Shown: positions 1 to 32,927 of the stretch, in pieces
Layout: the number at the start of each line of letters is the position of its first letter
How positions within the stretch are numbered: position 1 is the stretch's first letter
Assembly (NCBI GenBank): GCA_004367505.1
Contig: SFCB01000069.1
Span: forward strand, 1 to 32,927
Source of the DNA: Chloroflexi bacterium OHK40
GTDB taxonomy: Bacteria; Chloroflexota; Chloroflexia; Chloroflexales; Chloroflexaceae
Length of the DNA: 32,927 nucleotides
Direction: 5' to 3'
Program-made: the position numbers and the translations under genes
The notes under the pieces: generated by a model
Told to the model about the DNA's origin: nothing
Database searches by the model: none
What the model saw: the letters and a program-made list of their open reading frames with translations, nothing else

Positions 1-93
1 AACCAGCACGCGCCCCTGGTACGCGGCATTGCTCGTAGCTTGGAGGCGCTCCTGCGCCCCTCGCGTATTGCCGTCAATTGGGGCCAAACTTAG
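1..93 (+). CDS. possible 3' end of an upstream gene (partial)
   Basis: Frame 1 is open from the window edge to a TAG at 91-93 and would encode about 30 residues ending in IAVNWGQT. The stop lies 3 bases before the stop codon of the convergent methyltransferase, a spacing that fits the tight gene packing elsewhere here. Frame 2 is also open over this stretch (to about 135), so the call is uncertain. Too short to assign a family. Confidence 0.35.
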   Translation, partial: NQHAPLVRGIARSLEALLRPSRIAVNWGQT

Positions 94-96
94 GTA

Positions 97-843
97 TCAG
101 GCCAGCCGGCACACAAACACTCCCCAGCCCAGGTAGCGCCGTGTGTATGCCAGATATTCGCGCCGGGAGCGCTCGTGCAGCGCGCGGATCGCCCCGGCGT
201 CGGGATCTTCCGGATGGGCTCGGAGCCACTCCGACACGGCGAGCCACTGGGGCGCCACGTAGCGGTCCCACCCGTGCTGATCGGCCAGCACGAGCTCTAC
301 GAGCTCCAGGCCCGCCCCCTCGATCCGCTCGTGGGTCCCCGCCAGGCTACTGAAGAGCTCGCGATCCCCGCCCGCAATCGCGCTGTAGGCTTCGGGGGGC
401 GGTGAGTCCACCCAGTACGGTTCGCCCACCAGCAGCAGGCTCTCGCGGTTGCGCAGGCCTCCCCGCAGCATGGCCAGGGTGCCTGCCAGCCCCCCACCGA
501 TCCAGGTGGCACCGATGCAGCTCACGATGTCGTAGGTGCCGGGCTCGATCGGGTAGCTGCGGGCGTCAGCCTCGACGAAGTGTATCCTCTCCGCCACGCC
601 CAGTTCTGCGGCGCGCTCCCTGGCCGCTGCGAGAAACACTTTGCTGATATCCACCCCGGTGCCGTGGTGGCCGTGCCGCGCCGCCCATCGGCAGAGCATC
701 TCTCCCTTGCCGCAGCAGAGGTCGAGCTGCCGGTGTTCGGGTCGCACCCGGCACAGCTCCCCCAGGAGCAGGAGCTGCTCTTCAGTGAAGGGGTTGAGGA
801 TGCGGTGGTGCTGCTCCGCGATCTCATGAAAGCGCAGTGACAC
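97..843 (-). CDS. class I SAM-dependent methyltransferase
   Basis: A 248-residue Rossmann-fold methyltransferase. Motif I, LDLCCGKGEM, is at about residues 40-49 and is followed by the acidic end of beta 2 (TGVDIS) and the adenine-pocket motif (VEADARS). The start is set at GTG 843 because AGGAGG (848-853) lies 4 bases upstream on this strand. An in-frame ATG at 879 would add 12 residues that carry no such site. The C-terminal part (about 150-248) probably forms the substrate cap; it is rich in Trp, Tyr and Arg and gives no clue to the acceptor. The gene stands alone, divergent from the secreted amidase. The family covers small-molecule and protein methylation, so the substrate is unknown. 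The fold is secure. Confidence 0.85.
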   Translation of the reverse strand: MSLRFHEIAEQHHRILNPFTEEQLLLLGELCRVRPEHRQLDLCCGKGEMLCRWAARHGHHGTGVDISKVFLAAARERAAELGVAERIHFVEADARSYPIEPGTYDIVSCIGATWIGGGLAGTLAMLRGGLRNRESLLLVGEPYWVDSPPPEAYSAIAGGDRELFSSLAGTHERIEGAGLELVELVLADQHGWDRYVAPQWLAVSEWLRAHPEDPDAGAIRALHERSRREYLAYTRRYLGWGVFVCRLA

Positions 844-869
844 GGCCCCTCCTGTGGTTCGTGCGGCCA

Positions 870-875
870 ATTGTA
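870..875 (-). promoter_or_regulatory. candidate -10 element for the methyltransferase
   Basis: TACAAT on the minus strand, with a weak TAGAGT 16 bases upstream as -35. Transcription would start about 20 bases before the GTG at 843. Only the -10 is convincing. Confidence 0.4.
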
Positions 876-1003
876 GCACAGCGCGCTGCCCACTCTAGCC
901 CGGCGTTTTGCCGCTCCAGGCGCCACCCGGGCTATCACCTGGCTGTCAGCCGCGAGTCATCCCTTCGTAACCGTGTACCCTCGGCCTTACGAGCCTCCCT
1001 CGT

Positions 1004-1009
1004 TAGAAT
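1004..1009 (+). promoter_or_regulatory. candidate -10 element for the secreted amidase
   Basis: TAGAAT located 34 bases before the preferred GTG start at 1044. No good -35 is visible at 16-18 bases. It supports a transcript starting just upstream of 1044 rather than the much longer open frame that begins at 837. Confidence 0.3.
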
Positions 1010-1043
1010 CGGCGAAGGTTCCACCCTGCCCCGGAGGTTCGCC

Positions 1044-3959
1044 GTGCTCGCTTTCCCCCACCGCCTGTTCCCCGCGCTCGTCGCCGCCGGCCTGCTGGTG
1101 ATCGTACTGATCGCTCGTGGCGTCGTCGCCGATGTCGCCGCCGACCCCGACACGGGCCGGCCCGACCAGGCTGTGCTCGTTCCCCCTGCCGGCGCGCTTG
1201 CCCCCGACGTCGCCCCGATGGCCGCCATCGGCGATGGGTACCTCTCGCCCGTCACAGCGGCTCCCCGCCCCTTCACCCATATGCTGCTCCGCTGGGATGC
1301 CTTTGAGCCCGTCTCCGATACGCTCACGCTCGAGGTGCGCGCGTCGCTGGATGGTACCACCTGGGCCGATTGGGGGCTCGTCCCTGAGAATCCCGATCTC
1401 TGGGTCCCCGAGGACGGCGACCAGGTCTACTGGAGCCAGGAGATCTACGCCGGCGAGGGTGCTCGGTTCTGGCAGGTGCGCGCCAGCCTCGTTGCGGCAC
1501 CCGATGGTCGGCTGCCCGAGTTGCGCCGCATCGAGGTGAACACCGTGGACGCGCGCTTCGGCCCACCCGACCCACCAGCCGATCTACTCCAGCCCATGCT
1601 GGAGGGTGCCTCCGTTGCCCGGCCACCGGTGGTGAGCCGCACGGCCTGGGGGAGCCCCGATGGCCAGGGCAGCCGCAAGCCGCCCGCCTACCGCAACGTG
1701 AGCCATATGGTCGTCCACCATACGGCCGACTCGAACAGCCTCACCCCGGGGCAGCGCTGGTCCGACCGGGTGCGGGCGATCTGGTCCTTTCACGCGATCA
1801 CCCGTGGCTGGGGCGACATCGGCTACAACTTCCTGATCGACCCGAACGGCGTGGTCTACGAGGGTCGCGCTGGCGGCGATGACGCCGTGGCCTTCCACGA
1901 TACCGCCAACTACGGCTCGATGGGGGTGGCTCTGATCGGCACCTACGCCGGTTCACCCCCGCCCGCTGCGGCCATGAACACCCTGGTCGAACTGCTGGCC
2001 TGGAAGGCCAACCAGAAGGACATCGATCCACTGGGCAGCTCGTTCTACTACGGCTGCTCGATCTCGCAATACTGCGCGCCCTTCAACACGGGCTCGATTG
2101 TCCACCATATCAGCGGCCATCGCCACGTGACGCCGGGGCATACCTCCTGCCCCGGCAACAGCCTGGAAGCGCTCATCCCCCAGATCCGCCAGCGGGTGCA
2201 GGATCGCATCAGCGGCCAGCCCGGTGATAACGGGGATCTGACGATCGACGAGCGTGAGAGCAGCTTCGAGCGCAGCGACGCCCCGTGGTACGAGTGGCCG
2301 TGCGGCTACGAGGGCAGCACCTTCTACACGTTTGGTACCGACAATCCCGCCGAGAGCACCAACCGTGCGATCTGGAGGCCCAACCTTCCCACTGCTGGCC
2401 GTTACCAGGTGTTCGTCTCGCTGCCCAAAGGCTGTGACCTCGGCCAGCCGACTGCCCGTGCCGTCTATAAGGTGGTGGCCGCCGATGGCACTCACGAGGT
2501 GGTGATCGACCAGAGCGCCGGCGAGGAGTGGGTGAACCTCGGGAGCTTCGACTTTGCGGCGGGGCGCGTGGGCTACGTGGAGCTCGGCGATCTCACCGGC
2601 GAGCCGCTGATCAGCCAGCGGGTAATCTACTTCGATAGCGTGCGCTGGGTGAAGGAGGACCCGGCGGCCGCGAAGCTGGAGCTGCTCGATGTGCGCTACG
2701 ACCGGACAAGCCTGCCTGCTGGCGAGTTGCTGAAGGTCACGTTCACCGTGCGCAACAGCGGCCCGATCGCCGTTGAGGGCCAGGCGCCCGAGGCGGCCCG
2801 TCCGGGTGGCGGCGCCTACGATCTGGCCGAGAGCTACGTGTACGACGAGGGTGAGTGCTTTCTGGGCGCGAACGGCCAGGGCTACCCGGCCTACCCCAAG
2901 GAGCTTGGCCGCATTCGCCTGATGCTCGGCCCCACCGATGGTACCCGGGTACCCGCCTGCGCCGGTGAGAGCGGCGGCTACCCCTGGCGCTGGGGCATCA
3001 ACGGCCGGCTCGAGCCGGGTGCCACCCGCGAGGTGGTTGGCTACCTGCGCCTGCGCACTCCGGGCCAGATCACGCTCCAGGCTGGCGCCGTCAATGAGTA
3101 CGTGAGCTACCTGGCCCAGGGGGTTGGCGCCACAACAATCACTGTCACGCCCGAGCGCCAGCCGCCCCTGGCCTCTGGCTACGATGAGTTGCTGCGCCCG
3201 CTCGCCCATGTCTACCGCCTGGGCGAGGTGCCGGACAACTTCCTGGCCCGCGCGCGAGACGCGGGCGTGGCCTTGCGGGGACCCTACGTGGGCAGCTTCG
3301 CCTGGCAGGGCGAGACGCGCGACTGGGGCACGGGCGGGCCGCTCGCCGAGGCGCCCGATCTGGCCGATCGTTTCCTCGTGGAGCAGCTCCGCACCTTTGT
3401 GGCGCCCGAGGCCGGCCTGTACAGCTTCCAGGTGACCGGTGACGATGGCGCCTGGCTCTGGGTGAACGGGCAGCTCGTCGCCGGTGGCGCCGGCGAGAGC
3501 GAGATGGCCACCTGGCGCGGCTCGATCGCCCTTGCGGCGGGCCGCCACGTGCTGGCCTTCAAGGGCCTGGAGCGTGCCGGGAGTGCCACTATGGGCTATG
3601 CTGTGCAGGCGCCGGGCCAGGCGGGCTTCGGGCCGTTGCTGGAGGGTCTCGGTGGGGTGGGCACTGCCACTGATGAGCGCCTCGGCGCCACCTTCCGCAC
3701 GCTCGGCGGCCTCACCCTCACCGCCGATGACCTCGGTGGCTCGGGCGTAACCACGTTGCGTGTCGCCGTAGATGGCGCCGCGCCCGTCGAGTACCCCGGC
3801 GGGCTCGCCACCCTCGGCGCACTGCCCGATGGCGACCACGAGGTGCGCTACCTCGCCGTAGACGGGGCGGGCAACCAGTCGACTGAGCAGATCCTGCGAT
3901 TCCGCGTCGACTCAAGCCTGGTGGTGCGCCGCACCTACCTTCCGATCGCGCAGCGCTGA
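1044..3959 (+). CDS. secreted PGRP-type N-acetylmuramoyl-L-alanine amidase, multidomain
   Basis: A 971-residue exported protein. GTG 1044 is preferred over in-frame starts back to 837 because GGAGG (1033-1037) precedes it and because the product then opens with a signal peptide (FPHRLFPALVAAGLLVIVLIA). Residues about 195-390 are an amidase_2/PGRP zinc domain. It shows VVHHTAD (His225/226), GWGDIGYNF, the GHRHV histidines (359/361) and TSCPG (Cys369), which are the expected zinc ligands for cutting the MurNAc-L-Ala bond. It is followed by a golvesin-C-like beta domain (about 406-540), a CARDB-like segment (about 545-700), a PA14-like domain (about 730-860, with DDGAWLWVNG), and an OmpL47/Ig-like repeat (about 882-963). 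The protein ends in TYLPIAQR, a tail resembling the YLP...R ending of many Chloroflexota secreted proteins. Probable role: cell-wall turnover or attack on other bacteria. Confidence 0.88.
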   Translation: MLAFPHRLFPALVAAGLLVIVLIARGVVADVAADPDTGRPDQAVLVPPAGALAPDVAPMAAIGDGYLSPVTAAPRPFTHMLLRWDAFEPVSDTLTLEVRASLDGTTWADWGLVPENPDLWVPEDGDQVYWSQEIYAGEGARFWQVRASLVAAPDGRLPELRRIEVNTVDARFGPPDPPADLLQPMLEGASVARPPVVSRTAWGSPDGQGSRKPPAYRNVSHMVVHHTADSNSLTPGQRWSDRVRAIWSFHAITRGWGDIGYNFLIDPNGVVYEGRAGGDDAVAFHDTANYGSMGVALIGTYAGSPPPAAAMNTLVELLAWKANQKDIDPLGSSFYYGCSISQYCAPFNTGSIVHHISGHRHVTPGHTSCPGNSLEALIPQIRQRVQDRISGQPGDNGDLTIDERESSFERSDAPWYEWPCGYEGSTFYTFGTDNPAESTNRAIWRPNLPTAGRYQVFVSLPKGCDLGQPTARAVYKVVAADGTHEVVIDQSAGEEWVNLGSFDFAAGRVGYVELGDLTGEPLISQRVIYFDSVRWVKEDPAAAKLELLDVRYDRTSLPAGELLKVTFTVRNSGPIAVEGQAPEAARPGGGAYDLAESYVYDEGECFLGANGQGYPAYPKELGRIRLMLGPTDGTRVPACAGESGGYPWRWGINGRLEPGATREVVGYLRLRTPGQITLQAGAVNEYVSYLAQGVGATTITVTPERQPPLASGYDELLRPLAHVYRLGEVPDNFLARARDAGVALRGPYVGSFAWQGETRDWGTGGPLAEAPDLADRFLVEQLRTFVAPEAGLYSFQVTGDDGAWLWVNGQLVAGGAGESEMATWRGSIALAAGRHVLAFKGLERAGSATMGYAVQAPGQAGFGPLLEGLGGVGTATDERLGATFRTLGGLTLTADDLGGSGVTTLRVAVDGAAPVEYPGGLATLGALPDGDHEVRYLAVDGAGNQSTEQILRFRVDSSLVVRRTYLPIAQR

Positions 3960-4107
3960 GACGTGTGTCGGTTGCTGACCTGACGCCGTGCTACGATTCT
4001 CCTGATACGCCGCCTGTGGTGAGAACAGAACGTGTGTTGCGAGCGTCCATGAACATGGCGGGCATGCTCGCGCCTGCCAGGTTCACCCACTGCTGCCGGT
4101 CGGGGCC

Positions 4108-5211
4108 ATGCACCTCCTCATCGTCTCCCCAGCGCGTCTCGTGCGCCAGTACGGCGCCCGTGGCACCGAGCGCATCCTTGCCCGCGTTGCCGCACTCGAG
4201 TCGGCGCGCCGCGCCGCCGGCCTCATCACCGCGCGCCTCATCCCTGAGGCGGGAATGGACGATCCTGGCGTCCCTCCGGCTGACCCGGCCAGTCCCGAGG
4301 AACTGCGGGCACAGATCGTGCGCCTCGCGGACGGGCTGGCGCGACGTGGGACCCCGCTGACGAGCGTGCTGCTGGTAGGCGGGCCAACGGCCTTGCCCTT
4401 CTTTCCCTGCCCCAACCCCATGCCCGACGACGACGACCGCATCCCGTCCGACTACCCGTACGGCGTTCGGCACCTGGATGGCCTGCTGCTCGACTGGGCG
4501 GTGGGCCGTTTGCCGGATGGTTCTGGCGACGATCCAGGTGGTCTGCTGCGCTTGCTCGCTCTGGCAACCTCTCTGCACCGCCGCCCGCCTGCTCCACCGC
4601 GAGCCTTCGGCTACAGTACCGCAGCCTGGCAGGGCGCTGCCGCCGCGATCTATGCCCGGCTCGACGACCCGGGGCGCCTGCTGCTCGCACCGCCCATCAG
4701 CGCCGATACGCTCGACCGCAGGCGCCTCCACGGCGCGTCGCGGATCTTCTGCAACGTCCACGGCGTAGCTGCCCGGCCCACCTGGTACGGACAGGCCGCT
4801 GGCCGGCGCGGTGAGCTCGTGGTTGCGCTTCGCCCGCGTGATCTCGACGGCCTGGCGTTGACGGGGGCCGTGGTAGTGTGCCCGGCCTGCTACGGCGCCT
4901 TCTCACCCAGCTACGATCTCGCCGACACGATCGCCATGCGCATGCTGCTCCAGGGTGCTGCCTGCTTCATCGGCGCGACCACCCTCTCCTACGGCCCGGC
5001 GGGGCTGCCGTTGCTCGGCGCCGACCTGCTGGCATACCACGTATTCGGGGCCGCTGCTGATCCCGGGGCCCGCGCTGGCGATCTGCTGCGGATTGGCCGG
5101 GAGCGCACCCTTGCCGACACCCTCCGCCAGCAGGGCTTCCTCGACGATGACGACGTGAAGACCCTCGTGCAGTTCGTGAGCTACGGCGATCCCGCGCTGC
5201 GCGTCGCGTGA
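4108..5211 (+). CDS. gingipain-like (peptidase C25, caspase-fold) cysteine protease
   Basis: A 367-residue protein laid out like a C25 catalytic domain without a secretion signal. The N-terminal alpha/beta part ends in VLLVGGPTALPFF, then IPSDYPYG and WAVGRLPDG, which match the 'VGD...SDY.Y...GRLP' pattern of gingipains. The putative catalytic dyad is His218 in NVHG and Cys261 in CPACYGAF (Cys258 is nearby). The C-terminus reads VSYGDPALRVA, a typical C25 ending. With no signal peptide it is probably cytoplasmic, unlike true gingipains. A CHAT or metacaspase relative is possible, but the GDPALR ending favours C25. It heads a same-strand run with a small unknown, a receiver-like protein and an HNH nuclease. 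The start has only a weak GGGG upstream. Confidence 0.75.
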   Translation: MHLLIVSPARLVRQYGARGTERILARVAALESARRAAGLITARLIPEAGMDDPGVPPADPASPEELRAQIVRLADGLARRGTPLTSVLLVGGPTALPFFPCPNPMPDDDDRIPSDYPYGVRHLDGLLLDWAVGRLPDGSGDDPGGLLRLLALATSLHRRPPAPPRAFGYSTAAWQGAAAAIYARLDDPGRLLLAPPISADTLDRRRLHGASRIFCNVHGVAARPTWYGQAAGRRGELVVALRPRDLDGLALTGAVVVCPACYGAFSPSYDLADTIAMRMLLQGAACFIGATTLSYGPAGLPLLGADLLAYHVFGAAADPGARAGDLLRIGRERTLADTLRQQGFLDDDDVKTLVQFVSYGDPALRVA

Positions 5212-5226
5212 TCGTCCGGATGCCGC

Positions 5227-5254
5227 TTGACAAACCGTCTGCCAATGGTAGGCT
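5227..5254 (+). promoter_or_regulatory. promoter TTGACA-N16-TAGGCT
   Basis: A consensus -35 TTGACA (5227-5232) is followed after 16 bases by TAGGCT (5249-5254). The -10 is preceded by TGG, an extended -10. Transcription would begin near 5261, about 40 bases before the GTG at 5303. It suggests that the downstream genes can be transcribed apart from the C25-like protease. Confidence 0.6.
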
Positions 5255-5302
5255 AAAGCAAACGACGCCGCGACGAGCCAGCAGGGGACGAGGGGGCGCC
5301 AA

Positions 5303-5593
5303 GTGGATCTGAAGCGAGCCGAGCAGCTTGCCCGTCAGCGTGTACTGGCCCTCTGGCCCGAGCTTGCCGATGCCGAGCTGCGAGTAGCGCCCCGGCGTCG
5401 TTCCGTCCCGGCCCCTGGCGAGTTGAGCCGTCTCGCTCTCGATGGCGGCTCACCTGGATCGGTCGATCCCGAGGAGATGACCTTCACCTTCCGTGGCGAG
5501 CTGCGCGCGCCCGATGGTGAACGGCTTCCACGGGTTGCCCGCGTGACGGTGCGCGCCGGCGTTGGAGTAGTGCGTGCAACCCTCACCCGCTAA
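5303..5593 (+). CDS. small protein of unknown function
   Basis: 96 residues, starting at GTG with AGGGG (5291-5295) about 7 bases upstream. It begins with an amphipathic helix (AEQLARQRVLALWPEL) and continues as alternating strands ending VTVRAGVGVVRATLTR, which suggests a small alpha+beta fold. It is Arg-rich and has no signal peptide, membrane segment or cysteine. Codon use matches the neighbours and the promoter at 5227 supports expression. I recognise no family. It lies between the C25-like protease and the receiver-like protein. Confidence 0.6.
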   Translation: MDLKRAEQLARQRVLALWPELADAELRVAPRRRSVPAPGELSRLALDGGSPGSVDPEEMTFTFRGELRAPDGERLPRVARVTVRAGVGVVRATLTR

Positions 5594-5696
5594 GGCAAGG
5601 TTTCAGGCCGCTTGACCGTTTGGGCGCATCCAGGGTTTGCTGCTGCTGCGTCCCTGGCCCCGGTACCCAGTTCCCTCTACCCTTAGCTAAATCGAC

Positions 5697-6329
5697 ATGG
5701 ATCAGGCCCCGGCTATCCTCTGGCTCATCGGCGGCAAAAAGGCCGACGCTCGTGAGCAGCGGCAACTTTTGGAGCGGCCTCCCGAGCTGGAGGTGCGCCT
5801 CGTGCCTCTGCGCGAGCGGGTGGAGGACTACGCCGATCTCGCCGCGAACCCCGATACGGGCGCTGTGCTCATCAGCGGGACGCTCTGGAAGCGCTCCGAC
5901 CATGCCTACACCAGCGTCGATGTGGCGGCCTTCTTGCGCAGCCTGCGGGTGGAGTTGCCGATCTTTCTCATCGGCGACGCCATGGAGGACGACGATGGCG
6001 CCTTCGATGGGGTGATCGATCCCCGGGAGCTGCGGCGCCGCCCCGAGCTCTATCGGGGTCGCCTGCTCCGGGCAACGGGGCGCTACCAGGCCAGCCTCAG
6101 CGCCGCGCAGCAGCGGCTACAACAGTTGCTGGACCGGCAGATCAACGGCGCCCTCACCCCGGATGAGGCTGAAGAGTTGCTTGCCCTCCGCGCCCTGGCG
6201 GAGCGCGCCGCTCAGGTAAAGCTGGCGAAGCAGGTTGAGAGCCTCGAACTCGATCTCGCCGAAAAGCGGGCAATGGTCGAGCAGCTCGAGGCCCTTGCCG
6301 CCCGCCTCGAACGTCGCGCGAGCCCCTGA
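5697..6329 (+). CDS. receiver-like (pseudo-receiver) protein with coiled-coil tail
   Basis: 210 residues. Residues 1-130 have the rhythm of a CheY-like domain: ILWLIGG strand, VRLVPL, AVLISGTL, LPIFLIGD and a final FDGVIDPREL. However, the strand that should end in the phosphorylated Asp reads VLISGT, and the acidic pair after beta 1 is missing, so it should not be phosphorylated in the normal way. Residues about 145-208 are strongly helical, with heptad-like Leu/Ala and charged residues (LDRQINGALTPDEAEELL; VEQLEALAARLERR), probably a dimerising coiled coil. No clear ribosome-binding site precedes the ATG. The HNH nuclease gene begins about 70 bases downstream on the same strand. Family not recognised; the receiver likeness is my inference from the pattern. 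Confidence 0.6.
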   Translation: MDQAPAILWLIGGKKADAREQRQLLERPPELEVRLVPLRERVEDYADLAANPDTGAVLISGTLWKRSDHAYTSVDVAAFLRSLRVELPIFLIGDAMEDDDGAFDGVIDPRELRRRPELYRGRLLRATGRYQASLSAAQQRLQQLLDRQINGALTPDEAEELLALRALAERAAQVKLAKQVESLELDLAEKRAMVEQLEALAARLERRASP

Positions 6330-6399
6330 TCCCGCCAGGTCGCCGCGCGCACAGTGCTGGGGACACCCACCAGTGCTGGCCCGGCCCGAGCCCCTCCCG

Positions 6400-7041
6400 A
6401 TGGCGCGATTCACCCGCCGCAGCAACCCCCCGCGCCACCGCAGCTACCAGCGCTACAAGCCCTACCTGCGCGACGATTTCGGGTATGCCTGCGTCTACTG
6501 TGGCATCCACGAGAACGAGTCCGGCGGGCCGCGCTTCTTCACCGTCGAGCACTACCGCCCTAAATCGCGCTTTCCCGAGTTGCGCAACGAGTACGGTAAC
6601 CTGCTCTACGCCTGCGCGGTGTGCAATGGCTACAAGGGCGATGACTGGCCCTCGGATCATCCGCTCGCCGACGGGCGTGGCTACCTGGATCCCTGCGAGC
6701 ATGACCTTGCCGAGCACGTGGGGCCGGCTGGCGACGATGAAGTGGCCGGCCTCACGCCCGTGGGTCGCTACATGGTGGAGCGGCTCCACCTGAACCGGGG
6801 GCTCCTGCGCAAGATCAGGCGCCTGCGGCGTGAGGACGAGGAGCTGCACACACGGTTCATGAAGCTGGCCGACCAGAGCCTGCGGCTGCTGGAGGTCGAG
6901 TTGCGGTCCGAGGCGATCAGGTCACGGCAGCGCCGGGCGCTGGAGCAGGAGCTCGTGGCCCTGCGGGCTCAGTACGAGCAGCGGCGCGCGGCCTGGGAGC
7001 GCCGCTGGGAGCCCCGCTTCACTCTGGAAGATTACCGCTAA
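6400..7041 (+). CDS. HNH endonuclease
   Basis: 213 residues. An HNH/zinc-ribbon nuclease: CVYC (Cys31/34) supplies the first zinc pair, VEHYRPKSRFP (Glu50-His51) carries the catalytic His, and YGNLLYACAVCN (Asn67, Cys72/75) carries the HNH Asn and the second zinc pair. It resembles the HNH family that includes PtuB of Septu and retron-linked nucleases, whose cores share an EH.RPKS...N...AC..CN..KG layout. No ATPase partner is present here. Residues 130-213 are helical and basic, possibly for DNA contact. The ATG at 6400 lacks a good ribosome-binding site; GTG 6373 is an in-frame alternative. The stop codon overlaps that of the convergent AmrS-like gene (CTAA, 7038-7041). Confidence 0.82.
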   Translation: MARFTRRSNPPRHRSYQRYKPYLRDDFGYACVYCGIHENESGGPRFFTVEHYRPKSRFPELRNEYGNLLYACAVCNGYKGDDWPSDHPLADGRGYLDPCEHDLAEHVGPAGDDEVAGLTPVGRYMVERLHLNRGLLRKIRRLRREDEELHTRFMKLADQSLRLLEVELRSEAIRSRQRRALEQELVALRAQYEQRRAAWERRWEPRFTLEDYR

Positions 7042-8042
7042 CGCTGCTTAAAGATCGAGAGGTGCAGCTTCGTCTCGTGGCCACAGCTCGTGCATGTGCT
7101 TCCGGTGAGGCCCACCAGCCGGGTAACCCCGCCGTTGCGGGTGATCAGGGTGTGGTGGCAGATCGGGCAGCGGGTCGCCTGGTTGGCTTCGGCGCCGTAG
7201 ACGTAGTGCAGGCCGCTCTCGTGGCCGATGCGGCGTGCCCGTGTGGTGGCGGCGGCCGTCTCGCTCCCGGCGTCGCCCGGCAGAACGTGCCAGGGGGTAT
7301 GTTCGCCGAGAGCGCCCTTGATCCAGGCCACCATCGCCCGCAGCTCCTCCGGGTCGTCGTTGACGCCGTGATGGATGCGGGTCGTTACCTCAAGGTGGCA
7401 CCCCCAGCGGGTGCGGGCGCGCTCGGCGATGGCGAGCAGCTCGTTCCAGGTGGGCAGCCCGCCGAGGCGGGCGTAGCTCGCATCGCTGAAGCCGCGCAGG
7501 TCGAGGCTCAGGCCATCGAGGTAGGGGCCGAGCTGGTCGAGGGCGGCGGTGGTCATCGCGCCAGTGGTGACAAGCGCAGTGTAGCGGCTGGAGGCGCGGC
7601 TGAGCTGCAGCAGGCCGCGCACATACTCGTGGTTCACGGCGGGCTCGCCAAAGGCCCAGACGACGCCACGGCAGAGGCGCTCAAGGGCGAAGGTGGCGGC
7701 GCGGTCGGCGTCGAGCTTGCGACGTTTGGCCGGGTCCTCGGGGATCGTGCCATACGGGGCCCGCCCCTGGTCGGCCACCGTCGCGTAGCCCCAGCCGCCG
7801 ATCGCGAGCACGAGCGAGTCGGGAAAGAAATGCCAGAGCCGGTGGTCTTCGATCGGGCCGATACTGGCCCCACTGATCAGGCCGTAGCTGCTGAGCGCGA
7901 TGCCTTCCGGCACGCCCACCCGCACCAGGCAGCGGCCCTCGGCGCCGGGGCGCAGCGCGCAGCGCCACTGGCAGGCCATACAGACGGTGGCGCCGTCGGC
8001 GCCGGGAGCAATGAGGTCGGCCAGATCCAGCTCCTGCGACAT
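7038..8042 (-). CDS. AmrS-like radical-SAM-family protein lacking the CX3CX2C motif
   Basis: 334 residues, ATG 8042 with AGGAG 5 bases upstream. It follows the AmrS / PflA-like layout of the AmmeMemoRadiSam family: an N-terminal CX2CX3CX9C cluster (Cys21, 24, 28, 38, ending GRCLVR), WHFFPDS, GVVWAFGEPAVNHEY, LVTTGAMT, LSLDLRGF, LEVTTRIHHGVND and PWHVLPGD. A C-terminal zinc ribbon has Cys292/295 and 317/320. The radical-SAM loop, expected after LVLAIG, reads GGWGYATVADQG: the three cysteines that bind the 4Fe-4S cluster align with Tyr86, Ala90 and Gly93. The reading frame is intact and codon use is normal, so this looks like a conserved pseudo-enzyme or one using another chemistry, not a recent wreck. 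Its AmmeMemo partners are not in the window. Confidence 0.8.
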   Translation of the reverse strand: MSQELDLADLIAPGADGATVCMACQWRCALRPGAEGRCLVRVGVPEGIALSSYGLISGASIGPIEDHRLWHFFPDSLVLAIGGWGYATVADQGRAPYGTIPEDPAKRRKLDADRAATFALERLCRGVVWAFGEPAVNHEYVRGLLQLSRASSRYTALVTTGAMTTAALDQLGPYLDGLSLDLRGFSDASYARLGGLPTWNELLAIAERARTRWGCHLEVTTRIHHGVNDDPEELRAMVAWIKGALGEHTPWHVLPGDAGSETAAATTRARRIGHESGLHYVYGAEANQATRCPICHHTLITRNGGVTRLVGLTGSTCTSCGHETKLHLSIFKQR

Positions 8043-8067
8043 GCGTGCTCCTGGCTCGGAACGATGT

Positions 8068-8097
8068 CTGGCAAATTGATCATCGTTCGAGTATAAT
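8068..8097 (+). promoter_or_regulatory. promoter for lepB (CTGGCA-N18-TATAAT)
   Basis: A perfect TATAAT (8092-8097), followed by GC, with CTGGCA (8068-8073) 18 bases upstream. It lies in the divergent gap between the AmrS-like gene and lepB. The reverse strand of the same bases reads TATACT (8090-8095), so the -10 might act in both directions, though no -35 is seen for the minus strand. Confidence 0.55.
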
Positions 8098-8199
8098 GCA
8101 AGCGGTCTGGGGAGGGTGCGAGGCCCTCGCCGCGCGCGATGATACCCCCCATAGTATACGCGCAGTGTCGCTACACTGCTGCATCCTTCCAGGGACGCC

Positions 8200-8970
8200 A
8201 TGGACGAGTCACCGCTGCGGCGCGGCCTCGGGAGAGACCCGAGCAGCCCCGCCGTCGAGGAGCGTGTTGTCAGAGAGGGATGGGAGCCTGATCCGGTCGC
8301 GAGCGCGCCTGTTGGCGGCGCGCCTACTCGTGTGCGCAGTGTTGTGCGCGAGTTGGTGGAGACGGCGCTCTTCATTCTGCTGGTCTTTTTCATTGTGCGC
8401 GGGATCGTGCAGAACTTCAAGATCGAAGGCTCCAGCATGGAGCCGACGCTGCACACCGGGCAGTATATCCTCGTCAATAAGCTCGTCTACTTTCATTTCG
8501 ATCTGAACGCCCCGCTACGGCTCTTCCCCGGTCAGGAGGATCTGCCGCAGCGCATTATCTACCCCTTCCACCAGCCGCGCCGTGGCGATATCGTGGTGTT
8601 TGAGTACCCGCGCGATGTGAGCAAAGATTATATCAAGCGGGTGATCGCGCTCCCCGGCGAGACGGTCGAGATCCGCGATGGGAAGGTTTTCGTCAACGGG
8701 GTTGAGCTCGAGCAGCCCTACCTCGAAGGCGCGCCAACCTACTGCGTGGCCGGCTACCCCTGCCACTCGGGCCCGGTGGTGGTGCCCGAGGGCCAGATCT
8801 TCGTCATGGGCGATAATCGCGCCAACTCCAGCGACTCGCGCGAGTGGAACGCCCTGCCTCTGGATCGGGTCGTGGGTCAGGCCTGGGTGATCTACTACCC
8901 CGTGTCGGAATGGGGGCTCGTGCCGCACTATCACTACGACGCGCCCGATACGGTCGCTCGCAGCCCCTGA
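8200..8970 (+). CDS. lepB: signal peptidase I
   Basis: 256 residues. A membrane-anchored serine protease that removes signal peptides from exported proteins. A charged cytoplasmic stretch of about 45 residues is followed by one membrane segment (TALFILLVFFIVRGIV, about 55-70). The catalytic Ser79 lies in GSSMEPT, the general base Lys146 in YIKRVIALPG, and the box GDNRANSSDSR sits near residues 204-214. Length and motifs are standard for the type I family. AGGGA lies 4-5 bases before the ATG. The stop overlaps the start of the glycosyltransferase (TGATG), so the two are co-transcribed. The signal peptides of the amidase (1044) and amylase (24542) are likely substrates, though this genome may have other signal peptidases. 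Confidence 0.95.
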   Translation: MDESPLRRGLGRDPSSPAVEERVVREGWEPDPVASAPVGGAPTRVRSVVRELVETALFILLVFFIVRGIVQNFKIEGSSMEPTLHTGQYILVNKLVYFHFDLNAPLRLFPGQEDLPQRIIYPFHQPRRGDIVVFEYPRDVSKDYIKRVIALPGETVEIRDGKVFVNGVELEQPYLEGAPTYCVAGYPCHSGPVVVPEGQIFVMGDNRANSSDSREWNALPLDRVVGQAWVIYYPVSEWGLVPHYHYDAPDTVARSP

Positions 8971-10106
8971 TGCACGTCGCGATCAACGCCCACCTGCTGG
9001 CGCACACGCGCTCCTTCCGCCGGGCTGGCATCTCCCACTATGTGGAGCAGACGCTCTTGCAGCTCGGTGCGCTCGATCGCGAGAGCCGCTACGATGTCTA
9101 TACGACCCGTGGGCTCGATGCCACGGCGCTCGGTTTGCCGCCCAACTTTCGGGTGATCCCCAGCCGGCTGCCCACAATCAACCCCCGCGTGCGCATCCCC
9201 TGGGAGCAATTCCTCGCCCCGTTGCTCCTGCGCCGCAGCGGCGCCCGGCTCTTCCATGGCGTCCATAGTGTCGTGCCGCTCGCCTCGCCGGTGCCCAGCG
9301 TCGTGACGGTCCACGACCTGGCTTTCATCCGATTTGCGCAGACCTTCCGGGCCTACAACCGCGCCTACCTGGATTTCGCCACGCGCCTGAGTGTGCGCCG
9401 CGCCTCCCGCATCCTCGTGGTCTCCGAGCATACCAGGCGGGAGGTGGTGGGTCTGCTTGGCGTTCCCCCTGAGCGGGTGATCGTGACGCCGAACGCGGCT
9501 CGCGCCCACTTCCAGGTGCCAGAGCCCGGGACCCTGGAGGCCTTCCGCGCGCGGAAGGGGCTGCCCGAGCGTTTCGTGCTCTACGTGGGTACGCTGGAGC
9601 CGCGCAAGAACCTCACCACCCTGCTGGAGGCCTACGCCGAGGTGGCACGCCGCCATGACGTGCCGCTCCTGGTGGGTGGTGGGAAAGGCTGGCTCTACGA
9701 TGCGGTCTTCCAGCGGCTGGAGCAACTGGGGCTTCGTGAGCGGGTGCAGTTCGTCGGCTATATCGAGGAGGAAGAACTGCCGCTCTGGTATGCGGCCGCT
9801 ACGGTGTTCGTCTTCCCGTCGATCTACGAGGGCTTCGGTATGCCTCCGCTGGAGGCGATGGCCTGTGGCACGCCGGTGATCGTCTCCAGCAGTTCCAGCC
9901 TGCCAGAGGTGGTGGGCGACGCTGGCCTGCTCGTGCCTCCCCATAGCCCCGCGGCCTTCGCTGAGGCGATCGACCGGGTGCTTGGCGACGCTGGCCTGCG
10001 CCAGGAGCTGCGTGAGCGGGGTCTGCGGCAGGCCCGCAGCTTCAGCTGGCGCACCACCGCCGAGCGCACCCTCGCCGCTTACCGGGCTGTACTGGCCGAG
10101 GGCTAG
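8970..10106 (+). CDS. glycosyltransferase family 4
   Basis: 378 residues, GT-B fold. The ATG at 8970 overlaps the lepB stop codon. The N-terminal domain starts MHVAINAHLL and has the acceptor-side loop AGISHYVEQTLLQL. The C-terminal nucleotide-sugar domain shows YVGTLEPRKNLTTLLEAY, GGGKGW, VQFVGYI and the EX7E-type motif in PSIYEGFGMPPLEAMACGTPVI. It closely follows the mannosyl-/glucosyltransferases often labelled GT4 in exopolysaccharide or glycolipid synthesis. Donor and acceptor cannot be told from the sequence. No polysaccharide cluster surrounds it, so its link to signal peptidase is by operon only. Confidence 0.9.
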   Translation: MHVAINAHLLAHTRSFRRAGISHYVEQTLLQLGALDRESRYDVYTTRGLDATALGLPPNFRVIPSRLPTINPRVRIPWEQFLAPLLLRRSGARLFHGVHSVVPLASPVPSVVTVHDLAFIRFAQTFRAYNRAYLDFATRLSVRRASRILVVSEHTRREVVGLLGVPPERVIVTPNAARAHFQVPEPGTLEAFRARKGLPERFVLYVGTLEPRKNLTTLLEAYAEVARRHDVPLLVGGGKGWLYDAVFQRLEQLGLRERVQFVGYIEEEELPLWYAAATVFVFPSIYEGFGMPPLEAMACGTPVIVSSSSSLPEVVGDAGLLVPPHSPAAFAEAIDRVLGDAGLRQELRERGLRQARSFSWRTTAERTLAAYRAVLAEG

Positions 10107-10158
10107 CGCGGCCCGGTAGGCCCTGTGCCGCAGCCGGATGCTCGCTCGTGCAGGCTGC

Positions 10159-10187
10159 TAGACAGAGCCTGCCACAGCCGCTACAAT
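10159..10187 (+). promoter_or_regulatory. promoter for glgP (TAGACA-N17-TACAAT)
   Basis: TAGACA (10159-10164, 5 of 6 consensus) and TACAAT (10182-10187) are 17 bases apart, and GC follows the -10. The start would be near 10194, giving a leader of about 200 bases before the ATG at 10397. That leader has no convincing coding frame of its own. Confidence 0.65.
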
Positions 10188-10396
10188 GCGGATGGTTGCG
10201 ACCGCAATCGAGTCAGGATGCGCAGCTCCGGGCATGGGATGGGGGTGGAGCGCCACGGGTCGTCCCCTTCCGTTACCCCCGGCTCGGCGCCGCGTACCTC
10301 GTACGCCCGGCTTCGTGCCGTGTGGGATGCGTCGAGGCGAGCGGCGGCAGCCGCAATCTGCAGTCTGCCCTCAGCAATGGCACAAGAGGAGCGCAC

Positions 10397-12547
10397 ATGG
10401 TCCGGCTGGAACACGAGATCTTGTTCACCCCCATCCCCGACCGTATCGCCCGCCTACGGGAGCTAGCCTACAACCTGTGGTGGACCTGGCACCCCGAGGC
10501 CCAGGATCTCTACCGGCAGATTGACCCCGACCTGTGGGAGTTGGTGTATCACAACCCCGTCGACTTCCTGCGCGACATCCGCCAGCGCAAGCTCGAGGAG
10601 GCCGCCGCCAGCGCCACCTATCTCAAGCACTACGACAGCGTGCTGAAGAGCTTCGACGCCTACATGGGCGCGAAGAAGACCTGGTACAGCCGCCAGAGCG
10701 AGGGCAACAGCCGCGATTTACTGGTAGCCTACTTCAGCGCGGAGTTTGGCATTCACGAGTCGCTGCCGATCTATTCGGGCGGCCTCGGAATCCTGTCGGG
10801 CGACCACGTGAAGGAGGCCAGCGACATGGGCCTGCCCTTCATCGCCGTCGGATTCATCTACCCCCAGGGCTACTTCCGCCAGCGCCTGGACCCGAGCGGC
10901 TGGCAGATGGCCGAGTATCACAAGCTCAACTTCGCCGATGTGCCGGCCATCCCCGCCCTCGACCCGGAGGGCAAGGAGGTGGTTGTTGAGGTGGAGCTCC
11001 CCGGCCGCACGATCTACGCTAAGGTCTATAAGTTCCAGGTCGGGCGGGTGAGCCTCTACTTGATGGATACCGACATCCACCCCAATAGCCCACAGGATCG
11101 TGAGCTCTCGGCTCGCCTCTACGGTGGCAATGAGGAGATGCGCATCTCCCAGGAGTTGGTCCTGGGCATCGGCGGGGTGCGGGCGCTGCGGCGGCTCGGC
11201 TATCGACCGACCGTCTGGCACATGAACGAGGGCCACTCGGCCTTCCTGGTGCTGGAGCTCTGCCGCGAGCTGGTGGCCCAGGGCCTCTCGTTCGATGCGG
11301 CGATGCGCCAGGTGAAGGCGCAGTGCGTCTTCACGACCCACACCCCGGTGCCAGCAGGCAACGATGCCTTCCCGCTGCCCATGATCGAGAAGTTCTTCTG
11401 GAACTACTGGCCCCAGCTGAACCTCACCCGCGACGAGTTTATGGGCATTGCGCTGCAGGAGCAGCAGTGGGGGCCCACGTTTGCCATGACGGCCCTGGCC
11501 CTGCGGCTCTCCGAGTACCACAATGGCGTGAGCAAGCTGCACGGCCATGTGGCACGCGGGATGTGGCAGTGGCTCTACCCCGGGAAGAGCCAGGACGAAG
11601 TGCCGATCACGTCGATCACCAATGGCGTGCATACCGCCACCTGGCTGGCCCCTGAGCTCCGTGAGCTCTACAACGCCTACCTCGGCAAGAACTGGGAGGA
11701 TAACCTCGATGACCCGAAGGTCTGGCAGAAGGTCTACCAGATCCCCGACGAGGTACTGTGGACTACGCGCCAGCGGCTGAAGAGTCAGCTGATCACCTTC
11801 GCCCGCCAGCGCCTGATGGCTCACTACCGTCACCTCGGCCAGGGCGCGCCGGTGTGGCCGGTGCTGGAGGAGCAGATCCTCACCCTGGGCTTCGCGCGTC
11901 GCTTTGCTACCTACAAGCGGGCCACGCTGCTCTTCAAGGATGTGGAGCGGCTGAAGTATCTTCTGAACCGGCCCGGCCGGCCCATTCAGATCCTCTTTGC
12001 CGGTAAGGCCCACCCCAAAGATGACCCCGGTAAGCACTTCATCCAGACCGTCTATCAGCTGGCGCTGCAGCCGGGCCTTGCCGGGCGGATCATCTTCCTG
12101 GAAGAGTACGATATGGCCGTGGGCCGCGCCCTCACCCAGGGAGTCGATGTGTGGCTCAATAACCCCCGCCGGCCGTATGAGGCGAGCGGCACGAGTGGCA
12201 TGAAGGCCAGCCTCAACGGCGCGCCCAATTGCTCGATCCTCGATGGCTGGTGGCCCGAGGCCTTCAACGGCAAGAATGGCTGGGCGATCGGCGAGGAGCG
12301 CGAGTATTCCAACCAGGACGAGCAGGACTGGAACGATGCCCAGTCGCTCTACCACCTGCTCGAGCACGAGATCGCGCCGCGCTTCTACGATGGCCGCGAT
12401 GGCAACGGGGTACCGGTGGCCTGGGTGCAAACCTGCAAGGAGGCGATCGCCACGGTGGCGCCAGCCTTCAGTATGCGCCGCATGCTCGCCGAGTACGTCC
12501 AGCAGATGTACATCCCTGCCGCCACCCACGCGGTGGTCGCGAAGTAG
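10397..12547 (+). CDS. glgP: alpha-glucan (glycogen/maltodextrin) phosphorylase
   Basis: 716 residues, GT35 of the short bacterial type. It releases glucose-1-phosphate from the non-reducing ends of alpha-1,4-glucans using pyridoxal phosphate. The N-terminal DUF3417-type region contains LAYNLWWTWHPEA and VAYFSAEFGIHESLPIYSGG. The central part has HMNEGHSAF and FTTHTPVPAGND. The PLP-binding Lys603 lies in GTSGMKASLNG, followed by LDGWWPEAF. AGAGGAG lies 5 bases before ATG 10397, deciding the start over upstream in-frame codons. The site-2 protease starts 4 bases after its stop, so the two share a transcript. Together with the secreted GH13 enzyme at 24542 it suggests growth on, or storage of, alpha-glucans. 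Confidence 0.95.
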   Translation: MVRLEHEILFTPIPDRIARLRELAYNLWWTWHPEAQDLYRQIDPDLWELVYHNPVDFLRDIRQRKLEEAAASATYLKHYDSVLKSFDAYMGAKKTWYSRQSEGNSRDLLVAYFSAEFGIHESLPIYSGGLGILSGDHVKEASDMGLPFIAVGFIYPQGYFRQRLDPSGWQMAEYHKLNFADVPAIPALDPEGKEVVVEVELPGRTIYAKVYKFQVGRVSLYLMDTDIHPNSPQDRELSARLYGGNEEMRISQELVLGIGGVRALRRLGYRPTVWHMNEGHSAFLVLELCRELVAQGLSFDAAMRQVKAQCVFTTHTPVPAGNDAFPLPMIEKFFWNYWPQLNLTRDEFMGIALQEQQWGPTFAMTALALRLSEYHNGVSKLHGHVARGMWQWLYPGKSQDEVPITSITNGVHTATWLAPELRELYNAYLGKNWEDNLDDPKVWQKVYQIPDEVLWTTRQRLKSQLITFARQRLMAHYRHLGQGAPVWPVLEEQILTLGFARRFATYKRATLLFKDVERLKYLLNRPGRPIQILFAGKAHPKDDPGKHFIQTVYQLALQPGLAGRIIFLEEYDMAVGRALTQGVDVWLNNPRRPYEASGTSGMKASLNGAPNCSILDGWWPEAFNGKNGWAIGEEREYSNQDEQDWNDAQSLYHLLEHEIAPRFYDGRDGNGVPVAWVQTCKEAIATVAPAFSMRRMLAEYVQQMYIPAATHAVVAK

Positions 12548-12551
12548 GCCC

Positions 12552-13715
12552 GTGCTCCCGCGCGCCGTCACCATCGGCCGGATCGCCGCCATCCCTGTCC
12601 GGCTTCACTGGAGCTGGCTGCTGATCTTCGGCTTGCTGGTGGTGGCGCTGCGGCCAGCGTACGCCGCCAGCGCTTGCCCGGGTGCTGCGCCCTGCGGCGC
12701 CGATCTCGGCCTCGCGGCCCTGATGGCACTGTTGATTGGCGCCTCGGTATTGCTCCACGAGCTGGGCCACGCCCTGGTGGCCCGGCGCCTTACGGTGCCG
12801 GTGCAGAGCATAACGCTCTTCGCCTTTGGTGGGGTAGCCGAGGTGGACGCCGAGGCGCCCGGCCCGGGCGCTGAGCTCGTAATCGCCGTGGCCGGGCCGG
12901 CGGTGAGCCTGCTGCTGGCCCTGGGCGCCGGGTTGCTGTGGTGGCTCCGCGCCCCTGGCAACCCGGGCGATCTCACCGCGCTGCTGGCGGCCCACCTGGC
13001 CCTCGCCAATGCGATCATGGCCCTGTTCAATCTGCTGCCCGGCTACCCGATGGACGGCGGCCGGGTGCTGCGCGCCACGCTCTGGTTTCTCAACGATGAA
13101 CTGCTCCCGGCTACCAGGGTTGCCGCGCAGGTGGGCCGGGCCTGCGGCGGCCTGATCGCGCTCGCCGGCCTCGCCGTGGCGGTGGCCGCTCGTCTGCCCC
13201 TCGTCGCCCTCTGGTCGGCCGTGGTCGGCCTCTTCCTCTACCGCACCGCCAGCGCGAGCTACCGGCAGCTGGTGATCCAGACCGTCCTCCGGGATGTGAC
13301 GGTCGGCGATCTGATGCAGCGCCGCTTGCGAACCGTCACTGCTGACCTGACCCTCGAGCAGTTCGTGGCCCGCTTCGTGCTCGGCCAGTCGGAGACGGGC
13401 TTCGCCGTGGTGGAGCCCGCCGCCGAGGAGCACGATGCCCCGGAGCTGCTGGGGATGATGACGCTGCGCAATCTTCGCCGCTGCACGACCGACCAGTGGT
13501 CCAGCCGGCGCGTCGCCGAGACGATGACGCCCGCCGCTGAGGTGATGGCCCTCTCGCCCCGGATGCTCGCCTTCGACGCGCTCTACACCTTCGGCGCGAG
13601 CCCCGACGATCTGTTGCCCGTGCTCGATGGCCGGCGACTCGTCGGCATCCTGCGCCGGCGCGACATCGCTGTGTTCGTCCAGGTGCAGCTGGCGCGCCGG
13701 AAGCTGTACTGCTAG
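12552..13715 (+). CDS. site-2 protease family (M50) membrane metalloprotease with CBS pair
   Basis: 387 residues. Starts at GTG 4 bases after the glgP stop, with only a weak upstream site. Several membrane segments fill residues 1-240. The zinc site is HELGH (His69, Glu70, His73) in helix 3, and the third ligand is Asp168 in NLLPGYPMDGGR. Residues about 250-385 form two CBS motifs (TVGDLMQRRLRTVTAD; VAETMTPAAEVMALS), which in this subfamily bind adenine nucleotides and may gate the protease. Family role: cleavage of membrane-bound regulators. The substrate is unknown; no sigma/anti-sigma pair is nearby. Confidence 0.9.
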   Translation: MLPRAVTIGRIAAIPVRLHWSWLLIFGLLVVALRPAYAASACPGAAPCGADLGLAALMALLIGASVLLHELGHALVARRLTVPVQSITLFAFGGVAEVDAEAPGPGAELVIAVAGPAVSLLLALGAGLLWWLRAPGNPGDLTALLAAHLALANAIMALFNLLPGYPMDGGRVLRATLWFLNDELLPATRVAAQVGRACGGLIALAGLAVAVAARLPLVALWSAVVGLFLYRTASASYRQLVIQTVLRDVTVGDLMQRRLRTVTADLTLEQFVARFVLGQSETGFAVVEPAAEEHDAPELLGMMTLRNLRRCTTDQWSSRRVAETMTPAAEVMALSPRMLAFDALYTFGASPDDLLPVLDGRRLVGILRRRDIAVFVQVQLARRKLYC

Positions 13716-13871
13716 GGCTTTTCTCGGAACGGTTGAATCGCGGGTGGAGGGCTGAGGTCCTTCAGAATGCCATCCGCTGGCGATTCCCCGCTTCCTGTTC
13801 TCGATACGCGCTCCAGGTTCGCCGGCGCAGCTCGTCGTGCTGGAGCGCCGATCGTTCGCGCCAGGAGGCCC

Positions 13872-14858
13872 ATGGGCTTCGTTGCTGGGATGGTCTCGCT
13901 CCGTGAGACCTACGTTCGCCTCCGCGAGCACTTCGGGCCGCTGACTGGTGCCGGCGCGCTCCGGCCCTGGTGGCCGATCTTCGGCGACGATCCGCCTTTT
14001 GAGATGCTGGTCGGCGCCGTGCTGGTGCAGCAGACCCGCTGGGAGACGGTGGAGGCGGCCGTGTTGCGGTTGCTCGCAGCGGGGCTACTGAACCCGCCCG
14101 CCCTGGCCGGGTCCGATCCTGCTACGCTTGCGGCGCTGATCAGGCCGGCTGCCTTTCACGCCCAGAAGGCCCCCGGGCTGATCGCGATTGCTCGCCATCT
14201 CTGCGCCCATCACGGGGGCAGCATGATCAAGCTGCTCGCTCAGCCGACAGACACCCTACGCTGTGAGTTGCTCTCCTTGCCGCGCATAGGCCCGGAGACC
14301 TGCGATGTGATCATGCTCTACGGCGGCGGGCACCCGGTGTTCGTGGTGGACGAGTACACCCGGCGTCTGTTCGAGCGAGTCGGGGTGGAGCCGGAAGCCC
14401 TCACCCCGTCGTTCTGGCGCCGCGCCCGGTACGAAGCCGCGCGCCAGCAGATCGAGGGCGATCTCGGGCAGGTGTTTGCCGGTGACCAGCCAGCCACTGG
14501 TGGCTCTGCGTTTGCCGTGGGCGCCTCAACCGGGGCACCCATCGCCAGCAGCGCTCCGGGCGTTCCCCGGGGCCTCGACGTGCGCGCGGAAGGCGTACAT
14601 CCTCCAGCGACCGCGCACGATCACCGCTCTTTCGGGGCCGCCAGCCACCAACTGGCCTCCCTCTACGCCGAGTTTCACGCGCAGATCAACGAGGCCTGCG
14701 TACGCTACTGCCTGGCTCGGCCCCGGTGCGATGGGCCGCCGGCGCGGCGTGTCTATAGCGCGCAGGAGGGGCGTGAGAGCTACCTCGGATACCACAGCGG
14801 CTGCCCACTGCGGCCGATCTGCGGCTACTATCAGCGGGGAGGCGCACAGGAGCGCTGA
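13872..14858 (+). CDS. HhH-GPD DNA glycosylase, endonuclease III-related (MagIII-like)
   Basis: 328 residues, AGGAGG 3 bases before ATG 13872. The helix-hairpin-helix reads LLSLPRIGPETCDVIMLY and the catalytic Asp160 is in FVVDEYTRR. The lyase Lys of endonuclease III is Glu142 here, as in MagIII and related 3-methyladenine glycosylases, so it should be a monofunctional base-excision enzyme for alkylated bases. Two oddities stand out. About 55 residues (roughly 202-257) of Ala/Gly/Pro/His-rich sequence interrupt the domain after QVFAGDQPA. The Fe-S cysteines are Cys280, 286, 311 and 317, with 24 residues between the second and third instead of the usual 2. Family members usually have about 210-230 residues, so the insertions explain most of the extra length. 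Confidence 0.8.
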   Translation: MGFVAGMVSLRETYVRLREHFGPLTGAGALRPWWPIFGDDPPFEMLVGAVLVQQTRWETVEAAVLRLLAAGLLNPPALAGSDPATLAALIRPAAFHAQKAPGLIAIARHLCAHHGGSMIKLLAQPTDTLRCELLSLPRIGPETCDVIMLYGGGHPVFVVDEYTRRLFERVGVEPEALTPSFWRRARYEAARQQIEGDLGQVFAGDQPATGGSAFAVGASTGAPIASSAPGVPRGLDVRAEGVHPPATAHDHRSFGAASHQLASLYAEFHAQINEACVRYCLARPRCDGPPARRVYSAQEGRESYLGYHSGCPLRPICGYYQRGGAQER

Positions 14859-14863
14859 GATCA

Positions 14864-14891
14864 AACCCGGTTGGGTATACGCTGCCGGGTT
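14864..14891 (+). terminator. hairpin after the glycosylase gene
   Basis: AACCCGG (14864-14870) and CCGGGTT (14885-14891) form a 7-bp stem just after the stop at 14858. No T-run follows, so it is a weak terminator candidate. Confidence 0.3.
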
Positions 14892-14900
14892 GGGCAGGGG

Positions 14901-14950
14901 CATGCAACCCCTCCGCGCCTCCACACCATTGCACGGTGTCAAGCCGGATG
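14901..14950 (+). repeat. dispersed intergenic repeat, copy A
   Basis: Runs from CATGCAACCCC to TCAAGCCGGATGT and matches the stretch at 28365-28420. The last 33 bases align without gaps at 25 of 33 positions, with shared runs GCACG and TCAAGCCGGA; the first part aligns with small gaps. It lies directly before the ribosome-binding site of chrA. Confidence 0.55.
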
Positions 14951-14970
14951 TCGTCTGAGAGGAGCGCGCG

Positions 14971-16182
14971 ATGGAACGTCCGGCAATCGCCGGGGCGGCT
15001 AGCCCGCAGGGGAACCCTCTGGAGGTGCTGGCCGTCTTTCTACGGCTGGGCCTGACCTCGTTTGGCGGCCCGGTGGCGCACGTGGGCTATTTCCGCGAGG
15101 AGTTGGTGGTCCGGCGCCGCTGGGTCGACGAGGCGACCTATGCCGATCTGGTGGCGCTGTGCCAGTTTCTGCCCGGCCCGGCGAGTAGCCAGGTGGGCAT
15201 TGCGATTGGCATCGCACGGGCGGGGCTGCTCGGCGGTCTGGCGGCGTGGTCTGGCTTCACGCTGCCCTCGGCCCTGATCATGGCGACCTTTGCCATGGGC
15301 GTTGGGGCCGTGGGCAGCGGCGCGGGCGGCGGCTGGCTTCAGGGCCTGAAGGTGGTAGCGGTGGCGGTGGTGGCGCAGGCCGTCTGGGGAATGGCTACTA
15401 GGCTCTCACCCGACGCGCCCCGGGCGACGATAGCGCTGGCTGCAGCGGTGCTGCTGCTCCTCTGGCCAGTAGCTCTCGCCCAGGTTGCGGTGATCGTGGC
15501 CGGAGGCGTGCTGGGCTGGTACCTGCTGCGGCACGCCGAGGAGGCCCCGCAGGGTGCTGCGGCGATCGGGGTGCCCCGGGCGCTCTCGCTCGCCAGTGCC
15601 GTGGCGCTTCCACTCGGCCTGGTCGGACTGCCCGCGCTCGCGGCGGCCACGGGCGATCAGGGCGTGAAGCTGTTCAGCGCCTTCTTCAGGGCCGGGTCGC
15701 TGGTGTTTGGTGGCGGCCACGTGGTGCTGCCGCTGCTGGAGTCTTCGGTGGTGCCGCCGGGCTGGGTAACGGCCGAGCAGTTTATCGCCGGCTATGGCGC
15801 GGCGCAGGCGGTGCCGGGGCCGCTCTTCACCTTTGCAGCCTACCTGGGGGCGATCAGCGCGCTGCCGCCGAACGGATGGGCCGGCGCGGCCCTGGCAACG
15901 GTGGGGGTCTTCCTGCCCTCGTTTCTGCTGCTCTGGGCGGCTCTTCCGCTCTGGGGACGTCTGCGCGGCGCACCGGGAGCCCAGGCGGCTCTGCGTGGGG
16001 TCAATGCCGCCGTGGTGGGCCTGCTTCTCGCCGCACTCTACGATCCGGTGATCACCAGCGCGATTCGTGGCCCCGCTGATGTGGCTCTGGCCTTTGCCAC
16101 CTTCGGCGCGCTCCAGATCTGGAGGGTGCCGCCGTGGGCAGTGGTGGCGGGCGCCGCCGCGATCGGGGCGCTTGCGCTGTAG
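14971..16182 (+). CDS. chrA: ChrA-type chromate transporter, two-domain form
   Basis: 403 residues, AGAGGAG about 7 bases before the ATG. A membrane protein with about ten to twelve hydrophobic segments in two homologous halves, each opening with the CHR signature: RLGLTSFGGPVAHVGYFREELV and QFLPGPASSQV in the first; FRAGSLVFGGGHVVLPLLE and AQAVPGPLFTFAAYLG in the second. Known members export chromate by antiport, but many homologues have untested substrates. It stands alone; no chrB or other metal-resistance gene is present. Confidence 0.92.
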   Translation: MERPAIAGAASPQGNPLEVLAVFLRLGLTSFGGPVAHVGYFREELVVRRRWVDEATYADLVALCQFLPGPASSQVGIAIGIARAGLLGGLAAWSGFTLPSALIMATFAMGVGAVGSGAGGGWLQGLKVVAVAVVAQAVWGMATRLSPDAPRATIALAAAVLLLLWPVALAQVAVIVAGGVLGWYLLRHAEEAPQGAAAIGVPRALSLASAVALPLGLVGLPALAAATGDQGVKLFSAFFRAGSLVFGGGHVVLPLLESSVVPPGWVTAEQFIAGYGAAQAVPGPLFTFAAYLGAISALPPNGWAGAALATVGVFLPSFLLLWAALPLWGRLRGAPGAQAALRGVNAAVVGLLLAALYDPVITSAIRGPADVALAFATFGALQIWRVPPWAVVAGAAAIGALAL

Positions 16183-16292
16183 AGCCAGCACCGCGAACCA
16201 GGATCGGTGAACCGCACGTAGATGGCGTTCTGACGCGCTCCAGCCCTTCACAGGCGACGCACCCTTTTTGGAGCAGCCTATTTTCTATCCCT

Positions 16293-16331
16293 CCACCCCA
16301 GGCGTTGTGCAATGTGAGAAAGGTGGGGTGG
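16293..16331. terminator. inverted repeat between convergent genes
   Basis: CCACCCC (16293-16299) and GGGGTGG (16325-16331) could pair across a 25-base loop, between chrA (+) and the hydrolase (-). The long loop and lack of a T-run make it a weak, possibly bidirectional, terminator. The rest of 16183-16372 shows nothing else. Confidence 0.3.
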
Positions 16332-16372
16332 CGGGTACCGAGCCAGGGCGCCGCCGTCACATCGACTCGCTA

Positions 16373-17266
16373 TCACATGGCGAGGAATGCGCCCAGGGCG
16401 CCGAAGAGCGCCGCAGGCGCCTCGGCCATCGGGACATGGCCACACTCCTCGATCAGTACCAGGCCGGCGTGGGGGAGGGCGTCGGCCAGTGCGCGGGCCG
16501 TGCTCGGTGGGAAGAGCGGGTCGGCGGCGCCGGATATCACCAGGGTCGGGGCCGCTGCTCGCGGCGCCGCCGCAGCCACGCTGAGATCACCGGCGGTGCA
16601 GGCGGCCTCAAGCCCCACGCGGGCGTCCATGGCCACGAGATCAGCGGCGCCGATGGCCAGTAAGGCGGGTGGCAGCGCGGTGGGCCTCCGCAGCAGCGGG
16701 CTTGCCAGCAGGGCCGGCAGCGGCGGTGTGGTCCAGGCGAGTTGCGCGAAGGGCCGCGCGGCGGCGAGCCAGGGGCGCCAGAGTGCCAGCCATGGCCCCC
16801 AGAGCGCCGCGCTGACCTGCAGCGAGAGGTGCAGCCGGGCCATCCAGAGGGCCTCCAGCAGATCTCGTGGCAGCCCGAAACTCACCAGGGCCAGCCGCGC
16901 CACCGCCTCTGGCCGGGCGCTGGCCACAAGCAGCGCCAGCGCCGCCCCGAGCGAGTGCCCGCCGAGCGCAAACCTCTGGAGGCCAAGGGCATCGGCGCAC
17001 GCGCCGATGGTCGCCGCGAGCCCGCCGAGCGTGAACGGGGCGTCGGGCGGCGGCGACGCGCCGAAGCCGGGCAGATCGAGGGCCACCACGTCGTGATGGG
17101 CGCTCAGGGCGGCGAAGGCGCCGAGCCAGTGCCGCGATGAACCACCCCAGCCGTGGAGCAGGAGGAGCGGCGGCCCCTGGCCCGCGCGGCGGTAGGCTAC
17201 CGGCCCGGCGGAGAGGGCAATCGTCTGGAGGGCGGGGAGCGGGAGGGGTTGGCTTCCTGGCGACAT
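16373..17266 (-). CDS. alpha/beta hydrolase
   Basis: 297 residues. Classic alpha/beta-hydrolase order: LLLLHGWGGSSRHW (oxyanion-hole HG), VVALDLPGFGAS, the nucleophile elbow GGHSLGAAL (Ser105), the acid in ISGAADPLFPP, and the catalytic His in IEECGHVPMAEAP near the C-terminus. Residues about 130-200 form a helical cap rich in Trp and Pro. Cytoplasmic by sequence. Substrate unknown; relatives are esterases, lactonases or C-C hydrolases. ATG 17266 has no strong ribosome-binding site. The response regulator gene ends 152 bases upstream on the same strand; joint transcription is possible but not shown. Confidence 0.88.
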   Translation of the reverse strand: MSPGSQPLPLPALQTIALSAGPVAYRRAGQGPPLLLLHGWGGSSRHWLGAFAALSAHHDVVALDLPGFGASPPPDAPFTLGGLAATIGACADALGLQRFALGGHSLGAALALLVASARPEAVARLALVSFGLPRDLLEALWMARLHLSLQVSAALWGPWLALWRPWLAAARPFAQLAWTTPPLPALLASPLLRRPTALPPALLAIGAADLVAMDARVGLEAACTAGDLSVAAAAPRAAAPTLVISGAADPLFPPSTARALADALPHAGLVLIEECGHVPMAEAPAALFGALGAFLAM

Positions 17267-17418
17267 CGTGGGCTGGCCCTTCGTGCTTGTGGTGCAACGC
17301 CCGCCAATGATAGCAGACGCCGGGGTAAGCCTCAGGCGCGGCCCGCACCTGTGCAGAAGGTTGGGAGCGATCACCCCCTGGGTCAGCCCCGGGTGCCGGT
17401 AGCTCGGCGAGCGCGCCA

Positions 17419-17847
17419 TCAGGCGCTGAGGCTCATCGTCAGCAGCGAGGCGCCGCCCGGAGATTTGGGGGTGCTGGCGCTGAGCGTTGCCGCGATCGTC
17501 GGGAGCAAATCGCGCAGATCGAGCGGCTTGGCGAAGTAGCGCTCGATGCCCAGCTCCCGCATCCGGGCGCGCAGGCCCGGCGAGTCGTAGGCGGTGAGTA
17601 CGAGTATCGGTAGCCCGGGGCGGAAGCTCCGGACGACCCGCATCAGAGCCAGGGTGCTGCTGGCGCGGGGGCCAGGGTCGACGATCAGCAGATCGACACT
17701 GTTGTTGGCGCAGGCAAGCCAGGCGGTATCCGGGGTTGGATCGGCCAGCACATGGTAGGCCTCGCCCAGCATGGCCTGGAGCGCGCGCTGGGTGATCAGG
17801 GCCGCAACAGGGTCTTCGTCCACGACGTGGATCTGCCAGGGGGGCAT
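17419..17847 (-). CDS. single-domain response regulator
   Basis: 142 residues, essentially only a CheY-like receiver domain plus a short tail. The acidic pair is in VVDEDP (Asp10, Asp12), the phosphorylated residue is Asp57 (LLIVDPGP), the switch Thr is Thr85 (LVLTAY) and the invariant Lys is Lys107 (FAKPLD), so all active residues are present. AGGAG lies about 7 bases before ATG 17847; the frame is open further upstream but lacks a good site. The histidine kinase ends 122 bases upstream on the same strand, so it is the likely phosphate donor. With no output domain it would act by protein contact or as a phosphate shuttle. Confidence 0.88.
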   Translation of the reverse strand: MPPWQIHVVDEDPVAALITQRALQAMLGEAYHVLADPTPDTAWLACANNSVDLLIVDPGPRASSTLALMRVVRSFRPGLPILVLTAYDSPGLRARMRELGIERYFAKPLDLRDLLPTIAATLSASTPKSPGGASLLTMSLSA

Positions 17848-17969
17848 GGCGGCGCGCTCCTGAACGAGTGTGCCCGGCGCAGGGGGATGGCCGCTCGCGC
17901 CTTGGCGTATCGTAGCAGTCGCGCCGGGGTCTGTGATGGGGCGAGCCGGCAACAGAAGGTGGTGAACCG

Positions 17970-19376
17970 TCAACCCTCCGAGCCGCGCTCCTCCTCGACG
18001 GGCAGGAGGATCGTAAAGGCCGTGCCTCTACCTGGCTCACTCTCCAGATCAATGCTCCCACCGTGCTGGGTGACGATATGGGCGCTGATGGCGAGGCCGA
18101 GGCCGGTTCCCTGAGCCTTGGTGGTGTAGAAGGGTTCGAAGAGGTGCGGGCGGTGCTCGGGCGCAATCCCGATCCCGGTGTCCTGGATGACAATGCTGAC
18201 GGCGGCGGGAGACCGCAGCAGCCGGGTCACAACGCGCAGTTCACCCCCGCCGGGCATGGCGTCGCAGGCGTTGAGAATAATGTTGAGAAACACCTGGCGC
18301 AGCTGGTCGGCGTGCGCAACGATCGGAGGCAAATCGGGGTCGAGGACGGTGGAAGTCGTGATATGGCCGTGGCGCAGGTGAGTCTGCACCAGCTCGAGGG
18401 TCTCACGGAGGAGGGTGTTGATATTCGTGGGGGCCAGTTCGGCGCGGGTGGGGCGGTAGAAGTCGCGCATGCGGGTGATGATCCGCGCAATCCGGCTGAG
18501 CTCCTGCTGGGCGATGGCGAGGTAAGGACGCTGCGGGGCGTCGGGCGGCAGATCCTGCTCGACGAGGTAGAGGCTGTTGCGGGCGGCGTAGAGCGGATTG
18601 TTAATCTCGTGGGCGATCGAGGCCGAGAGCTCACCAACGGCCGCGAGCTTGGCGCTCTGTAGCAACTGGGCCTGGGCACTGCTGAGGCGTGCCTGGGTCT
18701 CGGCGTGCAGCGAGCGGGTGATCTGCAGGTCGCGCTGGAGGGCGGCGGCGCGGGCCCGCTGGGTAATCTCGTCGATCGCCACAGCGGTCAGGTCGGCCAG
18801 GGCCTGGACAAAGGGGATGTCGCGGGGGTGGTAGAGGTGGGCGCTGATGCCGCCGTAGAGCACGAGGGCGCCGAGCCGCTGGCTCTCGACGCGGAGAGGC
18901 GTGAGGAGCGCGCTGGTAGGTGGCCAGTCAGGGAGGGCGGCCCGCAGCGCCTCCTGATCTGAGTCGGCGAGCTCGGCGAGGGCGAGCTCAAGCTCTGGCC
19001 CAACCAGGAGCATGGCGCGGGGGGCCAGGGTGGCCATGCGGGCCAGGCCAGCGCAAGTCGGGGGGCCGCCACCCGCCACGGCGCGCAGGCTCAGCACCTC
19101 GTGATCGGGGTCGAGCAGGTAGAGGTGGGCGGCCATCGTGCCTGGAAACAGGCCCACCGCCTCGGCCACTACCCGCTGGACGATCGCATCGACGTCGCGA
19201 CCGATCAGCAGCGCGGCCGAGATCGAGAGGATGGTCGAGAGACGGGCGCTGAGGCTCAGGGCCTGGCGCTGCTGAAGCTCGGCCTCGCGCTCTACGATGG
19301 CCGCCCGCATCTCTGCGGCCCGCAGGCGCTCCTCCGTGGCACGGAGTTGGGCCCGCAGCGCGTCGAGCTCGCTCAT
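17970..19376 (-). CDS. soluble GAF-domain sensor histidine kinase
   Basis: 468 residues, no membrane segments, so a cytoplasmic sensor. An N-terminal coiled coil (about 1-45, LRAQLRATEERLRAAEMRAA) leads into a GAF domain (about 55-210). A second coiled coil (220-245) leads to HisKA with His256 in SIAHEINNPL. The ATPase domain shows the N box NIILNACDAM, G1 DTGIGI, F box LFEPFYTTK and G2 GTGLGLAIS. The arrangement is that of NtrB-like kinases with a GAF input; the ligand is unknown. Start at ATG 19376, preceded by a GGGAGA. Partner candidates are the single-domain regulator downstream and the divergent OmpR-type regulator at 19639. Confidence 0.93.
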   Translation of the reverse strand: MSELDALRAQLRATEERLRAAEMRAAIVEREAELQQRQALSLSARLSTILSISAALLIGRDVDAIVQRVVAEAVGLFPGTMAAHLYLLDPDHEVLSLRAVAGGGPPTCAGLARMATLAPRAMLLVGPELELALAELADSDQEALRAALPDWPPTSALLTPLRVESQRLGALVLYGGISAHLYHPRDIPFVQALADLTAVAIDEITQRARAAALQRDLQITRSLHAETQARLSSAQAQLLQSAKLAAVGELSASIAHEINNPLYAARNSLYLVEQDLPPDAPQRPYLAIAQQELSRIARIITRMRDFYRPTRAELAPTNINTLLRETLELVQTHLRHGHITTSTVLDPDLPPIVAHADQLRQVFLNIILNACDAMPGGGELRVVTRLLRSPAAVSIVIQDTGIGIAPEHRPHLFEPFYTTKAQGTGLGLAISAHIVTQHGGSIDLESEPGRGTAFTILLPVEEERGSEG

Positions 19377-19553
19377 GGACGCTTCTCCCACGGCGTAGGA
19401 GCCCGGCGTCTGTTGCTCGCCGGAGCCAGAGCTTGCGCGCGAGCGGTGCGCCCGGACACGAACCGGCCCCCTCGCCTGCCCACGAGCCCTGTTTGAGCCC
19501 CCGAGCGCCGGTCCATGCACGTTCCTACACCACACCCTGCACAGCCTCACGCG

Positions 19554-19582
19554 TTGCGCTTGGCTGTGGAGCACGTTATAAT
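19554..19582 (+). promoter_or_regulatory. promoter for the OmpR-type regulator (TTGCGC-N17-TATAAT)
   Basis: TTGCGC (19554-19559) and a perfect TATAAT (19577-19582) with a 17-base spacer, and GC after the -10. The start would be near 19589, about 50 bases before ATG 19639. No equally clear promoter is visible for the divergent kinase in this 262-base gap. Confidence 0.65.
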
Positions 19583-19638
19583 GCGCGCATCACTCACCGC
19601 CCCCACTATAGTCGCTTTCAGTAGGGAGCGCAACGTCC

Positions 19639-20454
19639 ATGGCTACGCCCGCAAAGGTGCTCGTTGTTGATGATGAACAGAATATTCGCCTCACGCTCAG
19701 CGCCCTGCTTGGCCGCGCCGGTCATGCGGTGACGGTCGCCGCCAGTGGTGAGGAGGCCGTGGCGCTCTTCGAGCGACAGCCGTTCGATCTGATGCTCGTC
19801 GACCTGCAGATGCCCGGGATGAACGGCATCCAGGTGGTGGAGGCGCTTCGCGCCGGGGGCCACGATACAGCCGTGATTGTGCTCACGGGCCACGGTTCGC
19901 TCGATACGGCGATAGCTGCGATGCACCAGGGCATTTTCGATTATTTGCTCAAGACGAGCGATCCGGAGCAGATTGTGGAGCGGGTGGCGGCCGGGCTGGA
20001 GGATCGGGCCAGGCGCCAGCGCCAGAGCGCACTGATCAGCGCGATCGGCGCGGCGGCCCAGGAGTTGGCTGGCGGCGCCCCGGCGCCCGCAACCATCGGC
20101 GAGCTGAACCGCCCGCCCGCCCCGGCGCCACAGCACCCCGGGGAGCGCCAGATCACCATCGGCCAGCTGCAGCTTGATACCTGGCACCAGACGGCTACCC
20201 TCGGTGGGCGTTCGCTCAACCTGACGCCGACTGAGTTTCGTCTGCTGCTCTGCCTTGCCGAACACGCTGGCCAGATGCTCGCCTACACGCAGTTGGTGCG
20301 CTGCGCCCAGGGCTATGAGGCCAGCGATCTGGAGGCCGGCGAGCTGATCAAGCCCCACATCCACCACCTGCGCCAGAAGCTTGAGCCCGACCCCAGTGCG
20401 CCACGGTACCTGCTCAATGTGCGCGGTAAGGGCTACATTCTGCAGATCGATTAG
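19639..20454 (+). CDS. OmpR/PhoB-type response regulator
   Basis: 271 residues. Receiver domain 1-120: Asp11/Asp12, phospho-acceptor Asp55 (MLVDLQMPGMNG), Thr83 (VLTGHGSLDTAI) and Lys105. The LTGHG and AMHQG wording is nearer to NtrC/AtoC-type receivers than to OmpR ones, and the residue after Lys105 is Thr where Pro is usual. A Pro/Ala-rich linker (about 135-170) leads to a C-terminal winged helix (about 172-271: LNLTPTEFRLLLCLAEHAG ... HHLRQKLEPDP ... VRGKGYILQ) that binds DNA. Divergent from the histidine kinase at 19376, which is its probable partner. AGGGAG lies about 12 bases before the ATG. Confidence 0.93.
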   Translation: MATPAKVLVVDDEQNIRLTLSALLGRAGHAVTVAASGEEAVALFERQPFDLMLVDLQMPGMNGIQVVEALRAGGHDTAVIVLTGHGSLDTAIAAMHQGIFDYLLKTSDPEQIVERVAAGLEDRARRQRQSALISAIGAAAQELAGGAPAPATIGELNRPPAPAPQHPGERQITIGQLQLDTWHQTATLGGRSLNLTPTEFRLLLCLAEHAGQMLAYTQLVRCAQGYEASDLEAGELIKPHIHHLRQKLEPDPSAPRYLLNVRGKGYILQID

Positions 20455-20598
20455 GTGGCCCCATGGGCTGCTCTGGCACCTCGGATGGACGCAACTCCCT
20501 GCCCCATCCCAGGGCGCCCAACCGACTGCTCTGGTGCTCTGGTGCGTGGGCGGCGGATGGGGCTAGACGCGCTGGTGGGGCGTCTCTCCACCGGGGTG

Positions 20599-20625
20599 GT
20601 GCGCCGGGATCGTGCTCCGGCGCAC
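20599..20625. promoter_or_regulatory. perfect 9-bp inverted repeat upstream of the caspase-fold protease
   Basis: GTGCGCCGG (20599-20607) and CCGGCGCAC (20617-20625) with a 9-base loop. It lies in the 269-base gap between the OmpR-type regulator and the protease, about 100 bases before the ATG at 20724. No T-run follows. It may be an operator, a leader hairpin or a terminator for the regulator gene. Confidence 0.4.
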
Positions 20626-20723
20626 TCACCGTGGCGACTCTCTAGCACATTGGTACGGCCACGGCCCGCGCAGTTGGAATGGGCGGGCCGCCTCTCCTGG
20701 CTCCGGTGCAGCGAAGGACCCCC

Positions 20724-22826
20724 ATGCCTGACGAGTTGCTCTACTTCAATGGCGTGAATGCGAGCCGGGGCGCCTATGGCCGCGAGCCGATGACCGCCGC
20801 AGAGTTGGCCGCCCTGATCCGTGGCCCCGCACCGCGTGGCGAGCAGGTGGACCCCGATCCCGAGCAGCGGCGCCTGCTCAAGCAGCGCGCCCAGCAACTG
20901 GAAACCGGCGCGTTCGAGGTGAAGGAGGGCGTCCAGCAGGACGATCTCTCCCAGACGGGCTGGGCGGTCGTCTTTCCGGCACCGCCCGCCGGCACCCCCG
21001 ATCCCTACGCGGCCGTGCGCGAGGCCCTGGCGCCCCTGCTCGATCTGCGCCGTCGTCAGGCTGGCCCGCTCTACCGCGAGTGTTTCGGCCCGGCCGGCTA
21101 TCGCCCTGGTGAGTCCCGGGGTGATTTCCTCAAGCGCCAGGGCGCGGCCACCAGCGGCCCGGTCGATCCTGAGCGCTTTCCGTATTATGTGCTGCTGGTC
21201 GGCTCCCCCGAGGAGATCCCTTTCCGCTTTCAGTACCAGCTAGACGTGCAGTACGCCGTGGGCCGCCTGCATCTGGAGCACGTCCGGGCCTACGGCCAGT
21301 ACGCCGCCAGCGTGGTGGCTGCCGAGAGCGGTGAGGTGGCCCTGGCGCGGCGAGCGGTCTTCTTTGCCCCGGCTAATCCCGACGACCCGGCAACCAGGCG
21401 CTCGGCGAGCGAGTTGGTGGCGCCGCTGGCCGCCTCGCTCCAGGCCGAAAAGCGCGCTAGCACCTGGCAGATCGCGCGCGTGGCTGGCGAGCAGGCCACC
21501 AAGGCGCGTCTCGCCGCGCTCCTCGGTGGCGCCGAAACGCCCGCCCTGCTCTTCACCGCCAGCCACGGCGCCGAGTTCGACCCGAGCGACCCCAGGCAGG
21601 TGGCTCACCAGGGCGCTTTGATCTGCCAGGATTGGCCGGGCCCCCGCGGCTGGGGCCGTCGGCCGCTCCCCGCCGACTTCTACCTCGCCGGCGATGATAT
21701 CGGCGCCGACGCCCGCATCCTCGGCACGGTCGCCTTTCACTTCGCCTGCTTCGGCGCCGGTACGCCGCGTCTGGACGACTTCCCCCATGAGCGCGGCGCT
21801 CAGGCCGCGATCGCCCCCCACGCCTTCGTCAGCCGGCTCGCTCAGCGGTTGCTTGGCCACCCCAGAGGCGGCGCCCTGGCCGTGATCGGCCACGTGGAAC
21901 GGGCCTGGACCTACTCCTTCAGCGATAGCTATGGCGCCCGGCAGCTGGAGACCTTCGACAGCGCTCTGCGGCGGATCATGCTCGCGGGCGCGCCGGTGGG
22001 CTGGGCCCTGGAGTTCTTCAACAATCGCTACGCCGAGCTTGCCACCGGCCTCACCGAGGATTTCGAGAACATCCGCTTTGGCACCCCGCCCGACGACTAC
22101 ATCTTCACGGCGCGCTGGACCGAACATAACGATGCGCGCAGCTACGTGGTGCTCGGCGATCCGGCGGTGCGGCTGCCTCTGGCGCCCGCCGATGTCGAGC
22201 CGCCCGCTGCGCGTGCCACCATCCCCGAGGTAGCCATGCCCGACCCGCCCACCGCAGGCGCCGCTCAACCAGCGCCCGAGCGCCCGGATCTCCCCGCGAG
22301 CCCCGCATCGCCCGGCGATACGCCCGCGCCGGCCTACACCCTCACGACCCCTGGCCCGGTCGTGATCTACGCGGGTTACCCCCCGGGTGGGCTGCCCGCC
22401 CAGGGTTCGGCAGGCAGTTACGGGCTCGGCGACCTCTTCCGCAGCGGTGGCGAGGCCGTGAATGAGACGTTCCAGAAGCTCAACGAGACCCTCCGGGGCT
22501 TCGCCGAAAAGCTGAGCCAGACGCTCCAGACCACCCTCGAAGATGCGGCTCACCTGGAGGTGGAAACCTATGTCGCCTCCGACCTCGCGGCAATCGCCTA
22601 TCGCCAGGGCGACTTCAGCGGCGCCGAGCTGCGGGCCGTCACGCGGATGAGCCTCGACGGTGACACACAGGTGCTGGTGCCGCAGCGCGACGGTGGTGGC
22701 GTGGATACGGAGCTCTGGGCCGTTCATACCAGTATGGTCGCCCAGGCCCAGGCCAATCGCGCCGAAATGATCAAGGCGATTGCCGAGGCTGCCTCGGGCC
22801 TCTTCGCGGCCATGCAGGGCAAGTGA
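20724..22826 (+). CDS. large caspase-fold (C25-like) cysteine protease with C-terminal adaptor-like domain
   Basis: 700 residues, no signal peptide. The N-terminal third is helical and charged, then YVLLVGSPEEIPF and QYAVGRL mark the C25-like core. The putative dyad is His281 in TASHGAEF and Cys342 in FHFACFGAGTP; the core ends near VVLGDPAVRLPL, as in gingipain relatives. A Pro/Ala-rich linker (about 490-575) leads to a C-terminal domain (about 580-700) that matches the separate 109-residue protein at 23629. Shared features include EDAA, V-TY, LDGDT-V-VP-R and a VH before the last helix. GAAGGA lies about 6 bases before ATG 20724. The next two genes lie on the same strand at short spacing. 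The protease family call is strong; its targets and trigger are unknown. Confidence 0.75.
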   Translation: MPDELLYFNGVNASRGAYGREPMTAAELAALIRGPAPRGEQVDPDPEQRRLLKQRAQQLETGAFEVKEGVQQDDLSQTGWAVVFPAPPAGTPDPYAAVREALAPLLDLRRRQAGPLYRECFGPAGYRPGESRGDFLKRQGAATSGPVDPERFPYYVLLVGSPEEIPFRFQYQLDVQYAVGRLHLEHVRAYGQYAASVVAAESGEVALARRAVFFAPANPDDPATRRSASELVAPLAASLQAEKRASTWQIARVAGEQATKARLAALLGGAETPALLFTASHGAEFDPSDPRQVAHQGALICQDWPGPRGWGRRPLPADFYLAGDDIGADARILGTVAFHFACFGAGTPRLDDFPHERGAQAAIAPHAFVSRLAQRLLGHPRGGALAVIGHVERAWTYSFSDSYGARQLETFDSALRRIMLAGAPVGWALEFFNNRYAELATGLTEDFENIRFGTPPDDYIFTARWTEHNDARSYVVLGDPAVRLPLAPADVEPPAARATIPEVAMPDPPTAGAAQPAPERPDLPASPASPGDTPAPAYTLTTPGPVVIYAGYPPGGLPAQGSAGSYGLGDLFRSGGEAVNETFQKLNETLRGFAEKLSQTLQTTLEDAAHLEVETYVASDLAAIAYRQGDFSGAELRAVTRMSLDGDTQVLVPQRDGGGVDTELWAVHTSMVAQAQANRAEMIKAIAEAASGLFAAMQGK

Positions 22827-22854
22827 TGGGTGGCGGGGTGATCGTTGGCCGTGG

Positions 22855-23592
22855 ATGGACGCTGTGATGGCATCGTTCGAGCTCATCGATCCCGCAGGCG
22901 GCCCGGCGCCCCCAGGGCCGTGGGCCAGCCGCCCCATCCCTGCGGGCAGCTTCGGCGCCGCCGGTGAGTCCGAGGCCGCGCTGCCGCTGTGGCGCGTGAT
23001 CCTGCCAGCAAGCCCCGTTGCCGCCCGCGCCGATCTCGCTGCGGCTGAACACTCGCTCGCCGCGCAGGAGGCCGCCGTGGCCGCGGCCCCGATCCGCCTG
23101 CGCGCCCTGGCGACAGGCGGGAGCGCCGTGAGCTTCGGGGCCCCCACCGCCACCCCGGAGACGAATCTGCTGGCATTGATCGCCGAGCAGCGGGGTGTGG
23201 GCGCCGCGAGCTTCGGAGGGGGCGGTGGCCCCCTCGCCGAGGCCGAGGAGCGCTTTGGCGCCTTCGTAGCCCAGGTGCGCGACGCAATAGCCTACGCCGC
23301 CCTGGTCGAGACGTTGCGTGAGGGGGTGCTCGTTGCCCGTAGCCAGGTGGGGTGGACAGGTGATCTTCGCTCGCTCCTCGCGCCCGGGCCGCTTGGCGAG
23401 CACCGCGCCCTCCACCGCCGCGCCCTCGCGCTGGCCCTGCGCTCGCGGGCGGCCCTGCTGCGCAGCTTCGGTATCGTGATGCGCGGCGCCGCCATTGTGG
23501 CCGCCATGGCCAGTTCGCCCGCTGGCGCGCTCATCGCCGCGCCCGCCGCCTGGCGTTTCGTCGATGACCTGCTGCGTGAGGTACGTGGGTAG
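22855..23592 (+). CDS. Ala/Gly-rich protein with hydrophobic C-terminal region, unknown function
   Basis: 245 residues from ATG 22855; ATG 22867 is an in-frame alternative and neither has a strong ribosome-binding site. Residues 1-45 are Gly/Pro-rich and carry an SFGAAGES segment, echoed by SFGAPTATP and SFGGGGGP further on. The middle is helical (AEERFGAFVAQVRDAIAYA). Residues about 195-235 are hydrophobic and Ala-rich (GIVMRGAAIVAAMASSPAGALIAAPAAW), long enough for one or two membrane helices. It lies 28 bases after the caspase-fold protease and 36 bases before the 109-residue gene, all one direction. I recognise no family. Placement makes it a candidate substrate or effector of the protease; that is a hypothesis. 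Confidence 0.65.
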   Translation: MDAVMASFELIDPAGGPAPPGPWASRPIPAGSFGAAGESEAALPLWRVILPASPVAARADLAAAEHSLAAQEAAVAAAPIRLRALATGGSAVSFGAPTATPETNLLALIAEQRGVGAASFGGGGGPLAEAEERFGAFVAQVRDAIAYAALVETLREGVLVARSQVGWTGDLRSLLAPGPLGEHRALHRRALALALRSRAALLRSFGIVMRGAAIVAAMASSPAGALIAAPAAWRFVDDLLREVRG

Positions 23593-23628
23593 GAGTGGGT
23601 ATCGGAGCGCGAAGGAGCAAGAACCGCG

Positions 23629-23958
23629 ATGGCCAGCAATCTGGACGATTCTATCCGCGAGGCGGCTGCCAAAGTGCGCCAGTACATCGAAGATGCCGCC
23701 GTCATGCAGGTAAGCACCTACTATGTGCTCACCGGCACCGAGGAGATCGCGAAGCTGGAGGGCGAGCGCCCCGGGGCCTTCACCGAGGTGAAGCTCGACG
23801 GCGATACCAGGGTCGTGGTGCCGATGCGTAAAGGCCGTGACGGCACCATGGAGCTCGATGAGGCCCTGTTTACGGTTCACGAGCGCAATGTGCAGTCCGC
23901 TACCGATTACCGGGCCAGGGTGCTCGGTGCGCTGATCGGACTGCTCCAGCGGAGATAG
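23629..23958 (+). CDS. stand-alone homologue of the protease C-terminal domain
   Basis: 109 residues; AAGGAG (23612-23617) lies 11 bases before the ATG. From about residue 19 it aligns with the last ~105 residues of the protease at 20724: YIEDAAVMQVSTY against TLEDAAHLEVETY, VKLDGDTRVVVPMRKG against MSLDGDTQVLVPQRDG, and FTVHERNVQSA against WAVHTSMVAQA, followed by a terminal helix in each. Predicted alpha-beta-alpha with no membrane segment or catalytic motif. A protein sharing a domain with its neighbour often binds or competes with it, so an adaptor, regulator or immunity role is reasonable but unproven. SufE follows after 6 bases. Confidence 0.75.
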   Translation: MASNLDDSIREAAAKVRQYIEDAAVMQVSTYYVLTGTEEIAKLEGERPGAFTEVKLDGDTRVVVPMRKGRDGTMELDEALFTVHERNVQSATDYRARVLGALIGLLQRR

Positions 23959-23964
23959 TAACCC

Positions 23965-24399
23965 ATGGCTGAGACCGGTGCGATCCCGCCGCGGCTGCGG
24001 GAGATTATCGAGGAGTTCCAGACCAGCGACCGCAATGAGAAGCTGGAGTTGATGCTGGACTTTGCCGACCGACTCCCCCCGTTGCCCGAGCGGCTCCGCT
24101 CCCACACCGCGATGGAGCAGGTTCATGAGTGCATGAGCCCCGTCTTCGTCTACGCTGAACTGGAAGGCCACGGGATGGTCTTCCACTTCGATGTGCCCGA
24201 AGAGGCACCAACCACCCGTGGCTTTGCCGCTATCCTCGCTGATGGCCTCCGTGGGCTCACCCCCCGCGAGGTCCTCGCTGTGCCCGGCGACTTCGTCCAG
24301 GAGATGGGTCTGCACCAGATCCTGAGCCCTCAGCGCCTCAATGGCATCAGCGCCATCCTCGCCTATATGAAGCGCCAGGCTCTTCAGCACTTGCAATGA
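23965..24399 (+). CDS. sufE: SufE family protein (sulfur acceptor for cysteine desulfurase)
   Basis: 144 residues. SufE takes persulfide sulfur from SufS and passes it to the SUF scaffold for Fe-S cluster assembly. The pattern LREIIEEFQTSDRNEKLELML, RLPPLPERLRS, the active Cys56 in QVHECMSPVFV, FHFDVPEEAPTTRGFAAIL and the end LSPQRLNGISAIL all match the family, as does the length. The cysteine loop reads HECMSP where HGCQSQ is common. It starts 6 bases after the 109-residue gene, so it may share that transcript; no sufS or sufBCD is in the window. Confidence 0.9.
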   Translation: MAETGAIPPRLREIIEEFQTSDRNEKLELMLDFADRLPPLPERLRSHTAMEQVHECMSPVFVYAELEGHGMVFHFDVPEEAPTTRGFAAILADGLRGLTPREVLAVPGDFVQEMGLHQILSPQRLNGISAILAYMKRQALQHLQ

Positions 24400-24430
24400 C
24401 AGTAGTTTTACGCAAGACTATTGCAAGTGC
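24387..24430. promoter_or_regulatory. perfect 11-bp inverted repeat between sufE and the amylase
   Basis: GCACTTGCAAT (24387-24397) and ATTGCAAGTGC (24420-24430), 22 bases apart. The left arm covers the end of sufE including the first two bases of its stop codon; the right arm covers the -35 box of the amylase promoter. It can serve as a terminator stem for sufE or as a two-site operator for the amylase. No T-run directly follows. Confidence 0.6.
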
Positions 24431-24449
24431 AACCAGATAATGGTATACT
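24421..24449 (+). promoter_or_regulatory. promoter for the amylase (TTGCAA-N17-TGGTATACT)
   Basis: TTGCAA (24421-24426) and TATACT (24444-24449) with a 17-base spacer; TGG before the -10 makes it an extended -10. The start would be near 24456, about 85 bases before the ATG at 24542. The -35 lies inside the inverted-repeat arm, so a protein bound to the repeat would block it. Confidence 0.7.
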
Positions 24450-24541
24450 CGGCGACAGCCCCGACACGATCGTGTGAGCGAAGGCGGCCCGAGTGCCGCC
24501 ACAGGCTACAGCGACTGTAGCGCGCAAAGGAGCAGAGGGTC

Positions 24542-27500
24542 ATGCGCCGGTCCTTGTTGGTCGTCCTGCTCGCCGTGCTGGCGAGCCTCTTTGTGCTGCC
24601 CGCCACCCCCACCACCGCTGCCACTTTTCGGGATCACGTTGCCCGCACCCCGGAGACCCCCACCAGCCAGCAGGTGGTTACGGTGCGGATGGCCAGCGAC
24701 ACAGCCTTCGGCGAGACGGCCGGCCTGGAGTACAACGTCGGCTCCAGCTACACCAGAGTGCTCGGGACGTTCGTCTCCTACAATAGCGCCACCAACACCT
24801 CGCTCTGGGACGCGACCATCCCCGCCTTTCCCGATGGCACCCTGGTCCGGTACCAGCTCTTCACCCGCAACCAGACGGGCGACGACTACGGCTTCAGCGG
24901 CTTCAACTGGAGCTACATCGTCGATGACGGCGACATCCAGTGGAACGGCCTGCGCCACGACAGCTTCGACAGCTACTACCGGAGCCCCTTTGGCGCCGTG
25001 TCCGCTGGCACCCAGGTGACGCTGCGCTTCCGCACGCTCCCCCTCGATGTCAGCGCGGTGAGCCTGCGCGTCTACAGCTACGATCCTGCCACCAGTACCA
25101 CCGCCGCTCCGGTGGACTACCCGCTGAGCTACCTGGAGGACCGGGTGGAAAGCGGCACAACCTACGCAATCTGGAGCATCACACTCACAACGCCGAGCAG
25201 CCCGGCGATCTGGTACTACAAGTTCCGGGTGCAGGACGGCCTGGACACCGACTGGTACGGCGACAACAGCACCGACGATCACGACAACCTCGGCCAGGGC
25301 GGCGAGGGCGCCCCGAGCGACGACGAGCCCTTCCCGGCCTTCCAGCTCACGGTCTACCAGCCTGGCTTCGTTACGCCCACCTGGCTGCAGAACGCCAACG
25401 TCTACCAGATCTTCCCCGACCGCTTCCGCAACGGCGACATCACCAACGACTACTGCCGCCCTGGCGCCAGCACGGGCTGCCCGGTCTTCTATGGCAACCC
25501 CGATGTTGTGGCCCACACGACCTGGAACGAGGCGATCAACGACCCACGGCAGCCCGGCGACAGTTTCAACGACTACGGGAACCAGTTCTACGGCGGCGAT
25601 CTCTGGGGTGTGATCGAGAAGCTCGACTACCTGCAGGGTGTGGGTTTCGATACGCTCTACTTCACGCCGATCTTCGCCGGTCGCTCCAATCACCGCTACG
25701 ACACCGACAACTATCTCACGATCGATCCAGCGCTCGGCGGCGATGCGGCCTTCCAGGCCCTGGTGCAGGAGTTGGAGCGCCGTGGCATGCGCCTGATCCT
25801 CGACGGCGTCTTCAACCACGCCTCGTCCGATAGCCTCTACTTCGATCGCTATGGCCGCTACGCCAGCGATGGCGCCTGCGAGAATTTGAGCTCGCCCTAC
25901 CGCGAGTGGTTCCTCTTCAACACGAGCGCTACGCCCTGCACGACGGGCGATTACCCCGGCTGGTTCGGCTTCGACAGTCTGGCCGTCTTCGACGACGGCA
26001 ACGCCGCCCTGCGCGATTTCATCTACCGCAACGGCGCCCAGAATGTCGTGCAGTACTGGTATGAGCAGGGTGTCAGCGGCTGGCGCTTCGATGTGGCCGA
26101 CGAGATCAGCCACGACTGGTGGCGCGACTTCCGACCCTACGCCAGGGCCGATGCACCCGAGGGCCCCCTGGTGGGCGAGGTCTGGCCTGATGCGAGCCGC
26201 TTCCTGCTCGGCGAGCAACTCGACTCGGTGATGAACTACCGCTTCCGCAAAAATCTGCTCGGCTTCGCCCGCGACCAGTACGATTGGGGCGATAACGACA
26301 ACAACGGGAGCAACCGGATCGTCCCCCTCAGCCCCAGCCAGTTCGATCGGGCGCTCAAGGCTGTGCGCGAGGATTACCCGCCCGAGGCGACGAAGGCGAT
26401 GCTCAACCTGATCGACTCGCACGATACCAACCGGGCACTCTATGTGCTGTCGCTCCTCGGCGAGAGCGAGGCCCAGGCTAAAGAGCGTCTGCGGCTGGCG
26501 GCCCTCTTCCAGTTTACCTATCTCGGCGCCCCGATGGTCTATTACGGCGACGAGGCGGGGATCGACTCGCCCTCAGTGGCCAACGGCGTGAACGGTCCCG
26601 AGGACGATCCGTACAATCGCGCCCCCTACCCCTGGGCCGATGAGTCGGGCGACGTGAATGTCTATGGTCCGGCCGATGCGAGCCTGATCGCCTACTACAG
26701 CACGCTGGCCCATCTGCGCAAGCAGTCTGATGCGCTACGCCAGGGTGAGTTCGTCACCCTGCTGACGGGCGATACGACGCCGGCCACAGGCGACGACGAT
26801 ACCTACGCCTTCGCGCGGGTGGCGGGCAGCGAGGTAGCCGTTGTGGCCCTCAACCAGGGCGCTGGCAGCAACAGTGTCAGCCTCCCGGTGGGCGCCTATT
26901 TCGCTGATGGCACCCTCCTCGCCGATGCGCTGAACGGTGGCAGCTACAGTGTGAGCGGTGGTCGTGTGAGCCTCACCCTGGCCGCGCGGAGCGGGGTGAT
27001 CCTGCTGCCAGCCCCGGCTGCTGCCGACACCACCCCGCCCACAGTCAGTGCGGCGATCACGCCCGCGCCCAACGCCGCCGGCTGGAACAGCGGCCCGGTG
27101 ACGGTTGCTCTTGTCGGCGCTGATAGTGGCAGTGGCGTGCGAGAGTTGCGCCACTGGGTGAACGACGGCGCTGCGACGGTGGTGGCCGGTGCTACGGCGA
27201 GTGTGCCGGTGAGCGCCGAGGGGACCACCACCGTGAGCGTGCGAGCCATTGATGCGGCCTTCAACGGGAGCGCGGTTGCTACGGCCACGGTGCAGATCGA
27301 CAGCACTGCGCCGGCAGTCTCGGCCAGCTATGTCGACAACGGCGACGGTACCGCCACCGTGACAATGACGGCGAGCGACGGCGGCTCAGGCCTGGGCGCT
27401 GTGTCCTACAGCGTGAATGGTGGCGCGCCACAGAGCTATAGCGGGCCGTTCGGCGTGAGCGGCTACGGCGCCTACACGATCGCCTTCACGGCGACCGACC

Positions 27501-27853
27501 TGGCCGGCAACCAGTCCGGTGGTTCACTTGGCTTCACCCTGCAAGCCCCGGTGACGAACGCAGCCATCAGCCCGGTGCTCGAGTGCGTGCGAACCAACGG
27601 GCCGGGGAGTTACACGGCCTTTTTCGGCTACAAGAACAACAACACGGTGACCGTCAGCATTCCAGTGGGCGCCAACAACCGCTTTACACCCCTGCCGCAG
27701 GATCGTGGCCAGACGACGAGTTTTCTGCCCGGCCGCCAGGTGCGCCAGTTCTCCGTCACCTGGGGCGGTGGCAACCTGGTCTGGAGGCTCAAGGGGCCCG
27801 ATGGCAAGGGCCGTACGAGCACTGCCTCGCCGAGTTCCAGAGCCTGCCCCTAA
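24542..27853 (+). CDS. secreted GH13 alpha-amylase / neopullulanase-like enzyme
   Basis: 1103 residues; AAGGAG lies 9 bases before the ATG. A signal peptide (RRSLLVVLLAVLASLFVLPA) is followed by N-terminal beta domains of CBM34/Ig type (about 30-275). The GH13 barrel (about 285-700) has VYQIFPDRFRNGD, DTLYFTPIF, LILDGVFNH, the nucleophile Asp517 in GWRFDVADE, the acid Glu546 in VGEVWPD and Asp628 in LIDSHDTNR. A C-terminal beta domain of the amylase follows, then two OmpL47/Ig-like repeats (about 830-1000, each opening like TTPPTVSAAI or STAPAVSASY). The last ~100 residues (ISPVLECV, YTAFFGYKNNN, VPVGANNRFTP-like, GRTSTAS) match a domain seen at the ends of other bacterial secreted proteins. 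It should cleave alpha-1,4-glucans outside the cell, feeding glgP. Confidence 0.92.
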   Translation: MRRSLLVVLLAVLASLFVLPATPTTAATFRDHVARTPETPTSQQVVTVRMASDTAFGETAGLEYNVGSSYTRVLGTFVSYNSATNTSLWDATIPAFPDGTLVRYQLFTRNQTGDDYGFSGFNWSYIVDDGDIQWNGLRHDSFDSYYRSPFGAVSAGTQVTLRFRTLPLDVSAVSLRVYSYDPATSTTAAPVDYPLSYLEDRVESGTTYAIWSITLTTPSSPAIWYYKFRVQDGLDTDWYGDNSTDDHDNLGQGGEGAPSDDEPFPAFQLTVYQPGFVTPTWLQNANVYQIFPDRFRNGDITNDYCRPGASTGCPVFYGNPDVVAHTTWNEAINDPRQPGDSFNDYGNQFYGGDLWGVIEKLDYLQGVGFDTLYFTPIFAGRSNHRYDTDNYLTIDPALGGDAAFQALVQELERRGMRLILDGVFNHASSDSLYFDRYGRYASDGACENLSSPYREWFLFNTSATPCTTGDYPGWFGFDSLAVFDDGNAALRDFIYRNGAQNVVQYWYEQGVSGWRFDVADEISHDWWRDFRPYARADAPEGPLVGEVWPDASRFLLGEQLDSVMNYRFRKNLLGFARDQYDWGDNDNNGSNRIVPLSPSQFDRALKAVREDYPPEATKAMLNLIDSHDTNRALYVLSLLGESEAQAKERLRLAALFQFTYLGAPMVYYGDEAGIDSPSVANGVNGPEDDPYNRAPYPWADESGDVNVYGPADASLIAYYSTLAHLRKQSDALRQGEFVTLLTGDTTPATGDDDTYAFARVAGSEVAVVALNQGAGSNSVSLPVGAYFADGTLLADALNGGSYSVSGGRVSLTLAARSGVILLPAPAAADTTPPTVSAAITPAPNAAGWNSGPVTVALVGADSGSGVRELRHWVNDGAATVVAGATASVPVSAEGTTTVSVRAIDAAFNGSAVATATVQIDSTAPAVSASYVDNGDGTATVTMTASDGGSGLGAVSYSVNGGAPQSYSGPFGVSGYGAYTIAFTATDLAGNQSGGSLGFTLQAPVTNAAISPVLECVRTNGPGSYTAFFGYKNNNTVTVSIPVGANNRFTPLPQDRGQTTSFLPGRQVRQFSVTWGGGNLVWRLKGPDGKGRTSTASPSSRACP

Positions 27854-27899
27854 CAGGGATGCCGTGTGTGGCTTCAAGGGTTTGATCACCCCTGACACA

Positions 27900-27937
27900 C
27901 GAACGAGCCGCGCAGATGTTCCTGCGCGGCTCGTTCG
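27900..27937. terminator. 16-bp perfect hairpin, bidirectional terminator
   Basis: CGAACGAGCCGCGCAG (27900-27915) pairs perfectly with CTGCGCGGCTCGTTCG (27922-27937) around a 6-base loop. It lies 46 bases after the amylase stop and 33 bases after the stop of the convergent small gene, so it can end both transcripts. No clear T-run on either side. Confidence 0.75.
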
Positions 27938-27970
27938 ATCACTGACAGGCCTGGCCCCGACCCGTGGGCC

Positions 27971-28153
27971 TCAGGCGACGCGGGCGCGCAGCAGGCTGCG
28001 GGCCACTTTGTCGAGCACGTGGGCTGGCCGGCCGCCGCTGGGTAGGCCGAAGCGGCGGATCAACGCCCGGCGGTAGACATGGAGCGAGTAGGGCGCAAAA
28101 TTGCAGCGGCGGCGGTTCGCGTGGTGATGATGCGGTCGCAGCTGGATAATCAT
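27971..28153 (-). CDS. small basic His/Arg-rich protein, unknown function
   Basis: 60 residues: MIIQLRPHHHHANRRR, then NFAPYSLHVYRRALIRRFG and a C-terminal HVLDKVARSLLRARVA helix. Third codon positions are strongly G/C, as in real genes here. It has a promoter TTGACG-N17-TATCAT ending 39 bases before the ATG, an AGGGG about 7 bases before the ATG, and shares the strong hairpin at 27900-27937 as terminator. The four consecutive histidines could bind metal and the rest is positively charged, so nucleic-acid or membrane binding is possible. No family recognised. A regulatory RNA rather than a protein cannot be excluded. Confidence 0.6.
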   Translation of the reverse strand: MIIQLRPHHHHANRRRCNFAPYSLHVYRRALIRRFGLPSGGRPAHVLDKVARSLLRARVA

Positions 28154-28191
28154 AGGGCGCCCCTGGAACCTGTACGATCATTCACAAGCTG

Positions 28192-28220
28192 ATGATACTG
28201 TCTTCGCCGCGCCGCGTCAA
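28192..28220 (-). promoter_or_regulatory. promoter of the small basic gene (TTGACG-N17-TATCAT)
   Basis: On the minus strand TTGACG (28220-28215) and TATCAT (28197-28192) are exactly 17 bases apart. Transcription would begin near 28186, about 33 bases before ATG 28153. Confidence 0.65.
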
Positions 28221-28364
28221 TCCCGTAGGCCTGGCGCATTGTGTGTGCATTGTATGGACCTTCTGCCACCCATCCACCGGCCAGAGGTCGGGGTTTTGCC
28301 CATGCCCTCTGGAGCCGCTATCGCAATGTCGCGAACAGGGGGAGCCATCTGCGGAGGGCTGGAG

Positions 28365-28420
28365 CATGTCAGAACCCCGTCCGCGCATCCTCGCCGATGC
28401 ACGATATCAAGCCGGACGTG
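28365..28420 (+). repeat. dispersed intergenic repeat, copy B
   Basis: Second copy of the element at 14901-14950, same orientation relative to the following gene (aldehyde dehydrogenase). The stretch from GCATCC to CCGGACGT aligns to copy A without gaps. It is the only recognised element in the middle of the 506-base gap 28154-28659, which otherwise holds the promoter at 28192 and a possible -10 at 28494 and no convincing gene. Confidence 0.55.
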
Positions 28421-28493
28421 ATAGGATGCCCTGCGGCGTGCCGGGCTCCCGCCGGCCGTGGCGCGGTATGCTGCGGCGTGCCCCGAGATACAG

Positions 28494-28499
28494 TACAAT
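28494..28499 (+). promoter_or_regulatory. possible -10 element upstream of aldehyde dehydrogenase
   Basis: TACAAT, 160 bases before ATG 28660. No good -35 at 16-18 bases (CTGCGG at 17). Weak candidate. Confidence 0.3.
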
Positions 28500-28659
28500 A
28501 GGCGCACCTACCCCGCCCGCATCATCACGAAGCTGCCGGACGCCCCGGTGCCAGTGTTCTTGCTTCGGGCGACGTGCCTGCCATCCTGGTGATGGGGCCT
28601 TCAACCGCCTGGCTCGGGAGTCAGGATCTGGTATCCCTGTCAAAAGGAGAACGCTCACA

Positions 28660-30132
28660 ATGCCGAGCATGCTGATCGACGGCAAAGCCGCCTCTGCCGC
28701 CAGCGGCGCCATCTTCCCCGTCCACAACCCGGCCACCGAGGAGATCCTGGACCACGTGCCCCAGGCGGGCCCGGAGGATGCTCGCCGCGCCATTGCCGCG
28801 GCCAATACCGCCTTCCGTGAGTGGCGCCGGGTGACCGCCCACGATAAGGCCCACGCCCTCCACGAGGTGGCCGCCCGGCTGCGGGCCCACAGCGAGGAAC
28901 TCGCCCACCTCATGACCCTGGAGGGCGGTAAGCCCCTGATCGAAAACCGCGATGAGATCGGCTGGTGCGCCGCCTGCTTCGACTACTACGCCGAGCTTCA
29001 GCGCAACACTCGTGGCCGGGTTATCCCCTCTGTGGAGCCCTCCCAGCTGGCCATGGTGCTCAAAGAGCCCTACGGCGTGGTGGCCGCGATCGTGCCGTGG
29101 AACTACCCCTTGCTGCTGATGAGCTGGAAGCTCGCCCCCGCCCTCGCCGCAGGCAATGCCGTGGTGCTCAAGCCCAGCGAGATGACGCCCCTCTCAGCCC
29201 TGCGCTTCGGCGAGCTCTGCTGCGACCACCTGCCTCCCGGCGTGCTCAATATCATCACCGGCTTCGGTGACGTGGGCCGCGAGCTGGTGGTGAGCCCCGA
29301 TACGCATCTGATCGCCTTCACCGGGAGCTTCAACACGGGCCGTGAGATTGCCCGCCTGGCCGCCGAGCGCGTGAAGAAGACCCACCTGGAGCTCGGTGGG
29401 AAGGACGCTTTCATCGTGGCCGAGGACGCCGATCTGGATGTGGCTGTGCCAGGCGTGGCCTGGGCCGCGCTGCTCAACGCCGGCCAGGTCTGTACCTCCA
29501 CCGAGCGAGTCTACGTGCAGGAGTCGATCGCCCCGGCGTTTACCGAGCGGCTGGTGGCTTTTGTGCAGACCTTGCGCCTCGGCCCGGGCCTGGATCCCAC
29601 CACCGACATCGGCCCGCTGGTGGGTGATCGCTACCGCGCCAAAGTGGAAGACCAGGTGGAGGAGGCCCGTGCAAAGGGGGCGCGGATCCTCACCGGCGGG
29701 CGCCGCCCGCCCCAGTTCGAGCGGGGCTATTTTTATGAGCCCACCGTGCTCACCGGGGTGGACCACTCCTTCCGGATTATGCGCGAGGAGACTTTCGGCC
29801 CCACCATCCCGATCATGGCCTACCGCACCTTCGATGAGGCCATCGCCCTGGCCAACGACTGTGACTACGGGCTCGGCGCGAATCTCTACACGAATGATCC
29901 GCGCAAGGTGAAGCAGTACTATGAGGAGGTGAAGGCCGGCACGTGCTGGGTGAACGACCCGCTCACCGACAATGATGCTGGTCCCTTCGGCGGAATGAAA
30001 TTCTCCGGTGGCGCCCGCGAGCTCGGCGAGGAGGGACTCGAGGAGTTCCTGGAGACCAAGCACGTCCACTGGGACTTCAGCCCGGAGCGCAAGAGTTGGT
30101 GGTTCCCCTACGGGAAGGCCGAACGCATTTAG
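28660..30132 (+). CDS. NAD(P)-dependent aldehyde dehydrogenase
   Basis: 490 residues; AAAAGGAGA lies 9 bases before the ATG, which decides the start against much longer upstream frames. It oxidises an aldehyde to the acid. Core motifs: VAAIVPWNYPLLLMSWKLAPAL, VVLKPSEMTPLSAL, FTGSFNTGREIA, general base Glu244 in LELGGKD, catalytic Cys278 in GQVCTSTERVYV, EETFGPTIPI and PFGGMKFSGGARELGEEGL. The closing HWDFSPERKSWWFPYGK resembles betaine/aminobutyraldehyde-type members, but the substrate is not fixed by sequence. Its stop codon overlaps that of the convergent deacetylase-like gene (TTAG at 30129-30132). Confidence 0.93.
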   Translation: MPSMLIDGKAASAASGAIFPVHNPATEEILDHVPQAGPEDARRAIAAANTAFREWRRVTAHDKAHALHEVAARLRAHSEELAHLMTLEGGKPLIENRDEIGWCAACFDYYAELQRNTRGRVIPSVEPSQLAMVLKEPYGVVAAIVPWNYPLLLMSWKLAPALAAGNAVVLKPSEMTPLSALRFGELCCDHLPPGVLNIITGFGDVGRELVVSPDTHLIAFTGSFNTGREIARLAAERVKKTHLELGGKDAFIVAEDADLDVAVPGVAWAALLNAGQVCTSTERVYVQESIAPAFTERLVAFVQTLRLGPGLDPTTDIGPLVGDRYRAKVEDQVEEARAKGARILTGGRRPPQFERGYFYEPTVLTGVDHSFRIMREETFGPTIPIMAYRTFDEAIALANDCDYGLGANLYTNDPRKVKQYYEEVKAGTCWVNDPLTDNDAGPFGGMKFSGGARELGEEGLEEFLETKHVHWDFSPERKSWWFPYGKAERI

Positions 30133-31022
30133 AGGTCTGCGGCGGCCGCCACCGTCTGAAAGTGGATGTCTACCGTATCCTCGATCCGGCGGGCATAGCC
30201 GCCGGCCATGGTGATCGCCAGGGGGATGCCGGCGCGGCGGGTATAGTGGTAGACGAGCCGGTCGCGCTCGGCGAGCCCGGCCTTGGTGAGGGTGAGGCGA
30301 CCGAGCCGGTCGTCAAAATAGGGGTCGGCCCCGGCAAGGTAGATCACGAGCTCGGCGCGGGCGCTGGCGAGAGCCTGCCGCAGGCCCTGCTCCAGCGCGT
30401 CGAGGTAGGCGTCGTCGCCGGTGCCGTCGGGCAGCTCGATGTCCAGGTCGCTGCGCTGCTTGCGGAAGGGAAAGTTGTTGGCGCCGTGGATGGAGAAAGT
30501 GAAGATCGTCTCGTCCCCGGCGAGGATGGCGGCGGTCCCGTCCCCTTGATGCACGTCGCAGTCGATGATCGCGACCCGCCGGGCGCGGCCCTCGGCCTGC
30601 ATTGCCCGCGCGGCAACCGCGCTATCATTGAACACGCAATAGCCGGCGCCGCAATCGGCGAAGGCGTGGTGGGTGCCGCCCGCGAGGTTGACGCCCACTT
30701 CGCCCGCAAGCGCGGCCCGGCAAGCGGCGATGGTGGCCCCGGCGGAGCGGCGGGAGCGCTCGACCATCTGCGGCGACCACGGGAAGCCGATCCGGCGCTG
30801 CTCCTCGGCGGTGAGCTCGCCCGTCTGCACGCGACGGATGTACGCGGGCTCGTGGGCGCGGGCGAGCTCGGCATCCCGCGCGGCGTGAGGGACGCGCAGA
30901 GCCGTGGGCGGCACGATCCCCGCCGCGACAACGCGCTCGCGCAACAGGGCATACTTCTGCATCGGGAAGCGGTGGCCGGGCGGGAGCGGCAGCACGAAGG
31001 TGTCGGAGTAGTAGATCTGCAT
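30129..31022 (-). CDS. histone deacetylase family (acetoin-utilisation/acetylpolyamine amidohydrolase-like) protein
   Basis: 297 residues. Zinc hydrolase of the arginase-deacetylase fold. The active-site pair His118-His119 is in GGTHHAF; the zinc ligands are in IDCDVHQGDGT (Asp and His) and LAGADPYFDDRLG (Asp); AGGYAR supplies the C-terminal Gly-rich loop. It probably removes acetyl groups from lysines or small amines. Start: ATG 31022 has TATAAT (31037-31032) only 9 bases upstream, so its mRNA would be almost leaderless; GTG 31052 is an alternative but lies upstream of that -10. Tail-to-tail with the aldehyde dehydrogenase, a possible pairing in amine breakdown (inference). Confidence 0.88.
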   Translation of the reverse strand: MQIYYSDTFVLPLPPGHRFPMQKYALLRERVVAAGIVPPTALRVPHAARDAELARAHEPAYIRRVQTGELTAEEQRRIGFPWSPQMVERSRRSAGATIAACRAALAGEVGVNLAGGTHHAFADCGAGYCVFNDSAVAARAMQAEGRARRVAIIDCDVHQGDGTAAILAGDETIFTFSIHGANNFPFRKQRSDLDIELPDGTGDDAYLDALEQGLRQALASARAELVIYLAGADPYFDDRLGRLTLTKAGLAERDRLVYHYTRRAGIPLAITMAGGYARRIEDTVDIHFQTVAAAADL

Positions 31023-31031
31023 GGCGCTGGC

Positions 31032-31037
31032 ATTATA
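31032..31037 (-). promoter_or_regulatory. -10 element giving a near-leaderless mRNA
   Basis: TATAAT followed by GC on the minus strand, 9 bases before ATG 31022. No convincing -35. Transcription would start within 2-3 bases of the ATG. Confidence 0.5.
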
Positions 31038-31105
31038 ACGTGGGCGGGCCACTTTCCCGGGCCGCTGTGTTCAGGTGTGCGAGCGCGATTGTCATTGGAG
31101 CCCGG

Positions 31106-31870
31106 ATGGACCCTCTCCAACTCTTCCTCCTCTTCCTTGCCGCCGTTGTCGCCGGCGCCATCAACGCCGTGGCCGGCGGCGGCAGTTTTATCTCCTTTCC
31201 GACCTTGATTCTCGCAGGCGTGCCGCCGATCACCGCCAACGCGACCAATAGCACCGCCCTCTGGCCAGGCAGCCTGGCGAGCGTGGGCGCCTACCGGCGC
31301 GAGTTGGCCGTACAGCGGCAGGGCCTGGTGCTCTTCAGCGCGATCAGCCTCACCGGTGGCCTGCTCGGCGCCCTGCTGTTGCTCCGCACCGGCGAGAGCA
31401 CCTTCGAGGCGCTCATCCCCTACCTGCTGTTGCTCGCCACGCTCGTCTTCGCCCTGAGCCCGCGCATCACCAGGGCGGCGCGGCGCCTGGGCAAGGGCCA
31501 GGAGGGCGCCATGCGGCGCGTCGGTGTGCTGGCGCTCTACTTCGCCATCGCCGTCTACGGCGGCTTCTTCGGCGCTGGGCTCGGTATCCTCACCCTCGCC
31601 GTGCTCGGCCTGCTGGGGCTCGACAACATCCACGAGATGAACGCGCTGAAGACGCTGCAAGCCAGCCTCGTGAACGGGATCGCGGTGCTCGCCTTCGTGG
31701 TCGCCGGGGTGGTTCAGTGGCCGATCGCGCTGCTGATGACCGTAGGGGCGATCGTCGGGGGCTACGGCGGCGCCGCAATTGCCCGCCAGGTGAGCCCCGC
31801 CGTGGTGCGCTGGGTGGTGATCGCCATCAGCGTGAGCCTCACCACGTACTTTTTTATCACGGCGGGCTAA
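31106..31870 (+). CDS. TauE/SafE family sulfite exporter-like permease
   Basis: 254 residues; GGAG lies about 6 bases before the ATG. About eight hydrophobic segments in two halves with the family signatures VVAGAINAVAGGGSFISFPTLI and TNSTALWPGSLAS in the first, and AVYGGFFGAGLGIL and MNALKTLQASLVNGIA in the second. Members export sulfite, sulfoacetate or other organic anions; the substrate here is unknown. It is divergent from the deacetylase-like gene with 83 bases between starts. Confidence 0.92.
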   Translation: MDPLQLFLLFLAAVVAGAINAVAGGGSFISFPTLILAGVPPITANATNSTALWPGSLASVGAYRRELAVQRQGLVLFSAISLTGGLLGALLLLRTGESTFEALIPYLLLLATLVFALSPRITRAARRLGKGQEGAMRRVGVLALYFAIAVYGGFFGAGLGILTLAVLGLLGLDNIHEMNALKTLQASLVNGIAVLAFVVAGVVQWPIALLMTVGAIVGGYGGAAIARQVSPAVVRWVVIAISVSLTTYFFITAG

Positions 31871-31873
31871 CAT

Positions 31874-31894
31874 CACCTCCGGCCTGGTGAGGTG
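31874..31894. terminator. short hairpin after the TauE gene
   Basis: CACCTC and GAGGTG form a 6-bp stem with a 9-base loop just after the stop at 31870. A second 6-bp stem (GGACAC/GTGTCC) follows near 31952-31970. Both lie between TauE (+) and the lipoprotein (-) and are weak terminator candidates without T-runs. Confidence 0.3.
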
Positions 31895-31978
31895 TACCGG
31901 TGGAAGGGCCGCAGTGGCTTCAACGAGCGAGCCCTCCCAGGGAGCACGCTCCGGACACCTGTGCCGTGTCCCCGTCTC

Positions 31979-32446
31979 CTATGCCCGCTCCAATCGCAGG
32001 GTGAGCGTGTAGTTCTCGGCTGCGGGCCCACCCGAGGTGGCGGGGTAGGGCGCAACATCCACGATCGTGAGCCGCAGCGGGCCGAGCTCCTGGCTCAGCG
32101 GGGCGTCCGGGGTGATGCCGCCGGGCAGCCCGAGGCTGAAGGCGATCGGGTCCGCGCCATCGGGGGTGAGCGTGCCGGCCACCACCACGCGGCCCGCCCA
32201 GATGCACTGGGCGTCGGCGGGGCAGCGCGAGTCCTCGATCACTGCGTCGAAGCTGAGTTGCCCGCCGGGGATCGCCAGGCGCTCGCCGAGGGTGAGGGTC
32301 ACCTCGCCCAACGGCGCCGGAGACTGCGCCGTCGGCGCCGCGAAGGGGCCGCTCGTGGCCTGGGGCGGCACGGCAGGCGGGCTGGCGCCGCAGCCGCCAA
32401 GGGCGGCGACCAGCGCGAGAGCTACGATGGCCGGTCGAGGCCCCAT
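31979..32446 (-). CDS. lipoprotein of unknown function
   Basis: 155 residues. A lipoprotein signal peptide (MGPRPAIVALALVAALGGC) ends in a lipobox with Cys19. A Pro/Ala-rich spacer follows, then a beta-rich domain containing DSRCPADAQCIWAGRVVV, a Cys-Pro...Cys-x-Trp-Ala-Gly pattern found in a common family of uncharacterised secreted proteins; the two cysteines may form a disulfide. Start at ATG 32446, 5 bases after the stop of the HTH gene on the same strand, so they form an operon. It would sit on the outer face of the membrane. Confidence 0.75.
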   Translation of the reverse strand: MGPRPAIVALALVAALGGCGASPPAVPPQATSGPFAAPTAQSPAPLGEVTLTLGERLAIPGGQLSFDAVIEDSRCPADAQCIWAGRVVVAGTLTPDGADPIAFSLGLPGGITPDAPLSQELGPLRLTIVDVAPYPATSGGPAAENYTLTLRLERA

Positions 32447-32451
32447 CGCCA

Positions 32452-32838
32452 CTACGTCCTGGCCGCCAGCGCTCGACCGGTGGCCCGTGCCCCGTCGCAG
32501 CCAATCGCACGGGCGCCCGGGACGCAGGCGGCCCACCGGGACGCTGGATGGAACCACAACCATCTTCTGGTCCTATGCGTAGGGATACAGCGCGCGGCCT
32601 CGAGCTTGCGCAGGGTGACCGTGGCGACACCCAGGCGGGCCGCCAGGTCGTCCTGGCGCCAGTGGCGGGCCAGGCGCTGCCGCCGCAGCCAGTAGCGCAC
32701 GTTTACGGCGAGGCTCGATAACAACTGGGCTTGAGGGCGCAAGGGTTCCCAGTTCGCTTCGATGAGTACGAGGAGGTCAAGCAAGATCTCGAGATCCTGG
32801 GTGCGTGGGAATGGAGTATTGGCTTCCTGTATAGACAA
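32452..32838 (-). CDS. helix-turn-helix (XRE-like) protein
   Basis: 128 residues from TTG 32838; no ribosome-binding site is seen, so the true start may be internal. Residues about 45-85 read as an XRE-type HTH: VRYWLRRQRLARHWRQDDLAARLGVATVTLRKLEAA. The tail after this point is Trp/Arg/Ala-rich and unlike the usual fourth and fifth helices, so a frameshift or foreign tail is possible, although the stop lies neatly 5 bases before the lipoprotein start. The N-terminal 40 residues are Leu-rich and helical. Probably an autoregulator or part of a toxin-antitoxin-type unit; no toxin is visible. Confidence 0.55.
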   Translation of the reverse strand: MSIQEANTPFPRTQDLEILLDLLVLIEANWEPLRPQAQLLSSLAVNVRYWLRRQRLARHWRQDDLAARLGVATVTLRKLEAARCIPTHRTRRWLWFHPASRWAACVPGARAIGCDGARATGRALAART

Positions 32839-32859
32839 ATCAGCTAGAGGTCGTATAAT
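32832..32859 (+). promoter_or_regulatory. promoter TAGACA-N16-TATAAT giving a leaderless start
   Basis: TAGACA (32832-32837) and TATAAT (32854-32859) with a 16-base spacer and GC after the -10. The ATG at 32866 begins 7 bases after the -10, so transcription and translation would start at the same place. It overlaps the 5' end of the divergent HTH gene. Confidence 0.65.
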
Positions 32860-32865
32860 GCGGCC

Positions 32866-32927
32866 ATGGCACGAGCACGCTTTCAGTTGACACCATCGGC
32901 GGCTGCCGCGCTTCAGGCAGCCGAGTT
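32866..32927 (+). CDS. start of a gene cut by the window edge
   Basis: Open from ATG 32866 to the edge, giving MARARFQLTPSAAAALQAAE. The opening resembles the N-terminus of IS630-type helix-turn-helix transposase proteins or other small DNA-binding proteins, but 20 residues are too few to decide. The promoter directly upstream supports a real gene. Confidence 0.5.
   Translation, partial: MARARFQLTPSAAAALQAAE

Follow-up and report, generated by a model that had tools for sequence, protein, structure and literature searches.

The AmrS-like gene and its surroundings

The window analysed here, a stretch of 32,927 nucleotides from contig SFCB01000069.1 of Chloroflexi bacterium OHK40, carries on its minus strand a single-copy gene homologous to AmrS (Table 1). 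Its open frame of 334 amino acids begins with an ATG at 8042, with AGGAG five bases 5' of it, and ends with a stop codon at 7040-7038; the position and the intact frame proposed by the initial annotation, which had given no strand, were confirmed. The AmrS family model (TIGR04337) matched residues 15-324 of the product (E 9e-40), nonetheless the score was below the curated family cut-off of 220 bits, while a cysteine-bearing relative (L121) reached 309 bits. The match to the Pfam Radical_SAM profile (PF04055; residues 114-234, 27.7 bits) was just below the gathering score of 29.5 bits.

The product shares with AmrS the homology over this length, the N-terminal CX2CX3CX8-9C, the C-terminal ribbon and the barrel fold, and belongs to the same family as the cysteine-bearing AmrS relatives of Chloroflexota. 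It differs from AmrS in having no CX3CX2C, no DxK lysine and no DPIEKKP motif, and in its shortened SRFxP segment. At the site where relatives show CNFxCxxCQNW the product reads FFPDSLVLAIGGWGYATVADQG, and the cysteines that would hold the radical-SAM cluster are absent. The description of an AmrS framework that retained the N-terminal CX2CX3CX9C and the C-terminal ribbon, with the loop GGWGYATVADQG in place of the cluster cysteines, was therefore correct.

Table 1. Features of the AmrS-like gene and its divergent neighbour, in positions of the window
Feature	Position	Strand	Remarks
Cysteine-less AmrS homologue gene	7038..8042	-	334 aa, stop codon included; open frame, TIGR04337 match 136.6 bits, conserved clade, dN/dS 0.01-0.17
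N-terminal four-cysteine motif C21-X2-C24-X3-C28-X9-C38	7929..7982	-	Four cysteines present in every sequence, 54/54 cysteine-less and 38/38 cysteine-bearing
Loop GGWGYATVADQG, residues 82-93, replacing the radical-SAM CX3CX2C	7764..7799	-	Cysteines in 0/54 of the clade and 38/38 cysteine-bearing relatives; short helix 89-94 in the predicted model
R183, at the D(I/L)K lysine position, which aligns with K131 of PFL-activase	7494..7496	-	K in 38/38 cysteine-bearing and 0/54 cysteine-less sequences; alignment to 3c8f
Segment PWHVLPGDAGSET, residues 250-262, a shorter and altered counterpart of PWHxTRFxP...PTP	7257..7295	-	Alignment; F, P and T positions lost
C-terminal zinc-ribbon-like cysteines C292/C295/C317/C320 (C292-X2-C295, C317-X2-C320)	7083..7169	-	All four in 54/54 cysteine-less sequences
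Signal peptidase I, divergent neighbour	8200..8970	+	PF10502, TIGR02227; synteny across Chloroflexales and G307

The signal peptidase I gene is a marker of the locus and not evidence of a functional link to the AmrS-like gene. On the other side, an HNH endonuclease-like gene (PF01844; 6310-7041, plus strand) is convergent with the AmrS-like gene and overlaps it by four bases at the stop codons. Elsewhere in the window, an open reading frame at 4108-5211 (plus strand) matched peptidase family C25 (PF01364), and a second one at 20679-22826 (plus strand) appeared by eye to be similar to it.

Distribution of the cysteine-less clade and selection on it

Sixty-one genomes, the window's own and its relatives, were searched. 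A match was found in 55 of them and in 53 it was an orthologue, whole or partial, while G052 and G060 held only a distant AmrS; named assemblies, including Chloroflexus islandicus, 'Candidatus Viridilinea' and Oscillochloris, contributed 21 further loci. Together with a phylum-wide search, a search of the AmrS family and the order of genome G307, these sources gave 92 distinct sequences, 38 cysteine-bearing and 54 cysteine-less. The latter derive from Chloroflexales and from one further order of Chloroflexia, that of G307. The search for cysteine-less relatives outside Chloroflexota covered close relatives only, and plasmid replicons yielded no close relative but only distant AmrS at 25-29% identity.

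The three cysteines of CX3CX2C were all present in 38/38 cysteine-bearing sequences and all missing from the 54 cysteine-less orthologues, with no intermediates among the 92. In a maximum-likelihood tree computed without the loop columns, the cysteine-less sequences, those of G307's order included, fell on one branch (support 100/99), and the presence or absence of the cysteines required one change of state; separate losses in G307's order and in Chloroflexales were rejected on this basis. Aligning the product with its homologues, as had been proposed, thus showed that sequences with the cysteine-free loop form a conserved clade. Close relatives with a full CX3CX2C, which would have pointed to a mutation confined to one genome or to a sequencing error, were sought as well and not found: the nearest cysteine-bearing homologues belong to other Chloroflexota, are about 35% identical and mostly read CNFHCxxCQNW in the loop. 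The signal peptidase gene diverges from the locus throughout Chloroflexales and at G307, which fits vertical inheritance. The gene was not found in three genomes of Chloroflexales (G039, G040 and G058, 92-99% complete), hence it is not essential in all members of the order.

Pairwise dN/dS values within the clade were about 0.01-0.17 (Nei-Gojobori and Yang-Nielsen methods, some pairs being near saturation), much like the 0.03-0.14 of canonical AmrS pairs of the same order. The cysteine-less protein is under purifying selection and in use, and the supposition that loss of the cysteines had been tolerated or selected agrees with these values and with the 54 orthologues devoid of them. That the loop reflects a sequencing error or a recent mutation, or that the gene is a decaying pseudogene, is suggested by nothing except the missing cysteines themselves, and deserves practically no credence. 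An error or a single-genome mutation was ruled out by the 54 distinct orthologues sharing the loss, which come from many independent assemblies, and the alignments of relatives cross the loop without a frameshift. A pseudogene was ruled out by dN/dS far below 1, and the same result excludes loss of function of the gene as a whole; at the sequence level this explanation is already refuted. In-frame TAA or TAG codons flagged in some relatives did not reflect recoding, since in the loci checked (L019, L022 and L023) a natural stop had been read through by one residue.

Catalytic motifs and predicted fold

Positions conserved in at least 90% of the 38 cysteine-bearing sequences were checked in the 54 cysteine-less ones. 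The QNW following the cluster cysteines was lost along with them. Together with these, the DPIEKKP motif lost its D, K and P (of which K and P are present in 100% of the cysteine-bearing sequences, and this K is now found in 1/54), and the SRFxP...PTP segment, shorter in the alignment, lost its F, P and T. The lysine of D(I/L)K went from 100% to 0%; in the alignment to 3c8f its position corresponds to K131 of PFL-activase, a residue that contacts the methionine part of SAM. The glycine-rich GE motif is variable. On the contrary, the cysteines at the two ends, eight in all, were kept in 54/54 cysteine-less sequences, and so were H71, P74, G85, E218 and N228. Overall, a single ancestral loss of catalytic residues was accompanied by purifying selection on the rest of the protein.

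The AlphaFold2 model of the cysteine-less protein, built with 76 family sequences, had a mean pLDDT of 95.7. Its best structural match was PFL-activase (3c8f with residues 49-283 of the model; Z 19.7, 218 residues, rmsd 3.0), followed by other radical-SAM enzymes; a search of solved structures by sequence gave nothing beyond weak matches to PFL-activase. The model of the cysteine-bearing L121 (pLDDT 94.7) was closer to PFL-activase (3cb8; Z 25.7, 225 residues, rmsd 2.3), and the radical-SAM barrel of the cysteine-less protein is accordingly predicted to be kept but drifted. The old cluster loop was modelled as a confident short helix (89-94), while the model of the cysteine-bearing relative was mostly coil there, with lower confidence. 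PFL-activase, unlike the product, has the GGE motif, K131 and the cluster, and its solved chains comprise only the barrel, lacking the N-terminal four-cysteine part as well as the C-terminal ribbon.

The initial annotation had offered two readings of the missing cysteines, of which the pseudo-enzyme is the better one, given the loss of cluster cysteines and of other core positions across the whole clade. The second, a still active radical-SAM enzyme whose catalytic [4Fe-4S] cluster is now carried by the N-terminal four cysteines, could appeal to their invariance in the clade, yet they are equally invariant in the 38 cysteine-bearing AmrS; they were inherited with another role and not recruited as a replacement cluster site. 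Furthermore, these cysteines precede residue 49 and fall outside the region aligned with PFL-activase, and the K131-aligned lysine and other core motifs decayed along with the loop, so that this second reading appears highly improbable.

The main rival is that the barrel gained a new activity, either non-radical catalysis or the binding of a small molecule such as SAM or a nucleotide without a cluster, which would make the protein an enzyme or a sensor rather than a scaffold. In its favour, the fold is predicted with high confidence to be kept, several pocket-side positions are conserved (such as E218 and N228 in 54/54), and Chloroflexaceae show good conservation of the new loop as well (GGWGYA...DQ). 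However, the lysine counterpart of the SAM-contacting K131 is gone in 54/54 sequences, the glycine-rich GE motif varies, and no new invariant set of catalytic-looking residues was found in the cysteine-less clade. We consider a new activity of this kind rather unlikely. Ligand binding as such may be possible, since many members retain conserved residues in part of the SAM-pocket region, with G132 or N in most of them in addition to E218 and N228.

Genomic partners and probable role

The AMMECR1-Memo-AmrS system is widespread and, as far as is known, has no settled function; two of its parts have human family members, AMMECR1 and MEMO1. In other Chloroflexota the cysteine-bearing gene is followed downstream by AMMECR1 and usually by Memo, as separate genes or as a fusion. 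At one locus (L151; 7060-8451, plus strand) a LigB-type dioxygenase domain is fused to AMMECR1 where other loci carry the Memo-AMMECR1 fusion.

Among the genomes sampled, AMMECR1 was present in 19/19 with the cysteine-bearing gene vs. 3/19 with the cysteine-less one. Most members of the window's family have lost AMMECR1 and Memo and, unlike what is typical of AmrS, searches of the window's genome retrieved no AMMECR1, Memo or canonical AmrS. The association with AMMECR1 is retained by the Herpetosiphonaceae orthologues, where the cysteine-less gene lies directly upstream of AMMECR1 on the same strand (gaps of 7 and 27 bases in two genomes), and Memo and canonical AmrS were absent in all but one of the Herpetosiphonaceae genomes searched. 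AMMECR1 was absent from the other cysteine-less genomes searched, with the single exception of G001. Since most of the clade has no AMMECR1, the protein cannot in general act as its partner. Three genomes (G004, G019 and G034; loci L092, L084 and L086) carry a canonical AmrS, far above the family cut-off, beside the cysteine-less one; neither AMMECR1 nor Memo was found in them, and the radical-SAM AmrS is an orphan there.

COX1 was found in 16/17 cysteine-less vs. 5/19 cysteine-bearing genomes, and in a published survey 3.4% of aerobes and 50.7% of anaerobes had AMMECR1 (PMC13386939). This pattern fits the disappearance of an oxygen-sensitive cluster during a transition to aerobic life, but it is a correlation that derives from one evolutionary event in the phylogeny and therefore carries no statistical weight.

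The status of the protein as a pseudo-enzyme is well supported; its present function is an inference. The protein is probably a retired radical-SAM enzyme, kept after a single ancient loss as a metal-stabilised binding or adaptor protein. It goes back to the AmrS component of an AMMECR1-Memo-AmrS system of Chloroflexota and, as the sequences show, lost once, in an ancestor of Chloroflexales and of the neighbouring order of G307, the CX3CX2C site together with the DxK lysine and other core motifs, probably during a move to oxygen-using life. With these motifs gone, it should no longer perform radical-SAM chemistry by the known mechanism. What purifying selection retained may be a barrel-fold protein that metal at two cysteine sites stabilises, whose most likely role would be to bind a substrate or a partner of the old AMMECR1 pathway; in Herpetosiphonaceae it could act with AMMECR1, and elsewhere with another partner. 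A more specific scenario, which we regard as speculative and on the whole doubtful, is that the cysteine-less AmrS and AMMECR1 of Herpetosiphonaceae constitute an oxygen-tolerant AMMECR1 pathway free of Memo and of the cluster, whose non-radical job was kept by Chloroflexaceae and Roseiflexaceae after the loss of AMMECR1.

A protein of Chloroflexia that descends from a radical-chemistry enzyme thus lost the metal site on which that chemistry depends once, long ago, and its retention by selection implies that it must do another job. A natural, selected AmrS without the cluster separates the roles of the fold and of the two cysteine sites from radical chemistry, and the label 'radical SAM enzyme' applied to this order-wide cysteine-less family would misstate its chemistry. 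No description of a cysteine-less AmrS or of a similar radical-SAM pseudo-enzyme was found in the literature searched, coverage of which was incomplete; an eLife paper merely mentions Memo-AMMECR1 systems.

At seven loci (L134, L135, L136, L137, L143, L150 and L052) the cysteine-less gene has a lipoate-protein-ligase gene 0.3-1.3 kb downstream on its own strand, followed in several of them by glycine-cleavage-like genes. As a functional hint this arrangement is weak, because the two families that show it are neighbours in the tree. At one of these loci (L136, in the Herpetosiphonaceae genome G044; 6979-7503, plus strand), the AMMECR1 beside the cysteine-less gene reads LRGSVG, where the rest of the AMMECR1 sequences in the comparison have LRGC(I/V)G.
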